DNA of 64,000 bases from Desertivirga xinjiangensis (GTDB taxonomy: Bacteria; Bacteroidota; Bacteroidia; Sphingobacteriales; Sphingobacteriaceae), in the NCBI RefSeq assembly GCF_024436435.1, contig NZ_JAFMZP010000004.1, positions 1 to 64,000 of the forward strand. The letters are read 5' to 3'. A model generated the notes under the pieces. It was given only the letters and a program-made list of their open reading frames with translations. It had not been told where the DNA came from and ran no database searches. Positions 1-64,000 of this stretch are shown here, in pieces (the stretch's first letter is position 1; every line of letters begins with the position of its first letter). The position numbers and the translations under genes were made by a program.

Positions 1-36
1 TACTGCAGTAACATGTGGGAGAGTAGGTCGGTGCCA
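1..36 (+). rRNA. rrf: 5S ribosomal RNA, 3' end only
   Basis: The first bases read as the 3' part of a bacterial 5S rRNA: the segment with GTGGGAGAGTAGGTCGGTGCC is the conserved helix IV / 3'-terminal region. The 5' part lies outside the window. A terminator hairpin follows at once, so this is the end of an rRNA operon read on the plus strand. Confidence 0.85.
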
Positions 37-52
37 AATCTTTATTAAAAAC

Positions 53-87
53 AGAAGCTCGTTAGTTATACTAACGGGCTTTTTTGT
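53..87 (+). terminator. rRNA operon terminator
   Basis: A stem AAGCTCGTTAG / CTAACGGGCTT with a short loop is followed by a T-run, directly downstream of the 5S 3' end. This is a standard rho-independent terminator for the rRNA operon. Confidence 0.8.
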
Positions 88-135
88 TTGGGGCGGAATT
101 GCTGTAGAAGTTTGGTATAAGCGCACGCGGCTCGC

Positions 136-304
136 GGATCAAGCGGAAAAGTTCTGGGCATTATTTCTTTGTCATCCTGAACATGTTTCAGAACCTCTTG
201 CCTAAACAGGGCATCATGCACATAGTTCAAGAGATGCCGAAATAAATCCGGCATGACGATAGGCGTTAACATGCTTAGCCCCCCCAACTTTTACGCTTGA
301 TGCC
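136..304. repeat. MITE-like palindromic repeat, degenerate copy
   Basis: The element is bounded by imperfect inverted ends: GATCAAGCGGAAAAGTT on the left, and the complement of AACTTTTACGCTTGAT on the right. Inside is a core that recurs elsewhere in the window: GTCATCCTGAAC, a self-complementary TTTCAG arm, CTCTTGCC, then CAAGAGATGCCG and CCGGCATGACG. The right side also carries the GCTTAGCC-C-run block seen at 8356-8366. No target-site duplication is visible, so this may be an old or decayed copy. No transposase is present. Confidence 0.7.
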
Positions 305-359
305 TTAATTTATAAAACGGCACTAAATATTTATATGGGGAGGCTAGTTACTTAAATAT

Positions 360-400
360 AATAATAAAGCCTTGCTCTTTGGGAGCAGGGCTTTATTATT
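360..400 (-). terminator. recA terminator
   Basis: A long near-perfect stem, AATAATAAAGCC-TGCTC against GAGCA-GGCTTTATTATT (arms 360-377 and 383-400), lies 17 bp beyond the recA stop codon. Read on the minus strand the 3' arm ends in an A/T-rich tail. It is nearly symmetric and could also stop plus-strand transcription. Confidence 0.75.
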
Positions 401-417
401 TGTGCTGGAGAGCTTTA

Positions 418-1425
418 TTAAGCTTCTTCCAGATGAGAGCCAGTAACAATTTCTCTGATCTTTGTTTCTAACTCATCCATCAGATCTGGATTATCGAGGA
501 TCAGTTGCTTTACAGCGTCGCGGCCCTGGCCTAACTTAGTATCTCCGTAACTGAACCATGATCCTGATTTCTTAATTACCTCGTATTCTACTCCAAGATC
601 GATAATTTCTCCCACTTTGGATATACCCTCTCCGAACATAATATCGAACTCTGCAAGGCGGAAAGGAGGAGCCACTTTATTCTTAACTATTTTAACCTTC
701 ACGCGGTTTCCTGATACTTCATCAGAATCCTTGATCTGGGATATACGACGTACGTCCAAACGCACAGACGCATAGAATTTCAAGGCGTTACCTCCGGTAG
801 TTGTTTCCGGGTTGCCAAACATTACACCGATCTTTTCTCGTAATTGGTTGATGAATATACAGCAGCAGCCTGTTTTAGAAATAGTACCCGTAAGCTTACG
901 TAATGCCTGAGACATCAAACGTGCCTGTAGGCCCATTTTTGAATCGCCCATTTCACCTTCTATTTCGCTTTTCGGCACCAATGCTGCCACTGAGTCAATG
1001 ACAATAATGTCAATTGCTCCGGAGCGGATCAGGTTATCGGCGATTTCCAGGGCCTGCTCACCATTATCTGGTTGTGAAATCAATAGGTTTTCGATATCTA
1101 CTCCAAGTTTTTTTGCATAGAACTTATCAAAAGCATGTTCTGCGTCGATAAATGCAGCAATGCCACCTTGCTTTTGACACTCAGCAATAGCGTGTATAGC
1201 CAAAGTTGTTTTACCAGACGACTCTGGTCCATATATTTCTATGACACGGCCTTTAGGAAGACCGCCTATACCAAGGGCTATGTCAAGACCAAGGGATCCG
1301 GTTGATATAGATTCTACAGCTTCAACTACGCTATCACCAAGTTTCATAATAGTCCCCTTACCATATGATTTCTCTAGCTTATCCAGGGTCAGTTGAAGAG
1401 CTTTTAATTTATCTGCGTTGCTCAT
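418..1425 (-). CDS. recA: RecA recombinase
   Basis: ATP-dependent DNA strand-exchange protein for homologous recombination; in many bacteria it also triggers LexA autocleavage. The 335-residue length is typical of a compact RecA. The Walker A motif GPESSGKT is at residues 66-73, a Walker B strand ending VIDSVAAL is near residue 145, and the L2/DNA-binding region with [10 protein letters not shown] is near residue 205. The C-terminus is short, without the long acidic tail of the E. coli protein. It lies 92 bp downstream of nth on the same strand and ends at a strong hairpin. No SOS-type operator was recognised upstream. Confidence 0.98.
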
Positions 1426-1517
1426 TTTTTTAGTTTATTAATACGAAGTTATGAATTATAAAGCAAAATGCTAATATTTTTTGCTAATTAATATTGAGGT
1501 GATTTGAATAAATAAAA

Positions 1518-2273
1518 TTATTCTTTTACTTCGAATTTTTTTAATGCCTCCGTCAATTTAGTCACTTTTTTACGCTTACTTAATTCGCGCTCTTTTTTAC
1601 GCTCTGCAATCGCCGCCTGAGTGAGCGCTGTAGCTGTTTGCTGGTAAGCATAATACTTACAGAAATGGGTGATAGGACAAATCTCGCACTTCGGGCGGCG
1701 TGCCAGGCAGATATAGCGTCCGTGCAAAATTAGCCAATGGTGCGCGTGCCTGATTGTTTCTTTTGGTAAGTATGCGATCAATTGTTTTTCAACTGCGAGA
1801 GGCGTACTGGCGTTCCTCGTCAAACCTAAGCGGTTGGCGACACGGAAAACGTGTGTGTCTACAGCCATGGCAGGCGCTTCAAATACAACGGAGGTGATAA
1901 CATTGGCTGTTTTTCTGCCAACACCAGGCAGTTTTTGAAGATCTTCCATAGAAGATGGAACCTCGCCATTAAACTGTTCTACGAGTATCCTGGCCATTCC
2001 GGAAAGGTGGCGGGCCTTGTTGTTTGGATAGCTCACCGATCTTATAAGTTGAAAGATGTCCTCTACCTCTGCCTGTGACAAGGAAAAGGCGTCTGGATAC
2101 TGCTCAAATAGTTTAGGTGTGATTTGATTGATCCGCTTGTCTGTACATTGTGCCGAAAGTATGACAGCAACAAGCAGCTCGTAGGGATTCGAATAGTTAA
2201 GTTCTGTTTTTGCATCAGGCTGATGAGTAGAGAAATACTCAACAAATGCCTTAAAGCGATCTGTTTTTAGCAT
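1518..2273 (-). CDS. nth: Endonuclease III (DNA glycosylase/AP lyase)
   Basis: Base-excision repair enzyme that removes oxidised pyrimidines and cleaves the abasic strand. The helix-hairpin-helix LPGVGRKTAN is at residues 115-124 and includes the catalytic Lys121. The catalytic Asp139 lies in AVDTHVFRV. The [4Fe-4S] loop is intact, with Cys189-X6-Cys196-X2-Cys199-X5-Cys205. A Lys/Glu-rich tail of about 45 residues extends beyond the E. coli-length core (211 aa); its role is unknown. It sits between recA and a small protein/sigma-factor pair, so DNA repair genes are grouped here. Confidence 0.97.
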   Translation of the reverse strand: MLKTDRFKAFVEYFSTHQPDAKTELNYSNPYELLVAVILSAQCTDKRINQITPKLFEQYPDAFSLSQAEVEDIFQLIRSVSYPNNKARHLSGMARILVEQFNGEVPSSMEDLQKLPGVGRKTANVITSVVFEAPAMAVDTHVFRVANRLGLTRNASTPLAVEKQLIAYLPKETIRHAHHWLILHGRYICLARRPKCEICPITHFCKYYAYQQTATALTQAAIAERKKERELSKRKKVTKLTEALKKFEVKE

Positions 2274-2374
2274 GACTAAGAATTGAAGTAAAATTCAGGC
2301 ATGGGGCTTACAAAAGGTTTATGAGGAGCCAGGCAGCCTAAATTTCAGTAGCAAATTTGAATGAGGTAAGATGC

Positions 2375-2566
2375 TTAAAGAGATAAGTTTCGTGAATGAG
2401 CTAGTATATTCTCAATGGTGCTTTGATGCGGTTGTCTGATTTCGTTATTTAATTCGCTTCTAATAAAGGCGAAGAAGATTTCATCTTCGCTGTTCAAAGA
2501 ACAAGAAGGTTCATCAGGAGTATTCTCAATGAATAATAGCGAGGCTGGAGTAGAAAATTGGATCAT
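2375..2566 (-). CDS. Small hypothetical protein (63 aa)
   Basis: Unrecognised 63-residue protein starting at ATG 2566 (a TTG two codons upstream is possible). It begins MIQFSTPASLLF, carries an acidic stretch (NTPDEPSCSLNSEDE) and ends in a helix-like basic/polar tail. It lies on the same strand as the upstream sigma factor, 56 bp below its stop, and could be co-transcribed with it. Composition looks protein-like, and nothing else explains the space, but no motif identifies it. Short length makes a chance reading frame possible. Confidence 0.45.
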   Translation of the reverse strand: MIQFSTPASLLFIENTPDEPSCSLNSEDEIFFAFIRSELNNEIRQPHQSTIENILAHSRNLSL

Positions 2567-2622
2567 ACGCAATGCTGTTTTTTGATATATAAATCTAAAA
2601 CGGCATTGCGCATGAAATTATT

Positions 2623-3237
2623 TTATTCCACAAGAATTTTTTTCGGATTGTTTACGAGCTTCAAGGTCAGTTCCTTAGCTTCCATCATTTTCCTGAGGTT
2701 ATTAAGGGCATATCGCATTCGGCCCAGCGCTGTATTGATACTTACATTGGTGATCTCTGCGATATCTTTAAAGCTCATGTCGCCATAATGCCGCATAATT
2801 AATACCTCCTTCTGTTCTGAAGGTAAAAGCTGAATCATTGCTTTCAGATCTTTATGAGTTTGATCGCGGACCATTTTTTCCTCAATGCTTTCATCATAAA
2901 ACCCAAGAACATCGAAAATATCGAACCCATCACCATTGGTAATAATAGGAGTGCGCTTTTCCTTACGGAAATAGTCAATAACCAGGTTGTGCGCAATTCG
3001 AAGCACCCATGGTAAGAACTTTCCTTCTTCGTTATATTTACCTGCTTTTAGCGTGTTTATAACTTTGATGAATGTATCTTGAAAAATATCTTCTGCCAGA
3101 AAATCGTCTTTTACCAGCATATAGATAGATGTGAAAATTTTTGCTTTGTGCCTGCGGATCAACTCTTCTATGCCCGCTTCCGCACCTGCCATGTACACAT
3201 GTACCAGCTCGTGATCATTTTTATCTTGAAGATTCAT
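2623..3237 (-). CDS. ECF-type RNA polymerase sigma factor
   Basis: Sigma-70 family, group 4, 204 aa. Region 2 is seen in the segment AEDIFQDTFIKV and FLPWVLRIAHNLVIDYFR (residues about 48-90). Region 4 is a helix-turn-helix in FKDIAEITNVSINTALGRMR (about 155-175). The region 2-4 linker is longer than usual and contains DGFDIFDVLGFYDES. No obvious anti-sigma gene is adjacent; the next gene downstream is the 63-aa protein at 2375-2566. It is divergent from uvrA. The target regulon cannot be told from sequence. Confidence 0.93.
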   Translation of the reverse strand: MNLQDKNDHELVHVYMAGAEAGIEELIRRHKAKIFTSIYMLVKDDFLAEDIFQDTFIKVINTLKAGKYNEEGKFLPWVLRIAHNLVIDYFRKEKRTPIITNGDGFDIFDVLGFYDESIEEKMVRDQTHKDLKAMIQLLPSEQKEVLIMRHYGDMSFKDIAEITNVSINTALGRMRYALNNLRKMMEAKELTLKLVNNPKKILVE

Positions 3238-3418
3238 AGGACTCCCTTTCTGTAAATTCCCCTTTAAAATTGTTAGTAAAATTTATTAAGTAGAGTTTTT
3301 CCTATAATTCCCTTTTGTTTAAAAATGTGTGCGTTGTGTGTGGTGTTGTTATCTCAAATTTAATTACTAAATTTTATATGTGCAAACATTTATTTAAAAA
3401 TAATGAGTTAATTGGTGG

Positions 3419-3426
3419 TATTTTTG
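3419..3426 (+). promoter_or_regulatory. Putative -7 box (TATTTTTG) for uvrA
   Basis: TATTTTTG matches the Bacteroidota -7 consensus TAnnTTTG and lies about 70 bp before the uvrA start, in the 260-bp divergent region with the sigma-factor gene. A clear -33 TTG at the right spacing was not seen. Confidence 0.45.
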
Positions 3427-3498
3427 CAGGAAAACAGTTGGTGCTGTTTTCGAATTAATACCTTAAGGTGTTTTAAATAAGTTTAAGTGTCCGTTTTC

Positions 3499-6300
3499 AT
3501 GAGTATAGAATCAGAAAAAGATCCCCAAAAATATATCATCATAAAAGGTGCCCGGGTGCATAACCTGAAGAATATTGATGTAGCGATACCGAAGAATAAG
3601 CTGGTTGTGATTACAGGAATGTCTGGTTCGGGTAAATCGTCACTGGCTTTTGACACTTTGTATGCCGAAGGGCAGCGCCGGTATGTGGAAAGTCTCTCGT
3701 CTTATGCGCGTCAGTTCATGGGCCGGATGAATAAACCGGATGTTGATTATATCAAAGGAATTGCGCCGGCCATTGCCATTGAACAAAAAGTGATCACCAG
3801 TAATCCCCGTTCAACTGTAGGAACATCTACCGAAATTTATGATTATTTGAAGCTATTGTTCTCAAGGATCGGAAAGACGTTTTCTCCGGTCTCAGGGAAG
3901 GAAGTGAAGAGGGACACGGTAACAGACGTAGTGAATTTTATATGCTCACTTGGGCAGGATACCTCTGTGACTGTTTTCTGTCCGCTGCATCCGCATAATA
4001 ATCGTTCCTTAAAGGAAGAGCTCGCTGTGCTTCTTCAGAAGGGGTTTTTAAGAGTTTATTATAAAGGAACCCTTTCCAGGATAGAAGATCTGCTGGAGGA
4101 TGAGTCAGTAAAGAATGACAAGCTGTTGGATTCTGAAACCTTGCGGGTGATCATAGACAGGATTTCGGTTAATGAGGAGGAAGAAACGGTGAGCCGGATG
4201 GCGGATTCTGTGCAAACCGCATTCTTTGAAGGTAAAGGGGACTGCTTTGTTGAGGAGAATGGAAACGTCCATTTCTTTTGTGACAGGTTCGAACTTGACG
4301 GGATTAAGTTTGAAGAACCCAATCCCAACTTTTTCAGCTTCAATAATCCTTACGGGGCCTGCCGGCGCTGTGAGGGGTATGGCAAGGTAATGGGAATAGA
4401 TGAAGACCTGGTAATTCCTGATAAAAGCAAATCGCTATATGACGGCGCAGTGGCTCCCTGGAGAGGAGAAAAAATGCGTGAATGGCTGGATGAACTTTTA
4501 AAACATGCCTTAAAATTTGATTTCCCGGTTCATCGATCATATAATCAATTGACTGAAAAGGAACAGCAGCTTGTTTGGTCAGGTAATAAATATTTCCGCG
4601 GATTGGATGCGTTCTTCAGGCATCTTGAGGAGCAAACTTATAAGATTCAGTACCGGGTATTGCTATCGCGATATCGTGGAAAAACTACATGCCCGGATTG
4701 TAAAGGAAGTCGTTTACGTAAAGATGCGTCTTATGTGAAAATAGCTGATAAGTCAATTACCGATATTGTTTTGATGCCTCTGGATTCGGCGCTTAGTTTT
4801 TTCGAGACGCTTGATTTGAAAGAGAATGATACTAAAATAGCGAAGCGACTGCTTATAGAAATAACAAACAGGATCAGGTTTTTGAACGACGTTGGCTTGA
4901 GTTATTTAACACTTAATCGCCTAAGTAATACGCTTTCAGGGGGAGAGTCACAGCGCATTAACCTCGCTACGTCGTTAGGTAGTTCTCTGGTGGGTTCTGT
5001 TTACGTACTGGATGAGCCGAGTATTGGCTTGCATCCCAGAGATACCCAGCGCCTGATAGGTGTTTTAAAGTCGTTGCGTGATGTTGGAAATACAGTACTA
5101 GTGGTAGAACATGAAGAGGAAGTAATGAAAGCCGCCGACCATTTGATTGATATTGGCCCCGAAGCAGGTACCCAAGGAGGAGAGTTGATATTTACCGGCG
5201 TTTATGATTCTATTATAAAGGACGAAATTAGTTTAACAGGGAAATATCTGAGCGGCCGGGAAAAGATTGAAGTCCCAGAAAGACGGCGTTTATGGAACGA
5301 CTGCATAGAAATCAAGGGTGCAAGGGAGAATAACTTAAAAAATATTAATGTTAAAGTACCTCTCAATGTGTTTACTTGCGTTACGGGCGTTTCCGGTTCG
5401 GGGAAAACATCCCTAATTAAGCGAATTCTTCAACCTGCAATACAAAAAGCTATCGGGAACTATTCAGGCGAACAAACGGGCGCTTATGATGAGCTGACAG
5501 GCGATACGGGCAAAATCCAGCAGGTAGAGTTAGTGGATCAGAACCCAATAGGCAGGTCGTCCCGCTCCAATCCGGTAACTTATGTTAAGGCCTGGGATGA
5601 GATAAGGAATTTGTATGCTTCGCAGGCATCCGCAAAAGCAGCAGGTTTAAAACCCGCCGCTTTTTCATTCAACGTGGAAGGCGGCCGCTGTGATGTATGC
5701 CAGGGGGAAGGAGAAGTGAAAATCGAAATGCAGTTCATGGCAGATATTTTCCTTCCATGCGAGGCTTGTAATGGTAAACGCTTTAAGCAGCATGTGCTGG
5801 ATGTAACATATAAGGAAAAGAACGTTTCTGAGGTGCTTGATCTTACAATCGATGAGGCTTTAGGGTTTTTTGCGGAAGAGCCAAAGATCCTTAATAAGAT
5901 CCAGCCACTTGTAGATGTAGGTTTGGGCTATGTCCATTTAGGCCAGTCGTCGAACACCCTGTCTGGAGGTGAAGCGCAGCGTATTAAATTAGCTTCATTT
6001 CTAATTAAGGGAAATAATAGTAGCAAAACTCTGTTCATTTTTGACGAGCCGACTACTGGACTGCATTTTCATGATATAAAAAAATTACTGAAGTCATTCA
6101 CTGCCTTATTAGATTTGGGGAACAGCATTCTGGTGATCGAACATAATATGGATGTGATAAAGTGTGCAGACTGGGTTATCGATATCGGTCCTGAGGGGGG
6201 TGACAAAGGGGGGAATCTTGTATTTGAAGGATTGCCTGAAGACCTGGCTAAGAAAAAAGGATCTTATACCGGCAAATTTTTGAAGGAGCATTTGCAATAG
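3499..6300 (+). CDS. uvrA: UvrABC excinuclease subunit A
   Basis: Damage-sensing ATPase of nucleotide-excision repair. Two ABC ATPase halves are seen: Walker A GMSGSGKS near residues 40-47 and GVSGSGKT in the second half; signatures LSGGESQR and LSGGEAQR. The UvrB-binding/insertion region between Walker A and the first zinc module is present, which argues against a class II UvrA. The first zinc module has CRRC...CPDC and the C-terminal one CDVC-X19-CEAC. ATG 3499 (MSIESEK) is preferred; an in-frame GTG at 3487 would add four residues. Bacteroidota often carry more than one UvrA paralogue, so which copy this is cannot be settled here. Confidence 0.96.
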
Positions 6301-6428
6301 GTGGCCGGTTGTTTAGGCGAATTCTGACACAAGCATTATGTGGTCTGCAGGGAATATTACTATTTTTAGCAGATATTAAATAATCATTCTATTTTGCCTC
6401 AATATCGGGCAGAGTATAGATAATTCTA

Positions 6429-7598
6429 ATGAAAGAGCAATCCAGATTAATTCGTAACCAGGCTCCGCGAAGTCATAACAGGGAGCATTCAGTTCCTTTA
6501 TACCTGACTTCAAGTTTCATATTTGATGATGCAGAGCAAGGCAGGGCAATTTTTGCAGATGAAGAGGACGGAAATATTTATTCGCGTTATTCCAACCCAA
6601 ATACAACAGAATTTATAGATAAGGTCTGCAATCTGGAAGGCGCAGAAGCAGGTCTCGCTTTCTCATCGGGAATGGCCGGGATATTTGCTTCGTTAGCAGG
6701 CTTACTCCGGAGCGGAGACCATATCATTGCTTGCCGTTCGGTGTTCGGATCTACGCATCAGTTGCTGAATCAGTTGTTTCCGCGTTGGGGGATCACCTAT
6801 ACTTATGTGGATGCCTCGCAGCCTGAAACCTGGGAGGCAGCAATTCTTCCTGAAACCAAAATGATATTTCTGGAAACACCTTCCAATCCTGGTCTTGAAC
6901 TGATAGACCTTGAATGGTTAGGTGGATTTAAGAAGAAATATCCTCATATTATTCTTAATGTTGATAACTGCTTTGCGACACCTTATTTGCAAAAACCTTT
7001 GCAATACGGGATTGATTTGGTTGTGCATTCTGCGACTAAATACATGGACGGACAGGGACGTGTTTTAGGTGGTATTGTTTGCGGCAAAGCTGAACTGATT
7101 AAAGAATTGATGTTTTTTATAAGGCATACGGGGCCTGCTATGTCTGCTTTTAATGCATGGCTTCTTTCTAAAAGCCTGGAAACGCTTACTTTGCGTATGG
7201 ATCGACATTGCAGTAACGCGTTGAAACTTGCTGAGATGCTTGAAGAACATCCTGATGTGGAAGTGGTGAGGTATCCGCATCTTCCTTCACATCCTCAGTA
7301 TGATCTTGCAAAAAAACAAATGAAACAAGGCGGTGGAATTGTTACCTTTAATGTAAAGGGAGGATTTGACAGGGCTAAAAGCTTTCTTGATGAGCTGAAG
7401 ATGATCTTATTTACATCGAATCTGGGAGACTCCAGGTCCATTGCAACTCATCCTGCATCAACAACTCATTCCAAACTTAATGACGCCGAACGTTTGGCTA
7501 TCGGTATAGCGCCTGGAAGTATTCGCATATCTGTAGGATTAGAGGATGCAGAGGATATTCTTGAAGACGTTAGGCAAGCTTTAGATAATTCGAAATAA
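6429..7598 (+). CDS. metZ: O-succinylhomoserine sulfhydrylase-type PLP enzyme
   Basis: Cys/Met-metabolism PLP enzyme (fold type I, 389 aa). The PLP lysine is Lys204 in HSATKYMDGQGRVLGG; the string DGQGRVLGG after the lysine is characteristic of MetZ rather than of MetB/MetC. The PLP-ring aspartate is Asp179 (NVDNCFATP), and YSRYSNPN (51-58) holds the phosphate-binding Tyr/Arg contributed to the partner subunit. MetZ makes homocysteine directly from an activated homoserine and sulfide. Substrate (succinyl- versus acetyl-homoserine) is inferred from family only. It is followed after 44 bp by an OsmC-family gene on the same strand. Confidence 0.85.
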   Translation: MKEQSRLIRNQAPRSHNREHSVPLYLTSSFIFDDAEQGRAIFADEEDGNIYSRYSNPNTTEFIDKVCNLEGAEAGLAFSSGMAGIFASLAGLLRSGDHIIACRSVFGSTHQLLNQLFPRWGITYTYVDASQPETWEAAILPETKMIFLETPSNPGLELIDLEWLGGFKKKYPHIILNVDNCFATPYLQKPLQYGIDLVVHSATKYMDGQGRVLGGIVCGKAELIKELMFFIRHTGPAMSAFNAWLLSKSLETLTLRMDRHCSNALKLAEMLEEHPDVEVVRYPHLPSHPQYDLAKKQMKQGGGIVTFNVKGGFDRAKSFLDELKMILFTSNLGDSRSIATHPASTTHSKLNDAERLAIGIAPGSIRISVGLEDAEDILEDVRQALDNSK

Positions 7599-7642
7599 AC
7601 CATCATCTGGGTTGCTCTTAGCAGCTTTACTAGTAGAAACAA

Positions 7643-8074
7643 ATGAAGATAGAATTGAACAGAGTAAATGATGCCGTACATTTTGAGGCATCAGGTATGA
7701 CAAGTGTTAAGGTAAATATTGACGGCTCGCCCGAAATTGGTGGCCAGGGCTTAGGCGCCAGGCCTATGGAACTGGTTTTAATGGCTTTAGGCTCTTGTAG
7801 TTCACTTGACTTACTGCAGATTTTAAAGAAACAGCGTCAGGAAGTCAAAGATATCTCTATTTCGGTAGAAGGAGAGCGTACAGACAAGATACCTGCCGTT
7901 TTCACTAAAATACATATGACATTCGACCTTAAAGGAAATATAGACCCTGCCAAGGCAGAGAAAGCGACAGAACTGGCTGTGAAAAAATATTGTTCGGTGC
8001 ATGATATGCTGGCTGCCGGTGGTGTTGAAATCACTTATTCGATTAATATCACAGAGGCAGCCGAACTGGTGTAA
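7643..8074 (+). CDS. OsmC/Ohr-family protein
   Basis: 143-aa protein of the OsmC superfamily, which includes peroxidases that reduce organic hydroperoxides with a reactive cysteine pair. Two conserved cysteines are seen: Cys52 in ALGSCSSLD and Cys117 in VKKYCSVHDML. The glycine-rich lead-in GGQGLGARPMEL is also typical. It resembles the YhfA-like branch more than Ohr itself, so a general role in thiol/peroxide stress is the safest call. It is probably co-transcribed with metZ and is followed by a terminator. Confidence 0.85.
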   Translation: MKIELNRVNDAVHFEASGMTSVKVNIDGSPEIGGQGLGARPMELVLMALGSCSSLDLLQILKKQRQEVKDISISVEGERTDKIPAVFTKIHMTFDLKGNIDPAKAEKATELAVKKYCSVHDMLAAGGVEITYSINITEAAELV

Positions 8075-8097
8075 GCTTTTTTTTGTCTTGGTAATGA

Positions 8098-8134
8098 TAA
8101 AAAGGGGGGATTCATAATGGATCCCCCTTTTTTA
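8098..8134 (+). terminator. Terminator after OsmC gene
   Basis: A stem AAAAGGGGGGAT / ATCCCCCTTTTTT with an internal TCATAATGG loop is followed by T residues, 25 bp past the OsmC stop. Confidence 0.75.
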
Positions 8135-8194
8135 TTTGGGCTTTTGTCTGTCCTTAGGAGTTCCGGAGAGCTCTTAGGATTCATAAACAAAATG

Positions 8195-8386
8195 GGATCA
8201 AGCGGAAAAGTTGGAAGATGTTCTTCCTTCGTCATCCTGAACTTGTTTCAGGACCTCTTGCTTAAGCATGTCCTTTATAGTCCAAGAGTTGCCGAATCCT
8301 GAACTTGATTCAGGATCGGCATGACGACCGTTTTAAAAAGTTTGGCACTAATGCGCTTAGCCGCCCCCAACTTTTCCACTTGATCC
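8195..8386. repeat. MITE-like element with 20-bp terminal inverted repeats
   Basis: The left end GGATCAAGCGGAAAAGTTGG (8195-8214) and right end CCAACTTTTCCACTTGATCC (8367-8386) are inverted repeats with a single mismatch in 20. The flanks carry a direct repeat ACAAAATGG (8187-8195 and 8387-8395), the mark of a target-site duplication of 8-9 bp. The interior holds the CATCCTGAACTTGTTTCAGG palindrome and a CGGCATGACG end that recur at three other places in the window. There is no coding capacity, so mobilisation in trans would be needed. Confidence 0.8.
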
Positions 8387-8644
8387 ACAAAATGGAGCCT
8401 TTGACTCGGTTAAAGCGCTATACAAAAACGCCTGAGGAGTCGGAGACCCTCTTCTATTTGTTGATCCTTAGTCCCTGGCGCGCTTAAGCCCCGGCTAAAG
8501 ACTAAGGACAGCGCCGAGCGTGGGAATACGCTAATATTTGCTTGATGCAAATGCAACAATTGAACATTCAGGCTGTTAACATATTTACATTAGTGTTACA
8601 TGTTTAAACATCAATTTGTATTTCTTTGAATAAAAACTTAAAAT
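8387..8644. other. Non-coding stretch before the YceI gene
   Basis: No gene seen. It contains a perfect 9-bp inverted repeat, TCCTTAGTC (8465-8473) and GACTAAGGA (8500-8508), and near the YceI gene an A/T-rich promoter-like region without a convincing TAnnTTTG box. Confidence 0.5.
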
Positions 8645-9178
8645 ATGGCAACAACTACTACCTGGGTTATAGACCCAACACATTCGGAGATTCAATTCAA
8701 GGTGAAGCACCTGGTGATCTCAACCGTAACCGGTAATTTTAGAAGCTTTGACGGTAAAGCCGTATCAGCTAATGAAGATTTTACAGATTCAGAGATCGAG
8801 TTTACAATTGATGTTAACAGTATCGACACTAATCAGGAACAGCGAGACGCACATCTTAAATCAGCAGATTTTTTTGATGCTGAAAAATATCCAAAGATGT
8901 CCTTTAAGTCAACTTCTTTCAAAAAGGAGGGTTCTGATTACAAACTGGTTGGGGATCTAACCATTAAGGATGTAACTAAGCAGGTTGAGCTTGATGTCGA
9001 GTTCGGGGGAGTGGCAGGAGATTTTTATGGAAATACCAAAGCAGGATTTGAATTAAGCGGAAAGATCAGCCGTCGCGAGTTCGGATTGGTTTGGTCAGGG
9101 ATTACTGAAGCGGGGACTGTAGTTGTTGGAGACGATATAAAGTTGGTTTTAAGCGTGCAGTTTGCTAAGCAGGCTTAA
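8645..9178 (+). CDS. YceI-family lipocalin-like protein
   Basis: 177-aa YceI-family beta-barrel that binds long apolar isoprenoid-type ligands in characterised members. It starts directly with TTWVIDPTHSEIQFKVKHL, the hallmark N-terminal strand, and has DAEKYPKMSFKST and a C-terminal GDDIKLVLSVQF strand. No signal peptide is seen, unlike the E. coli periplasmic member, so this copy is predicted to be cytoplasmic. Many Bacteroidota carry such leaderless copies. It is a single-gene unit with a hairpin downstream. Confidence 0.9.
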   Translation: MATTTTWVIDPTHSEIQFKVKHLVISTVTGNFRSFDGKAVSANEDFTDSEIEFTIDVNSIDTNQEQRDAHLKSADFFDAEKYPKMSFKSTSFKKEGSDYKLVGDLTIKDVTKQVELDVEFGGVAGDFYGNTKAGFELSGKISRREFGLVWSGITEAGTVVVGDDIKLVLSVQFAKQA

Positions 9179-9185
9179 ACGTTAA

Positions 9186-9220
9186 GCATGGTCGGTTAAA
9201 TAATCATTCAACCGATCATG
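9186..9220 (+). terminator. Hairpin after YceI gene
   Basis: CATGGTCGGTT and AACCGATCATG form an 11-bp stem with one wobble pair over a 12-nt loop, followed by TTTAT. A weak T-run makes this a moderate terminator candidate. Confidence 0.5.
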
Positions 9221-9233
9221 TTTATATTTAGAA

Positions 9234-9383
9234 TCAGGCGATTTGAGCCGAATTATTGAGTTTGCTCTGGTTATTCCGTAAAAATTTACCTTTGCCCGAT
9301 TTGAATGCTTTTAAATCGTTTTTTATTAGATCCCTTAATTCTTTATCCAAGTTTGATGAGGTATTTAAAACTACAACTTTCAT
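9234..9383 (-). CDS. Possible 49-aa basic small protein
   Basis: An ATG at 9383 (minus) opens a 49-codon frame ending TGA at 9234: MKVVVLNTSSNLDKELRDLI, then a Lys/Asn-rich half. The N-terminal hydrophobic strand followed by an amphipathic helix looks protein-like, and the frame fills most of an otherwise empty 420-bp gap. No family is recognised. It could be chance. Confidence 0.3.
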   Translation of the reverse strand: MKVVVLNTSSNLDKELRDLIKNDLKAFKSGKGKFLRNNQSKLNNSAQIA

Positions 9384-9588
9384 ATAGTGTTAATTTAGTG
9401 TATAACACTTAGCATATCTCGTTCCAAAGCATATTTGTGTGCTGATTGGCGCTTTAAGGTCTCTTTGTGTATGGATTTAACTACATTAAAATACAGATGG
9501 TGCCTAGGCCAGCATACGAGAGAAAATATATTTTACATTAAATGCGGGGGATTAACAGCTTTAATATGATCGAAATTAATTAAAAGCG

Positions 9589-9596
9589 TAGTTTTG
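9589..9596 (+). promoter_or_regulatory. Putative -7 box (TAGTTTTG) of DUF551-like gene
   Basis: TAGTTTTG fits the Bacteroidota TAnnTTTG consensus only 6 bp before ATG 9603, implying an almost leaderless transcript if used. Confidence 0.4.
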
Positions 9597-9602
9597 TATA
9601 AT

Positions 9603-9788
9603 ATGGAATGGGTTCTGATTAAAGATACACTACCCGAACAAGGTGAAGACGTTCTATTGTTCGACGGCGGTCAGATTTACTTTGGCTATTACAGCGAAAT
9701 ATCTGACAAGTTTATTGTTGGTGACGACAAAGTCAATATAAGTGATTTTACGCATTGGATGAAATTGCCGGCATTTCCGGGAAAGTAA
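9603..9788 (+). CDS. Small DUF551-like protein (61 aa)
   Basis: The short protein starts MEWVLIKDTLPEQGEDVLLF and ends FTHWMKLPAFPGK. The spacing of an early tryptophan, xxLPxxGxxVLLFD and a terminal HWMxLP is the pattern of DUF551-type proteins, often found in phage and accessory DNA, whose function is unknown. ATG 9603 is preferred over a TTG at 9594. It stands alone on its strand between the YceI and desaturase genes. Confidence 0.65.
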   Translation: MEWVLIKDTLPEQGEDVLLFDGGQIYFGYYSEISDKFIVGDDKVNISDFTHWMKLPAFPGK

Positions 9789-9843
9789 TCTTTTCACGCT
9801 ATCGTTATGTTATAAATTGACGGATAGCATATAACAAAATAAT

Positions 9844-9851
9844 TATCTTTG
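9844..9851 (+). promoter_or_regulatory. Putative -7 box (TATCTTTG) of desaturase gene
   Basis: TATCTTTG matches TAnnTTTG exactly, 17 bp upstream of the desaturase ATG. A TTGAC lies upstream at 9818, a few bases further than the usual 19-bp spacing. Confidence 0.5.
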
Positions 9852-9868
9852 CATTTTTAAATAACAGC

Positions 9869-10852
9869 ATGAATATAAGTTACGGAGCTCGACGAGAAGT
9901 AATGAAGCATATTGAGAAATATATGCTTGATAATATGCAGACGTACCTTAAGTCTATTGATACTAACTGGCAACCTTCCGACTTTCTGCCTGATTCTAGT
10001 AAGGATAATTTTTTTGAGGAAGTGAAAGAGTTACAGGAATGTGCAAAGGACCTTCCTTACGACCTGATAGCTGTGCTTATTGGAGATACAATTACTGAAG
10101 AAGCTTTGCCTACTTATGAGTCATGGCTTGCTACCGTGGAGGGAGTTTCTAAAGATGAAGAGGGAGGCTGGATGAAATGGCTTCGGTACTGGACGGCAGA
10201 GGAAAACCGGCATGGCGATCTGCTTAATAAATACCTTTATTTGTCTGGACGTGTGGATATGCGTCAGATGGAAATCTCGACCCAATACCTCATCGCAGAT
10301 GGTTTTGATATTGGTACAGACAGAGACCCTTACAGGAATTTTATCTATACCAGTTTTCAGGAGCTGGCAACAAATATATCACATCGCAGAGTAGCTTCTT
10401 TGGCTAAAAAGAATGGCGATACCTTACTTTCTAAAATGTGCGGTGTTATAGCATCAGATGAGGCCAGGCACGCTAAAGCTTATACGGATTTTATCTCACA
10501 GATCTTTAAGGTTGATCAGAGCGAAGCTATGATCGCTTTCGAAGATATGATGCGTAAAAAAATCGTTATGCCTGCGCACTTCCTGCGTGAAATTGGAAAA
10601 AAGGCTGGTGATACTTTCAGTCACTTTGCAGATGCGGCACAACGTCTGGGGGTGTATACTGCTGTTGACTATGTAGATATCCTGCAAGATTTAATTAAGA
10701 GCTGGAACATCGAACAGGTTACAGACTTAACCGACGCCGGTGAAAAGGCCAGAGATTATATAATGAAACTTCCTGGGCGTTTGACAAGGATAGCTGACCG
10801 GATGAAAGATCCGGGGCTGGAGTATAAGTTTGCGTGGATACATGCTATGTAG
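9869..10852 (+). CDS. Acyl-ACP desaturase (diiron)
   Basis: Soluble ferritin-like diiron desaturase (327 aa) that inserts a cis double bond into acyl-ACP. Carboxylate/His ligands are seen as EENRH at 111-115 and DEARH at 197-201, with an additional Glu in SFQELATN near residue 165. Related bacterial genes are annotated as stearoyl-ACP 9-desaturase (DesA1/DesA2-like). A second methionine at residue 12 (MKHIEK) is a possible alternative start. It needs ferredoxin, not encoded nearby. It is monocistronic and ends at a bidirectional terminator. Confidence 0.9.
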   Translation: MNISYGARREVMKHIEKYMLDNMQTYLKSIDTNWQPSDFLPDSSKDNFFEEVKELQECAKDLPYDLIAVLIGDTITEEALPTYESWLATVEGVSKDEEGGWMKWLRYWTAEENRHGDLLNKYLYLSGRVDMRQMEISTQYLIADGFDIGTDRDPYRNFIYTSFQELATNISHRRVASLAKKNGDTLLSKMCGVIASDEARHAKAYTDFISQIFKVDQSEAMIAFEDMMRKKIVMPAHFLREIGKKAGDTFSHFADAAQRLGVYTAVDYVDILQDLIKSWNIEQVTDLTDAGEKARDYIMKLPGRLTRIADRMKDPGLEYKFAWIHAM

Positions 10853-10854
10853 GT

Positions 10855-10894
10855 AAAAATAAAAGGGGAGCAAAATTGCTCCCTTTTATTTTTA
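10855..10894. terminator. Bidirectional terminator between convergent genes
   Basis: The long stem AAAAATAAAAGGGGAGCAA / TTGCTCCCTTTTATTTTT has a tiny loop and T-runs in both directions. It serves the desaturase (plus) and the small protein at 10892-11104 (minus), whose TAA codon lies within its edge. Confidence 0.85.
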
Positions 10895-11104
10895 CTTGTC
10901 TTTCTTAGCGTCTGATCTGTAATCTTCACTCTCTTCGATCCCTTTATCCCATTCGGGAGAGTTACCACTTTCAGTAGGATTAGGATTTATACCATTTATA
11001 TTTGCATTGTCTGTTATGAAATCTTGGGTTTTAAGAACAGATTTTGATTTGTCCTCCTTCTCTTTCTTATTTTCTACCGGTTTCGATTTTGATGATTCTG
11101 ACAT
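10892..11104 (-). CDS. Small charged, low-complexity protein (70 aa)
   Basis: 70 residues, extremely hydrophilic and probably disordered: MSESSKSKPVENKKEKEDKS at the start, an Asn/Pro-containing middle (DNANINGINPNPTESG) and YRSDAKKDK at the end. No Cys, no hydrophobic core and no signal peptide. It is the last gene after the transglutaminase (72-bp gap) and shares the strong terminator below it, so it probably belongs to the ATP-grasp/alpha-E/transglutaminase operon. Function unknown; a substrate role is only a hypothesis. Confidence 0.6.
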   Translation of the reverse strand: MSESSKSKPVENKKEKEDKSKSVLKTQDFITDNANINGINPNPTESGNSPEWDKGIEESEDYRSDAKKDK

Positions 11105-11176
11105 GATTTTTCAATGTTTATGTACTTATTAAACTGCTGAATAAGTGTTTTGTTCACCTCAAATCATATCAGGTAT

Positions 11177-12133
11177 TTATTGTTGTTGCTGCTGCATTTC
11201 TAAATATTGCTGAAAGCTGTTTAAGGGAATCGCAGTTTCGGGCAATGTTACCGGAATTATTTCGGCATCTATCTTTTCCTCTTCCTCGTTTTCGTATGAT
11301 ACGGTGACGGATACTTCCAGTTTATGTTCCGCAGCGCCTTTGTACACACCTTTTACTGGCGAACAATCCGAAAAATTACGTCCTACCGCAAGGCGCACAT
11401 GGGTTTCAGTTGCAATGCAGTTGTTGGTTGGGTCTAAACCCAACCATCCGTAAGTGGGGATATATGCTTCAACCCATGCATGGGTGGCTCCTTCACCTCT
11501 CATGCCATTTTTATGGGGACATATATAACCGCTTACATAACGGGCAGGTATATTTATCGATCTAAGCATTACAAGGAGAATGTGAGCAAAGTCCTGGCAA
11601 ACACCGGCTTTTAAATTCCAAACTTCGTCGAGGGTGCTTTCTACTGTAGTGATTCCCGGGATATATTTGAAGTTGTTAAAAACGTATTGATTGAATCGTC
11701 CAGCGACAGCATAAGGTGTTTCATTGGCAGTCTTTTCTTTTTCAATTACCGTTCTGAGTTCATCGAATCCTTCGAAGGATTCCTGCTTTAAATAATCCAC
11801 ATAAGGAATTTGATGTTTTACCTTTGTCAGCTCATCCCAGTGATGGAGTGCAAAGAAGTCGTCTATTGGCAGGGCCCTGGGACTGGTATTTACAAGGATT
11901 TTGGAATAAATAACCAGCTCTGTGTGAGGCTCACAATTAGTGAAACTTCCAACTTCATTTCCATAATAGTCGCGGTACACATCTACATGCGGGTCGCCAG
12001 TGATTTTCAGTTCATGGTCTAATACTTCCTGGTGCTCATCTTTAATGGGAAATAGAATGATTTGATTTGCACTATCCCTCACTAACCCTTTGTAAGTGTA
12101 TTTTGTGATATGTTTAATTTTGAACTGAGGCAT
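11177..12133 (-). CDS. Transglutaminase-like protein with N-terminal bacterial transglutaminase domain
   Basis: 318 aa. Residues 1-85 form the N-terminal beta domain (FKIKHITKYTY, then NQIILFPIKDEHQ) that precedes bacterial transglutaminase cores. The catalytic triad is visible: Cys179 in AGVCQDFAH, His218 in GATHAWVEAY, Asp234 in LGLDPTNN. Such proteins act as peptidases or amide-bond transferases. It lies 12 bp downstream of the alpha-E gene, in a recurrent bacterial trio with circularly permuted ATP-grasp. It ends in a glutamine repeat (QQYLEMQQQQQ). Cytoplasmic, as no signal peptide is seen. Confidence 0.9.
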   Translation of the reverse strand: MPQFKIKHITKYTYKGLVRDSANQIILFPIKDEHQEVLDHELKITGDPHVDVYRDYYGNEVGSFTNCEPHTELVIYSKILVNTSPRALPIDDFFALHHWDELTKVKHQIPYVDYLKQESFEGFDELRTVIEKEKTANETPYAVAGRFNQYVFNNFKYIPGITTVESTLDEVWNLKAGVCQDFAHILLVMLRSINIPARYVSGYICPHKNGMRGEGATHAWVEAYIPTYGWLGLDPTNNCIATETHVRLAVGRNFSDCSPVKGVYKGAAEHKLEVSVTVSYENEEEEKIDAEIIPVTLPETAIPLNSFQQYLEMQQQQQ

Positions 12134-12145
12134 GTTGATTGTTTG

Positions 12146-13081
12146 CTACGAATATGCAAAATATTGGATGTTGACAGCATTGCCAATTGCATATAGTTCT
12201 TTTTTAACTGAATATAGATAGTTGTGCAAGCCTTCTTCCTGTATTGTTTCTATGGTGCTGTATTTTATCCGGCTATGTAACCTGCCTACTAAAAAAGAAA
12301 GTTCCTTAACTTCAGTAATAGTGTTATTGATCTTTAATCTGTCAAGATAGCGGCTTATCTGACCAACCGAATATAATACAGACCGGGGAAAGTCGTGGTT
12401 AAGAACCACCATTTCGAGTACGTTCTCGGCTTCAAAGCCCTGGCGGTAGGTTTTCAGGTAAAGTTCGTAGCCTCCTATAGACAATAACAAGTGTTTCCAA
12501 TAGGTTGTATCTGTGAGTAAATCTGGCCCATTGTCGATCGTGCTGAATTTGCTATCCAGAATATCAATTGACTGTATGCTGCGTTCGAGGTATTTGCCAA
12601 TATTCATGAAACTTCTGCGTTCTCCTCGCTCCATGGTTACTTCTGCAGTGCCATAGTACAGCATTACCTGTTTTATCAGGATGTCTAAGGCTGATATCGG
12701 GTCATCTTTTCTCAATGTTGAAATGAGACGCTGGTCTTTCACCAGATGGTAATATTCATTGAGGCATTGCCATAAATCCTTTGTTATGTGATCCTGAACG
12801 CTTCGGGCGTTTTCCCTGGCAAGGGTGATGATATTAGTAATCGAATTGGCGTTTTCCTTGCCTGCAACGAGGTAGGAGAGAACCTCACGACTGTTAAATT
12901 CTATTTGTTTGACATAATTTTCATCCAGTCCCGTATAGATCTTAATAACCGGACGCCATGAAAACTCCTGAATGGAATCCTGCGACGATGCGTAATATAT
13001 TTTAAGCATTCTTAAAATACCGTCGCTGCGCTCAACATAGCGACTGAGCCAATACAGATTTGCTGCTACTCTGCTTAACAT
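12146..13081 (-). CDS. Alpha-E domain protein
   Basis: 311-aa all-alpha protein beginning MLSRVAANLYWLSRYVERSD, the typical start of alpha-E domain proteins. The domain is almost always encoded beside circularly permuted ATP-grasp and transglutaminase genes, as here (14 bp below the ATP-grasp gene, 12 bp above the transglutaminase gene). Its biochemical role is unknown; proposals place it in a peptide-modifying system. No membrane segment or signal peptide. Confidence 0.9.
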   Translation of the reverse strand: MLSRVAANLYWLSRYVERSDGILRMLKIYYASSQDSIQEFSWRPVIKIYTGLDENYVKQIEFNSREVLSYLVAGKENANSITNIITLARENARSVQDHITKDLWQCLNEYYHLVKDQRLISTLRKDDPISALDILIKQVMLYYGTAEVTMERGERRSFMNIGKYLERSIQSIDILDSKFSTIDNGPDLLTDTTYWKHLLLSIGGYELYLKTYRQGFEAENVLEMVVLNHDFPRSVLYSVGQISRYLDRLKINNTITEVKELSFLVGRLHSRIKYSTIETIQEEGLHNYLYSVKKELYAIGNAVNIQYFAYS

Positions 13082-13095
13082 TATTGTTGTTTAAT

Positions 13096-14544
13096 TTAAG
13101 ATGCTAAAACCCAGGTGTCCTTGCTGCCACCTCCTTGTGAACTGTTGACAACCAATGAGCCTTCTTTTAGCGCAACCCGGGTGAGGCCGCCAGGTACAAT
13201 CTCAATGCCATTAGGTCCGCATAACGCAAAGGGCCTCAGGTCGATACGTCTCGGGTGAAGTTGTTTATTCAAATAACAAGGTGCTGCAGAAAGGCTGATT
13301 GTTGGTTGAGCAATAAATTGTCTTGGGTCTTTCAGTACCTCTGCCTTGTATGTGTCGATCTCAAGATCGGTAGCGTTGTAACCCATAAGCATACCATATC
13401 CACCGCTGCCATTGGTTTTTTTGATCACCATTTTGTCTATGTTATTAAAAACATAGTCTTTATGTTCAGGGTCATCCAGCTTGTAGGTGGGCACATTTTT
13501 TAATAAAGGTTCTTCATTCAGATAATATTTAATCATCTGAGGGACATATGAATATATTGCTTTGTCGTCTGCAACTCCGTTTCCAACGGCATTTACGATA
13601 GCTACATTACCCTTGCGGTAAGCGCTCATTATACCGGCAACACCAAGTACGCTTTCTGGATTAAAGACCAGGGGATCAAGGTACTCATCATCTACACGGC
13701 GATAGATAACATCGACCTGCTGGCGACCATTAGTTGTCTTCATAAATACTTTGTGGTTGTCAACAAGTAAGTCTTTTCCTTCGACCAATTCAACACCCAT
13801 TAACCTGGCCAGGGTAGTGTGTTCAAAATATGCTGAGTTGTAAATGCCGGGGCTTAACAGTACGATTGTCGGATTTGAGATTTGTCTGGGAGACAGAGAC
13901 ATCAGGTTTTTGTATAGGATGTTCGGATACTCTGTCACGCTTCGTACTTTGCACTGAGGTAAAAGATCGGGGAACAAGCGTTTAGTAATTTCCCTGTTCT
14001 CAAGCATATAACTTACCCCTGAAGGCGTGCGGAGATTGTCTTCCAGAACGTAATAAGTGCCGTCAAAATCTCTTATCAAGTCAATCCCAGCAATATGAAC
14101 GTAGATATCATAAGGAACAGAAACATTAAACATTTCCCTTAAGAAGTGCGGACATGAATAGATCATTTCAATTGGAATGACCCTGTCCTTTATGATAAAC
14201 ATGTTGCTGTAAATGTCTTTCAGGAAGAAATTTAATGCTTTTAGCCGTTGCTTTATTCCTTTTTCAATGAAACTCCAGTCGCTCGCAGTAAGAATGCGGG
14301 GAATAATATCAAAAGGAAAGATCTTTTCGATACCTTCTCCACTGTTGTATACGGTAAATGTAATACCCTGACTCATAAAGAGTCTTTTGGCTAATTCTTC
14401 TTTTTTATTAAGGTCGTCGGCCGATTCATTCGCCAGATAATCGATTATTTTCTTGTAAGGTGAGCGTATTTGGTGTTCCTGGGTGAACATCTCATCCCAG
14501 GTGTTGCTTTCTGGGAGGTAACTTTCTAAAAAATTGCTACTCAT
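13096..14544 (-). CDS. Circularly permuted type 2 ATP-grasp protein
   Basis: 482-aa cytoplasmic protein of the circularly permuted ATP-grasp family. Markers are GIDLIRDFDGTYYVLEDNLR-type glycine/acidic segment near residues 150-170 (carboxylate-rich Mg-ATP site), the segment MVIKKTNGSGGYGM near residue 375 with a glycine-rich nucleotide loop, and an RRIDLRPF strand near the end. ATP-grasp ligases join a carboxylate to an amine. First gene of a tight operon with alpha-E and transglutaminase genes. Substrate unknown. Confidence 0.9.
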   Translation of the reverse strand: MSSNFLESYLPESNTWDEMFTQEHQIRSPYKKIIDYLANESADDLNKKEELAKRLFMSQGITFTVYNSGEGIEKIFPFDIIPRILTASDWSFIEKGIKQRLKALNFFLKDIYSNMFIIKDRVIPIEMIYSCPHFLREMFNVSVPYDIYVHIAGIDLIRDFDGTYYVLEDNLRTPSGVSYMLENREITKRLFPDLLPQCKVRSVTEYPNILYKNLMSLSPRQISNPTIVLLSPGIYNSAYFEHTTLARLMGVELVEGKDLLVDNHKVFMKTTNGRQQVDVIYRRVDDEYLDPLVFNPESVLGVAGIMSAYRKGNVAIVNAVGNGVADDKAIYSYVPQMIKYYLNEEPLLKNVPTYKLDDPEHKDYVFNNIDKMVIKKTNGSGGYGMLMGYNATDLEIDTYKAEVLKDPRQFIAQPTISLSAAPCYLNKQLHPRRIDLRPFALCGPNGIEIVPGGLTRVALKEGSLVVNSSQGGGSKDTWVLAS

Positions 14545-14639
14545 CTTTCCTGTTTTTTAAGCTTTTTGTAGATATAGTATAAATACTTCGGGTAATTTAT
14601 AAAAAAATGAGTTTATCTTTAGAAAATTATAAAAATAAG

Positions 14640-15830
14640 TTAGTTTTTGTGTAGTTCTATTGCATTGATTATAGTTTGGCAGTACTTTTTGATTTCCTGT
14701 TCTGTGATGATCAATGGTGGAGCGATCCTGATAGCTGTATCGCAATGTAAAAACCAGTCGACAATAACTCCGTTTTCTACGCAGGTTTTGCTTACAGCTT
14801 CCACCTGTGGAAAGGATTCCAGTTGAATTGCGAGCATCAATCCCATACCTCTAACCTCTTTAATAAGGGGATGCTTTAACAATTGTCTGAACAGAGCTTC
14901 TTTAGAAGGAACTTCAGCCATCATATTTTCCTCGAGTATCGCTTCTAATGTGGCCATACCAGCAGCACATGTTACGGGGTGCCCGCCAAAAGTTGTTATA
15001 TGGCCAAGTATTGGATTGTCTTTTATGGAATCCATGATCTTCCGGCCTGCGATGAATGCTCCGAGGGGCATTCCTCCTCCGATCCCTTTTGCTAAAAGTA
15101 AGATATCAGGAATGATACCGTAGTGTTCAAAGGCGAATAATTTTCCTGTACGACCGAAGCCTGTCTGGATTTCATCCATTATTAACAAGGTGCCCGTTTC
15201 ATCACAACGTTTTTGAAGCGTACGTAGGTAATCGTGAGTTGGTACAATTACTCCTGCTTCTCCCTGGATGCTCTCGATGATTACGCAGGCAGTGTCCTGT
15301 GTGATGCCTTGAAGGTCGCCAATGTTATTATATTCGATAAAGTTAACGTTTGGCAATAAGGGGCGGTAAGCTTTCTTGTAGTATTCATTACCCATCACAC
15401 TCAGGGCACCGTGTGTACTGCCGTGGTAGGCATTATTGCATGAGATGATCTCTTGCCTGCCGGTAAATCGTTTCGCTAGTTTCAAAGCGCCTTCTGTGGC
15501 CTCGGCACCAGAATTTACAAAATACACCGAGTTTAGGCTATCGGGTAGAACACTGACAAGTTTTTTCGCAAACAATACCTGTGGTGCCTGTACGTATTCG
15601 CCATACACTGCAAGGTGCATGTATTTGTCGACCTGATCTTTGATAGCCTGTACTACTTTTGGATGGCGATGTCCAACATTACTCACAGCAAAGCCGGATA
15701 CAAAGTCTACGTAAGCCTTACCTGAGGAATCATACATGTATAAGCCTTCGGCTCTCTCAATTTCAAGGAGCCGGGGCGAATTTGATGTTTGTGCATTGTT
15801 TAACAGGAATAATTGTCGGAGACTAAGCAT
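14640..15830 (-). CDS. Class III aminotransferase (ornithine/acetylornithine type)
   Basis: 396-aa PLP aminotransferase of fold type I, class III. The PLP lysine is Lys248 in LLLAKGIGGGMPLGA; the motif MDEIQTGFGRTG (218-229) and FVNSGAEATEGALKLAK (104-120) are seen. Closest types are acetylornithine/ornithine aminotransferases, but no arginine-pathway genes are nearby, so the substrate is left open. It precedes the ATP-grasp operon with a 95-bp gap, without an obvious terminator between. Confidence 0.88.
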   Translation of the reverse strand: MLSLRQLFLLNNAQTSNSPRLLEIERAEGLYMYDSSGKAYVDFVSGFAVSNVGHRHPKVVQAIKDQVDKYMHLAVYGEYVQAPQVLFAKKLVSVLPDSLNSVYFVNSGAEATEGALKLAKRFTGRQEIISCNNAYHGSTHGALSVMGNEYYKKAYRPLLPNVNFIEYNNIGDLQGITQDTACVIIESIQGEAGVIVPTHDYLRTLQKRCDETGTLLIMDEIQTGFGRTGKLFAFEHYGIIPDILLLAKGIGGGMPLGAFIAGRKIMDSIKDNPILGHITTFGGHPVTCAAGMATLEAILEENMMAEVPSKEALFRQLLKHPLIKEVRGMGLMLAIQLESFPQVEAVSKTCVENGVIVDWFLHCDTAIRIAPPLIITEQEIKKYCQTIINAIELHKN

Positions 15831-15851
15831 GTGATCTTTGTAAATATTAAA

Positions 15852-15870
15852 GGCTATACTGAGTATAGCC
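15852..15870. promoter_or_regulatory. Perfect palindrome upstream of aminotransferase gene
   Basis: GGCTATAC-TGA-GTATAGCC is a perfect 8-bp dyad, 21 bp before the aminotransferase start on the minus strand. It may be an operator or a small hairpin in the 5' leader. No regulator is assigned. Confidence 0.4.
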
Positions 15871-15888
15871 GAATTTAAGAATTAGCAT

Positions 15889-15918
15889 TAAATAAAAAGC
15901 CCCAAAAGTCAGGGGCTA
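15889..15918 (-). terminator. Terminator of sigma/periplasmic protein operon
   Basis: On the minus strand AGCCCC-TGACTTTT-GGGGCT is followed by TTTTTATTT, 16 bp past the stop of the Spy-like gene. Confidence 0.75.
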
Positions 15919-15933
15919 TTGAACTAACGATTT

Positions 15934-16344
15934 TTACTGCTTGTGCCGTCTTTCACCGAGCTCTTTAATTAGTTTCTCTCTAAATTCACGCTCGGCAGGA
16001 TATATCATTGCTACTTTTTGTGCAGGTAATACCTGCAGGAAATCCTTATTGTATCGTTTTCTTATTTCTAGGATCAGAGATTCGTATTTAATCTCATCTA
16101 CAGGTGCTCCCCCGGAGTTCTTAAATGACATCCGCTCTGCCCGTCTTTGGCTGATCACCTGTTTTATTTCTTTCTGATACTTGTTAAATACGGGCCAGAA
16201 CCGTTGTGCCTCCTCAGGGCTCAGATCTAATTTTTTCGTTAAAAATTCAACCTTTACAGCATCGATTTGCTTGCTTTGCTGGGCCATAGCGGTTGAGCTC
16301 AGGCCAAGTATAATTAGTAATTTAAAAATCCACTTCTTCATCAA
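15934..16344 (-). CDS. Secreted Spy/CpxP-like small protein
   Basis: 136-aa protein with a signal peptide (MMKKWIFKLLIILGLSSTAMA, cleavage before QQS). The mature part has the LTKKLDLSPEEAQRFWPVFN motif that resembles the LTxxQ repeats of CpxP/Spy periplasmic chaperones and heavy-metal sensors, followed by a long basic/acidic helix. Third gene after an ECF sigma factor and a membrane protein, so it may be a target or a sensor in that stress circuit. Function inferred from resemblance only. Confidence 0.75.
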   Translation of the reverse strand: MMKKWIFKLLIILGLSSTAMAQQSKQIDAVKVEFLTKKLDLSPEEAQRFWPVFNKYQKEIKQVISQRRAERMSFKNSGGAPVDEIKYESLILEIRKRYNKDFLQVLPAQKVAMIYPAEREFREKLIKELGERRHKQ

Positions 16345-16353
16345 ATTGTTTCT

Positions 16354-17001
16354 TTATAATGTAGACTCCAGATATTGTTGAATCTCTTGCTCCGACAACT
16401 CCATGTCCAGGTCAGACAAATCATCAGTACTTTGCAGGTGCTCTGCAATAAGATCCACATCACCGGTATTATTATAAGCTTGCAGATAAGCTACTATTTC
16501 TGTCTGCGGGATCTGTGAAAATTCAACCTCCGCAGCGACATTATTATCAGTTGTTTTAGTATTTAAAAATACACCAGTTGCTATTATAGCAGTAATACAT
16601 GCCGCCGCTGCATATTTAATCCAGCCAGGAATCAGTCTGCGGATTATTGGCTCTTTATTGTCATTGCCGGCTTCAAGTGTCCGGGAAATAATCCTGTCCT
16701 GCAGATCGGTAAAATATCCTTCCGGTACTGTAAATGCCTCCGTGGAAATCCGTTCCTTAAACTCTTCTGCTCTTACGGATGAAAGTATCTGTTCTTCCAG
16801 AGTTTCGAAATAGTTATCCGGAACGTGAAAGTCATTTTGGTGTTTTCCTCCGGTAAGTGCCTCTATACCCACCCTTGCCTGCAGATGCTCAGTCAAGTCA
16901 CTAAAATAATTTTCAGGAACTGTAAAAGGATTGGTTACATCCATGCCAGCAAGGGATGGTGCATCCTGATTCCAATCTTCGTTCTTGTTTTTCAAGCTCA
17001 T
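16354..17001 (-). CDS. Membrane protein, probable anti-sigma factor
   Basis: 215 aa with a single membrane segment near residues 128-148 (WIKYAAAACITAIIATGVFL), giving a cytoplasmic N-terminal half and an extracytoplasmic C-terminal tail. The N-terminal half has three repeats of a motif like FTVPENYFSDL, FHVPDNYFETL and FTVPEGYFTDL, spaced about 35-40 residues apart. It directly follows the ECF sigma gene (30-bp gap), so an anti-sigma role is likely, though no ZAS zinc motif is seen. The C-terminal tail is acidic and ends QQYLESTL. Confidence 0.75.
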   Translation of the reverse strand: MSLKNKNEDWNQDAPSLAGMDVTNPFTVPENYFSDLTEHLQARVGIEALTGGKHQNDFHVPDNYFETLEEQILSSVRAEEFKERISTEAFTVPEGYFTDLQDRIISRTLEAGNDNKEPIIRRLIPGWIKYAAAACITAIIATGVFLNTKTTDNNVAAEVEFSQIPQTEIVAYLQAYNNTGDVDLIAEHLQSTDDLSDLDMELSEQEIQQYLESTL

Positions 17002-17031
17002 ATATTAGTGAATGTTTTTGAAGCTAATGGT

Positions 17032-17583
17032 TTAATCATTACTCAATAAAAATGCCTCTATTTTTTTTACTGCCAAATGAAAAGATGCTTTCAGCGCACC
17101 AACGCTTGTTCCGGTTATTTCTGAAATCTCTTCATATTTTAAATCATCATAGTATTTCATATTGAATACCAGTCGCTGTTTTTCAGGTAGGGTCAATAAA
17201 GCCTGTTGAAGTTTCATTTGTATTTTATCGCCATTAAAATAACTGCCTTCAGTGAGAGTGTCTGCAAGGTCATGAGAAACTTCATCTAAAGGAACATTAT
17301 TTTTTTGTTTCTTTTTATTGAGGAACGTCAGGCATTCATTTGTTGCGATACGATATAACCAGGTGTAAAGCTGGGAGTCGCTCCTGAAATTAGCGAGATA
17401 CTTCCATACCTTTACAAACACATCTTGTGTAAGATCGTCGGCGTCGTCGTGATCAATCACAAGCCGTCTGATATGCCAGTAGATCTTTTGCTGATATTTC
17501 TTTAACAAAAGGCTGAAAGCTTCATGTCGTGTATGTTCGTCTGCAAACTTTTCAAGTATTTGAGAATCTTCAATCTGCATCAT
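17032..17583 (-). CDS. ECF-type RNA polymerase sigma factor
   Basis: 183-aa sigma-70 group 4 protein. Region 2 has DADDLTQDVFVKVWKYLANF and TWLYRIATNECLTFL; region 4 has YEEISEITGTSVGALKASFH. It heads a three-gene unit with a membrane protein carrying three VPxxYF repeats and a Spy-like secreted protein, which suggests an envelope-stress circuit. Upstream is 119 bp without a gene, before the hydrolase gene on the same strand. Confidence 0.95.
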   Translation of the reverse strand: MMQIEDSQILEKFADEHTRHEAFSLLLKKYQQKIYWHIRRLVIDHDDADDLTQDVFVKVWKYLANFRSDSQLYTWLYRIATNECLTFLNKKKQKNNVPLDEVSHDLADTLTEGSYFNGDKIQMKLQQALLTLPEKQRLVFNMKYYDDLKYEEISEITGTSVGALKASFHLAVKKIEAFLLSND

Positions 17584-17702
17584 AAATGGTGTTAACCAAA
17601 GCCTTTAGTTTGATAGAGTACTTTTTGATTGGCTCTAAATAAGGTATTATGTGTGATAAATCAAACGGTTAAATAAATAAATAGGGTATAAACTGTGCAG
17701 GG

Positions 17703-18533
17703 TCACTCAGTTCTGAGAAAGTCAATGCTTAAATCGCACACTTCTTTTAGCTGTTGAGGCAGGCCAGTTTCCTGCCATGGATGTCTTGCGCCAAATACAT
17801 GGTCGCCATCTTGTATTTGTAATAGTCTGCTATTGTGATTTTGCCGGTGAAGTTCCATGGCTTGTTCAAGAGGCACGCTCGGGTCGTTTTCGCCATGTAT
17901 TATCAGCCATGGCTGAGTGATCTTTTTCCCGGCGGCATCGATTTGAAGAAGTTCAGAATGATGTTCAAAGTCCTCAAGTATTTCCAGTTTAAGAGGCATA
18001 TCCTGCTTCGTGCGGCTGTTTTTACTATAAATTATCCCTTCCTTTTTCCATATGGTTTCCTGCTCGGGTTTCCAGAGGTTGTTGAAGCGGCTCAAAGAAG
18101 CCCAGGTTACCAATTTGTGGACGCGCGGATCTTGAGACGTCTGTATGATACTTATTCCTCCACCAAGACTATGCCCGATAAGAAATATTTTTGAAGGCGC
18201 TCTGAATTCCTCTCCGCTTAAGGCGAAGGTGATAACTTCATCCAGGTCATAAAGTTGTTTGGAGAAAGTGTTTTCGCTAAAGGATTCTAAGTCATCGAAA
18301 ACATCACGTTCTTTGAGGCTGATTCCATTGTGAGAAAAATTGAATTTCAGGAATTGGAAACCCTTTTGAGCAAAATATGCGGCTGTTAGGTTATGAGTAC
18401 CCCAGTCTTTAAAGCCTTTAAACCCATGTACAAATATTACCATCGGAAATTGCTCGACACGATCCGGACTTGAGATGTCGAGAGCAATCGGCTTGTTCGA
18501 TGCTCCTGTAATTTTGTAAGTGTAGGTTTTCAT
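17703..18533 (-). CDS. Alpha/beta hydrolase
   Basis: 276-aa cytoplasmic alpha/beta-hydrolase. The nucleophile elbow is GHSLGGG (around residue 122), the oxyanion-loop region is VHGFKGFKDWG (34-44), the late acidic residue lies in HGENDPSVPL and the catalytic His in GDHVFGARHPW. It resembles dienelactone-hydrolase/acyl-peptidase-like enzymes; the substrate is unknown. Its start overlaps the stop of the upstream MarR gene by 4 bp (ATGA), which suggests translational coupling and control by that regulator. Confidence 0.88.
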   Translation of the reverse strand: MKTYTYKITGASNKPIALDISSPDRVEQFPMVIFVHGFKGFKDWGTHNLTAAYFAQKGFQFLKFNFSHNGISLKERDVFDDLESFSENTFSKQLYDLDEVITFALSGEEFRAPSKIFLIGHSLGGGISIIQTSQDPRVHKLVTWASLSRFNNLWKPEQETIWKKEGIIYSKNSRTKQDMPLKLEILEDFEHHSELLQIDAAGKKITQPWLIIHGENDPSVPLEQAMELHRQNHNSRLLQIQDGDHVFGARHPWQETGLPQQLKEVCDLSIDFLRTE

Positions 18534-18988
18534 ATCTGGGGATGGCAGTCGGATAAAATAGTCTCCATTGAATTAACAAATTGCGGTCCCCCTGGTTTGA
18601 AGAATGTGTTTTCTGCTTCAGTAACAGCTTCCAGCGATGTGGATAAAGCCTCCTTTCCTTTTGTGGTAAGGCTTACCAGCTTTGCCCGCGCATCGCCGCT
18701 AAGTTTTATTCTCTTGATAAAGCCCTTTTTTTCAAGACTAGCCAGAATCCTGGAGGTCATCATCCTATCTATTTTAGAAAACTTAGCCACCTGATGCTGA
18801 TAAACTTTCTTTTCGTCTTTAGTAAGAGTTTCACTTATGTACAGGACAATAAATTGTGTGTAGGTTAGCGAATAAGCCGACAAGACTTGGTTCACATTTC
18901 TTTGCCAGCACATCTCAATCTGCCATAATAAAAATCCCGGAGTGTGTTCTATATTGGAAGTATCCGTTTTCAATGAACTACTCTTCAT
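18530..18988 (-). CDS. MarR-family transcriptional regulator
   Basis: 152-aa winged-helix regulator. The recognition helix region is VAKFSKIDRMMTSRILASLE and the wing is KRIKLSGDARAKLVSLT (about 108-124), both typical of MarR. It is the first gene of a two-gene unit with an alpha/beta hydrolase and is divergent from hemA across a 349-bp gap. The ligand is not predictable. Confidence 0.9.
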   Translation of the reverse strand: MKSSSLKTDTSNIEHTPGFLLWQIEMCWQRNVNQVLSAYSLTYTQFIVLYISETLTKDEKKVYQHQVAKFSKIDRMMTSRILASLEKKGFIKRIKLSGDARAKLVSLTTKGKEALSTSLEAVTEAENTFFKPGGPQFVNSMETILSDCHPQI

Positions 18989-19337
18989 ACCTTCATTCGC
19001 TATCAGTTCTAATAATCCTCAAATAAAATAATTTTTAAGCTTATAGGATAATTTTTCAATTACTTTTTTAATGTCATAAATGCAGGGTGTGCATTGCCGG
19101 CTTGTAAAAAGGTTTAAGATAAGCAATTTGTGTTAGAGGTAGTAGGATGCCTTATAAGATACAGCTTTCGAATAAAAAGAAGGAGAATAAGGGCTTGAAG
19201 CTGCATGTAAGCATGCTGAGTAGTATCTAGATAATTTATAAAGGATCTAAATAGCACGCGTTTGACAAAGTAATGACAGCCTGTATATGCCCATTACTTA
19301 CTTTTGTTTTGGGTTTTTTTAAAAGATATATCAAGCG
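18989..19337. other. Divergent intergenic region MarR / hemA
   Basis: 349 bp without a credible gene. It contains a -7-like box TACTTTTG at 19299-19306 for hemA and A/T-rich sequence close to the MarR start. No strong palindrome was seen that would mark the MarR operator. Confidence 0.5.
19299..19306 (+). promoter_or_regulatory. Putative -7 box (TACTTTTG) of hemA
   Basis: TACTTTTG fits TAnnTTTG and lies 31 bp before the TTG start of hemA. TTTGACA at 19261 is too far upstream to be the matching -33 box. Confidence 0.45.
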
Positions 19338-20564
19338 TTGAAACACTTAAAAGTCTTAGCATTTACTCACCAGCGGATTGATTTAAAGGAGTTGGGGAAA
19401 TTGGTGATTTGTAATCAGACATTGATTAGCAGATTAAGCTCGGTTAGAGAGAAATTCGATATATCAGAAATATTCTATATAGGTACATGTAATCGCGTAG
19501 AGTTTATTTTCTGCGGATCTGCTGATATAACGCCGGATTTTATAAAAGATTTTATCCAGACTTTGGGATTCTGTTTGTCTGAGGACAAAATTGAGCATTT
19601 CGTAAATAACTCGTTTATATACGAGGATATGGAAGCATTTAATCACTTGCTTCGTGTATCGTGTTCTCTGGAAAGCCTTGTTGTGGGAGAGAAGGAGATA
19701 TTGGCTCAGGTTCGAAAGAATTATGAGATTTGCCGTAAGGCAGGGTTTACGGGCGATTATCTGCGGATGGTTATGAATCATGTGGTAAAAACGGCGAAAG
19801 AAGTATATACACATACGAAAATCTCGAAAAACCCGGTCTCAGTTGTTTCTCTTGCCTACCGAAAGCTCCACGAACTGAATATGTGCTCCAACTCAAGAAT
19901 TCTTATTATCGGAGCAGGCGAGACTAACCGAAACATTTCCAAGTATCTTCAAAAACACCGATATTCCAATTTTGCCATATTCAACCGCACATTATCTAAA
20001 GCTGAAGATCTGGCGAAAGATCTAAAAGGAGAGGCTTACAGCATTTCAGATCTTTTAACTTATAGAAAAGGGTTTGATGTGATAATTACTTGTACCAGTG
20101 CTTCAGAGCCTTTACTGACTAACGAGATTTATCAGTCTCTGCTTAATGGCGAAACTAATAAAAAGGTAATAGTTGATCTGGCTATACCTAATGACACTTG
20201 TCCGACGGTTCTTGAAAACAATCTGGTAGAATTTATCGAGGTAGGAAGTTTACAAGGGATAGCTAATAAAAACATGCAGGAACGTTATCAGGAACTGGTG
20301 CATGCAGAATTAATTATCGAACAGAACATAAACGAATTCAAGCCATTGCTTAAGCAACGCCGGGTAGAACTTGCTATGCGGGAAGTTCCCTTGAAGATCA
20401 AAGAGATACGTAGTGTGGCTGTAAATTCGGTCTTCGCTGATGATCTTGAGCAACTAGATAGCAATTCACGTGAAGTACTTGAGAAGATCATGAACTACAT
20501 GGAGAAAAAGTATATCAGTGTTCCTATGATTATGGCAAAGGAGATCTTAGTAAACCATACTTAG
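19338..20564 (+). CDS. hemA: Glutamyl-tRNA reductase
   Basis: First committed enzyme of C5-pathway tetrapyrrole synthesis: Glu-tRNA(Glu) to glutamate-1-semialdehyde with NADPH. The catalytic Cys51 sits in YIGTCNRVEF; the substrate loop SLESLVVGEKEILAQV and NADPH motif ILIIGAGETNR are present. The start is TTG at 19338: an in-frame TAA lies six codons upstream and no ATG or GTG lies between, while the N-terminal strand KHLKVLAFTHQ is needed. It begins the haem cluster. Confidence 0.95.
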   Translation: MKHLKVLAFTHQRIDLKELGKLVICNQTLISRLSSVREKFDISEIFYIGTCNRVEFIFCGSADITPDFIKDFIQTLGFCLSEDKIEHFVNNSFIYEDMEAFNHLLRVSCSLESLVVGEKEILAQVRKNYEICRKAGFTGDYLRMVMNHVVKTAKEVYTHTKISKNPVSVVSLAYRKLHELNMCSNSRILIIGAGETNRNISKYLQKHRYSNFAIFNRTLSKAEDLAKDLKGEAYSISDLLTYRKGFDVIITCTSASEPLLTNEIYQSLLNGETNKKVIVDLAIPNDTCPTVLENNLVEFIEVGSLQGIANKNMQERYQELVHAELIIEQNINEFKPLLKQRRVELAMREVPLKIKEIRSVAVNSVFADDLEQLDSNSREVLEKIMNYMEKKYISVPMIMAKEILVNHT

Positions 20565-20576
20565 GTCCCTCTATCG

Positions 20577-20606
20577 TTTTGACGCAAAAAGATTTTCGTA
20601 TTTTTG
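20577..20606 (+). promoter_or_regulatory. Putative promoter of hemCD
   Basis: TTTTGACG (TTG at 20579-20581) and TATTTTTG (20599-20606) form a Bacteroidota-type -33/-7 pair with a 17-bp gap, 24 bp before the hemCD GTG start. It would give hemCD and downstream genes their own promoter. Confidence 0.5.
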
Positions 20607-20629
20607 CAACAACAGGCTAAAATTTCATT

Positions 20630-22210
20630 GTGAATAGAAAAGTTATAATAGGTACACGGGGAAGCGACCTTGCTCTCTGGCAGGCTAATTATGTAAAAGA
20701 TCAATTAGCTGCAGCCGGATTGGATGCTGAGCTAAAAATTATTAAAACACAAGGTGATAGTATTCTGAATCTTCGTTTAGACAAACTGGAGGGAAAAGGT
20801 TTTTTTACGAAGGAACTTGAAGAAGGCTTGTTGAATGGTTCTATTGATATCGCAGTACATTCCCATAAAGATTTACCCACTCAAAACCCTCCCGGATTAA
20901 AGATCGCAGCGGTATCTGACCGGGAAGATCCCCATGAGCTTTTACTCATTCTAAAGGATTGCGTCGATGTAAAACAGAAGTTATCTGTAAAGTTCGGCGG
21001 AATGGTTGGTACTTCATCCAACCGGAGAAAGGCTCAGCTTCTGGCTGTCAGGCCAGATCTGGAAATAGAAGATCTGAGGGGAAACGTACCCACACGTATC
21101 CAGAAGCTCCGGGATGAAGATTATGATGCAATAATGATTGCAAAGGCGGGTGTAGAAAGACTGGGTATCGATTTAAGTGAGTTCTATGTGGAGGAGCTCG
21201 AACCTATGGAATTTATTCCTGCTCCGGCACAGGGTGTTCTCGCAATTCAGATCAGGGAAGCTGACACGGAGTTGTTCGACAAGTTACAGGCTATTCATAA
21301 TGCGGATGTAGCAGAACAAATAGCAGTGGAGCGATCTGTGCTGAATATGTTCAATGGCGGATGTCATATGCCTCTTGGTTGTTATTGCCGAAAAGAAAAC
21401 AATAAGTTCCAGGTTTGGACGTCGAAAGCAGAGACTGATGAAAGTTTTCCGGACCGCCATTTTATAGAATGTGAAACAACAGAGGGCTTGGCAGAAAAGA
21501 TTGTTGCCAAGTTTTCCGAGGATAGGTCTTATCCAAAGAGTGTGTTTATCACTCGCGACATCCCTGAATCAAGTTACTTAAGCAAGGCTTTAAAAAAGCA
21601 TAAGATAGAAATCGAAGGACGATCATTGATCAGAACTTTCCCCATCATAAATAAACTTGATTCTTTTATATTACGTCATGTAGACTGGATATTCTTTAGC
21701 AGTAAAAATGCTATAGAGTATTTTTTCAAACTTGAACCTGAGATCGGTAAGAAAACCAGGCTGGGGGTGATTGGCAGGGCTTCTGAAGAAATGCTCAGAC
21801 GTTTTGGACGAGTTCCGGACTTTAACGGCGAGGAAGAAGGGATTGATACCGCAGACATAGCTACTGAGTTTGCTGAAATTGCCAGAGGACGTACCGTCTT
21901 GTTTCCAGGAGCAAAAGAATCGCTTCGCACCGTTCAGAAAGCATTATCGGAGGATACTAAACTTATCGATCTGCCTGTTTATGAAACCGTGATTGAAGAG
22001 CACGTTGAACAATCGTTCGCAGATGTTCTGATATTTACCAGCCCTTCAAATGTAGAGGCTTATTTTGCAGAAAACTTACTTGAACCCGGGCAGAAAGTTA
22101 TTTGCATTGGCCGTTCTACAGGAAAAATGTTCGATGATATGGGAGTGAAGTATACATTGCCTTATTCACCGGATGAAATAGGTTTGGCAGAGGCTGTGTT
22201 TGCCCTTTAA
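20630..22210 (+). CDS. hemCD: Fused porphobilinogen deaminase - uroporphyrinogen III synthase
   Basis: 526 aa, a fusion of two successive enzymes. Residues 1-290 are HemC: VIIGTRGSDLALWQA at the start, VHSHKDLPT (77-85), GTSSNRRKAQL (127-137), and the dipyrromethane-cofactor Cys245 in FNGGCHMPLG. Residues about 305-526 are a HemD-like domain with FFSSKNAIEYF, VLFPGAKESLRT and LIFTSPSNVEAYF. HemC makes the linear tetrapyrrole hydroxymethylbilane, which is unstable and is cyclised by HemD, so fusion could favour hand-over. The start is GTG at 20630. Confidence 0.95.
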   Translation: MNRKVIIGTRGSDLALWQANYVKDQLAAAGLDAELKIIKTQGDSILNLRLDKLEGKGFFTKELEEGLLNGSIDIAVHSHKDLPTQNPPGLKIAAVSDREDPHELLLILKDCVDVKQKLSVKFGGMVGTSSNRRKAQLLAVRPDLEIEDLRGNVPTRIQKLRDEDYDAIMIAKAGVERLGIDLSEFYVEELEPMEFIPAPAQGVLAIQIREADTELFDKLQAIHNADVAEQIAVERSVLNMFNGGCHMPLGCYCRKENNKFQVWTSKAETDESFPDRHFIECETTEGLAEKIVAKFSEDRSYPKSVFITRDIPESSYLSKALKKHKIEIEGRSLIRTFPIINKLDSFILRHVDWIFFSSKNAIEYFFKLEPEIGKKTRLGVIGRASEEMLRRFGRVPDFNGEEEGIDTADIATEFAEIARGRTVLFPGAKESLRTVQKALSEDTKLIDLPVYETVIEEHVEQSFADVLIFTSPSNVEAYFAENLLEPGQKVICIGRSTGKMFDDMGVKYTLPYSPDEIGLAEAVFAL

Positions 22211-22255
22211 AATGTTAAATAGCGCTCATTTTATAAGAGCTTTGAGGAAATTTAT

Positions 22256-23224
22256 ATGTTAAATCGGCCGAGAAGATTAAGAAAAACACCCTTGGTACGC
22301 GAAATGATTGCCGAAACCAGGCTTTCAAAAGATATGTTCGTCTACCCTTACTTCGTTGTACCAGGCAATAACATAACAAAAGACATTGATGCAATGCCCG
22401 GTGTTAGTCACTTTTCTATCGATACCTTGAAGAAGGACGTAGAAAAAGGCTTAAAGCTTGGCTTGAACAAGATTATGTTGTTTGGTGTAGGGGAAGAGAA
22501 AAGTGAAGACGGACATACGGCGTATTCAGATAAGTCTCTGGTGACTACTGCCGTCAGAGAACTGAAAAGTGCATTTGGAGAAGATCTTTATATAGTAACC
22601 GATGTTTGTGTTTGTTCATATACAAGCCATGGACACTGCGGTATCCTGCATAACGACTACGTGCAAAACGATGCCACCGTGGAGGTTATCGCAAAGATGG
22701 GGCTTGCCCATGCATCGGCGGGAGCAGATATGCTGGCGCCTTCTGATATGATGGACGGACGAATTCTGGCTATGCGGAGCTTGCTGGATGCAAATGGCCA
22801 GGAAAATACCGCAATCATGTCGCATGCTACTAAGTTTGCATCTTCTTATTACGGTCCCTTTCGGGAAGCAGCAGATTGTGCGCCAGGTAGGGGGGATAGG
22901 AAGTCGTACCAAATGGATTTCAGAAATCCTTCGGAAGCAATCAAAGAGGCAATGCTGGATGATCAGGAAGGGGCTGACGTGCTTATGGTTAAGCCAGGGC
23001 TTGCCTACCTTGATATTGTAAGCAAGCTGAAGCAGAATACCACTACTCCGATTGCAGTTTATAATGTGTCAGGGGAATATTCAATGATCAAAGCAGCTGC
23101 GGAAAAAGGCTGGATAGATGAACAGAAAGTGGTTATGGAGACTATGTTTGCATTTGCACGTGCTGGAGCAAGCATAATCACCACATACCACATAAAAGAT
23201 ATTTTACAAAACAACTGGATGTAA
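22256..23224 (+). CDS. hemB: Delta-aminolevulinic acid dehydratase (porphobilinogen synthase)
   Basis: 322 aa; condenses two 5-aminolevulinate molecules to porphobilinogen. The Zn-binding triplet Cys118, Cys120 and Cys128 is intact in DVCVCSYTSHGHCG, so this is a zinc-type enzyme. Schiff-base lysines are Lys193 (SHATKFASSYYG) and Lys246 (MVKPGLAYLD). It follows hemCD by 45 bp on the same strand. Confidence 0.97.
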   Translation: MLNRPRRLRKTPLVREMIAETRLSKDMFVYPYFVVPGNNITKDIDAMPGVSHFSIDTLKKDVEKGLKLGLNKIMLFGVGEEKSEDGHTAYSDKSLVTTAVRELKSAFGEDLYIVTDVCVCSYTSHGHCGILHNDYVQNDATVEVIAKMGLAHASAGADMLAPSDMMDGRILAMRSLLDANGQENTAIMSHATKFASSYYGPFREAADCAPGRGDRKSYQMDFRNPSEAIKEAMLDDQEGADVLMVKPGLAYLDIVSKLKQNTTTPIAVYNVSGEYSMIKAAAEKGWIDEQKVVMETMFAFARAGASIITTYHIKDILQNNWM

Positions 23225-23285
23225 TTTTGGAAAGTGTTAAACCGCTTTCTTTTAAGCTTTCGGTTTTAATCTTAACCTCAGGAAA

Positions 23286-24665
23286 ATGCTAGACTCTCTC
23301 AAAAAAATATTTAGTTCAGAAGAAGAAACTCCGGTGTCAAGTACAGGTAAACCTGATATATCCCGGGAAAAGTCTGCTGAATTATATGAAAAAGCAAAAA
23401 GCTTCTTTCCAGGTGGGGTAAATTCGCCAGTAAGGGCTTTTCGCTCTGTGTTTGGAACTCCGCTTTTTATTGAGAAAGGAGATGGCTGTTTTCTTTGGGA
23501 TGCTGACGGTAATCAGTTCATTGATTTTTGCTGCTCCTGGGGGCCCCTTATTTTAGGACATAACCATCCGAAGATCAGGGAGAAGGTTACGGAAGTCATG
23601 CAGAGAGGATTGAGCTTCGGAGCTCCAACTGCTCTGGAAAATGAATTGGCTGAACTTATATTAAAAAATAACAAGCTGATAGAAAAGATCCGTTTTGTGA
23701 GCTCGGGCACGGAGGCGGTTATGTCTGCAATCCGTTTAGCCAGAGGATATACAAAACGCAATAAGATATTGAAGTTTGAAGGCTGCTATCACGGGCATGT
23801 TGACTCCCTGTTAGTGAAAGCAGGTTCCGGTTTGGTAACCTTTGGAGAAACATCCTCTGCGGGAGTGCCTCAATCATTCGCAGAAGAAACAATAGTTGTT
23901 CCCTTGAATGACAGGGATGCTGTTGGGCAAGCGTTTGCACAGTTTGAAGGGCAAATCGCGGCTGTGATCATCGAAGGAGTGCCTGCAAATAATGGCTTGC
24001 TCATCCAGGAAAAAGAATTCATCCAGTATCTGAGAGAGGTCACCTCAAAGCATCAAACTTTGTTGATATTTGATGAAGTTATTACCGGGTTCAGACTTGG
24101 TTTTGAAGGTGCTGCCAGGTATTACGACATTAAGCCCGATATCATTACCTACGGAAAGATATTGGGAGGAGGTATGCCGGTTGGTGCATATGGTGCGTCC
24201 TCTGAAATTATGAGCAGTATCTCTCCTGAAGGGCCTGTATATCAGGCAGGAACTCTATCAGGCAATCCGGTAGCGATGGCAGCTGGAATAGCTCAGATAA
24301 CCGAGCTTTTAAAATCCGGCTTTTATAAGGACCTGAATAAAAAGGCGCAGGAGTTTACAGAATCTATTCAACGTTTTGTTTCCGCACGAAATTATAAGTT
24401 AAAGGTATATTCGGTGGGCTCAATTTTCTGGTTTGCCTTTACTGATAAAGATATTACATCAGCAGCTGATATTGATCCGCAAAGTATGGAGAAGTTCAAG
24501 CTGTTTCATCGTGAGCTATTAAATCGTGGCATTTATTTCGGCCCGTCTGGTTATGAGGTCGGATTTGTATCCGCAGCGCATTCTAAGATTGAACTTGAAA
24601 AAGCAAAAAGGGCAATCATCGAATCCCTGGATATTGTGTTCAGGCATACATCTAAATCTTCTTAA
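23286..24665 (+). CDS. hemL: Glutamate-1-semialdehyde 2,1-aminomutase
   Basis: 459-aa PLP enzyme that turns glutamate-1-semialdehyde into 5-aminolevulinate. The PLP lysine is Lys291 in TYGKILGGGMPVGAYG; FPGGVNSPVRAF (41-52) and FVSSGTEAVMSAIRLARG (137-154) are diagnostic and separate it from other class III aminotransferases. About 25 extra N-terminal residues (MLDSLKKIFSSEEETPVSS) precede the usual start, so a shorter translation cannot be excluded. Fourth haem gene in the cluster. Confidence 0.95.
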   Translation: MLDSLKKIFSSEEETPVSSTGKPDISREKSAELYEKAKSFFPGGVNSPVRAFRSVFGTPLFIEKGDGCFLWDADGNQFIDFCCSWGPLILGHNHPKIREKVTEVMQRGLSFGAPTALENELAELILKNNKLIEKIRFVSSGTEAVMSAIRLARGYTKRNKILKFEGCYHGHVDSLLVKAGSGLVTFGETSSAGVPQSFAEETIVVPLNDRDAVGQAFAQFEGQIAAVIIEGVPANNGLLIQEKEFIQYLREVTSKHQTLLIFDEVITGFRLGFEGAARYYDIKPDIITYGKILGGGMPVGAYGASSEIMSSISPEGPVYQAGTLSGNPVAMAAGIAQITELLKSGFYKDLNKKAQEFTESIQRFVSARNYKLKVYSVGSIFWFAFTDKDITSAADIDPQSMEKFKLFHRELLNRGIYFGPSGYEVGFVSAAHSKIELEKAKRAIIESLDIVFRHTSKSS

Positions 24666-24691
24666 ATTTATTATTGATAAATTGCAGGACT

Positions 24692-25576
24692 ATGGGACTG
24701 ATGCGTAAACCGCTTATAATTTTTTATGCTCTTTCAATCTATGTTCTGTCAGAGATCATTTGGTGGGCTTACCTGCTTGTTTCTGTAGAGCCAGAACGAA
24801 AAGGCATGATCATTGGGGAAGGTGCTATTTTTTTGCTGATCTTTTTAACCGGAGCCTACTATCTTCAAAAAACACTTAGAAAGGAAAAGAAACTTCAGGA
24901 ACAGCAAAAAAACTTTCTTTTATCAGTAACCCACGAACTTAAATCTCCCCTGGCCTCTATAAAGCTTTACATTCAAACCATTCTGAAGCGGGATCTCGAT
25001 AAGGCACAAATCCACTCTTTTTTGAATAATTCTTTAAAAGATATTGAACGGCTTGATGACCTCGTAGAGAACATGCTTATTGCTACCCGCATAGAAAATC
25101 ATTCTTACTCCTTTCCGAAAGAAGAGTTCAATTTTTCTGAGCTAGTTAAAAAAGTTGCCAGTCGTTTGCAGATACATTCCTGCAGCAGTCAGACCATCAT
25201 TACAGAATTACAGCCGGATGTCGTTTTAACAGGCGATAAATTTGCCTTATCGCTGGTAGTTTCTAACTTAGTTGAAAATGCTGTCAAGTACTCGCCGCCC
25301 TGTGCTGAGATAAAAGTGAAGCTGGAAGATAAAAACAATACTGTTCTTTTTTCGGTAGAAGATAAGGGTATGGGTATTAGTGAGGCGGAAAAACTTCGCA
25401 TATTTGATAAGTTTTACCGTGTAGGTAGTGAGGAAACGCGGAAAACAAAAGGGACGGGTTTGGGCCTTTATATTGTGAAGCAAGTATTGGAAAAGCACAA
25501 AGCTTACATTAAGGTTAAAAATAATAAGCCAACAGGAACTATATTTGAAGTAACTTTTAATTCAAATGGCAACTAA
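24692..25576 (+). CDS. Sensor histidine kinase
   Basis: 294 aa from ATG 24692. Two membrane segments (residues 8-30 and 42-58) flank a very short loop of about 11 residues, so the sensed signal is probably within or at the membrane. The H-box is FLLSVTHELKSPLASIKL with His81; the N-box is LVENAVKYSP, G1 VEDKGMGIS and G2 GTGLGLYIV. It overlaps the response-regulator gene by 11 bp. It lies inside the haem cluster, between hemL and hemE. Confidence 0.93.
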   Translation: MGLMRKPLIIFYALSIYVLSEIIWWAYLLVSVEPERKGMIIGEGAIFLLIFLTGAYYLQKTLRKEKKLQEQQKNFLLSVTHELKSPLASIKLYIQTILKRDLDKAQIHSFLNNSLKDIERLDDLVENMLIATRIENHSYSFPKEEFNFSELVKKVASRLQIHSCSSQTIITELQPDVVLTGDKFALSLVVSNLVENAVKYSPPCAEIKVKLEDKNNTVLFSVEDKGMGISEAEKLRIFDKFYRVGSEETRKTKGTGLGLYIVKQVLEKHKAYIKVKNNKPTGTIFEVTFNSNGN

Positions 25577-26270
25577 ACAACGTATTTTACTGGTAGAAGA
25601 TGAAGATCACCTACTGGAAGCAATAAAGCTAAACCTTGAGCTTGAGGGCTACAAGGTTACCACAGCCACCGATGGCAAAAAAGCACTCAAAGTTTTTAAA
25701 GAGGAAAGGTTCAATCTGATCATTCTGGACGTTATGCTGCCAGAAATAGATGGATTTCAGGTAGCAGAAACGATACGCCTTGAGAACTCTGAGGTGCCAA
25801 TTATGTTTTTGACCGCTAAGAATACCAACGAAGATCGGGTAACGGGATTAAGGAAAGGCGCAGATGATTATTTGGTAAAACCTTTCAATCTCGAGGAACT
25901 TATCTTACGCGTAAACAATCTGGTTAAACGTGGTCTGAGTAATGATGAGAAGAAAGAGCTGAACACTTACAAGATAGGTGAAAAGACTATTTATTTCAAT
26001 TCATTCGAACTACGCAATGACGACGGCTCGACTACTCCTTTGACGAAGAAGGAAACCATGCTTTTAAAGCTTTTGATCGAGAGAAGAAATGAAGCGGTGT
26101 CCCGGGAGCAGATCCTGGAAACTGTGTGGAATTACGATGTATACCCTTCCACAAGAACAATTGATAACTTTATCCTGACTTTCAGAAAGTACTTTGAACC
26201 GGACCAAAAAAACCCTAAATATTTTCATTCCATAAGGGGAGTGGGCTATAAGTTTACCGATAGCCAATAA
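25566..26270 (+). CDS. OmpR-family response regulator
   Basis: 234 aa. The receiver domain carries the acidic pair EDED (11-14), phospho-acceptor Asp55 in LIILDVMLPE, and the switch Thr/Lys in LTAKN and YLVKPFN. A winged-helix output domain follows (LTKKETMLLKLLIERRNEAV and RTIDNFILTFRKYFE). It partners the preceding kinase (11-bp gene overlap). Position among haem genes suggests control of, or by, haem supply, but no target site was identified. Confidence 0.95.
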   Translation: MATKQRILLVEDEDHLLEAIKLNLELEGYKVTTATDGKKALKVFKEERFNLIILDVMLPEIDGFQVAETIRLENSEVPIMFLTAKNTNEDRVTGLRKGADDYLVKPFNLEELILRVNNLVKRGLSNDEKKELNTYKIGEKTIYFNSFELRNDDGSTTPLTKKETMLLKLLIERRNEAVSREQILETVWNYDVYPSTRTIDNFILTFRKYFEPDQKNPKYFHSIRGVGYKFTDSQ

Positions 26271-26275
26271 TTCGG

Positions 26276-26791
26276 ATGACCTCGAAAGCGCGGTTCTCTA
26301 TAGCTCTGATAAGCATCATTTTGCTTATCTGGGTGACTTACCTGCAGGTCTATGAGATGTCTGCAATAGTTGGTCTTGGAATCGCTTATCAGGTTTGGGC
26401 TTACTTCAGACAGGGAACTGTTGCTCTTGCGGCAAGAGCATATCAAAAAAAGGATTATGCTTCGGCTGAAAAACTCTTAAAAGAAATAAAAAATCCAGAC
26501 CGACTGGCTAAAAGCAGGAGAGGGTATTATGAGTTTATCCAGGGTAATATCCAGCTTCAAAAAGGCAATCATGTAGAAGCGGAAACACATTTTCAGATAG
26601 CCAGCCGGTTCCCCCTTCGTAATGAGAACGACAAGGGAATTGTTCTTGTACAACTTGCGAATCTGAACTTGCAAAAGAAAGAATTTCTTAAGGCCGGTGC
26701 TTATTTAAATGTAGCTAAGGACCTTAAATTAAGTTCGAGGGTTCAAAGCATTGTTCAAAAAATAGAATACGAAATACAAAAAGCAAAGTGA
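26276..26791 (+). CDS. Membrane-anchored TPR-like protein
   Basis: 171 aa. The N-terminus has one or two membrane segments (FSIALISIILLIWVTYL and AIVGLGIAYQVWAYF), followed by helical repeat sequence (AARAYQKKDYASAEKLLKEI, YYEFIQGNIQLQKGNHVEAE) that reads like two or three TPR units. It starts 5 bp after the response-regulator stop and its stop overlaps the hemE start (GTGA), so it is part of the operon. Role unknown; it may scaffold or tune the neighbouring kinase or a haem enzyme. Confidence 0.75.
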   Translation: MTSKARFSIALISIILLIWVTYLQVYEMSAIVGLGIAYQVWAYFRQGTVALAARAYQKKDYASAEKLLKEIKNPDRLAKSRRGYYEFIQGNIQLQKGNHVEAETHFQIASRFPLRNENDKGIVLVQLANLNLQKKEFLKAGAYLNVAKDLKLSSRVQSIVQKIEYEIQKAK

Positions 26792-27834
26792 TAAATACTC
26801 AAAAGGATTCTCTGTTTATCAGAGCAGCACAATCGCAACATACGGACCGCCCACCTGTTTGGATGATGCGGCAGGCAGGACGTTTCATGAAAGAATATTG
26901 GGATATTAAGAATAAATACTCTTTCCTGGAAATGTGCAAAACCCCTGAAATAGCTGCGGATGTGACGATGCTGCCAGTTGATTTGCTTGACATTGATGCT
27001 GCTATTCTTTTCTCAGATATTCTGGTTACAGGTGAAGCAATGGGCGGAGATCTGAGTTTTACCCAGGGGGTAGGACCGAAGTTTGCAAATCCGGTTCGTT
27101 CACTGGCGGATGTTGAAAACCTTCAGACAGACTGTCTTGATAAATTGCAATACGTTGCAGATGCAATAAAGGTAATACAGCAACGGTTGGACGGAAAAAT
27201 TCCATTGATCGGATTCGCCGGAGCACCCTTTACTGTGATGAGTTACCTGGTTGAAGGGGGATCGTCAAAGGACTTTAAACTGACTAAATTGATGTTGCAT
27301 AACCAGCCGGAACTTGCACATCAGCTCCTTTCAAAAATAGCACAGGTTACCATTGATTATCTGAATATGCAGATCGCTGCTGGCGTGAATGCTGTTCAAA
27401 TATTCGATAGCTGGGCACAGGCCTTATCATGGGATGATTATAGAGAGTTTTCCCATCAGTACATACAAAGAATAATTGCGGGTTTAAATCGCCAGGATAT
27501 TCCAGTAATTTCTTTCTGTAAAGGTAGTTCTGTGTTTGCCCCACTTATGGCGGAAGCGAAACCGGATGTGATCTCCATTGACTGGAATGTGGATTTACTG
27601 GATATGAAAAAGCGGTTGCCTGCGGGAATAGCTGTACAAGGCAATTTGGATCCTCATATCCTGTATGCCGACAAGAAAGTTATTAAGGAAAGAATTCACA
27701 GGCTCATAGACAGGATGCAGGGTGAAAATGGGTTTATTTTTAATCTTGGACATGGTATCATGCCGGACATTCCTTTTGACAATGTGAAGTATGCGGTCGA
27801 GGTGATCAAAGAATATGCTCCTATTATGCCTTAG
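26788..27834 (+). CDS. hemE: Uroporphyrinogen decarboxylase
   Basis: 348 aa; decarboxylates the four acetate side chains of uroporphyrinogen III to give coproporphyrinogen III. The invariant PPVWMMRQAGRFMKEYW near the N-terminus (about residues 22-38) and FAGAPFTVMSYLVEGG are diagnostic, and the catalytic Asp lies in AAILFSDILV. The start is GTG 26788, overlapping the stop of the upstream TPR-like gene. Confidence 0.96.
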   Translation: MINTQKDSLFIRAAQSQHTDRPPVWMMRQAGRFMKEYWDIKNKYSFLEMCKTPEIAADVTMLPVDLLDIDAAILFSDILVTGEAMGGDLSFTQGVGPKFANPVRSLADVENLQTDCLDKLQYVADAIKVIQQRLDGKIPLIGFAGAPFTVMSYLVEGGSSKDFKLTKLMLHNQPELAHQLLSKIAQVTIDYLNMQIAAGVNAVQIFDSWAQALSWDDYREFSHQYIQRIIAGLNRQDIPVISFCKGSSVFAPLMAEAKPDVISIDWNVDLLDMKKRLPAGIAVQGNLDPHILYADKKVIKERIHRLIDRMQGENGFIFNLGHGIMPDIPFDNVKYAVEVIKEYAPIMP

Positions 27835-27854
27835 ATGAGGCGACAATTCAGGCT

Positions 27855-28388
27855 ATGTACTTATATCTGAAATCCATTCATATCATTTTTGTTGTAAGCT
27901 GGATGGCTGGGCTGTTTTATATAGTGAGGCTTTTTATATATCATGTTGAAGCTAATGACCGGCCAGAGCAGGAACGCATTTTGCTGCACAAGCAGTTTGA
28001 TGTGATGCAAAGCAAGTTGTGGAACATCATTACCACACCGGCAATGATATTGACATTTCTAGCAGGTTTTGGTATGTTTTATCTTAACCCCTATTTGTTA
28101 CAGGCGGATTGGATGCTCGTAAAGCTTGGATTTGTCGGTGGATTACTAATCTATCATTTTATTTGTCAGCGAATTATCCGGCAGTTGAAAGCAGGCGTTT
28201 GCAAATGGACCTCCACACAACTTCGTTTATGGAATGAAGTCGCCACTATTCTTTTGGTGGCAATAGTGTTCACGGTGGTCTTAAAAACTGCCATAGATTG
28301 GTTGTATGGCTTGATAGGCCTCATCATTTTCATAGCTGTAATCATGTCGGCAGTTAAAATCTATAAATATTACCGGCTAAAATCATAA
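27855..28388 (+). CDS. hemJ: HemJ-type protoporphyrinogen oxidase
   Basis: 177-aa integral membrane protein of the HemJ (UPF0093) family, which oxidises protoporphyrinogen IX. Four to five membrane segments are seen. The conserved N-terminal His9 lies in KSIHIIFVVSWMAGLFY, with a conserved Arg in VRLFIYH and MLVKLGFVGGLLIYHF further on. It follows hemE by 20 bp. Ferrochelatase and the coproporphyrinogen oxidase gene are not in this window. Confidence 0.88.
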   Translation: MYLYLKSIHIIFVVSWMAGLFYIVRLFIYHVEANDRPEQERILLHKQFDVMQSKLWNIITTPAMILTFLAGFGMFYLNPYLLQADWMLVKLGFVGGLLIYHFICQRIIRQLKAGVCKWTSTQLRLWNEVATILLVAIVFTVVLKTAIDWLYGLIGLIIFIAVIMSAVKIYKYYRLKS

Positions 28389-28420
28389 ATAATAGAGGAG
28401 GAATCTACCTTTGTAAACTC

Positions 28421-29551
28421 ATGAAAAAACTGCTCTCATTTTTTTCCATGTTGCTTATATTTTGTACAGCCGATGCACAACTTGTAAACGATTCGCTGGA
28501 ATATCGCTTAAAACCGGATTCTCTTAAGACCCGGAACCTTGAACTGAGCTTCTATAATTTCAATTTCCTGAGGAATTATGAGTATTTTAATGATTTTCAT
28601 GATGGATATACGCTGTTTGGTACCCAGTTAGAGCCTCGATTGGTGTATTACCCCAACGCCAAATTAGCCGTCAGTGCCGGGGTTCATATTCGCAAAGATT
28701 TTGGCAAAGACGGTATCAACAAATCTTATCCCCTTTTCACTATCAGGTACCAGCACAAAAGTACAGCGTTGATCAATGGAGTAATAGAGGGAAATGTTCA
28801 TCATAGGTATATAGAACCCTTATTTGACTTTGAGAGAAAAATAAACAATCCTGTTGAATATGGTACCCAGGTAGTGATTGACAAACCTTCCTTATTTCTA
28901 GATGCATTTGTTAACTGGAACCGGATGATTGAAAAACATTCGCCTGATCAAGAACAAATTTTTGCCGGTGTTTCATCAGATATCAGTATCCTGAGAAGGG
29001 GTAGAATGAAGTTGTCTGTACCTGTTCAGGTTTTTGCCTTCCATCAGGGAGGACAGATCGATACGGATCCGGATCCATTGAAAACAATAGCGAATACTGC
29101 TGTCGGCATAAAATTAAACCTGGAACGGGATGGCTTTATCAAACATATCCGTACTGAAAATTATTTTGTTACCTATACTGACCTATCTCCTACCAAAGAA
29201 AGCACCTATAATGACGGAACTGCCTGGTTTATCAATATCGGGCTTGGCACTAAGAAGTACGGCGACCTGACTGGCTCTTTTTGGGAAGGAAAGAAATACG
29301 TTTCCCCTGTTGGTATGCCGATTTATCAATCCGTATCTCAGCAAATAGATCATGCCGGATACAGCGAAGATATAAGACGGCTGTTTATCCTCAGGTATAC
29401 CTATCAACGCCAACTGGTCTCTAATTTCTATATCGACTTCCGTGTGGAGCCGGTATTTGATCTTAAAAGCTCGACTACCAAGTCAGTTGACTTTTCTCAT
29501 TCCCTTTTTCTGGTATATAAACAAGACTTTAAGCTTTTCAAGAAAAAATAG
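28421..29551 (+). CDS. Predicted outer-membrane/periplasmic protein
   Basis: 376 aa with a signal peptide (MKKLLSFFSMLLIFCTADAQ). The mature protein is rich in alternating hydrophobic/polar strands and aromatic residues (FYNFNFLRNYEYF, KLAVSAGVHIRKDFG, LFLVYKQDFKLF at the end), consistent with an outer-membrane beta-barrel. No family is recognised. A promoter-like TACCTTTG lies at 28406-28413, giving an almost leaderless transcript. It may be a separate unit after the haem cluster. Confidence 0.7.
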   Translation: MKKLLSFFSMLLIFCTADAQLVNDSLEYRLKPDSLKTRNLELSFYNFNFLRNYEYFNDFHDGYTLFGTQLEPRLVYYPNAKLAVSAGVHIRKDFGKDGINKSYPLFTIRYQHKSTALINGVIEGNVHHRYIEPLFDFERKINNPVEYGTQVVIDKPSLFLDAFVNWNRMIEKHSPDQEQIFAGVSSDISILRRGRMKLSVPVQVFAFHQGGQIDTDPDPLKTIANTAVGIKLNLERDGFIKHIRTENYFVTYTDLSPTKESTYNDGTAWFINIGLGTKKYGDLTGSFWEGKKYVSPVGMPIYQSVSQQIDHAGYSEDIRRLFILRYTYQRQLVSNFYIDFRVEPVFDLKSSTTKSVDFSHSLFLVYKQDFKLFKKK

Positions 29552-29599
29552 AATTCATGCAACCTTAGTGGCTGTTTGTTCATCTTACAAAAGAACAAT

Positions 29600-30169
29600 A
29601 TGAAGTTAAGCCGCAGATTAACGGTCGATGATTTGCTTGAAGGATGTCAGCGGAATGACCGTAAGGCGCAGGAGCAATTGTATAAGACTTTGGCACCCAG
29701 GATGCTGGGGGTTTGTATGCGGTATGCTAAAAATATTTTTGAAGCTGAGGATATGCTTCAAAACGGCTTCACAAAGGTCTTTCAGAAGATATCGGAATAC
29801 AGAAGTGACGGTTCATTTGAGGGATGGATAAGACGAATAATGGTCAACACTGCAATTGAAGTGTATAGGAAGAATCAACGTATGCTGGAGATAGTCAACA
29901 TCGACGAAGTAAATGATACAGCCCAGGCTACATTTGATATCAATGGTCTGGAGGCTAAGGACTTGCTCAAGATAATCCAGGAATTGTCTACCGGCTACAG
30001 GATGGTATTTAACTTATATGCAATAGAAGGCTATACGCACAAAGAAATTGGAGAGAAGCTGGGGATCAGCGAGGGGGCTTCCAAATCGCAACTTTCAAGG
30101 GCGAGAGCCATATTAAAGGAAAAAATAAATAAAATGGAAGGAGGGAGATATGCAGGGTATGTCGGATGA
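29600..30169 (+). CDS. ECF-type RNA polymerase sigma factor
   Basis: 189 aa from ATG 29600. Region 2 contains AEDMLQNGFTKVFQKISEYR and GWIRRIMVNTAIEVYRK; region 4 contains THKEIGEKLGISEGASKSQL. It overlaps the following membrane-protein gene by 20 bp, the usual sigma/anti-sigma arrangement in Bacteroidota. A possible TTG start at 29576 is less likely. Confidence 0.93.
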   Translation: MKLSRRLTVDDLLEGCQRNDRKAQEQLYKTLAPRMLGVCMRYAKNIFEAEDMLQNGFTKVFQKISEYRSDGSFEGWIRRIMVNTAIEVYRKNQRMLEIVNIDEVNDTAQATFDINGLEAKDLLKIIQELSTGYRMVFNLYAIEGYTHKEIGEKLGISEGASKSQLSRARAILKEKINKMEGGRYAGYVG

Positions 30170-30881
30170 TAATTTTGATAAGCTTTTTAAAGATAAGTTT
30201 TCAGCCTTTGAAGGGGAACCTTCCGGGGCTGTATGGAAACAGATCAACTCAAAGCTGCAAGGCAAGAATGACAGGAAATTTCCGCTCTTCTGGATTGCAG
30301 CAGCCAGCATCGTCGCCGTTTTATTCGCTTTTTTATGGCTAATACCGTCGAAGGAGCCAGTTAAGCTTTATGGAGCGAAAAAGCCCTCGGTTGAAGCACA
30401 GGCTCCGGTGGTTTTGGAGGAGAAACTAAGCGCCGGGTTATACAGAGAACCTGTAAAACCATCCGGCGATTATAAAGTTATTAGTCAACCAGGGAAGAAA
30501 AGGGTACAAGTAACAGCGAAAATTCCTGTACGGAATAGAGTTGGGCCGGATTATAAAGAAGGTTCAACTTTGGAGGATAATGAAAGCGGGGATATTCTTA
30601 CGGTTACCGTTGGTCTGCCTACAGAGGCCGGCAGCCTGAGAGAGACAAGTATCGCATCGGCTGACCTGCTGGTTTTGAGAGATACTTCTGTTACTGCTCC
30701 TGCGGTTGAAGAGCCGAGGTCGAAGCAGAAAATTAAAACTGTTGGGGATCTCGTGAATTTTGTAGTGAGCAAAGTAGATAAACGAAAAAATAAAATTATT
30801 GAGTTTTCCAAAGAGGATGAGGGGGATGTTGTTTCGGGTTTAAATCTTGGAGTGCTCCAGTATAAAACACAAAACAGATAG
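30150..30881 (+). CDS. Single-pass membrane protein, probable anti-sigma factor
   Basis: 243 aa. The cytoplasmic N-terminus (DNFDKLFKDKFSAFEGEPSG) has the DxxFKxxF-like motif found at the start of many Bacteroidota sigma-linked membrane proteins. One membrane segment follows (FPLFWIAAASIVAVLFAFLW, about residues 44-63), then a basic/acidic extracytoplasmic part. The upstream sequence GAAGGAGGGAGAT is Shine-Dalgarno-like and supports ATG 30150; ATG 30159 is an alternative. Anti-sigma role inferred from the overlap with the sigma gene. Confidence 0.75.
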   Translation: MQGMSDDNFDKLFKDKFSAFEGEPSGAVWKQINSKLQGKNDRKFPLFWIAAASIVAVLFAFLWLIPSKEPVKLYGAKKPSVEAQAPVVLEEKLSAGLYREPVKPSGDYKVISQPGKKRVQVTAKIPVRNRVGPDYKEGSTLEDNESGDILTVTVGLPTEAGSLRETSIASADLLVLRDTSVTAPAVEEPRSKQKIKTVGDLVNFVVSKVDKRKNKIIEFSKEDEGDVVSGLNLGVLQYKTQNR

Positions 30882-30885
30882 TAAA

Positions 30886-31677
30886 ATGAAACTTCAACTA
30901 TTAATACTATTGCTGCTGTCTACCGGACTAAAGGGGCTGGCACAGGATACCACTTCCCGTGATACAGCTAAAGCAAACGGGGGAACAGTGGTTATAATTG
31001 CGGGAATGGAACTTGGTAAAGAAAAAAGCGATTCGACCAAAAGAAGAGGATCTTCAAAAGTCTCTTTCCAACTCACTTTCGCCAGAATAGATCTCGGTTT
31101 GGCCACCTTTTTAGACCAGGGAAGCTTTACTTTATCGCCTGAAAATTCATTCCTTGAGCATACACAATGGAAAACACACAATTTTGGGTTTGAGCTATTT
31201 CAAACAGGCTATCGTTTTAACAGCTATTTTAAGATTTATTTGGCCGCAGGCCTTGATTGGACCCATATTCGACTGAAAAGGAATATCAGCATTTTGCCAG
31301 AGCAGCCTCAGCTTAGCTATAAAGAGGAGGATGTCGACTTCAGCAAAAATCGTTTTACAAACCAATATCTAAGGTTACCACTGGCCTTTCAGTTCCGTAC
31401 TAAAGATGATAATAGAGGGAATAAATTCCATTTTGTTGCAGGACCCGAAGTTGGCTTCCTTATTAACGGTAAAACCAAGCAGGTAAGCGACGAGCGGGGC
31501 AAAGTTAAGTACAAGGACGATTTTAATTTTAACCCCTTTCGGTACGGTGCTTTTGCACGCTTCGGATACGATGTTTTGGGTGTTTACGTCAAGTACTATG
31601 CTAACGATGTATTTGCAGACAATCAGGGACCCGGCGACTTCAAAAATCTGAACTTTGGTATTATGCTTGGGTTTTAG
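30886..31677 (+). CDS. Outer-membrane beta-barrel protein
   Basis: 263 aa from ATG 30886. Signal peptide MKLQLLILLLLSTGLKGLAQ, then a Ser/Thr/Lys-rich segment and strands such as FHFVAGPEVGFLING and YGAFARFGYDVLGVYVKYY, ending in NLNFGIMLGF with a terminal aromatic residue, as in porin-like barrels. Third gene after a sigma factor and membrane anti-sigma candidate, 4 bp below the latter, so probably part of that circuit. Confidence 0.78.
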   Translation: MKLQLLILLLLSTGLKGLAQDTTSRDTAKANGGTVVIIAGMELGKEKSDSTKRRGSSKVSFQLTFARIDLGLATFLDQGSFTLSPENSFLEHTQWKTHNFGFELFQTGYRFNSYFKIYLAAGLDWTHIRLKRNISILPEQPQLSYKEEDVDFSKNRFTNQYLRLPLAFQFRTKDDNRGNKFHFVAGPEVGFLINGKTKQVSDERGKVKYKDDFNFNPFRYGAFARFGYDVLGVYVKYYANDVFADNQGPGDFKNLNFGIMLGF

Positions 31678-31710
31678 AGGAGCTTATGTAGAGTCTCTTT
31701 TCGAAAATGC

Positions 31711-31743
31711 TTTATGTCACACGCGGCACGAGTGTGACATAAG
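31711..31743. promoter_or_regulatory. Perfect inverted repeat TTATGTCACAC/GTGTGACATAA
   Basis: An 11-bp perfect dyad with a 9-nt spacer, in the 158-bp gap between the outer-membrane protein gene and the ABC ATPase gene. No T-run follows, so an operator is at least as likely as a terminator; a processed hairpin is also possible. Confidence 0.5.
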
Positions 31744-31835
31744 CCAGGAAACAGGATACAGGCAAAAAGAACAAGGATATTTCCGGTTTAAATTGCCGAT
31801 ATTTGCGCATTGTTTAATTTAATCTGCTCCGGCAA

Positions 31836-32885
31836 TTGGCAAATACATCCTGCGAAACAAACAACAGCAACGACCGTTTAACTGATCTTCCCGATAACAG
31901 AATTATCACCGTACAAGGCTTAAGGAAAAAGTATGCCTCAGAGCCTTATTCGGGTATTAGTAAAGCCAACCTCTTTATTGAGAAAGGCAAGATCGTAGCT
32001 ATTGTAGGAGAAAGTGGTAGCGGAAAAAGTACCCTGTTGAAGCTGATTTATGGCCTGATAAGTCCGGATGAGGGCCGCATCTATTTCCGGAATGAACCGA
32101 TAATGCCCCCGGAAAAAAAGTTGATTCCCGGGCACGATTCCATGAAAATGGTAACCCAGGACTTCAGTTTAAATATTTACGCAAAGGCGTATGATAACGT
32201 TGCTTCTATGTTATCGAATACGAACCTTAAGCTTAAATCAGAGAAGACCATAAAAACCTTAAATCTCTTAGGTATAGGCCATCTTGCCGAGCGAAGGGTC
32301 ATTGATCTTAGCGGAGGAGAGCAGCAACGCGTAGCGATCGCGAAGGCGATAATAACTGAGCCGGAGGTACTGTTGATGGACGAACCCTTCAGTCAGGTAG
32401 ATACTCTGCTTAAAAGCCAGCTAAGGGCTGATATAAGGCGTCTAGCCTATGAGTTGGGCATTACTATCATTCTGGTGTCACACGACCCTGTCGATGGTTT
32501 ATCTCTGGCGGATGAACTCATTATCCTAAAGAGGGGTGAGGTGGTAGAAACAGGAACTCCGAAACAATTATATAATCAGCCAAAGAATATCTACACCGCG
32601 CGTTTGCTGGCAGATTGTAATGTCTTAAGCTCTCAAGATGCTCACAAACTGGGAATAAACACAAAATCCAGTAGCGTTGCAATCTACTTAGATCAGGTGC
32701 AACTTAAACCTGGTGAACGCAGTATTACCTTTACGCTTTGCGATGCTTTCTTCAAAGGGATCTGCGAAGAACTTTTATTAGAAAAAGAGGGTGTAAAGTT
32801 AAGAGCTCTGAACTTTGACATGGGTTTTTATAAAATCGGCGAATTAATACCAGTTAGCATAGAGAGCTTTAAGGAGTTTAATTAA
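31836..32885 (+). CDS. Orphan ABC transporter ATP-binding protein
   Basis: 349 aa from a TTG start at 31836 (no in-frame ATG precedes the core strand IITVQGLRKKYAS). Walker A is VGESGSGKST (about residue 54), signature LSGGEQQRVAIAKA, Walker B VLLMDEPFSQVD, switch His in VSHD. A C-terminal extension of about 100 residues looks like the TOBE-type regulatory domain of the spermidine/iron import ATPases. No permease or binding-protein gene is adjacent, so the partner is unknown. Confidence 0.82.
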   Translation: MANTSCETNNSNDRLTDLPDNRIITVQGLRKKYASEPYSGISKANLFIEKGKIVAIVGESGSGKSTLLKLIYGLISPDEGRIYFRNEPIMPPEKKLIPGHDSMKMVTQDFSLNIYAKAYDNVASMLSNTNLKLKSEKTIKTLNLLGIGHLAERRVIDLSGGEQQRVAIAKAIITEPEVLLMDEPFSQVDTLLKSQLRADIRRLAYELGITIILVSHDPVDGLSLADELIILKRGEVVETGTPKQLYNQPKNIYTARLLADCNVLSSQDAHKLGINTKSSSVAIYLDQVQLKPGERSITFTLCDAFFKGICEELLLEKEGVKLRALNFDMGFYKIGELIPVSIESFKEFN

Positions 32886-33005
32886 TCACCTTTCCGTTTG
32901 CAAAATATCAGAGATGTTAACATAAACATTATATGATATTAACGCAATTGTTATATTTGAAGAGCGTTTGTCCAAAACAAACCGCCCGATGAGTTTAACT
33001 AATTA

Positions 33006-34958
33006 ATGAACAAAATAAAATTTGCTCTTCCCCCTCCGTTCTGTCAGTTGGGCGGCTTAGTCGTATTATATTTTTTATGCCGTTTACTTTTTGTAACCGT
33101 CAATGTATCTGAGTTCAGCTTTTCTTCAGTTGCTGATTCACTTCAACTCTATCTGTATGGACTAAGGTTTGATCTTTCAGCAATCTTCCTTACCAATATT
33201 TTCTATATTTTATGCTACCTGATTCCGGCTCCTTTTGTGATCAACAGGTATTACCAATTGTTTTTGAAAACAGTATTCATTGGTTTTAACAGTTTTTCTC
33301 TTTTGCTGAACTGTGTTGACATTGCTTATTTTCCGTATGTACATAAGCGGTTATCCGGCGATGCAATACTTTTCGTTACCGGAGAAAAAGGGGACGATTT
33401 TTTGAAAATGTTACCCCGGATCCTTGCCGAAAACTGGTTCATTTGCATTTTTTTTGCGGGTATTGTCTTCTTGCTTTTCAAGGTTTATCATCTGGGTAGA
33501 AATAAATATCCCTTGTTAAATCCCTCATTTAAAGTATATGCTAAGGCCTCTCTCGTGTTTATCCTTGCGGCAGGTGTATCGATCCTCGGGATAAGGGGAG
33601 GATTTCAAAAAAAACCACTGAATATTATTCATGCTTCCGAAATGGTTGAGGTGCAGAATATGGCAATTGTTTTAAATACGCCATTCACCCTGATAAAAAC
33701 ATTTAATAAGAAGACACTGCATGAGGCTGATTACTTTCCAGCTTCGGTTTTAAACGACTGTGATAAGGGCTTACATTTCCCGAAAGCTAATGTGGTGAGC
33801 ACGACTAAACAAAATGTCGTCATAATTATAGTTGAAAGTCTTTCTCAAAATTACATCAGTTTCTTTAATGGAAAGGGTAAAACACCTTTTCTTGACTCTC
33901 TATTTTCAAATAGCCTGGTGTTTTCTAATAGCTTTGCTAATGCGAAGCAGTCTATTCAGGGTATACCGGCTGTTTTATCATCTATACCCTCTTTGCAGGA
34001 AGATGCCTTTATTTTCTCGCATTACTCTGCAAATAAAATAACGTCAGTTGCCAATTTGTTAAAGCGGGAAGGATATAATTCATCCTTTTTTCATGGCGGC
34101 GGTAACGGCACTATGGGATTTGATTCGTACAGTAAACTTTCAGGGTTTGATGCATATTATGGAAGGGATGAATATGACAACGATGGTGATTTTGATGGAA
34201 ACTGGGGCATCTGGGATGAACCATTTCTGAAATTTATGGCAAGTAAGTTATCTGAAATGCCCCAACCTTTTGTGTCAACAGTTTTTACGCTTAATACACA
34301 TCATCCTTTTACGGTACCGCCTCAATATACCAAGCGCTTCAGGCAGGAGGGGCACCCTATTCTGGGCTGTGTTCAATATGCAGATTATGCTTTGTCTGAA
34401 TTTTTTAAACAGGCCAAAGAATCAAAGTGGTATGACAATACATTGTTCATCATTACAGCGGATCATACCGGTCCAAAGCTAGATGACTCTGGTACTGACG
34501 TTTTGGATGACTATCGTGTGCCGATTGTGTTCTTTAAACCGGATGGCTCGCTAAAAGGGATTAGTGAAAAAATTGCTAATCAGATCGATATACTGCCTTC
34601 GGCAATGCATTTGTTAAATTATCCGCACGCCTATTATTCCCAGGGAAAGGATCTGTTTTCGGATGCTTGTGCAAACTTTGCCGTCAACTATAATTCCGGT
34701 ATATATCAGTATATAGACTCAACATACTGCTACCAGTTTGATGGGCAGAAAATGATAGTGTTCTACAACTGGAAGAACGACAGCGGTTTCAAAAAGAATT
34801 TGAGCACTCAAAAGCTTTCATCGGAAATAAAGAAAAGCGATGCAGAACTTAAGAAGTTCATACAGGTTTTTAATGGTACGATGATCAATAATAAAATGTC
34901 ATTGGAGATATCAAACAAACCCTCAAAAAAGCTGGCTACTTTAGATGAAACAAAATAA
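33006..34958 (+). CDS. LTA synthase-family membrane sulfatase
   Basis: 650 aa. About five membrane segments fill residues 10-205, followed by an extracytoplasmic alkaline-phosphatase-fold domain. Metal/active-site markers are VVIIIVESLSQNYI (near residue 272), the nucleophile region SFANAKQSIQGIPAV, FFHGGGNGTMGFDSY, THHPFTVP and ITADHTGP. Family members transfer phosphoglycerol or phosphoethanolamine groups; in Bacteroidota the substrate is unclear. Related MdoB-like enzymes act on periplasmic glucans. It is monocistronic and convergent with ilvA. Confidence 0.85.
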   Translation: MNKIKFALPPPFCQLGGLVVLYFLCRLLFVTVNVSEFSFSSVADSLQLYLYGLRFDLSAIFLTNIFYILCYLIPAPFVINRYYQLFLKTVFIGFNSFSLLLNCVDIAYFPYVHKRLSGDAILFVTGEKGDDFLKMLPRILAENWFICIFFAGIVFLLFKVYHLGRNKYPLLNPSFKVYAKASLVFILAAGVSILGIRGGFQKKPLNIIHASEMVEVQNMAIVLNTPFTLIKTFNKKTLHEADYFPASVLNDCDKGLHFPKANVVSTTKQNVVIIIVESLSQNYISFFNGKGKTPFLDSLFSNSLVFSNSFANAKQSIQGIPAVLSSIPSLQEDAFIFSHYSANKITSVANLLKREGYNSSFFHGGGNGTMGFDSYSKLSGFDAYYGRDEYDNDGDFDGNWGIWDEPFLKFMASKLSEMPQPFVSTVFTLNTHHPFTVPPQYTKRFRQEGHPILGCVQYADYALSEFFKQAKESKWYDNTLFIITADHTGPKLDDSGTDVLDDYRVPIVFFKPDGSLKGISEKIANQIDILPSAMHLLNYPHAYYSQGKDLFSDACANFAVNYNSGIYQYIDSTYCYQFDGQKMIVFYNWKNDSGFKKNLSTQKLSSEIKKSDAELKKFIQVFNGTMINNKMSLEISNKPSKKLATLDETK

Positions 34959-34980
34959 TGAGTGTCACAGTAAAATTTTG

Positions 34981-36228
34981 CTAGACCAGGTATTCAAACA
35001 AGGTTTGATCTTTATTGATCTCTTTAAAATCAAAGCGGTTATCTTTCATCCTCTGTATTAAGGAAGGATAGTCGTCTGCAGATTTAAGTTCGATGCCAAC
35101 TAATGCAGGCCCGCTTTCCCTATTTGTTTTTTTAATGAATTCGAACTGCGTAATGTCATCACCCGGACCTAATACATCATTGACAAACATTCTCAATGCC
35201 CCTGGTCGTTGAGGGAACCGGATAACAAAGTAATGCTTGAGGCCTTCGTAAAGTAAAGAAAGCTCCTTGATCTCCTGCATCCTTTCGATGTCGTTGTTGC
35301 CTCCACTAATCACGCAAACTACTTTTTTACCTTTTATTGTTTCAGTACAAAGATCCAGTGCTGCTACTGATAAAGCACCGGCAGGCTCGGCAACGATTGC
35401 ATCCTCGTTATACAATTTAAGGATAGTAGTGCATACTTTGCCTTCAGGTACAAGAAGCATTTCATCCAATATCTTTTTGCAAACTGGATAGGTTAGTTCT
35501 CCGGCACGTTTCACGGACGCGCCATCAACAAAGCGGTTTATTTCCTGCAAGCTCACAGGGCCGCCGGTCTCGAAAGCTTTCAGCATCGACGGAGCGCCTT
35601 CCGGCTCAGTACCAATGATCCTGATGTCCGGGTTCACTTGTTTAAGGTAACTACCACAACCTGCTGCCAGGCCGCCGCCGCCAACGGGCACAATCAGCAC
35701 TTCTGCGTCAGGGAGGTCCTGGTAGATTTCTACACCTACCGTTCCCTGGCCCTCTATGATCTTGAAGTTGTCAAAGGGAGGGATAAAGGTCATCTGGTGC
35801 TTTTCGGTATAACTTAATGCTTCCTGTAAACAATCGTCAAACGTATCGCCTACTAGTATGATTTCAATCATGTCGCCACCGAACATCTTTGTCTGGCTGA
35901 CTTTCTGTTTAGGGGTGATCTCCGGCATGAAAATTATGCCTTTTGAATTTAGTTTCCTGCAGGAGAAAGCAACCCCCTGCGCATGATTGCCTGCACTGGC
36001 GCAAACCACTCCTTTACTCAGCTGCTCTTCGCTAAGCTGGCTGATCAAATTATAGGCTCCCCTAAGCTTGTAAGATCTTACTACCTGCTGGTCCTCTCTT
36101 TTCAAATAGATCTCAGCCTGATATTTCTCAGACAGTCGCGAGTTATATTCCAGAGGTGTTCTTTTGATGACTTCTTTTAAGCGCTTTAAGGCACTAACAG
36201 AGTTGAATTTGTGCGAAGGGTTGCTCAT
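34981..36228 (-). CDS. ilvA: Threonine deaminase
   Basis: 415-aa PLP enzyme that turns threonine into 2-oxobutyrate for isoleucine. The PLP lysine is Lys54 in RSYKLRGAYN and the glycine loop is GGGGLAAG. The C-terminus has one ACT-like regulatory domain (YFVIRFPQRPGALRMFVN), shorter than the E. coli two-domain form, so the feedback behaviour may differ. It lies after the leuB terminator, so it appears to be its own transcription unit beside the ilv-leu cluster. Confidence 0.95.
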   Translation of the reverse strand: MSNPSHKFNSVSALKRLKEVIKRTPLEYNSRLSEKYQAEIYLKREDQQVVRSYKLRGAYNLISQLSEEQLSKGVVCASAGNHAQGVAFSCRKLNSKGIIFMPEITPKQKVSQTKMFGGDMIEIILVGDTFDDCLQEALSYTEKHQMTFIPPFDNFKIIEGQGTVGVEIYQDLPDAEVLIVPVGGGGLAAGCGSYLKQVNPDIRIIGTEPEGAPSMLKAFETGGPVSLQEINRFVDGASVKRAGELTYPVCKKILDEMLLVPEGKVCTTILKLYNEDAIVAEPAGALSVAALDLCTETIKGKKVVCVISGGNNDIERMQEIKELSLLYEGLKHYFVIRFPQRPGALRMFVNDVLGPGDDITQFEFIKKTNRESGPALVGIELKSADDYPSLIQRMKDNRFDFKEINKDQTLFEYLV

Positions 36229-36265
36229 GATGCAAAATATTTAAAATCCCGGAGAATTGATCAAT

Positions 36266-36303
36266 AAAAAAAGCCGCTATCTCTTTTAAGTAGCGGCTTT
36301 TCG
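36266..36303 (-). terminator. leuB terminator
   Basis: On the minus strand a stem AGCCGCTA / TAGCGGCT is followed by TTTTTTTATTG. It lies between leuB and ilvA and marks the end of the ilv-leu operon. Confidence 0.8.
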
Positions 36304-36318
36304 TCTGTAAAGATCGTA

Positions 36319-37380
36319 TTAGATATTTTTAGCTAACCAGTCTCCAACTTCGCTGGTTTTGTAAGCCTTTATTCCTTTAGGAGCAAGGTCTTCAGTTACA
36401 ATACCTTCTGCAAGCGATTTGTTAACCACTTCTCTGATAGCTTCAGCTTCATCTTTCAAACCGAAAGCATCTTCAAACATCATTGCGGCAGATAGCACGG
36501 TTGCGAGCGGATTGGCAATATCTTTACCTGCTGCCTGCGGATATGATCCGTGGATTGGCTCATATAACGAAGTATGAACACCTTTTGATGCAGATGGCAT
36601 TAGTCCCATAGATCCGGAAATTACTGAAGCCTCGTCAGTAAGGATGTCACCGAAAAGGTTTTCAGTAATGATCACATCATAGGAGCTAGGCCATTGAACT
36701 AAACGCATTGCAACTGCGTCTACAAATTCATAGCTAACCTCTACTTCGGGATAATCTTTTTCCATATTCTGTACAGTCTCTCTCCATAAACGTGAGCTCT
36801 CCAGAACATTTGCTTTGTCTACACAACACAATTTCTTGCTGCGGGTAAGCGCAAGCTCAAAGCCAAGCTTTGCCAGACGCTGAATCTCCTCTCTTGTATA
36901 AGTACAGGTATCAAACGCGGTGTTTCCATCATCTTTTCTACCTCTTTCGCCGAAATAAATTCCTCCTGTAAGTTCTCTCAAAATGATAAGGTCAGTTCCT
37001 TCAATTCTTTCACGTTTTAAAGGCGAATTGTCTATTAAAGATGGGAAAGTGAATGTAGGCCGAACGTTGGCAAATAGACCTAGTTTCTGACGCATCTTTA
37101 GAAGGCCTTGCTCCGGACGAACAGTTGCTTTTGGGTCATTATCATATTTAGGATGCCCAATGGCTCCAAACAAAACTGCATCTGCAGCTAAACATACCTC
37201 ATGAGTACTATCAGGATAAGGTTCGCCAACAGCATCGATAGCGGCTGCACCGGTTAATGCCGAGGTCCATTTAATTTCATGATTAAATTTTGCTGCTACT
37301 GCATTTACAACTTTTACTGCCTGGTCGATCACTTCAGGACCTATTCCATCTCCTGCTAAAAGAGCGATATTAAAATTCAT
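36319..37380 (-). CDS. leuB: 3-isopropylmalate dehydrogenase
   Basis: 353 aa; NAD-dependent oxidative decarboxylation of 3-isopropylmalate in leucine synthesis, and of the citramalate-derived homologue in the pyruvate route to isoleucine. N-terminal ALLAGDGIGPEVIDQAV, the substrate-binding stretch LLKMRQKLGLFANVRP, the metal-binding DILTDEASVISGSMGLMPSA and the NAD loop YEPIHGSYPQAAGKDIANP are all intact. Last gene before the operon terminator. Confidence 0.96.
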   Translation of the reverse strand: MNFNIALLAGDGIGPEVIDQAVKVVNAVAAKFNHEIKWTSALTGAAAIDAVGEPYPDSTHEVCLAADAVLFGAIGHPKYDNDPKATVRPEQGLLKMRQKLGLFANVRPTFTFPSLIDNSPLKRERIEGTDLIILRELTGGIYFGERGRKDDGNTAFDTCTYTREEIQRLAKLGFELALTRSKKLCCVDKANVLESSRLWRETVQNMEKDYPEVEVSYEFVDAVAMRLVQWPSSYDVIITENLFGDILTDEASVISGSMGLMPSASKGVHTSLYEPIHGSYPQAAGKDIANPLATVLSAAMMFEDAFGLKDEAEAIREVVNKSLAEGIVTEDLAPKGIKAYKTSEVGDWLAKNI

Positions 37381-37413
37381 TGTTGATTTGTTTATGTTGT
37401 TATATGTTTAATT

Positions 37414-38934
37414 TTAAATGATATTGAGCATTTTCTGAGTTGCCTTTATCGCGCAGACAGTCTGGTCAGAATCAAGACCTCTTGTTTTGAAGGTTTTGTT
37501 ATCATCAGTCTCCCAGGTGATAATAGTTTCACAAAGGGCATCTGAGTTACTCCCGGGGGCAATGCGTACCGTATAGTCAATAAGTTTAGGCAAACGTAGT
37601 CCTTTTCTGGTATAGACCTTGGTTAAAGCGTTCATAAAAGCGTCGAATTGCCCGTCACCCTGTGCATGCTCTTCATAAACTTTACCGTCAATACAGATAG
37701 AAAGTGTAGTAGAAGGCCTTAGGCCCTTGGAATGCGTTAGAACGTACGACTCAAGTTTTACTTTCTCTTCATACATACTGCTATCCAGCACATCGGAAAT
37801 AATATAAGGAAGGTCCTCTTTCGTTACCGTTTCTTTTTTGTCTCCAAGCTCAATCACCCTTTGGGTCACCTTTTTCAGGTCTTCATCATTAAGTTTTAAA
37901 CCTAATTCCTGAAGATTCTTTTCGATGTTCGCCTTTCCGGAGGTTTTACCCAAAGCATATTTCCGCTTTCTTCCAAAACGTTCAGGAAGAAGGTCATTAA
38001 AATATAAGTTGTTCTTATTATCTCCATCTGCGTGAATCCCTGCAGTCTGGGTGAAAACGTATTCACCGACAATTGGCTTGTTCGAAGGTATCCTGACCCC
38101 TGAAAACGCCTCTACCAACTTACTTACTTTATAGATCGACGATTCTTTAAGGGCAATATCTATATGTGGGAGAAAGTCGTTAATAACCGCCACTACGCTA
38201 GCCAGGGGGGCGTTTCCCGCCCTTTCTCCCATGCCGTTTACTGTTAGGTGCAAGCCATCAATCCCTGCCTTAACTGCTTCCAGCACATTTGCGGTCGCCA
38301 AATCATAATCGTTATGCGCATGAAAATCGAAATGAATCTGAGGATACGTAGTTTTCAGCAAAGAAACGTATTCAAATGCCTCCGGAGGGGTTAAAACTCC
38401 CAGTGTATCCGGCAGCATAATTCTTTTCACCGGCTGTTTCGAAAGGAATTCCAGGTATTGTAACACGTATTCTTTAGAGTTACGCATGCCATTACTCCAG
38501 TCTTCCAGATAAACATTAGTAGCTATGCCATGGCTTTGCGCAGAATCAATAACCCAGGCTATTTCTGCAAAATGCTGTTCGGGTGTTTTTTTTAGCTGAT
38601 GGGTAAGATGATTTAAAGAGCCCTTAGTAAGCAGGTTCTGAACTTTCACTCCCGACTTTAGCATCCAGTCGATAGATACGCCATTGTCAACGAATGACAA
38701 GACTTCTATGGCGTCAATAAACCCATTTTCTTTGGCCCACTTGGTGACGGCCTCAACCGCCTGGAACTCACCCTGTGAAACACGGGCTGAAGCAATCTCA
38801 ACACGGTCAACTTTCAACTCTTCCAATAAGAGCTGCGTAATGGTTAACTTTTCTGAAATGGAAAAAGACACCCCGGATGTCTGTTCTCCATCCCGAAGGG
38901 TAGTGTCCATTATTTCTATTTTCCTGGTCTTCAT
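37414..38934 (-). CDS. cimA: Citramalate synthase-type enzyme (CimA, Leptospira-like)
   Basis: 506-aa DRE-TIM enzyme with an alpha-isopropylmalate-synthase-type C-terminal regulatory domain. The catalytic Arg14-Asp15 lies in [29 protein letters not shown] holds the metal His pair; TQTAGIHADGD is the flexible-loop region. As I recall, Leptospira interrogans CimA shares the stretches VDRVEIASARVS, NVYLEDWSNG and GDGQFDAFMNALTK, and the positions of Leu79, Leu102 and Tyr142 line up with its pyruvate-pocket residues. Many databases label this subfamily 2-isopropylmalate synthase. It lies between leuD and leuB. Confidence 0.75.
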   Translation of the reverse strand: MKTRKIEIMDTTLRDGEQTSGVSFSISEKLTITQLLLEELKVDRVEIASARVSQGEFQAVEAVTKWAKENGFIDAIEVLSFVDNGVSIDWMLKSGVKVQNLLTKGSLNHLTHQLKKTPEQHFAEIAWVIDSAQSHGIATNVYLEDWSNGMRNSKEYVLQYLEFLSKQPVKRIMLPDTLGVLTPPEAFEYVSLLKTTYPQIHFDFHAHNDYDLATANVLEAVKAGIDGLHLTVNGMGERAGNAPLASVVAVINDFLPHIDIALKESSIYKVSKLVEAFSGVRIPSNKPIVGEYVFTQTAGIHADGDNKNNLYFNDLLPERFGRKRKYALGKTSGKANIEKNLQELGLKLNDEDLKKVTQRVIELGDKKETVTKEDLPYIISDVLDSSMYEEKVKLESYVLTHSKGLRPSTTLSICIDGKVYEEHAQGDGQFDAFMNALTKVYTRKGLRLPKLIDYTVRIAPGSNSDALCETIITWETDDNKTFKTRGLDSDQTVCAIKATQKMLNII

Positions 38935-38970
38935 GACTGAGACTGAAATTGTTTGATTCGTTTTATAGTA

Positions 38971-39013
38971 TAGTTAAAAGGCATTTCAACATGGGTTGAA
39001 ACGCCTTTAACTA
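38971..39013 (-). other. Long stem-loop between leuD and cimA-type gene
   Basis: The arms TAGTTAAAAGGCATTTCAAC (38971-38990) and GTTGAAACGCCTTTAACTA (38995-39013) pair almost completely with a 4-base loop. On the transcribed minus strand no T-run follows. It lies in the 102-bp gap inside the operon and may be a stabilising or processing hairpin, or an attenuating one. Confidence 0.6.
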
Positions 39014-39036
39014 TTCAAGATTTGCGCAGTGCTTTA

Positions 39037-39633
39037 TTACAGAGGAAGGTGTGTTGCAAACTCCTGTATTTCTGTCTTGATATTTTGAAGATAATCTATA
39101 TCGTCAAAACCATTTTGCATGTTATCTTTTTTATAACTGCTTATATCAAAGCTTTCTTTTTCACCGGTAGGCGAAAGCGTGATAGTCTGAGCAGGCAGGT
39201 CTATTTCTAGCTCAGTTTTAGGGTCAGCATATACTGCGTCAAATATCTTCTGAAGGAATTCAGGGCTAACCTGAACCGGCAATACGCCGATGTTTAAGCA
39301 GTTGTTTTTGAAGATATCAGCGAAGAAGCTTGATACCACAGCTCTGAAACCATAATCATAAACTGCCCATGCAGCGTGTTCCCTTGAAGAACCAGATCCG
39401 AAGTTTTTGCCACCTAGCAAAATTTTTCCGGTGTAGGTTGGATCGTTTAATACAAAATCAGCTTTAGGGGTATTATCCGGATTATATCTCCAGTCTCTGA
39501 ATAAGTTGTCTCCGAAGCCAACCCGTTCAGTTGCTTTTAAGAACCGTGCCGGTATAATCTGATCGGTATCCACATTTTCGATAGGAAGTGGAACTGCAGT
39601 ACTTGTTAATATAGTGAATTTATCGTAAGCCAT
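39037..39633 (-). CDS. leuD: 3-isopropylmalate dehydratase small subunit
   Basis: 198-aa swivel subunit of isopropylmalate isomerase. The hallmark IENVDTDQIIPARFLKA near residue 20 and GKNFGSGSSREHAAWA near residue 75 are intact. It partners leuC, which lies 77 bp upstream on the same strand. It can also serve the citramalate route to 2-oxobutyrate, consistent with the cimA-type gene immediately downstream. Confidence 0.96.
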   Translation of the reverse strand: MAYDKFTILTSTAVPLPIENVDTDQIIPARFLKATERVGFGDNLFRDWRYNPDNTPKADFVLNDPTYTGKILLGGKNFGSGSSREHAAWAVYDYGFRAVVSSFFADIFKNNCLNIGVLPVQVSPEFLQKIFDAVYADPKTELEIDLPAQTITLSPTGEKESFDISSYKKDNMQNGFDDIDYLQNIKTEIQEFATHLPL

Positions 39634-39710
39634 TTTTAATTTTTTTAGGTTCAGATTGACAGCTGTTGCCAGCGCCGATCATAGAACTATCCTGTTTACT
39701 GTGTATCTCT

Positions 39711-41108
39711 TTAAGCTAATAAGGTCCTCGGATCTGTAACCTTTCCAGTAACTGCAGCGGCAGCTGCAACCAGTGGACTTGCAAGCATGGTTCTTGCGCC
39801 TGGGCCTTGTCTTCCTTCAAAGTTACGGTTTGAAGTACTCACAGCATATTTACCCGCAGGAACTTTATCATCGTTCATCGCAAGGCAGGCAGAGCAGCCT
39901 GGCTGACGTAGCGTGAAGCCTGCTTCTGTTAAAATATCCAATATCCCTTCTTCTTTGATCTGCGACTCTACGATGTGAGAACCTGGTACTAACCATACCG
40001 TAACATTTTCTGCCTTTTTCTTTCCTTTAACCAAAGAGGCGAAAGCTCTGAAGTCTTCAATCCGGCCGTTTGTACAGCTTCCCACAAAAACATAGTCTAC
40101 TTTTTTGCCGATCATTGAATCTCCCTGGTGGAAGTCCATGTATCCAAGAGATTTTTCGTATGTAGCAACACCTCCTTCAACTTCTTTTGCATCCGGAATG
40201 TGGTTTGAAATACCGATACCCATACCAGGGTTTGTACCATAGGTGATCATTGGTTCTATAGCAGAACCATCATAGGTATACTCTATATCAAAAACAGCAT
40301 CAGCGTCTGTTTTAAGAGTTTTCCAGTAAGCCATAGCCTTGTCCCATGCCTCTCCTTTTGGAGTAAACTCGCGTCCCTGAACATAGTTAAAGGTAGTTTC
40401 ATCAGGAGCAATCATTCCACCGCGTGCTCCCATCTCAATGCTGAGGTTACAAACGGTCATACGACCTTCCATTGACATCTTTTCGAACACCTCTCCGGCA
40501 TATTCAACAAAGTATCCCGTTGCGCCGGAAGTAGTTAATTTTGAGATGATGAACAAGGCAACGTCTTTCGGGGTAACACCTTTACTTAGTTGACCGGTTA
40601 CATTGATCCTCATCTTTTTAGGCTTCGGCTGCATGATACATTGAGTAGAAAGTACCATTTCCACTTCGGAAGTGCCGATACCAAATGCGATTGCACCAAA
40701 GGCGCCATGAGTAGAGGTGTGAGAGTCGCCGCAAACGATAGTTGCACCCGGCTGAGTTATTCCATACTCCGGACCAACAACGTGTACAATACCGTTTTTC
40801 TGGTGACCAAGGCCCCAGTGGCTAATTCCGTATTCACGTGAATTTTGTTCCAAAGCCTTAAGCTGGTTCGCAGAAAGCGGATCAGCAACCGGTAAATGCT
40901 GGTTAATTGTAGGTGTATTGTGGTCTGCCGTAGCGAAAGTACGTTCAGGGTATAAAACTTTAATTCCTCTGCTTTTTAATCCCAGGAAAGCCACCGGGCT
41001 GGTAACTTCATGGATTAAATGGCGATCAATAAATAACACATCAGGCCCACCTTCAATTTTGCGAACAACGTGGGTGTCCCACACCTTGTCAAATAATGTC
41101 TTGCTCAT
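39711..41108 (-). CDS. leuC: 3-isopropylmalate dehydratase large subunit
   Basis: 465-aa aconitase-family subunit carrying the [4Fe-4S] cluster. Cluster cysteines are seen in [13 protein letters not shown] (one) and [12 protein letters not shown] (the CxxC pair). The motif [14 protein letters not shown] is the substrate-binding segment. It lies 49 bp below leuA. Confidence 0.97.
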
Positions 41109-41157
41109 TTTTATTTTAGATATTGTTAATTATATTTTTGAAGTTTAAACTTCATTT

Positions 41158-42672
41158 CTACACAAATTTATTTAATGCATCCAGGTAAGCGTTTGCCGAA
41201 GCGCGTACAATGTCTGTACTAAAGCCATATCCCATATATGATTTATCCTCATAGATCACGCGCATATCAACCTTCGATACATCGTCGCTTCCTCCATGAA
41301 TGGAATGGATGTTAAACTCTTTAATTTCAATATTTTGACCGAGTATATGTTCAATGGCTTTTATAGTGGCGCTCACCGGTCCGTTACCAGTAGCAGTAGC
41401 TTCATGTTCAGAACCTTTATAAAGCAATTTAACAATGGCTTCCGGATCTGATTGATCTCCGCAGGTTACCTGCAATGAATTGATCTTTAAACCGTTTTTG
41501 AAGTTTGTCTCGGCTTCGTCACCCATTAAAATTAAAAGATCATCGTCTTTAATCTCTTTTTTCTCATCGGCCATTACCAAAAAGCGCTGATAGGTTTGGT
41601 CCAGGTCTATTCTTTCGATGGAATATCCTAAACGCTCCAGGTGATGCTTAAGAGCATGTCGTCCGCTGCGGGCGGTCAGGATAATCTCCGACTGGTCAAT
41701 TCCTACATCTTCAGGATTCATGATCTCATAAGTTTCGCGGTGTTTCAGCACCCCGTCCTGGTGAATACCAGAACTATGAGCAAACGCATTTCTGCCGACA
41801 ATGGCTTTGTTTGGCTGAACAGGCATACGCATCATGCGGCTTACCATACCACTAAGGGGGTAAAGCTGTCTGGTATTGATATTTATTTTATCGTGATAGC
41901 CAAGCCCTTTGTGAGTATTCAATATCATAACGACTTCCTCCAGGGAAGTATTGCCTGCGCGTTCGCCTATACCATTTATAGTACATTCAATCTGACGGGC
42001 ACCGTTTTGGAGTCCTGCAATGCTGTTTGCTGTAGCCAGGCCAAGATCGTTATGGCAATGAACAGAGATCACAGCATTGTCGATATTCCTGACATTTTCT
42101 TTCAGAAAGCGGATCTTCTCCCCGTACTGTTCAGGAAGACAATATCCGTTAGTATCGGGGATATTTACAACAGTTGCTCCGGCTGCTATCACCGCCTCAA
42201 TCATTTGTGCCAGGTAAACGTTATCTGCTCTTCCTGCATCTTCCGCATAAAATTCAACATCTTCTACAAAAGACTTCGCATATTTAACTGCTTCAACGGC
42301 ACGCTCCAAGATAACTTCGCGGGTGCTGTTGAACTTGTACTGAATATGCATATCAGAAGAGCCAATACCTGTATGGATACGGGGACGTTTAGCGTATTTC
42401 AAGGCTTCGGCTGCGCAGTCTATATCACCTTTATTTGCGCGTGTCAATGCACAAATGATAGGTTCGCGGATAGCCTTTGACAATTCAACTACGCTCTGAA
42501 AGTCTCCGGGACTTGAAATAGGAAAGCCTGCTTCGATAATATCAACCCCCAGCGACTGGAGGGCTTCTCCAATAATAATCTTTTCAGGAGTTGTTAATTG
42601 AGAACCGGGTACCTGCTCGCCATCACGTAGCGTGGTGTCAAAAATAAATATACGGTTAGGATCGTGTAACAT
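41158..42672 (-). CDS. leuA: 2-isopropylmalate synthase
   Basis: 504 aa; condenses acetyl-CoA with 2-oxoisovalerate, the first committed step to leucine. [16 protein letters not shown] at the start, [15 protein letters not shown] with the metal His pair, and [16 protein letters not shown] are typical of LeuA. A C-terminal regulatory domain of about 120 residues is present, so leucine feedback is expected. The DGEQVPGS motif differs from the DGEQTSGV of the second, CimA-type paralogue at 37414-38934. Confidence 0.96.
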
Positions 42673-42778
42673 GATTATTGGGGTGTTGATGTTGATTTTT
42701 GGGATAAAGACTTATGCCGACGAGTGCATGTCTGGATATCATCCCCGAATATTATATTCATTAAAATACTCTTCTTCA

Positions 42779-44248
42779 TTATATTAAACAGCTTTCTGCA
42801 ATTGTTTCCACTTTCTTAACTTCGCCGTTCTCTAAGATTATTCTTTTTTCCAGGCAGGCTGGCAGATCAGACTCGAAATGCCCTACGTAGATCAGCGTCA
42901 TTCCATTGCTGCTCAATTCGTCAACCAATTTATTGAAATACTGTGTCTGATGCAGGTCAAGGCCCTGACAAGGTTCATCCAGTATCAGAAGTTCCGGGTT
43001 TTTAATGATCGTCCTCGCCAGCAAAACCAGCCGTTGTTTTCCCAAAGGAAGCGTGCTCAGCAAGTCGTTCTTGTCATCGGTTAAGCCAAAGAAGTTAATG
43101 AGCTCATCGACTTTTGTGCTTTTTGAAAACGGAAGCTGTTTAAACAAGCCTACTGAATCAAAAAAACCTGAGGCTATACTCTGCCATACCGTTGACGAAG
43201 AATCAAAATACCAGTGAAACTCCGGAGAAATAATGCCTATATGTTGTTTTATGTCCCAGATACTTTCTCCGCTGCCTCTTTTATTACCAAACAGATAAAA
43301 ATCATTGGCATAAGACTGAGGATGGTCGCCGTTGATCAAACTTAATAAAGTCGATTTTCCGGATCCGTTATGTCCCTGTAGCAGCCATTTTTCACCAGCC
43401 CTGACTTCCCAGTTTATATTTTTTAAGACCTGCTTTTCGCCATAACTGATATTAACATTAATCATTCTGACTATCTCGTCAGATGGATATACCGGCGCTT
43501 CCTTTAGAAAGTCGGGAAGTTTTCTGCCAGGTCTTTCCATTGAAACCGGGTCCAATTTAGCAGAAGGAAGCCTTTCAAGCTGTCCCTCCCTGATCCGGGC
43601 AAAGCGATTGATGCAGGAAGGCAATTCGGTGTCGTTTGCTATTATGATAAGCTGAACACCTTCTGCTGAGATATCATTTAATAAGTGGTCCAGTTTTACA
43701 CGCGATAAAACGTCCAATCCTGTATAAGGCTGATCAATAATTAAAAGTTGAGGTTTTAACCACAAAGCCTTAATCAGCTGTAACTTTTTATGTTCGCCGC
43801 TGGACAATTCCAGCAAAGACGAATTCATGAAAGTAACGAACTGCAATTCAATTAAAAGCTTTTCGGCCGCCGTAAACTCGAGTTGATGTTCCTTTCCGAA
43901 GTTCCGAAGCTCAGCCCCGACACTTAATGTGTCCTTTGCCTGAAGGCTGGTATACCGCTGCTGGTAGTAAAAGTTAGCAACTCCTTCTATGTTTTTAAAC
44001 TGATACCAGCTTTCAACATAGAAGACCCGGGCTGGCAGAGCGCTTTTTGTATTAAAGCTGAAGGTGACATTTCCCGAATAACTCTGTAAACCAGCAATAA
44101 CTTTTGCCAATGAAGATTTGCCAGTACCGCTGGAACCTGTAAGCAGCCAGCTTTCGCCGGGAAATATATCCCAGTTCAAATCCCTTATTACCAGTTTATG
44201 CTGGTATTTTACGTTAAGGTTTTGAATACTGACCAGTGGTTCTGACAT
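42779..44248 (-). CDS. ModF-like ABC protein with two ATPase domains
   Basis: 489 aa from ATG 44248 (MSEPLVSIQN). Two ABC ATPase domains sit in one chain: Walker A GSSGTGKSS and GHNGSGKST; Walker B LLIIDQPYTG and LLILDEPCQG; the first signature reads LELSSGEHKK, the second LSTLPLGKQR, so both are degenerate. No membrane domain is present. It resembles E. coli ModF (PhrA), whose role is unclear. An in-frame ATG at 44278 falls inside the terminal repeat of the adjacent element and is unlikely to be the ancestral start. It lies inside the ilv-leu operon. Confidence 0.82.
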   Translation of the reverse strand: MSEPLVSIQNLNVKYQHKLVIRDLNWDIFPGESWLLTGSSGTGKSSLAKVIAGLQSYSGNVTFSFNTKSALPARVFYVESWYQFKNIEGVANFYYQQRYTSLQAKDTLSVGAELRNFGKEHQLEFTAAEKLLIELQFVTFMNSSLLELSSGEHKKLQLIKALWLKPQLLIIDQPYTGLDVLSRVKLDHLLNDISAEGVQLIIIANDTELPSCINRFARIREGQLERLPSAKLDPVSMERPGRKLPDFLKEAPVYPSDEIVRMINVNISYGEKQVLKNINWEVRAGEKWLLQGHNGSGKSTLLSLINGDHPQSYANDFYLFGNKRGSGESIWDIKQHIGIISPEFHWYFDSSSTVWQSIASGFFDSVGLFKQLPFSKSTKVDELINFFGLTDDKNDLLSTLPLGKQRLVLLARTIIKNPELLILDEPCQGLDLHQTQYFNKLVDELSSNGMTLIYVGHFESDLPACLEKRIILENGEVKKVETIAESCLI

Positions 44249-44264
44249 ATAGTATTTTGTATTT

Positions 44265-44518
44265 AAGAAGGTGTCCATAAGCCGGATCCTCGTCTTGTCT
44301 CTTCGTCATCCTGAACTGTTTTGTGATCAGGACCCTGATTCGTTTCTTCCGTCATCCTGAACTTGTTTCAGGATCTCTTGCCTAAGCAAGTCCTGCAAGT
44401 ATAATTCAAGAGATGCCGAAATAAATTCGGCATGACGACCTGCCTTATGATCTGCATTTTAGCAAATTTGGCATGACGATCTACGTTATACGAGGATGAG
44501 ACTTTTGGACACCTTCTT
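44265..44518. repeat. MITE-like repeat inserted between ilvC and the ABC gene
   Basis: The ends AAGAAGGTGTCCATAAG (44265-44281) and the complement of CTTTTGGACACCTTCTT (44502-44518) are a 17-bp inverted repeat with one mismatch. The interior has two GTCATCCTGAAC starts, the TTTCAGGATCTCTTGCC arm, CAAGAGATGCCGAAATAAAT and two GGCATGACGA units, the same core as the repeats at 136-304 and 8195-8386 but with different outer ends. No target-site duplication is clear. It lies 8 bp from the ilvC stop. Confidence 0.75.
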
Positions 44519-44525
44519 TATGTTT

Positions 44526-46007
44526 TTAGACTGTTTTGATAGCTTTCATTGCAGTCATCGCTTTACGCAACTTTGTACCTACAATTTCAACAGGGTGATT
44601 TCGAAGGATCTCGTTAATAGTTACCAGTTGAGTGTTATCAACAGATCCGTCCTTGCCTTCATTGAAGTTTTTACCAACAAGGTCAGTATCCACTTTTTTC
44701 ATGAAGTCGGCCAATAAAGGCTTACAAGCCTGATCAAACAGGTAGCAACCATATTCTGCCGTATCAGAAATTACACGGTTCATTTCGAACAATTTTTTAC
44801 GTGCAATAGTATTCGCAATAAGCGGAGTTTCGTGTAAAGACTCATAATATGCAGACTCTGGTTTAATACCCGCTTCAACCATAGTTTCGAAAGCTAATTC
44901 AACACCTGCTCTAACAAATGCAACCATTAGAAGGTAGTTGTCAAAATATTCCTGCTCTCCGATCTTTACATCACCAGCAGGAGTTTTTTCGAAAGCAGTT
45001 TCACCTGTTTCAGCTCTCCATGCCAATAAATTTTTATCTCCGTTAGCCCAGTCTTCCATCATGATGCGGCTGAATTCGCCACTCATGATATCATCCTGAT
45101 GTTTTTGGAATAGTGGACGCATGATCTCTTTAAGCTCTTCAGAAACGTCAAAAGCTTTGATCTTAGCAACATTGCTTAAACGATCCATCATTCCTGATAC
45201 GCCACCATGTTTCAAAGCTTCAGTGATAACTTCAACTCCATATTGAACCAGTTTAGACGCATAACCAGCATCGATTCCTTTTTCAACCATTTTATCGAAA
45301 GACAAAATAGAACCGGTTTGTAAAAGACCGCAAAGGATAGTTTGCTCACCCATCAAATCTGATTTTACCTCAGCTACGAAAGATGATCTTAATACGCCCG
45401 CTTTGTGACCGCCTGTACCAACGCAATATGCTTTAGCCTCAGCCAAACCTTTACCCTGAGGGTCATTTTCTGGATGAACAGCAATTAATGTTGGAACACC
45501 AAAACCTCTTACATACTCAGATCTAACCTCGCTACCAGGAGATTTAGGAGCAACCATAATAACGGTAAGGTCTTTGCGGATCTGCATGCCTTCTTCAACG
45601 ATATTGAAACCATGAGAGTAAGAAAGCGTAGCGCCTTGTTTCATCAATGGCATTACAGCATTAACAACGGCGGTGTGCTGTTTATCAGGCGTAAGATTGA
45701 TCACAAGGTCAGCAGTAGGAAGTAATTCTTCGTAAGTTCCAACTGTGAAGTTATTACCGGTAGCATTTTTCCATGAATCTCTTTTGCCTTCGATCGCCTC
45801 TTTGCGTAATGCATAACTTACATCTAAGCCACTATCTCTTAAGTTTAAACCTTGATTTAAACCTTGGGCGCCGCAACCTACTATTACAATTTTCTTTCCT
45901 TTCAACGCATTTACGCCGTCAGAAAATTCTGAACTGTCCATGAATTCGCATACTCCCAATTGATTTAATTGTTCTCTAAGGGGCAGTGTATTAAAATAAT
46001 TTGCCAT
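44526..46007 (-). CDS. ilvC: Ketol-acid reductoisomerase, class II
   Basis: 493 aa, the long plant/E. coli type. NADPH-binding [19 protein letters not shown] near residue 45, with downstream Arg/Lys/Ser ([13 protein letters not shown]) for NADPH preference. Two copies of the knotted domain fit the long form, with acidic metal ligands seen in [10 protein letters not shown]. It converts acetolactate and acetohydroxybutyrate to dihydroxy acids. It lies 166 bp below ilvN, and the MITE-like repeat starts 8 bp after its stop. Confidence 0.97.
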
Positions 46008-46173
46008 TTTTTATTGCTTGATTTCTATTTGATTTTCTTATTAAATATTTCGTTAGTTCTATCGGCTCGCAAAGCGATTAAAGGATGCGAATATCCTAAA
46101 TTGACGCTAAATTACTGCAATTCAATTCATTTAATTTTCCGATCCTTCATTTGCCTTCTTTTACAGGAGATAC

Positions 46174-46785
46174 TTACATGGTGAAAACTTTATCGGCACT
46201 ATTTAGATACTCATTTTCAACCACTTCATGACCAGGTTCCTGACTTTCAAACTCACGAAGTTTCCGGTTAAATCCTTCACTGTCTTTGATGATCATCACT
46301 CTGGCACTTCTGACGAACTCAATCAATCCATATGGCTGAAGCTTGTGGATCAGGGCATCTGTTTCCTCCCGGTGACCGGTAGTTTCAAATACGGTATAAT
46401 CATGTCTGATCACTACCGCCCGTGCGCCGTTTTCACGTAAAAGACGCTCAACAATAGCTTTCTCGGCAATCTCGTCCGTAGGGACCTTATAAAGAGCCAT
46501 TTCCTGCCAGATCACATCTTCATTGGTATTATAATAAACCTTAAGCACTTCTACCTGCTTTTCAATCTGGCGGCATACTTTGCTAACAACATTTTCAGAT
46601 TCGGTGATAACGATGTTGAAGCGGTGAATGCTGTCGATCTCTGAAGGAGAGGTATTTAAGCTTTCTATGTTGATCTTTCTTCTGCTAAAGATAATTGCAA
46701 TACGCGTAAGTAAACCGATTTGGTTCTCGGTATAGACGGTGATATTATATTCCTGTTTCTCTGGGTTTGGAATGTGAGTAGTCAT
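46174..46785 (-). CDS. ilvN: Acetolactate synthase small (regulatory) subunit
   Basis: 203 aa. An N-terminal ACT domain starts NITVYTENQIGLLTRIAIIF and RKINIESLNTSPSE; this is where valine feedback is sensed in relatives. A longer C-terminal domain follows, as in IlvH/IlvN of the larger type. It is translated 39 bp below ilvB. Confidence 0.95.
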   Translation of the reverse strand: MTTHIPNPEKQEYNITVYTENQIGLLTRIAIIFSRRKINIESLNTSPSEIDSIHRFNIVITESENVVSKVCRQIEKQVEVLKVYYNTNEDVIWQEMALYKVPTDEIAEKAIVERLLRENGARAVVIRHDYTVFETTGHREETDALIHKLQPYGLIEFVRSARVMIIKDSEGFNRKLREFESQEPGHEVVENEYLNSADKVFTM

Positions 46786-46824
46786 GATTTTTTAGTTTTT
46801 TAGCTTGACTTTATCCTTTTTACC

Positions 46825-48561
46825 TTAACTAAGCCTGATTTCACTTACGCTGCAGCCTTGCGGCACCATTGGAAATACATTGTTCTCTTTGGTAACCATT
46901 ACCTCAAGAAGGTATGAACCATCGTGTTCGATCATCGTCTTAAGGGCAGATTTCAAACTTTCACGATCGTTAACGCTTTGGCCAGGAATGTTATATCCTT
47001 CAGCAACCTTTACAAAATTAGGGCTGGTAATATTTACGAAAGAATAACGTCTGTCATTGAATAGCTCCTGCCATTGGCGAACCATACCTAAAAACTGGTT
47101 ATTAAGTATCAGGATTTTCACCCCTACGTTAAACTGCATGATGGTTCCAAGTTCCTGGATGGTCATCTGCACACCGCCATCGCCGATCACTGCTATTACC
47201 TCCTTGTCGGGCGCCCCGAATTTAGCACCAATTGCTGCTGGTAAAGAAAATCCCATAGTTCCCAAACCGCCGCTTGTAATATTGCTGCGGGTATTGTTAA
47301 ACTTAGCATAGCGGCATGCCACCATCTGATGCTGGCCAACGTCGGTTACTATAATGGCTTCACCATTGGTTAATTCATTAACTTGCTGGATCACTTCACC
47401 CATGGTCAGCTCTTCTGACGAAGGGAATAACTCATCCTTTATAACTGCTTCTACTTCCTGACGGGTAAATTCATTGAATTTCGCCAGCCATTCTGTATGC
47501 TGCTTTTGTTCGATCAATTCTGTAAGGATGGGAAGCGTTTCTTTGCAGTCACCCCATACCTGTACAGTGGTCTGAACGTTTTTGTCAATTTCTGCAGGGT
47601 CAATATCGAAGTGAATTACTTTCGCCTGTTTGGCATATTTATCAAGGCGTCCGGTAACTCGGTCGTCGAAACGCATTCCTATAGCAATAAGTACGTCACA
47701 TTCATTTGTTAATACATTGGGACCGTAGTTTCCATGCATTCCAAGCATACCCACGTTTAGAGGATGGGTAGTTGGTATGGCACCTGCGCCAAGAATCGTC
47801 CATGCCGCCGGTATTCCCGATTTTTCAACAAAGGTTTTAAACTCCTGTTCGGCACTACCCAATAGCACACCTTGTCCCCATAGAATGAATGGTTTTTTCG
47901 CAGAGTTGATAAGCCTTGCAGCTTCTTCTACATATTCTCTCCGGACTATTGGTTTCGGACGATAACTCCGGATATGCTTGCAAGGCGTATAGCCTTTATA
48001 TTCGAACTTTTGGAACTGTGCATTTTTTGTGATATCGATCAGTACCGGACCAGGTCTTCCGCTTTTTGCGATATAAAAAGCCTTAGCCAGTACTTCGGGG
48101 ATCTCTGTAGCGTCAGTAACCTGGTAATTCCATTTGGTAACAGGGGTGGTGATATTGATAACGTCAGTTTCCTGGAAGGCGTCTGTACCTAATAGATGAG
48201 CAAATACTTGCCCTGTTATACAAACAAGAGGAGTGCTGTCGATCTGGGCGTCAGCAAGGCCGGTTACAAGGTTTGTTGCTCCCGGACCACTGGTAGCGAA
48301 TACAACACCAACTTTGCCTGATGCCCTTGCGTAACCCTGACCTGCATGTATACCTCCCTGCTCATGACGGACTAATATATGGTTAAGCTTATCATTGTAA
48401 TCATACAAGGCATCGTAGATAGGCATAATTGCGCCTCCCGGATAACCAAAAATGACATCCGTGCCTTCTGCGATCAATGCTTCCAATACGGCTTGCGAAC
48501 CACTAAGTTCGATGCCTGTTTTCTGCTCTGCAGCGGTTAATTCCTGTTGTGCTGTATCCAT
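46825..48561 (-). CDS. ilvB: Acetolactate synthase large (catalytic) subunit
   Basis: 578-aa thiamine-diphosphate enzyme. The catalytic Glu is in ILVRHEQGGIHAGQGYARAS near residue 68. The ThDP motif runs from IGDGGVQMTIQELGT to ILNNQFLGMVRQWQ (about residues 455-490). It starts branched-chain synthesis by condensing pyruvate with pyruvate or 2-oxobutyrate. It sits between ilvD and ilvN on the minus strand. Confidence 0.97.
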   Translation of the reverse strand: MDTAQQELTAAEQKTGIELSGSQAVLEALIAEGTDVIFGYPGGAIMPIYDALYDYNDKLNHILVRHEQGGIHAGQGYARASGKVGVVFATSGPGATNLVTGLADAQIDSTPLVCITGQVFAHLLGTDAFQETDVINITTPVTKWNYQVTDATEIPEVLAKAFYIAKSGRPGPVLIDITKNAQFQKFEYKGYTPCKHIRSYRPKPIVRREYVEEAARLINSAKKPFILWGQGVLLGSAEQEFKTFVEKSGIPAAWTILGAGAIPTTHPLNVGMLGMHGNYGPNVLTNECDVLIAIGMRFDDRVTGRLDKYAKQAKVIHFDIDPAEIDKNVQTTVQVWGDCKETLPILTELIEQKQHTEWLAKFNEFTRQEVEAVIKDELFPSSEELTMGEVIQQVNELTNGEAIIVTDVGQHQMVACRYAKFNNTRSNITSGGLGTMGFSLPAAIGAKFGAPDKEVIAVIGDGGVQMTIQELGTIMQFNVGVKILILNNQFLGMVRQWQELFNDRRYSFVNITSPNFVKVAEGYNIPGQSVNDRESLKSALKTMIEHDGSYLLEVMVTKENNVFPMVPQGCSVSEIRLS

Positions 48562-48642
48562 TGTTATTTAGATTAGAGACCTGGTTAAGATTTGCTTGCT
48601 TGCCTTATCTTTCCCAGAATCGTGTTTCTATTATTTGTTTGT

Positions 48643-50358
48643 TTACAAGTCCGTTACACAGCCTTCTGCTGCGGTACTAACCTGTTTTGCATATTTATAT
48701 AAAAGGCCTTTTTTAGCTTTTAATTCCGGCTGAGTCCATCTTGCACGTCGCGCGGCAATTTCTTCGTCAGAAACTTTAAGATTGATACTGTTCTCAATGG
48801 CATCAAGTTCAATGATGTCATTGTCCTGAACCAATCCGATTAAGCCTCCTTTGTAAGCTTCCGGGGTGATGTGACCCACTACGAAACCATGAGTACCACC
48901 GCTAAAACGGCCGTCAGTGATCAGGGCAACGCTTTTGCCTAATCCCACACCGATAAGGGCTGAAGTTGGTTTAAGCATCTCAGGCATTCCTGGAGCTCCA
49001 ACCGGACCCACATTCCTGATAACAACTACGTCTCCGTGCTGAACGCGTCCTGACTGGATACCTTCGATCAGCTCGAACTCACCGTCGAATACACGTGCCG
49101 GACCAACAAAACGCTCACCTTCTTTACCGGTGATCTTTGCGACACTTCCGCCTTCTGCAAGGTTTCCATAAAGGATTTGCAGGTGACCGGTTGCTTTAAT
49201 TGGATTTTCTGCAGGAAGAATTATTTTCTGAGATTCAAAATCCAGGGATGGGATATCTGCAAGGTTTTCAGCAAGAGTTTTACCAGTACAGGTAAGGGTG
49301 CTTCCATCTATCCAGCCTTTTTCCAAAGCGTATTTCATCACAGCAGGCACCCCTCCAATATTATGAAGGTCTTCCATCATATATTTTCCGCTCGGTTTCA
49401 TATCCGCAAGTACAGGGATACGGTTGCTGATAGCCTGGAAATCATCCTGGGTTAACTCAACATCCACACTCTTGGCAATTGCCAATAAATGCAGAACCGC
49501 ATTGGTAGATCCACCAAGAAGCATGATGACCACAATAGCATTTTCAAAAGCCTGACGGGTCATGATGTCTTTTGGTTTGATATCACGCTCCATTAATAAA
49601 CGGATCGCTTTTCCTGCTGCAAGGCACTCTTGCTTCTTCTCCTCGCTTAATGCCGGATTGGAAGAAGAATAAGGCAAGCTCATACCAAGAGCTTCAATTG
49701 CTGCAGCCATCGTATTTGCAGTATATATACCACCGCATGCTCCCGCACTTGGACAAGAGTTTTTGATGATCTCCTTAAAGTCGATGTCACTAAGTTCGCC
49801 AGCCATTTTTTTACCCAGGGCTTCGAAGGCGGAAACGATGTTCAGATCTTCTCCTTTGTAGTGTCCCGGGTGAATAGTACCGCCATACACCATAATTGAT
49901 GGACGGTTTAATCTGCCCATTGCCATCACAGAACCAGGCATATTTTTGTCGCATCCAGGCAAAGCAATCAGCGAATCATAGTACTGAGCTCCACAAACTG
50001 CCTCGATTGAATCAGCAATAATATCACGGCTCACCAACGAATAACGCATACCTTCTGTTCCATTACTCATGCCATCGCTCACACCAATGGTATTGAAAAT
50101 CAGACCAACGAGATCCTCTGCCCATACGCCCTCTTTAACCAGCTTGGCAAGGTCGTTCAGGTGCATGTTACAGGTGTTGCCATCATAACCCATACTTGCA
50201 ATTCCCACCTGGGCCTTTTGCATGTCCTCTTCAGTCAGGCCAATTCCGTAAAGCATGGCTTGTGCTGCCGGCTGTGTAGGGTCTTGAGTCAGGGTTTTGC
50301 TGTAGCGGTTCAATTCGTTTACAGTTGTTGTGCTTTCTGTATTATCAGATAAGGTCAT
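48643..50358 (-). CDS. ilvD: Dihydroxy-acid dehydratase
   Basis: 571 aa, IlvD/Edd family. Fe-S cysteines are seen in [30 protein letters not shown] and [18 protein letters not shown]. The C-terminal [20 protein letters not shown] holds the conserved active-site serine region. It is the first structural gene of the ilv-leu cluster, preceded by the leader peptide and attenuator. Confidence 0.97.
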
Positions 50359-50390
50359 GTCGTTTTATTATTTTTAAAAACCTATAGATA

Positions 50391-50423
50391 TAAAAAAAGC
50401 GCCTCCGTTGTTAGAAGGCGCTT
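50391..50423 (-). terminator. Attenuator terminator of ilv operon
   Basis: On the minus strand AAGCGCCT (50416-50423) and AGGCGCTT (50397-50404) form an 8-bp G/C-rich stem, followed by TTTTTT. It lies 13 nt after the leader-peptide stop and 32 bp before ilvD, where premature termination would switch off the operon. Confidence 0.85.
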
Positions 50424-50436
50424 ACGTTTTCTTTTA

Positions 50437-50544
50437 TTAAGACACCTTCGAATGAGAAGCAATGAGGAGCACCACAATTACGTTAATAACAGGTACCAAA
50501 CTTGTCACAGTAATGCTCAATCTTCTTCTTAATCTTGGGTTCAT
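50437..50544 (-). CDS. ilv leader peptide (35 aa), attenuation control
   Basis: From ATG 50544 to TAA 50437 the frame reads MNPRLRRRLSITVTSL, then VPVINVIVVLLIASHSKVS. Between residues 16 and 28, 11 of 13 residues are Ile, Leu or Val, the three end products of the operon. A rho-independent terminator follows 13 nt after the stop. The tract GAAGGTGT at the leader 3' end (50442-50449) can pair over 8 bp (two G-U) with GCGCCTTC of the terminator 5' arm (50414-50421). Ribosome stalling in the Ile/Leu/Val run would leave this tract free to pair and block the terminator. Mechanism inferred by analogy with enterobacterial ilv/leu leaders; the sequence pattern is seen directly. Confidence 0.85.
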   Translation of the reverse strand: MNPRLRRRLSITVTSLVPVINVIVVLLIASHSKVS

Positions 50545-50579
50545 GTTCTTACAAACTCTGTTTTGAATTTTGATATGTT

Positions 50580-50605
50580 CAAGGTAGGAACTTGGAATTT
50601 ATCAA
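50580..50605 (-). promoter_or_regulatory. Putative ilv operon promoter
   Basis: On the minus strand TTGATA (TTG at 50603-50605) and TACCTTG (50580-50586) give a Bacteroidota-like -33/-7 pair with a 16-19 bp spacer. It lies 36 bp upstream of the leader-peptide ATG. Confidence 0.5.
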
Positions 50606-50915
50606 TCAATAGGGGTAGGTTGAATTTTTAATTTAATATAATATTTTATTATGAGCACATTCTTTAGAATAAAATATTGAATGAAGTGTGTTTACTGATA
50701 TTTAGTATTTGTGCAGAATACCAAAACCAATTTCGGTATACAGTTTTGCTAATTGCTTGTTTCTAAAAATGCCGCCTGTTTCCGCCTAAAAAGTATTGAC
50801 AATTAAAAAAAGTGAAAAAAAAAGCGCCCGGTGGATTGTGATCTTGTCGCTCTTCGAATTTATAATTCCCCTTTTGTCAGCGTTTCCAAAGAGTACGCAA
50901 AAGTCTTCAAAACAA
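50606..50915. other. Non-coding region between ilv promoter and atpC terminator
   Basis: About 310 bp with no gene. It contains a perfect 11-bp dyad AATATTTTATT / AATAAAATATT (50640-50650 and 50668-50678) 35 bp upstream of the putative ilv promoter, a possible operator. Otherwise A/T-rich. Confidence 0.45.
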
Positions 50916-50946
50916 AAGCGGCCGGTTGATCATCAACCGGCCGCTT
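50911..50946 (-). terminator. atpDC terminator
   Basis: A perfect inverted repeat AAGCGGCCGGTTGAT / ATCAACCGGCCGCTT, followed on the minus strand by TTGTTTTG, lies 19 bp past the atpC stop. Confidence 0.85.
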
Positions 50947-50964
50947 AATTTTGAAGGCAGAAAA

Positions 50965-51210
50965 CTAAAGTTTTACACCTTCGGCAAGTACCATTATTTT
51001 GTTGTCAAGTACTTCAACAACTCCGCCTTTAATGAAGAAACTTTCTTCTCCTTTGCCAGTGCGGATAATCACTTTACCATCATCGAGGGTTGAGATTATG
51101 GGAGCGTGGTTGTTTAGTATCTCAAAAGATCCCTGTACGCCAGGAACAGTTACGGATGAAACTTCCCCTTCAAATACTGTATTATCTGGTGTTAAAATCT
51201 CTAATGTCAT
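50965..51210 (-). CDS. atpC: F-type ATP synthase epsilon subunit
   Basis: 81 aa: only the N-terminal beta-sandwich (MTLEILTPDNTVFEGEVSS, VPGVQGSFEILNNHAPIIS) is present. The C-terminal helical pair of E. coli epsilon (about 50 further residues), which blocks rotation and ATP hydrolysis, is missing. Short epsilon subunits are common in Bacteroidota. It follows atpD after 90 bp on the minus strand. Confidence 0.93.
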   Translation of the reverse strand: MTLEILTPDNTVFEGEVSSVTVPGVQGSFEILNNHAPIISTLDDGKVIIRTGKGEESFFIKGGVVEVLDNKIMVLAEGVKL

Positions 51211-51245
51211 ATACTTCGTAATAAGTTGTAAGTCTTAAGTTGAAA

Positions 51246-51287
51246 GTTATAAGTTGTGATACAGACTTATAACCTACAACTTATAAC
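51246..51287. repeat. Inverted repeat in atpD-atpC spacer
   Basis: GTTATAAGTTGT (51246-51257) and ACAACTTATAAC (51276-51287) form a perfect 12-bp dyad; the spacer upstream has more imperfect copies of TAAGTTGTAAGT. This TAAGTT-type repeat resembles short repeats that recur in Bacteroidota intergenic DNA. Confidence 0.5.
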
Positions 51288-51300
51288 TCAAGAACTAATT

Positions 51301-52833
<1,533 letters not shown>

Positions 52834-52993
52834 TCAATTACATAAGCATCACAATGATGCTGATTTTGGTGCCGCAAAAATACGTTTTATTAAAGAAAAT
52901 CAAATGACTGTTTAAAAGAATTTTAATCACTGGTGATGATTTTTTAAAACCGATCAGTTTTGGCCTTGTTCTCTTTGAATAAAAACATCGAAA

Positions 52994-53281
52994 ATGAAAG
53001 CTATAAGTGTGATAACCAAGGGTTTTTTTGAGTGTAAAAAACGCTGGGCAGCTCTGTTAATATTTATTTTTTTCAGTGCAGTTGTATATGCCCAAAGATC
53101 TGATGATGACAGTCGGGTTACTACAGAGTTTAATTATGACAGCAGGGAAATGGCCTGGTACGCCCAGCCCTGGATCTGGGCTATTGTAGCTGCCGTGCTG
53201 ATCTTGTTAATTGCTTTTGTAAGTAAAGGGTACTTAAAAAGGCATATGGAAGATGATTCGGAAACCGGAACGACGCACTAA
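52994..53281 (+). CDS. Small membrane protein with WYAQPW motif, copy 1
   Basis: 95 aa. An N-terminal hydrophobic/signal segment (WAALLIFIFFSAVVYAQ, cleavage after YA likely), an acidic middle with RSDDDSR, then MAWYAQPWIWAIVAAVLILL running into a second membrane helix and a charged tail. The adjacent gene (53348-53596) encodes a paralogue with the same WYAQPW-W motif. No known family recognised. Divergent from atpD. Confidence 0.7.
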   Translation: MKAISVITKGFFECKKRWAALLIFIFFSAVVYAQRSDDDSRVTTEFNYDSREMAWYAQPWIWAIVAAVLILLIAFVSKGYLKRHMEDDSETGTTH

Positions 53282-53347
53282 AATAAATTGTGTAATTTTT
53301 TCGCTGGCATATTTATTGTTTATACAATTATACTAAGCATTAAATCT

Positions 53348-53596
53348 ATGAAAACGATAAGAAAAATTACAAAAACTGAAGTGTGGTTAACTGCTTTGGT
53401 TATGACAATGAACCTTTTGTTTGGAGCCGGCGCTTTTGCTCAGAATTCAGCACCTGAACAAGTGGATGTGAATATTAACACCAATTCGGGTGGCGCTGGC
53501 TGGTATGCCCAACCCTGGGTTTGGGTGGTAGGAGTAGCGCTCTTTATCATCATTATCATTGCCATCACCAGAAGCGGCAACAGCCGGGAAGTATAG
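53348..53596 (+). CDS. Small membrane protein with WYAQPW motif, copy 2
   Basis: 82 aa from ATG 53348. A signal-like segment (WLTALVMTMNLLFGAGAFAQ), a short Asn/Gly-rich linker (VDVNINTNSGGAG), then WYAQPWVWVVGVALFIIIII and a basic end. It shares the WYAQPW(I/V)W-plus-helix layout with its upstream neighbour, 66 bp away, so the two arose by duplication or belong to one family. Function unknown; a sensor or an assembly partner in the inner membrane is possible. Terminated by a hairpin. Confidence 0.7.
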   Translation: MKTIRKITKTEVWLTALVMTMNLLFGAGAFAQNSAPEQVDVNINTNSGGAGWYAQPWVWVVGVALFIIIIIAITRSGNSREV

Positions 53597-53621
53597 ACAA
53601 ATCCAGTACTTATATTAAACC

Positions 53622-53652
53622 AGAGGAGACGAATTATTTTCGTCTCTTTTTG
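53622..53652 (+). terminator. Terminator after small membrane proteins
   Basis: GGAGACGAA / TTCGTCTCT with a TTAT loop, followed by TTTTTG. Confidence 0.75.
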
Positions 53653-53679
53653 TTTGCGCCCTTTGCTGATATTTGCTCT

Positions 53680-54591
53680 ATGAAAACAATTCTGGTAACA
53701 GGCAGCAATGGCTTGCTTGGGCAAAAGTTAACAAGTCTGATCTGTGGATCTGGCCGGGCAAATCTGATAGCTACTTCACGCGGAGCAAATCGAAATCCTT
53801 TATCTGAAGGCTATTTGTATGTTCAAATGAATATATCAGAGCAGTCACAAATTAAAGAGGTAATTTCAACATACAAACCAGACGTGGTCATCAATACAGC
53901 TGCAATAACAAATGTGGATATTTGTCACATTCAGAGAGAGCTTTGTACACAAGTCAATGTAACTGCAGTTGAACATCTTGCAAAAATCTGCAAGGAACTT
54001 AATATTCATCTCATTCATCTTTCAACCGATTTCGTGTTTGACGGAAATGCGGGTCCCTATTCGGAGGATGCTTTGCCAAATCCGCTTAGTTTTTACGGGG
54101 AAAGTAAAGTGCAGGCAGAACAAGTAATCAGAGATTCCGGATGCAAATGGGCGATAATCAGAACTATCCTGGTGTATGGCATAACAGCAAGTAGTAGTCG
54201 CTCAAATATTGTTTTATGGGCGAAAAGTTCTCTGGAAAAGGGGGCGCCTATAAAGGTGGTGAATGATCAATGGCGTATGCCAACGCTTGCCGAAGATCTT
54301 GCCGAAGGCTGTTTACTCACTGCAGAAAAAGAAGCAACAGGAATTTTTCACATATCAGGAAAGGATATGATGAGTGTTTATGAACTGGTTCAGCAGGTAG
54401 GGGCTTTTTGGAACCTCGATACCTCACTGATTCAGCCCGTTTCTTCTGCTACGCTTAATCAGGAGGCAAAGCGTCCTCTGAAAACAGGCTTCATACTTGA
54501 TAAGGCAATAAGAGAACTGGGCTATAAGCCGCATTCATTCCTTGAGGGGCTAAAACTTCAAAAAATGCAAATTCAATTAGCCGGCATATAG
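53680..54591 (+). CDS. SDR-type dTDP-4-dehydrorhamnose reductase-like protein
   Basis: 303 aa from ATG 53680; an upstream in-frame ATG gives low-complexity sequence from another reading frame and is rejected. The N-terminal Rossmann motif is VTGSNGLLGQK (about 6-16), the catalytic Tyr/Lys pair is in SFYGESKVQAE, and the substrate-binding Ser/Thr in HLSTDFVFDG. It belongs to the RmlD-like extended short-chain dehydrogenases; the other rhamnose genes are absent here, so the actual substrate is unsettled. Confidence 0.85.
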   Translation: MKTILVTGSNGLLGQKLTSLICGSGRANLIATSRGANRNPLSEGYLYVQMNISEQSQIKEVISTYKPDVVINTAAITNVDICHIQRELCTQVNVTAVEHLAKICKELNIHLIHLSTDFVFDGNAGPYSEDALPNPLSFYGESKVQAEQVIRDSGCKWAIIRTILVYGITASSSRSNIVLWAKSSLEKGAPIKVVNDQWRMPTLAEDLAEGCLLTAEKEATGIFHISGKDMMSVYELVQQVGAFWNLDTSLIQPVSSATLNQEAKRPLKTGFILDKAIRELGYKPHSFLEGLKLQKMQIQLAGI

Positions 54592-54669
54592 AAATATCAA
54601 ATTAAAGTCTAATTTAGTAAAATTCAGTTATTCAATAGCTGAGATATTGATCAACATAAATTTAATCCG

Positions 54670-55653
54670 ATGGATCCAAATGCTAGCTTATTAATTACCG
54701 TAGTTGGGGCCGTAATAGCCCTCTTTTTCTTCTTCTATATTTTACCGGTGAATCTCTGGTTTACTGCACAGCTCTCAGGCGTAAAAGTAAGTCTGTTAAA
54801 TCTTTTTCTTATGCGATTGAGGAAAGTGCCACCATCATTGGTTGTTAATGCAATGATTACCTCCACTAAAGCCGGTCTGGATTTAACTTCCAATGATATC
54901 GAAACGCATTATTTAGCCGGTGGACATGTAAATAATGTTATTAAGGCACTCATATCTGCTGATAAGGCAAATATTCCCCTCGACTTCAGGCTGGCAACTG
55001 CCATAGATCTCGCAGGTCGGGACGTATTTGATGCCGTCCAGTTATCGGTAAATCCCCGGGTTATTAATACTCCGCCGGTTGCCGCCGTGGCTAAAGACGG
55101 TATTCAGTTAATTGCTAAAGCACGAGTAACGGTTAGGGCCAACATCAACCAGTTAGTGGGTGGGGCTGGAGAAGAAACCATTCTTGCAAGGGTAGGTGAG
55201 GGGATAGTAACAACTATAGGATCTTCAACCAATCACAAAGAGGTACTTGAGAATCCGGATAAAATATCAAAGGTAGTTCTAAATAAAGGACTGGACAGCG
55301 GCACGGCTTTCGAAATCCTATCTATTGACATTGCAGATATCGATATAGGTGATAATATTGGTGCGAAACTTCAAACCGATCAGGCGGAGGCCGACCTTAA
55401 GGTTGCTAATGCCAGGGCCGAAGAACGACGCGCTATGGCGGTGGCTTCTGAACAGGAGATGCGTTCAAAAGCGCAGGAAGCCCGTGCAAAAGTTATAGAG
55501 GCCGAAGCGCAACTACCATTGGCCATGGCTGAAGCTTTCCGCTCGGGCAATCTTGGTATCATGGATTATTACCGGATGGAAAACCTTAAATCCGATACGG
55601 AGATGAGGGATTCTATTGCCAAACCAGCGCCTGGTAAAGGGAAACAATCTTAA
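54670..55653 (+). CDS. floA: Flotillin-like protein FloA
   Basis: 327 aa. An N-terminal membrane-inserting helix ([20 protein letters not shown], residues 5-25), a PHB/SPFH-like core with [14 protein letters not shown] and a coiled-coil rich in Ala/Glu ([19 protein letters not shown]). This is the UPF0365/FloA family of bacterial lipid-domain scaffold proteins. It ends in [10 protein letters not shown]. Confidence 0.93.
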
Positions 55654-55739
55654 TGTTTGTAAATCAATGGTTTCAAACTTTGGGGTCTGTTGAAATGAAA
55701 AAAACTTAAAAAACTATTTTAATCTTTTAAAAGAAACTC

Positions 55740-55747
55740 TATCTTTG
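55740..55747 (+). promoter_or_regulatory. Putative -7 box (TATCTTTG) of tRNA-Arg
   Basis: TATCTTTG matches TAnnTTTG, 17 bp before the mature tRNA. Confidence 0.5.
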
Positions 55748-55763
55748 CAGTCCATTAACAAAG

Positions 55764-55837
55764 GGACCTGTAGCTTAATTGGATAGAGCACCTGACTACG
55801 GATCAGGAGGTTAGGGGTTCGACTCCCTTCAGGTCCA
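55764..55837 (+). tRNA. tRNA-Arg (anticodon ACG)
   Basis: 74 nt. The acceptor pair is GGACCTG / CAGGTCC with discriminator A; the D arm GCTT-GAGC, the anticodon arm CCTGA-CTACGGA-TCAGG with anticodon ACG, and the T arm with GGTTCGACTCC are intact. No encoded CCA (sequence after is CAA). ACG is normally modified to ICG and decodes CGU, CGC and CGA. Confidence 0.97.
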
Positions 55838-55848
55838 CAAACCAATAA

Positions 55849-55889
55849 ATAAGCCTTTTCGAGCAACACCGGAAAGGCTTTTAATTTTT
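55849..55889 (+). terminator. tRNA-Arg terminator
   Basis: AAGCCTTTTC (55851-55860) pairs with GGAAAGGCTT (55871-55880; one mismatch-like step), followed by TTAATTTTT. Confidence 0.7.
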
Positions 55890-55907
55890 AACAACAATCT
55901 GAATCCG

Positions 55908-56480
55908 ATGCTTAATCTAGTATTATTTGGCCCTCCGGGAGCCGGTAAAGGAACGCAATCCCAAAAGCTTATTGAAAAATACCAGCTTGTTCATCTTTCT
56001 ACAGGAGATATTCTCAGAAATGAAATCGCAAATGGAACGCAATTGGGTATTGAAGCCAAAAAACTAATGGATCAGGGCCTTCTTGTTCCTGATGAAGTGG
56101 TGATTGGCATGATCAGCAATAAGTTGGATGCAAATAGAGATGCCAGGGGATTTATTTTTGACGGTTTCCCGAGAACAGTTGCCCAGGCAGAGGCTTTAGA
56201 TGCATTGCTTTTATCAAAAGATACTTCCATTTCTGTGATGATAGCCCTGAATGTTGACGATCAGGAATTAGAAAAGCGTCTTTTATTGCGGGGTAAAGAT
56301 TCCGGCAGACCAGATGATGCTAATCCTGAAATTATCCGCAAGCGCATCGAGGAATATAATAGTAAAACTGCTCCTGTAGCTAATTTCTATAAATCGCAGG
56401 CGAAGTTTGTAAGTATCAATGGCATTGGCAGTATCGATGAGATATTTACCGAGATCACCAAAGTAGCGGATACGTTTTAA
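55908..56480 (+). CDS. adk: Adenylate kinase
   Basis: 190 aa, the short form without a zinc-LID insertion. P-loop GPPGAGKGTQ (residues 7-16), AMP site STGDILRNEI, DGFPRTVAQAE, LID region RGKDSGRPDDANPEIIRKR. It interconverts ATP, ADP and AMP. Confidence 0.97.
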   Translation: MLNLVLFGPPGAGKGTQSQKLIEKYQLVHLSTGDILRNEIANGTQLGIEAKKLMDQGLLVPDEVVIGMISNKLDANRDARGFIFDGFPRTVAQAEALDALLLSKDTSISVMIALNVDDQELEKRLLLRGKDSGRPDDANPEIIRKRIEEYNSKTAPVANFYKSQAKFVSINGIGSIDEIFTEITKVADTF

Positions 56481-56505
56481 ATCAGCGCGTAAAATATAGA
56501 AACTT

Positions 56506-56541
56506 AGCGGATATGAAGAGCTCCTTCTATCCGCTATTTTT
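56506..56541 (+). terminator. adk terminator overlapping obgE promoter box
   Basis: AGCGGATATGAAG (56506-56518) and CTTCTATCCGCT (56524-56535) form a stem followed by ATTTTTG. The 3' end and T-run coincide with the TATTTTTG box used here for obgE. Confidence 0.65.
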
Positions 56542-56542
56542 G
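56535..56542 (+). promoter_or_regulatory. Putative -7 box (TATTTTTG) of obgE
   Basis: TATTTTTG fits TAnnTTTG and lies 20 bp before the obgE ATG, overlapping the T-run of the adk terminator. Confidence 0.45.
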
Positions 56543-56561
56543 TACAAAAAAACACTCATTC

Positions 56562-57560
56562 ATGTCTCAAGGATCAAACTTCGTCGATTACGTAAAAATT
56601 TGCTGTCGCTCAGGGCACGGTGGAGCCGGCTCGGCGCATTTGCACCGGGACAAACATACAGCTATGGGTGGTCCCGACGGAGGTGATGGCGGCAGGGGTG
56701 GCCATATCATATTAAAAGGCAGCACCCATATCTGGACACTACTTCATTTAAAATATCGTAAGCATGTAATTGCTGAAAATGGGCAGAACGGAGGAAGTGG
56801 ACAGAAAAGCGGTAAATCCGGCACGGACGAAATCCTGGAAGTGCCACTCGGCACAATTGCAAAGGACGCTGAAACCGGAGAAGTTTTGTTCGAAATAACA
56901 AAAGATGGTGAAACAAGAATATTAACTCCTGGAGGCAGAGGAGGTCTGGGTAACTGGCACTTTAAGACGCCAGCCCTGCAAACACCTCGTTTTGCTCAGC
57001 CTGGTGAACCGGGTAAAGAAGAGTGGATGGTGCTTGAGTTGAAAGTATTAGCTGATGTGGGTCTGGTTGGTTTCCCTAATGCAGGGAAGTCTACGCTGCT
57101 TTCTGTAGTCTCAGCCGCGAAGCCCGAGATCGCTGATTATCCTTTCACAACCTTAGTGCCTAATCTTGGCATTGTTTCTTACCGCGATAGCCGCTCATTT
57201 GTAATGGCTGATATTCCGGGTATTATCGAAGGAGCTTCAAAGGGCAAGGGATTGGGATACCGATTTCTTCGTCACATTGAACGAAATTCTGTATTGCTAT
57301 TCCTCATTCCCGCCGATACGAGCAGAACAATTAAGGAAGAATATCAGATCCTTCAAAATGAGCTCGAGCAGTACAATCCTGAATTAATGCATAAACCCAG
57401 GATTTTAGCCATAAGTAAATCGGATATGCTTGATGAAGAATTGCAAAATGAAATGAAGCAGGAGCTGCCCGCTGATGTACCTTCTTTATTTATTTCTTCA
57501 GTGGCGCAAAAGGGTATTGTTGAATTGAAGGATCTGCTTTGGAGAACAATAAATAGCTAG
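56562..57560 (+). CDS. obgE: Obg GTPase
   Basis: 332 aa. The N-terminal Gly-rich Obg fold ([18 protein letters not shown], about residues 35-52) is followed by a GTPase domain: G1 GFPNAGKST (about 171-179), G3 DIPG, and the G4 segment SKSD. There is no extra C-terminal OCT domain. It acts in ribosome assembly and stress/nucleotide control. Confidence 0.96.
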
Positions 57561-57583
57561 AGGACGATGAAAAGCTCGAGGCT

Positions 57584-57719
57584 GTCATGCCGAATTTATT
57601 TCTGCACCTGCTGAACTATGTATAGCGCGCCCAGCTTAGGCAAGAGTCCTGAAGAAAGCGATGACGCTATTCTTGAGGTCGTCATGCCGAATTTATTTCG
57701 GCACCTCCTGAACTATATT
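57584..57719. repeat. Two tandem partial copies of the palindromic repeat core
   Basis: GTCATGCCGAATTTATTTC starts twice (57584 and 57681), and GCAAGAGTCCTGAAGAAAGC-GATGACG closes the first unit. This is the repeat core found at 136, 8195 and 44265 in opposite orientation. No outer inverted ends are seen. It lies between the convergent obgE and acyltransferase genes. Confidence 0.65.
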
Positions 57720-57726
57720 AGATCAA

Positions 57727-58281
57727 TTAACTCTCTAAAGCTCTGTCCCTGACCTTCACAGCCGGATTCCCCTGGTAGATAGAGTAAGGCTCCAGATCTT
57801 TAGTTGCCACCGACCCCACAGACAAAACGCTGTGTGATTTACAGGTAACTCCGGGGCATACAGTGGCTTTTGCGCCGATCCAAACCCCCTCTTCCAGCGT
57901 AATACCACCCACTATCAGGTCAAACGTCGTCTTCTTGAAATTGTGGTTCCCGGTCAGAAGCATAGCTCCCTGTGAAAGACAAGCGTTATCGCCGATCACT
58001 GTTTCGACAAGGTTGTCAATCCACACATCCTCCCCCAGCCAGGCGTAATTGCCGACGCTAAGCAGCCAGGGATATTTAACACTGATACCCGGCTTAATAT
58101 TCACCCCAACGCCGATCTTTGCGCCGAACAATTTTAAAAGAAAAACCCGTATTCCGCTTGATGGTATGAAGGAAGTCTTTAAAAATGCAGCATTTACCCA
58201 TATCCACAGAAGGCGCTTAAGGGATGATGCTTTGGGGGTATACCAGGAGTTGTTGTATTGAGAAAGGTCTGTTTTGTTCAT
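57727..58281 (-). CDS. WcaF-type hexapeptide acyltransferase
   Basis: 184 aa from ATG 58281 (MNKTDLSQYNNSWY). Left-handed beta-helix with hexapeptide steps such as IGVGVNIKPGISVKY, AWLGEDVWIDNLVETVIGDN, GVWIGAKATVCPGVTCKSHS, VLSVGSVATKDL. The catalytic His lies in LTGNHNFKKTTFDL. It acetylates a sugar in polysaccharide synthesis in relatives such as WcaF; no polysaccharide cluster is adjacent. An ATG 30 bp upstream is possible. Confidence 0.85.
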   Translation of the reverse strand: MNKTDLSQYNNSWYTPKASSLKRLLWIWVNAAFLKTSFIPSSGIRVFLLKLFGAKIGVGVNIKPGISVKYPWLLSVGNYAWLGEDVWIDNLVETVIGDNACLSQGAMLLTGNHNFKKTTFDLIVGGITLEEGVWIGAKATVCPGVTCKSHSVLSVGSVATKDLEPYSIYQGNPAVKVRDRALES

Positions 58282-58417
58282 CATTGCGATCATTGCGGCG
58301 TTCAGTGTCAATCTTGCGATGCAAGATTACGAAATTTTAGGTGCTCAAACACCCGGGACAAATATTTTATAAATTAGCACAATTCTTGTATCCTATTGGG
58401 GATCTTTAGAAACAGTT

Positions 58418-59140
58418 ATGAGCGTAAAGGTAGAACAACTCACAAAAGTATACGGAGAGCAAAAGGCGGTTGACCAGATTTCCTTCACAGCACATGCTGG
58501 AAGAGTATTGGGATTCTTGGGACCGAATGGTGCTGGAAAATCCACAACAATGAAAATTGTGTCTTGCTTTATTCCTCCGACCGCAGGACGCGCGAGCCTG
58601 TGCGGGTTCGATGTAGCTAAAGACCCCATGGAAGTAAGGAGGAACTTGGGCTACCTGCCAGAACATAACCCGCTGTATCTTGATATGTATGTCAAAGAAT
58701 CGCTTAGCTTCATTGCTAACATTCACCAGCTTGCCAATAAGAAACGTAGAATAGATGAAGTGATAGAACTTACAGGGCTGAGGGCAGAACAGCATAAAAA
58801 GATCGGAGCCTTGTCAAAGGGTTACAGGCAGCGTGTCGGTCTGGCACAGGCAATGATTCACGATCCGCAAGTACTAATCCTGGATGAACCTACCTCTGGG
58901 CTCGATCCCAACCAGCTTATTGAAATTCGTAACCTTATAAAAACTCTTGGAGAGACCAAAACAGTGATCTTGTCAACGCATATTATGCAGGAGGTGGAGG
59001 CGATATGCGACGATGTTGTGATAATTAATAAAGGAAAGGTTGTAGCCAACCAGGAACTTGTGGGATTAAAAAATACTCACAAGAACCAATCTCTGGAAAA
59101 CATCTTTCTAACTCTCACTAAATCAAGTAGTTTTCTCTGA
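58418..59140 (+). CDS. gldA: GldA-type ABC transporter ATP-binding protein
   Basis: 240 aa. Walker A FLGPNGAGKSTTMK (about 33-46), signature LSKGYRQRVGLAQAM, Walker B VLILDEPTSGLDP, switch His in ILSTHIMQEVEAI. Matches the GldA ATPase of the gliding-motility ABC complex; GldF and GldG follow after one intervening gene. The ATP-binding partner of GldF/GldG supports gliding or export of cell-surface components. Confidence 0.85.
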   Translation: MSVKVEQLTKVYGEQKAVDQISFTAHAGRVLGFLGPNGAGKSTTMKIVSCFIPPTAGRASLCGFDVAKDPMEVRRNLGYLPEHNPLYLDMYVKESLSFIANIHQLANKKRRIDEVIELTGLRAEQHKKIGALSKGYRQRVGLAQAMIHDPQVLILDEPTSGLDPNQLIEIRNLIKTLGETKTVILSTHIMQEVEAICDDVVIINKGKVVANQELVGLKNTHKNQSLENIFLTLTKSSSFL

Positions 59141-59164
59141 AGTTAAGAGTTTGCTCTTTTCGTG

Positions 59165-59194
59165 TTGACATTTCAAAAAAACAGCTTACTTTTG
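59165..59194 (+). promoter_or_regulatory. Promoter of outer-membrane protein gene
   Basis: TTGACA (59165-59170) and TACTTTTG (59187-59194) have 19 bp between TTG and TA, a good match to the Bacteroidota -33/-7 promoter. The start codon is 28 bp further on. Confidence 0.65.
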
Positions 59195-59221
59195 CGGCAC
59201 ATTAATCCAAAATTAAGTCAC

Positions 59222-59800
59222 ATGAAAAAAGTTTTATTAATTGCTGCTATTGCAGTGTGCTCTTTAAAGGTATCAGCACAAACCGAGCAAGGAAATATCG
59301 TTGTAGGTGGATCCGTTAACTTCTCATCACAAAAGATTGAAGTAGAAGATGATGCAGCCACCTCTTTTTCCATAATCCCTAAAGCAGGTTATTTTATACA
59401 AGAAAACATTGCGTTAGGTACAGGTATTGGATTCCAGTCTGGAAAGTCTTTTGACGGAGATAAAACAAATACATTTATTATAGCCCCTTTCGGAAGATAT
59501 TACAAATCTATTTCTGAGCAATTTAAATTTTTTGGCGAGTTATCCGTGCCGATGGCTTTTGGACGGTCAGAAAATGAAGATGGTGATAAAGGTCCCAAAT
59601 ACAGTGCTATAGGAGTTGGTTTGTCTCCGGGCTTCGCCTTTTTCCCGACAAAAAAGTTCGGAATAGAGCTTAGTTTTAGCGGTATATCATACAGAAGCGA
59701 AACTGTTAAACCAGAAATCGGAGACGATATGACAAGTAACGTGTTCAATATCGGAGCTGATTTCTTCAACCCGAACATCGGTCTTTTGTTCTATTTCTAA
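59222..59800 (+). CDS. Outer-membrane beta-barrel protein
   Basis: 192 aa from ATG 59222. Signal peptide MKKVLLIAAIAVCSLKVSAQ, then eight-strand-like pattern with GNIVVGGSVNFSSQ, AGYFIQENIALGTGIGFQSG and a C-terminal strand ending NIGLLFYF. It resembles small OmpA/OmpX-like or PorT-like barrels. It lies between gldA and gldF and is flanked by its own promoter and terminator, so it is a separate unit. Confidence 0.85.
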   Translation: MKKVLLIAAIAVCSLKVSAQTEQGNIVVGGSVNFSSQKIEVEDDAATSFSIIPKAGYFIQENIALGTGIGFQSGKSFDGDKTNTFIIAPFGRYYKSISEQFKFFGELSVPMAFGRSENEDGDKGPKYSAIGVGLSPGFAFFPTKKFGIELSFSGISYRSETVKPEIGDDMTSNVFNIGADFFNPNIGLLFYF

Positions 59801-59817
59801 AAAATCAAAACATACTA

Positions 59818-59858
59818 TAAAAAATCCCCGTTAGACTTTTCTGACGGGGATTTTTTGT
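59818..59858 (+). terminator. Terminator after outer-membrane protein gene
   Basis: AAAAAATCCCCGT / ACGGGGATTTTTT with a short loop and a T-run, 20 bp after the stop. Confidence 0.85.
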
Positions 59859-59900
59859 TTGGGGCGATATTTGTAAGTAATTTCGACGACAGAAAAAAAT

Positions 59901-60629
59901 ATGCTTTCAATCTTTAATAAAGAAATTAGCGGTTTTTTAAACTCTCTTGTAGCTTATATAACTATTGGAGTGTTTTTATTGGTTATGGGCTTGCTGCTAT
60001 GGGTCTTTCCCGATTCCAGTATTCTGGAATATGGTTATGCTGGCTTAGACAGTCTTTTCAATACAGCTCCATATCTGTTTATGTTCCTCATCCCAGCTAT
60101 AACCATGCGTACGTTTGCTGAAGAAAGCCGGGAGGGGACATTTGAACTGTTGGCTACCCGACCTTTAACTGACTGGCATATCGTACTGGGTAAATATTTA
60201 GCTAGCTTGATGATTGTTTTATTTGCGCTGCTGCCTACGCTTATCTACTATATCACTGTATATCATTTAGGTGCAGTAAAAGGCAATATTGATACAGGAG
60301 CCGTAATCGGCTCGTACATCGGCCTATTTTTACTTGGAGCAGCTTTTGTTTCAATTGGCATATTTGCTTCGGCCATAACAAATAATCAGATCATTGCCTT
60401 TACTATAGCCGTCTTTCTTTGCTTTTTTTGTTTCATAGGCTTTGATTCTATCAGTCAGCTGTTATCATTGCAGACCGTCGATACTTATATAACAGCTTTA
60501 GGTATTAATGAACATTATCAATCTATCAGCCGTGGAGTGCTTGATACACGAGACTTGGTGTATTTTCTAAGTTTTATAGCAGTTTTTCTGGTGATTACTA
60601 AGACAATATTAGGAGGCAGAAAATGGTAG
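59901..60629 (+). CDS. gldF: Gliding-associated ABC permease GldF
   Basis: 242 aa with about six membrane segments; starts MLSIFNKEISGFLNSLVAYI. The cytoplasmic segment RTFAEESREGTFELLATRP is the hallmark of ABC-2-type permeases. It overlaps gldG by 7 bp. GldF with GldG and GldA forms the gliding ABC transporter. Confidence 0.88.
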   Translation: MLSIFNKEISGFLNSLVAYITIGVFLLVMGLLLWVFPDSSILEYGYAGLDSLFNTAPYLFMFLIPAITMRTFAEESREGTFELLATRPLTDWHIVLGKYLASLMIVLFALLPTLIYYITVYHLGAVKGNIDTGAVIGSYIGLFLLGAAFVSIGIFASAITNNQIIAFTIAVFLCFFCFIGFDSISQLLSLQTVDTYITALGINEHYQSISRGVLDTRDLVYFLSFIAVFLVITKTILGGRKW

Positions 60630-62305
60630 ATCGCAAAAAAAGAGATTTACAATACCTCGCATTGTTTATAGTTATTCTTATTGCAATAAATATTGCATCA
60701 TCTTTCGTTTTTACACGCTTTGACTTTACAGCGGAAAAGCGCTATACCTTATCGTCGATCACTAAATCTGAATTATCTGACCTGAGCGAAAATATTCAGG
60801 TGACCGTCTACTTAGAGGGTGAATTCCCATCTGCTTTTAAGCGACTAAGGAACTCAACAAAAGAAATACTTTCAGAATATAAGGCATACGCGAACGGAAG
60901 GCTGCGGTTTGATTTCGTAAATCCACTTACAGGTAGTCAGGAAAATCAGCAAACGGTCTACCAGGAACTGGTAGCAAAAGGGTTGGAACCAACCAATCTT
61001 AGTGTGAAAACAGAAGCCGGACTTACGCAAAAGATCGTTTTCCCCGCTGCTTTGATCACTTATCAGGGAAAACAAATTCCGGTTAACCTCTTTCAAAACC
61101 GCGAGGGGCTGCCGCCCGAAGAAGTTTTGAATAACTCCATTCAAAATCTGGAATATGCTTTTACAAGCTCAATTAAGAAGATTACAAGTGGAGGAAAACC
61201 GCGGATAGGATTTACAGAAGGGCATGGAGAGCTGTCTGATCTTCAACTGTCTGATGCTCTGAATACGCTTCAATCGGGTTACGAAGCAGGCAGAGTGGAT
61301 TTAAAGACCATTCCATTCGAAGGGATTAACCGCTTGAAAGTACTGGTCATACCTAAGCCGGACCGCCCATTTACTGAGGCTGAGAAATATAAAATTGATT
61401 ACTTTTTAATGCGCGGAGGCAGTCTGTTTTTTGCAATAGATAACGTAAATGCAGAATTGGATAGCTTGCGGGGTATGGGCAGCCAATTGGCTTTTGCTAA
61501 GAAACTGAACCTGGATGATATGTTATTTACCTACGGCGTAAGGGTAAATTATGATCTTCTCGCAGATATGAACTGCGCGCAGATCCCTGTGAATGTCGGT
61601 AACATCGCAGGACAACCCCAGATGCAGATGGTGCCATGGTTGTTTTATCCAATATTTGTCCCGGTTTCAAAACACCCTCTGGTGAAGAACCTTGATGGAA
61701 TACGGAGCGAGTTTGCCAATACCGTGGATACGATTGCTGTAGAAGGAATTCGCAAACAGGTTATCCTAAGCTCTTCCCCTTATAGCCGGCTGTTAAAGAT
61801 ACCTAATATGATTTCCCTGGAAATGATCGCACAGGAGCCGGATCCAAGAGAATTTCAAAGCCGGCCAAAAAGTGTTGGAGTACTTCTGGAGGGCGAATTC
61901 ACTTCCAATTTCAGGAACAGGCCTGTGCCGGAAGAGATCACAGACAACGTAACAATTCCCGAAAAGGGAAGGGCTGCCAGGATCATTGTGGTTGGCGATG
62001 GTGATATTTTAAAGAACCAGATCAACACCCAGGATGGTTCTCCCCTGCCTCTAGGATACGACAGGTATACCCAAAAGCAATACGGGAACAAAAATTTCCT
62101 CTTGAATATTGCTGATTATCTCACCGACGACTCAGGGATTATAGAGCTGAGAAACAAAGAAATCAGAATCCGCCTGCTCGACAGAGCAAAGGTACGCGAC
62201 GAAAAACTGAACTGGCAATTGCTTAACATTCTGCTACCTCTTGTATTATTGACAATATTCGCACTGGGTTGGCATTTTTACCGGAAAAGTAGATTTGCAA
62301 AATAG
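60623..62305 (+). CDS. gldG: Gliding-associated protein GldG
   Basis: 560 aa. An N-terminal membrane anchor (YLALFIVILIAINIASSFVF), a large extracytoplasmic domain (from FDFTAEKRYTLSSITKSE) and a C-terminal membrane segment (LLNILLPLVLLTIFALGWHF). This layout matches GldG and its relatives. It overlaps gldF and is presumed to act in the same complex. Confidence 0.88.
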   Translation: MVDRKKRDLQYLALFIVILIAINIASSFVFTRFDFTAEKRYTLSSITKSELSDLSENIQVTVYLEGEFPSAFKRLRNSTKEILSEYKAYANGRLRFDFVNPLTGSQENQQTVYQELVAKGLEPTNLSVKTEAGLTQKIVFPAALITYQGKQIPVNLFQNREGLPPEEVLNNSIQNLEYAFTSSIKKITSGGKPRIGFTEGHGELSDLQLSDALNTLQSGYEAGRVDLKTIPFEGINRLKVLVIPKPDRPFTEAEKYKIDYFLMRGGSLFFAIDNVNAELDSLRGMGSQLAFAKKLNLDDMLFTYGVRVNYDLLADMNCAQIPVNVGNIAGQPQMQMVPWLFYPIFVPVSKHPLVKNLDGIRSEFANTVDTIAVEGIRKQVILSSSPYSRLLKIPNMISLEMIAQEPDPREFQSRPKSVGVLLEGEFTSNFRNRPVPEEITDNVTIPEKGRAARIIVVGDGDILKNQINTQDGSPLPLGYDRYTQKQYGNKNFLLNIADYLTDDSGIIELRNKEIRIRLLDRAKVRDEKLNWQLLNILLPLVLLTIFALGWHFYRKSRFAK

Positions 62306-62405
62306 GCCTCACAGCTATATCTTGTGTTGGAAATCTGAAAAAATCTTTTCCACACTATTGTCATAATGTTAGCATTTTCTTTTTCAGGTTTGATTTTGCT
62401 TTTCC

Positions 62406-62413
62406 TATTTTTG
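62406..62413 (+). promoter_or_regulatory. Putative -7 box (TATTTTTG) of dnaN
   Basis: TATTTTTG fits TAnnTTTG, 68 bp before the dnaN ATG; a TTTG 13 bp upstream is closer than the usual spacing. Confidence 0.4.
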
Positions 62414-62480
62414 AAGGGCGGAGATTTGTTTAGAGAAGCCTCTGTTCATCTATTCACTAGATTTTTAGATATAAAGATAT

Positions 62481-63605
62481 ATGAGATTCATTGTTTCGAC
62501 GTCGACTTTATTAAAACAGTTACAAGCTGTAAACGGAGCATCAAGTAGCAGTACTGTTTTGCCGATACTCGAAAACTTCCTTTTCGAAATCAGAGATAGT
62601 ATTTTAACTATTTCAGCAACTGATTTGCAGACTAGTATGACCACGTCTTTAGCTGTTGAATCTAAAGAAGAAGGTAAAATAGCTATCCCTTCGAAAATAT
62701 TACTTGAAACTCTTAAGACACTTCCAGATCAACCTATTGCGTTTAATATCGATGATAGTACATTTGCGATCGAAATAAATGCAGGTGACGGAAAATATAA
62801 GTTGAGTGGAGAGAATGGTGATGATTTTCCTAAAATTCCTACTGTAGAAGACGCTTCTGCAGTTAATCTACCGGCTTCTGTTTTGGCTGAAGCGATTAAT
62901 AAAACCATTTTTGCTGTAAGTAGTGATGAGTTAAGGCCTGCAATGACCGGTGTCTTTTGTCAACTTACGCCGCAGCACTTTACTTTTGTATCTACTGATG
63001 CGCATAAATTAGTTCGCTATCGTAGGATGGACGCGAAGTCTGAAAGCGCAGCTTCATTTATATTACCGAAAAAGGCATTGACGCTTTTGAAATCTTCCCT
63101 GCCTTCGGATGATGTTAATGTTTCCGTTGAATATAACAGTACCAGTGCGTTCTTCCGCTTTGGAAATATTAACCTTATTTGCCGCCTGATCGACGAAAGA
63201 TACCCTGACTATGAAGCGGTAATTCCACAAAACAATACAAATCAGCTAACCTTAGACCGGGCATTGTTCCTTAATTCATTGCGCCGTGTGGTTATCTTTG
63301 CTAATAAAACAACACATCAGGTTCGTCTGAAGATCACCGGAAGTGAGTTGAACATATCATCCGAAGATATTGATTTCTCCAATGAGGCTCATGAGCGTTT
63401 AAGCTGTCAATATGAAGGCGACGATATGGAGATCGGCTTTAACGCACGCTTTTTGATCGAGATGCTTAATAACTTAAGTGGTGAGGAAGTTACCTTACAG
63501 ATGAGCACACCTAACCGGGCGGGCTTGCTTATTCCACAAACGAATGATGAGCGCGAGGATGTTCTGATGTTGGTTATGCCGGTGATGTTAAATAGCTACG
63601 CCTAG
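62481..63605 (+). CDS. dnaN: DNA polymerase III beta subunit (sliding clamp)
   Basis: 374 aa, the normal size for the three-domain clamp. N-terminal MRFIVSTSTLLKQLQAVNGA, ATDLQTSMTTSL, and the C-terminal VMPVMLN hydrophobic end that lines the protein-binding pocket. It is not beside dnaA, as is common in Bacteroidota. Confidence 0.97.
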   Translation: MRFIVSTSTLLKQLQAVNGASSSSTVLPILENFLFEIRDSILTISATDLQTSMTTSLAVESKEEGKIAIPSKILLETLKTLPDQPIAFNIDDSTFAIEINAGDGKYKLSGENGDDFPKIPTVEDASAVNLPASVLAEAINKTIFAVSSDELRPAMTGVFCQLTPQHFTFVSTDAHKLVRYRRMDAKSESAASFILPKKALTLLKSSLPSDDVNVSVEYNSTSAFFRFGNINLICRLIDERYPDYEAVIPQNNTNQLTLDRALFLNSLRRVVIFANKTTHQVRLKITGSELNISSEDIDFSNEAHERLSCQYEGDDMEIGFNARFLIEMLNNLSGEEVTLQMSTPNRAGLLIPQTNDEREDVLMLVMPVMLNSYA

Positions 63606-63644
63606 TGTAGTAGAATTAATACGATTTTAATATAAGATTGCTGC

Positions 63645-63690
63645 AAAGAGCATCTGGCTGAGTTTTTGAACTTAGCAGATGCTCTTTTTC
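63645..63690 (+). terminator. dnaN terminator
   Basis: AAAGAGCATCTG (63645-63656) / CAGATGCTCTTT (63676-63687) with a 19-nt loop and T-run. Confidence 0.85.
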
Positions 63691-63714
63691 TTTAACACCT
63701 GTAAAGGAATAAAG

Positions 63715-63728
63715 CACACACACACACA
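63715..63728. repeat. (CA)7 dinucleotide tract
   Basis: Seven CA units 12 bp before the start codon of the lipoprotein gene at 63741, in the place of the ribosome-binding or leader region. Confidence 0.8.
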
Positions 63729-63740
63729 TATATTAAAATT

Positions 63741-64000
63741 ATGATTATGAAAACTCAAACACGACTTAGCAAACTTATGCTCGCATTCGCAGCATTTTTA
63801 ACTTTAAGCTCAGTCATGATTCTTAGTTCCTGCAGTAAGGATGACGACGATGACGATATGGATGGCGCTAATATACAGGTGATCCATTCGGCTGAAGGTA
63901 CCGGCAGGGTAGAACTGTACCTGGACAATCAAAAGGTTAACAATTCAGCAGTAGCTTATGCGCAGTCATCGGGATATCTTAGAACAACTACCGGAGCGAA
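63741..64000 (+). CDS. DUF4397-like surface lipoprotein, 5' part
   Basis: Starts ATG 63741 (or ATG 63747, MKTQTRLSK) and runs off the window end. The signal peptide ends in a lipobox (ILSSC), and Cys is followed by SKDDDDDDM, an Asp run like the surface-export signal of Bacteroidota lipoproteins. The next segment, IQVIHSAEGTGRVELYLDNQ, matches the start of DUF4397 domains. Likely exposed at the cell surface; function unknown. Confidence 0.75.
   Translation, partial: MIMKTQTRLSKLMLAFAAFLTLSSVMILSSCSKDDDDDDMDGANIQVIHSAEGTGRVELYLDNQKVNNSAVAYAQSSGYLRTTTGA

Follow-up and report, generated by a model that had tools for sequence, protein, structure and literature searches.

A probable ribosome-mediated attenuator with an Ile/Leu/Val-rich leader peptide upstream of ilvD in Desertivirga xinjiangensis and its relatives

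The ilv-leu operon of Desertivirga xinjiangensis is preceded by a short element in which an Ile/Leu/Val-rich leader frame, an intrinsic terminator and a potential antiterminator strand lie immediately ahead of ilvD. We consider this element to be a ribosome-mediated transcription attenuator of the operon, with a probability of roughly 0.9. That assignment draws on sequence and comparison, namely on the frame, its codons, the terminator, a possible alternative pairing, the spacing of these parts and their co-occurrence in relatives. It is thus very likely that the Ile/Leu/Val switch before ilvD is real and of a well-known type.

Results

Architecture of the ilvD leader region

The window, by which we mean the whole 64-kb stretch of DNA that was analyzed, is part of a 5.5-Mb genome whose nearest named IlvD relatives, among those listed, come from a Sphingobacteriaceae MAG and from Mucilaginibacter. 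On the minus strand, atp-like genes are followed by a palindrome, a promoter-like element, a 35-codon frame, a terminator and ilvD (Table 1). The upstream neighbor reads as atpC and carries its own terminator at 50946-50916. Downstream, the gene order is ilvD, ilvB, ilvN, ilvC, an ABC ATPase gene, leuA, leuC, leuD, a leuA/citramalate-synthase paralogue, leuB and ilvA, and spacing and strand suggest that the genes from ilvD to ilvA form a single transcript. A previous sequence-only reading of this DNA had placed an ilvD-to-leuB biosynthesis operon here, and profile matches uphold its gene identities. The double ABC ATPase gene was also seen in 12 of 20 family operons compared over 17 kb each.

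Table 1. Features of the ilvD leader region and the downstream ilv-leu genes
Feature	Position	Strand	Evidence
Palindromic site TATACCGAAATTGGTTTTGGTAT, predicted protein-binding operator upstream of the promoter	50718-50740	-	Exact match and relatives
Predicted promoter TATTG-N20-TACCTT, Bacteroidota type	50581-50611	-	Conserved in relatives
Leader peptide frame MNPRLRRRLSITVTSLVPVINVIVVLLIASHSKVS, 35 codons	50437-50544	-	Translation; Ile/Leu/Val-rich counterparts in relatives
Putative regulatory codons 16-28, 11/13 Ile/Leu/Val	50461-50499	-	Translation
Predicted antiterminator strand GAAGGTGT, end of leader frame	50442-50449	-	Predicted duplex with terminator 5' arm
Intrinsic terminator hairpin (5' arm 50423-50414, 3' arm 50406-50397)	50397-50423	-	Hairpin scan and folding
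Terminator T-run, 5 T after the stem	50392-50396	-	Sequence
ilvD, dihydroxy-acid dehydratase, first structural gene	48643-50358	-	NF002068 and TIGR00110 above cut-off
ilvB, acetolactate synthase large subunit	46825-48561	-	TIGR00118 above cut-off
ilvN, acetolactate synthase small subunit	46174-46785	-	TIGR00119 above cut-off
ilvC, ketol-acid reductoisomerase	44526-46007	-	NF003557 above cut-off
Double ABC ATPase, ModF-like, inside the ilv-leu operon	42779-44278	-	Profile match, below curated cut-off
leuA, leuC, leuD, leuA/citramalate-synthase paralogue, leuB	36319-42672	-	Profile matches; paralogue below cut-offs only
ilvA, threonine ammonia-lyase	34981-36228	-	NF006390 above cut-off

With respect to the leader itself, the coordinates given by the sequence-only reading, its count of 11 Ile/Leu/Val among residues 16-28 (translation of 50437-50544, minus strand) and its 13-nt gap all proved correct on re-reading, with the stop codon ending at 50437 and the terminator stem beginning at 50423. 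The stem comprises 10 pairs closed by a 7-nt loop and followed by 5 T, giving a T-run of 7 when the two T within the stem are included. Folded together with its 5' flank, the terminator reaches -17.5 kcal/mol (z -2.8 against shuffles). Hairpin detection permitted bulges, and a bulge-free version missed cases. At the Rfam gathering score, the window returned one tRNA only and 17 attenuator loci gave no match. A T-box, a riboswitch or another Rfam family was rejected as an identity for the element, the best sub-threshold hit in 461 nt scoring 30.2 bits against a cut-off of 115.

Predicted alternative pairing of antiterminator and terminator

The sequence-only reading had proposed a pairing between the leader's final segment and the 5' arm of the terminator, and energy calculations are in line with this. 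Specifically, the predicted duplex of GAAGGTGT (50449-50442) with the 5' arm has an energy of -11.6 kcal/mol, where shuffles average -4.3 and 0 of 200 are as good, and with the loop included it reaches -12.7 kcal/mol, a value matched by 2 of 500 shuffles. In predicted folds, window RNA ending at the 5' arm adopts the antiterminator and the full-length RNA adopts the terminator. As the full RNA favors the terminator at equilibrium, antitermination would need to depend on kinetics, just as the classical model has it. The whole leader region is barely more stable than shuffles (z -1.6 and -0.9), which is expected where only short helices matter.

Spacing is also consistent with a ribosome-controlled switch. 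The antiterminator strand begins 11 nt past the last Ile/Leu/Val codon in the window (median 10, range 2-14, across the 49 loci described below), and it would thus be exposed when a ribosome stalls. Given the ribosome footprint, a stalled ribosome leaves such a strand open and a ribosome at the stop codon covers it. Taken together, the frame, codons, terminator, alternative pairing and spacing suit the earlier description of a complete and self-consistent set of attenuator parts.

A pairing of this kind is also predicted in relatives. With the loop included, the leader end is predicted to pair with the 5' arm better than 95% of shuffles do in 41 of the 49 loci, the window among them, and is at chance level (more than 5% of shuffles as good) in the other eight (L017, L024, L054, L169, L217, L219, L229 and L241). 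When only the arm was considered, at least 10 of 200 shuffles were as good in 16 of 49 loci. In the set found upstream of ilvE (see below), 3 of 28 loci (L050, L051 and L089) were equalled by 16-23 of 100 shuffles. The predicted pairing partners differ by clade: in the window's genus GAAGGTGT or GAAGGCGT pairs with CGCCTTC, in the main Pedobacter-type group AGAGGTGG pairs with CCGCCTC, in the smaller Pedobacter-type group GGGAAGGC pairs with GCCTCCC, and in the Segetibacter MAG (L081) GGAGGTGG pairs with CCGCCTCC.

In terms of mechanism, RNA polymerase would initiate at the promoter at 50611-50581 and transcribe the leader with a ribosome following behind. When charged Ile, Leu and Val tRNAs are ample, the ribosome would reach the stop codon and mask GAAGGTGT, which would leave the terminator free to form and end transcription before ilvD. 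If one of the three charged tRNAs were short, the ribosome would stall on codons 16-28, and the exposed GAAGGTGT would pair with the emerging 5' arm of the terminator, so that polymerase would continue into ilvD. Promoter use, leader translation, stalling and the direction of the effect are what we infer from the arrangement of these parts.

Distribution in relatives

A search of Sphingobacteriaceae returned an IlvD match in 281 of 301 genomes. We examined 228 ilvD upstream regions (217 distinct), 150 of them from the family search and 78 from named loci, the latter being the usable ones among the best 80 of a larger number of matches. The family sample consisted of 30 loci and then 120 more, most of which were taken in order of similarity rank; Pedobacter-type genomes were included deliberately, as were five separately drawn genomes (G303, G305, G310, G314 and G325); owing to this uneven sampling, the fractions reported here are not population frequencies. 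Left out of the 228 were L004, a paralogue, and L086 and L102, in which the contig begins inside or near the gene. Among the genus codes assigned to the loci, g13 corresponds to Pedobacter and g14 to Mucilaginibacter, as judged from named loci whose upstream sequences are identical to those of coded ones (L103/L233, L108/L234, L015/L033 and others).

A hairpin within 140 nt of ilvD was detected in 53 loci, and removal of four by hand left 49 of the 217 distinct regions with a terminator beside ilvD and a short frame. The rejected hairpins were long and imperfect: those of L016 and L018 spanned the promoter region and had no frame, and those of L066 and L190 had a best frame of 4/12 and none, respectively. 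L060, which has an Ile/Leu/Val leader before ilvD and no passing terminator, was likewise excluded from the count. Within the family sample, 45 of 150 loci have the attenuator beside ilvD and 105 do not. The positives comprise three loci of the window's genus (L001-L003), the promoter-sharing L012, L017 and L020, and 39 Pedobacter-type loci (L024 and 38 others); the named loci add Sediminibacterium (L048), Ferruginibacter (L054), a Segetibacter MAG (L081) and Elizabethkingia (L095). The frame contains at least 6 Ile/Leu/Val in 12 residues in 48 of the 49 loci, the exception being L024 with 5/12. The conserved Ile/Leu/Val-rich short frames anticipated for Sphingobacteriaceae ilvD loci are therefore present where a terminator adjoins the gene, and retention of the terminator with loss of the rich frame, which would have spoken against attenuation, was not seen in these relatives, L024 being a weak case.

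A second position for the pair emerged among the named loci listed, of which 32 of 78 carry a frame and terminator within 2.2 kb of ilvD, 4 beside the gene and 28 at a distance of 908-1376 nt. A 33rd hit of this count, which was stricter than the loose one described below, is the artefact L036 and was dropped. For the distal pairs, the next gene is class-IV aminotransferase-like in 7 of 7 cases inspected, and the one gene tested, in L039, matches ilvE_I above cut-off. The taxa concerned are mostly Chitinophagaceae and unplaced Bacteroidetes MAGs, together with five Chryseobacterium, one Cyclobacteriaceae MAG and Pedobacter mendelii. No pair was found within 2.2 kb in 45 of the 78 named loci, some of which lie on short contigs. 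In L024 and L027, further Leu/Ile/Val-rich frames with terminators lie about 1.1 kb upstream of ilvD, and L024, given its weak pair beside the gene, possibly has two attenuators in one operon.

Covariation and selection

The sequence-only reading anticipated compensatory changes in both pairings, an expectation borne out in part between clades and weakly or not at all within them. Across 17 representatives, the summed pairing energy is -240.8 kcal/mol for cognate partners and -193.8 (sd 10.8) for permuted ones, with 0 of 20000 permutations as good, and for 16 of the 17 the cognate mean is -14.1 kcal/mol as compared with -9.6 for partners across clades. When partners were permuted inside single clades, the cognate pairing was equaled in 384 of 5000 cases in one clade and in 75 of 5000 in another. 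The cognate-pairing signal thus appears to lie mainly between clades and to be weak or absent within them.

For the terminator helix, alignment A1 (26 sequences) is 83.5% paired, with 0 of 500 shuffles as good and a best slide of 74.0%, and its covariation score of 0.210 was reached by 0 of 500 shuffles (best slide 0.185). Two-sided changes occur in 4 of 11 terminator pairs of A1, a result matched by 124 of 500 shuffles, and an alignment slid by +1 exceeds the true register in this respect (5 pairs, and 16 cells versus 9). In the Pedobacter-type sequences, the antiterminator helix is 92.2% paired against at most 68.7% when slid and the terminator helix is 98.7% paired; neither shows a two-sided change.

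Conservation within the Pedobacter-type leaders points to the codons and the RNA. In 37 such leaders (25 distinct codon rows, with L160 set apart), every codon from -15 to -12 encodes Ile, Leu or Val, and in the main group, with its 19 distinct leaders, these three residues account for all the variation at codons -16 to -12. At codon -16, the main group has either Ile or Leu; the smaller group comprises 6 distinct rows, of which 5 have Asn and one, L211, belongs by its letters to the main group. The motif AGAGGTGGA is nearly invariant in the main group, third positions included, its Gly codons being GGT in 18 of 19 and GGA in 17 of 19 leaders. In L160 (121-216, minus strand), one extra nucleotide after the regulatory codons places the motif in another frame; the end of the peptide is altered and the motif is kept. 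Because the regulatory codons and the RNA motif are kept in the face of this altered end, selection seems to act on them more than on the end of the peptide. The idea that leader Leu codons track the leu genes fails, as Pedobacter-type leaders have few Leu codons despite downstream leu genes.

Alternative explanations

A simpler account would hold that the hairpin is an ordinary terminator and the Ile/Leu/Val-rich frame a chance reading of T-rich sequence. Such sequence does favor Ile/Leu/Val through T-rich second codon positions, and some regions that have no terminator also contain frames of this kind. Within the window, 26 terminators reach -12 kcal/mol or lower (15 on the plus and 11 on the minus strand), and 2 of the 26, that of ilvD and one other, are preceded by a short frame in which 8 or more of 12 residues are Ile/Leu/Val. 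The need for an ordinary terminator here is, however, lessened by the fact that the upstream atpC-like gene has its own. Moreover, the frame and terminator co-occur across genera and orders, whereas the upstream sequence of related ilvD genes, 290,466 bases in total, yields 89 terminators on its opposite strand and 0 Ile/Leu/Val-frame pairs there at the 6/12 setting. The forward strand of the same bases yields 177 terminators and 79 loose pairs, many of which are artefacts in which the Val-rich C-terminus of an atpC-like gene precedes that gene's own terminator. For each terminator the richest nearby Ile/Leu/Val frame was reported, a choice that favors an attenuator and to which the opposite-strand control is equally subject. 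The uniformly Ile/Leu/Val codons -15 to -12 of the 25 distinct Pedobacter-type leaders likewise argue against chance, which we regard as a highly unlikely source of the frame.

Two further accounts accept a translated leader and give it another role. It might, for instance, control the access of Rho or unmask the ilvD start instead of working through an intrinsic terminator, and the same genome does provide a possible precedent: a His leader, MTSVFTHHMHFHHRH, precedes hisG (TIGR00070) at L299:179-226 on the minus strand, and no T-run terminator passed the filter in the hisG leader region, so the lineage may use more than one type of leader control. At ilvD, by contrast, a strong intrinsic terminator is present and the pairing of its 5' arm with the leader end beats 95% of shuffles in most loci, which makes control of this other kind very improbable. 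Alternatively, the frame could encode a small membrane protein with a function of its own, as its basic start and subsequent hydrophobic stretch might suggest. Across clades, however, it is mainly the Ile/Leu/Val character that persists while the C-terminal peptide differs, and in L160 the C-terminus is frameshifted with the RNA motif still in place; we judge such a protein to be extremely unlikely. A frame that does resemble a small membrane protein, 59 residues long with an Ile run, lies before the other Ile/Leu/Val-associated terminator in the window (53623-53649, plus strand).

Predicted promoter and upstream palindrome

The predicted promoter resembles the TAnnTTTG -7 box described for flavobacteria (PMC9723704, in the part available), and transcription would start about 5-10 nt downstream of the 50611-50581 element. 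A start downstream of 50437, raised in the sequence-only reading as a case against attenuation, is unlikely because this conserved Bacteroidota-type promoter-like element, its position predicted, lies upstream of the leader. Further upstream, a palindrome of the form TATACC-N10-TTGGTAT has similar counterparts in 91 of 226 ilvD upstream regions, as compared with 8 of 226 reversed controls. With a looser pattern it is found in 92 of 228 regions, 86 of which also have the promoter, and the spacing between the two is 159-161 nt in 82 of these 86 loci, a few of which are duplicates. Spacings in shuffled controls, where a promoter score of at least 8 was obtained in 35 cases, are scattered. In 40 distinct loci with a spacing of exactly 160 nt, mean identity is 48% over the 106-nt spacer, for which composition alone predicts 36%, as compared with 80% over the palindrome and 90% over the promoter boxes. 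A spacing that stays fixed while the spacer sequence drifts suggests that the palindrome is bound by a protein that bends or wraps DNA.

The attenuator accompanies palindrome and promoter in 6 of the 86 loci and is absent from 80, and the promoter lies 208-249 nt from ilvD where an attenuator is present and 30-148 nt (median 80) where it is absent. Among Mucilaginibacter-type loci, 57 of 57 have the palindrome and 2 the attenuator; among Pedobacter-type loci, none of the 55 has the palindrome and 39 have the attenuator beside ilvD; in the window's genus, both are present in 3 of 3. Under the looser pattern, the Pedobacter-type attenuator loci L223 and L240 gave poor operator-like matches with no promoter, and the stricter pattern gave none. 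Elsewhere in the genome, the exact palindrome pattern recurs at two sites, both inside coding frames, and matches with 1-2 mismatches number 210 in all versus 178 in the control. From these distributions we tentatively propose, as a reading with somewhat less than an even chance of being right, that two largely alternative layers may control the operon in this family, one a palindrome 159-161 nt from the promoter that would serve a wrapping or looping regulator and the other the attenuator, and that one may substitute for the other. If so, the promoter architecture would have stayed fixed through several gains or losses of attenuation. Because sister genera differ in whether they have the rigid operator-promoter frame or the attenuator, they lend themselves to comparing two controls over one operon.

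Discussion

The enterobacterial ilv and leu operons are controlled by leader-peptide attenuators, and the element before ilvD shares with them a short frame with many codons for the amino acids that the operon makes, a terminator before the first gene and an antiterminator that excludes the terminator and has its first strand close to the leader's end. It differs in that the first gene is ilvD (ilvE in relatives), and the likeness is one of arrangement; a separate pause hairpin is not among the parts demonstrated here. Attenuators in Bacteroidetes/Chlorobi were reportedly predicted by comparative analysis by Vitreschak and co-workers and Lopatovskaya and co-workers (2004, 2010). We found no description of an ilvD attenuator in Bacteroidota in the open-licence literature that was searched.

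Similar leaders are documented in other phyla. In actinobacteria, an Ile/Leu/Val-rich frame and a terminator precede an ilv gene, but that gene is ilvB and the frame overlaps the terminator (PMC1262725, PMC10272879, as far as the available parts go); for the Streptomyces coelicolor ilvB leader, codon replacement is described as having no effect (PMC1262725, in part). The ilv operon of Staphylococcus aureus, a Firmicute, is likewise governed by a leader peptide, a leucine-rich attenuator that is combined with CodY (PMC5794164, in part). The Veillonella ilvD motif is also a cis-element before ilvD, in some cases with a terminator, but is proposed as a weak riboswitch candidate and is confined to Veillonella in the portion available (PMC8632094). 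Authors writing in 2010 stated that they knew of no phyla besides Proteobacteria and Actinobacteria with demonstrated leader-peptide systems, and they added Firmicutes to the list (PMC2965389, in part).

Within the phylum, a transcriptome study of Flavobacterium psychrophilum reports 'strong clues' of leader-peptide attenuation before amino-acid biosynthesis operons; the text section available names elements of pheA and hisG, the latter a conserved 5' element in flavobacteria, and not ilvD (PMC9723704). Leader-like small frames have also been noted in Bacteroides thetaiotaomicron (PMC7366714, in part). The ilvD element accordingly belongs to a known type of mechanism, and the doubt as to novelty voiced in the sequence-only reading can be narrowed: the mechanism has been reported in the phylum (PMC9723704, in part), and the ilvD case is the part for which the open-licence search gave no precedent.

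The messages of Bacteroidota largely do without Shine-Dalgarno sequences, an absence also mentioned in the available part of PMC9723704. The speed of ribosome loading on the leader therefore becomes a direct question, and the ilvD element offers a testable case of classical attenuation in Bacteroidota in which to ask whether ribosomes can load fast enough to track polymerase. Leader frames of this kind also become annotatable.

Other leaders in the same genome suggest that leader peptides may be in general use in the window's lineage. A Trp leader, MLKVIHTKNWWWQAIACAG, and a terminator lie directly before a trpE-like gene (PF00425; L295:749-874), and a Thr/Ile leader, MIKFTYTITTTIISTRLYAGGRSCMV, and a strong terminator lie directly before a thrA-like gene (PF00742; L298:2151-2286). 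The predicted leader-end pairing energies, calculated without shuffle comparison, are -13.7 kcal/mol for the trpE-like and -19.2 kcal/mol for the thrA-like gene.
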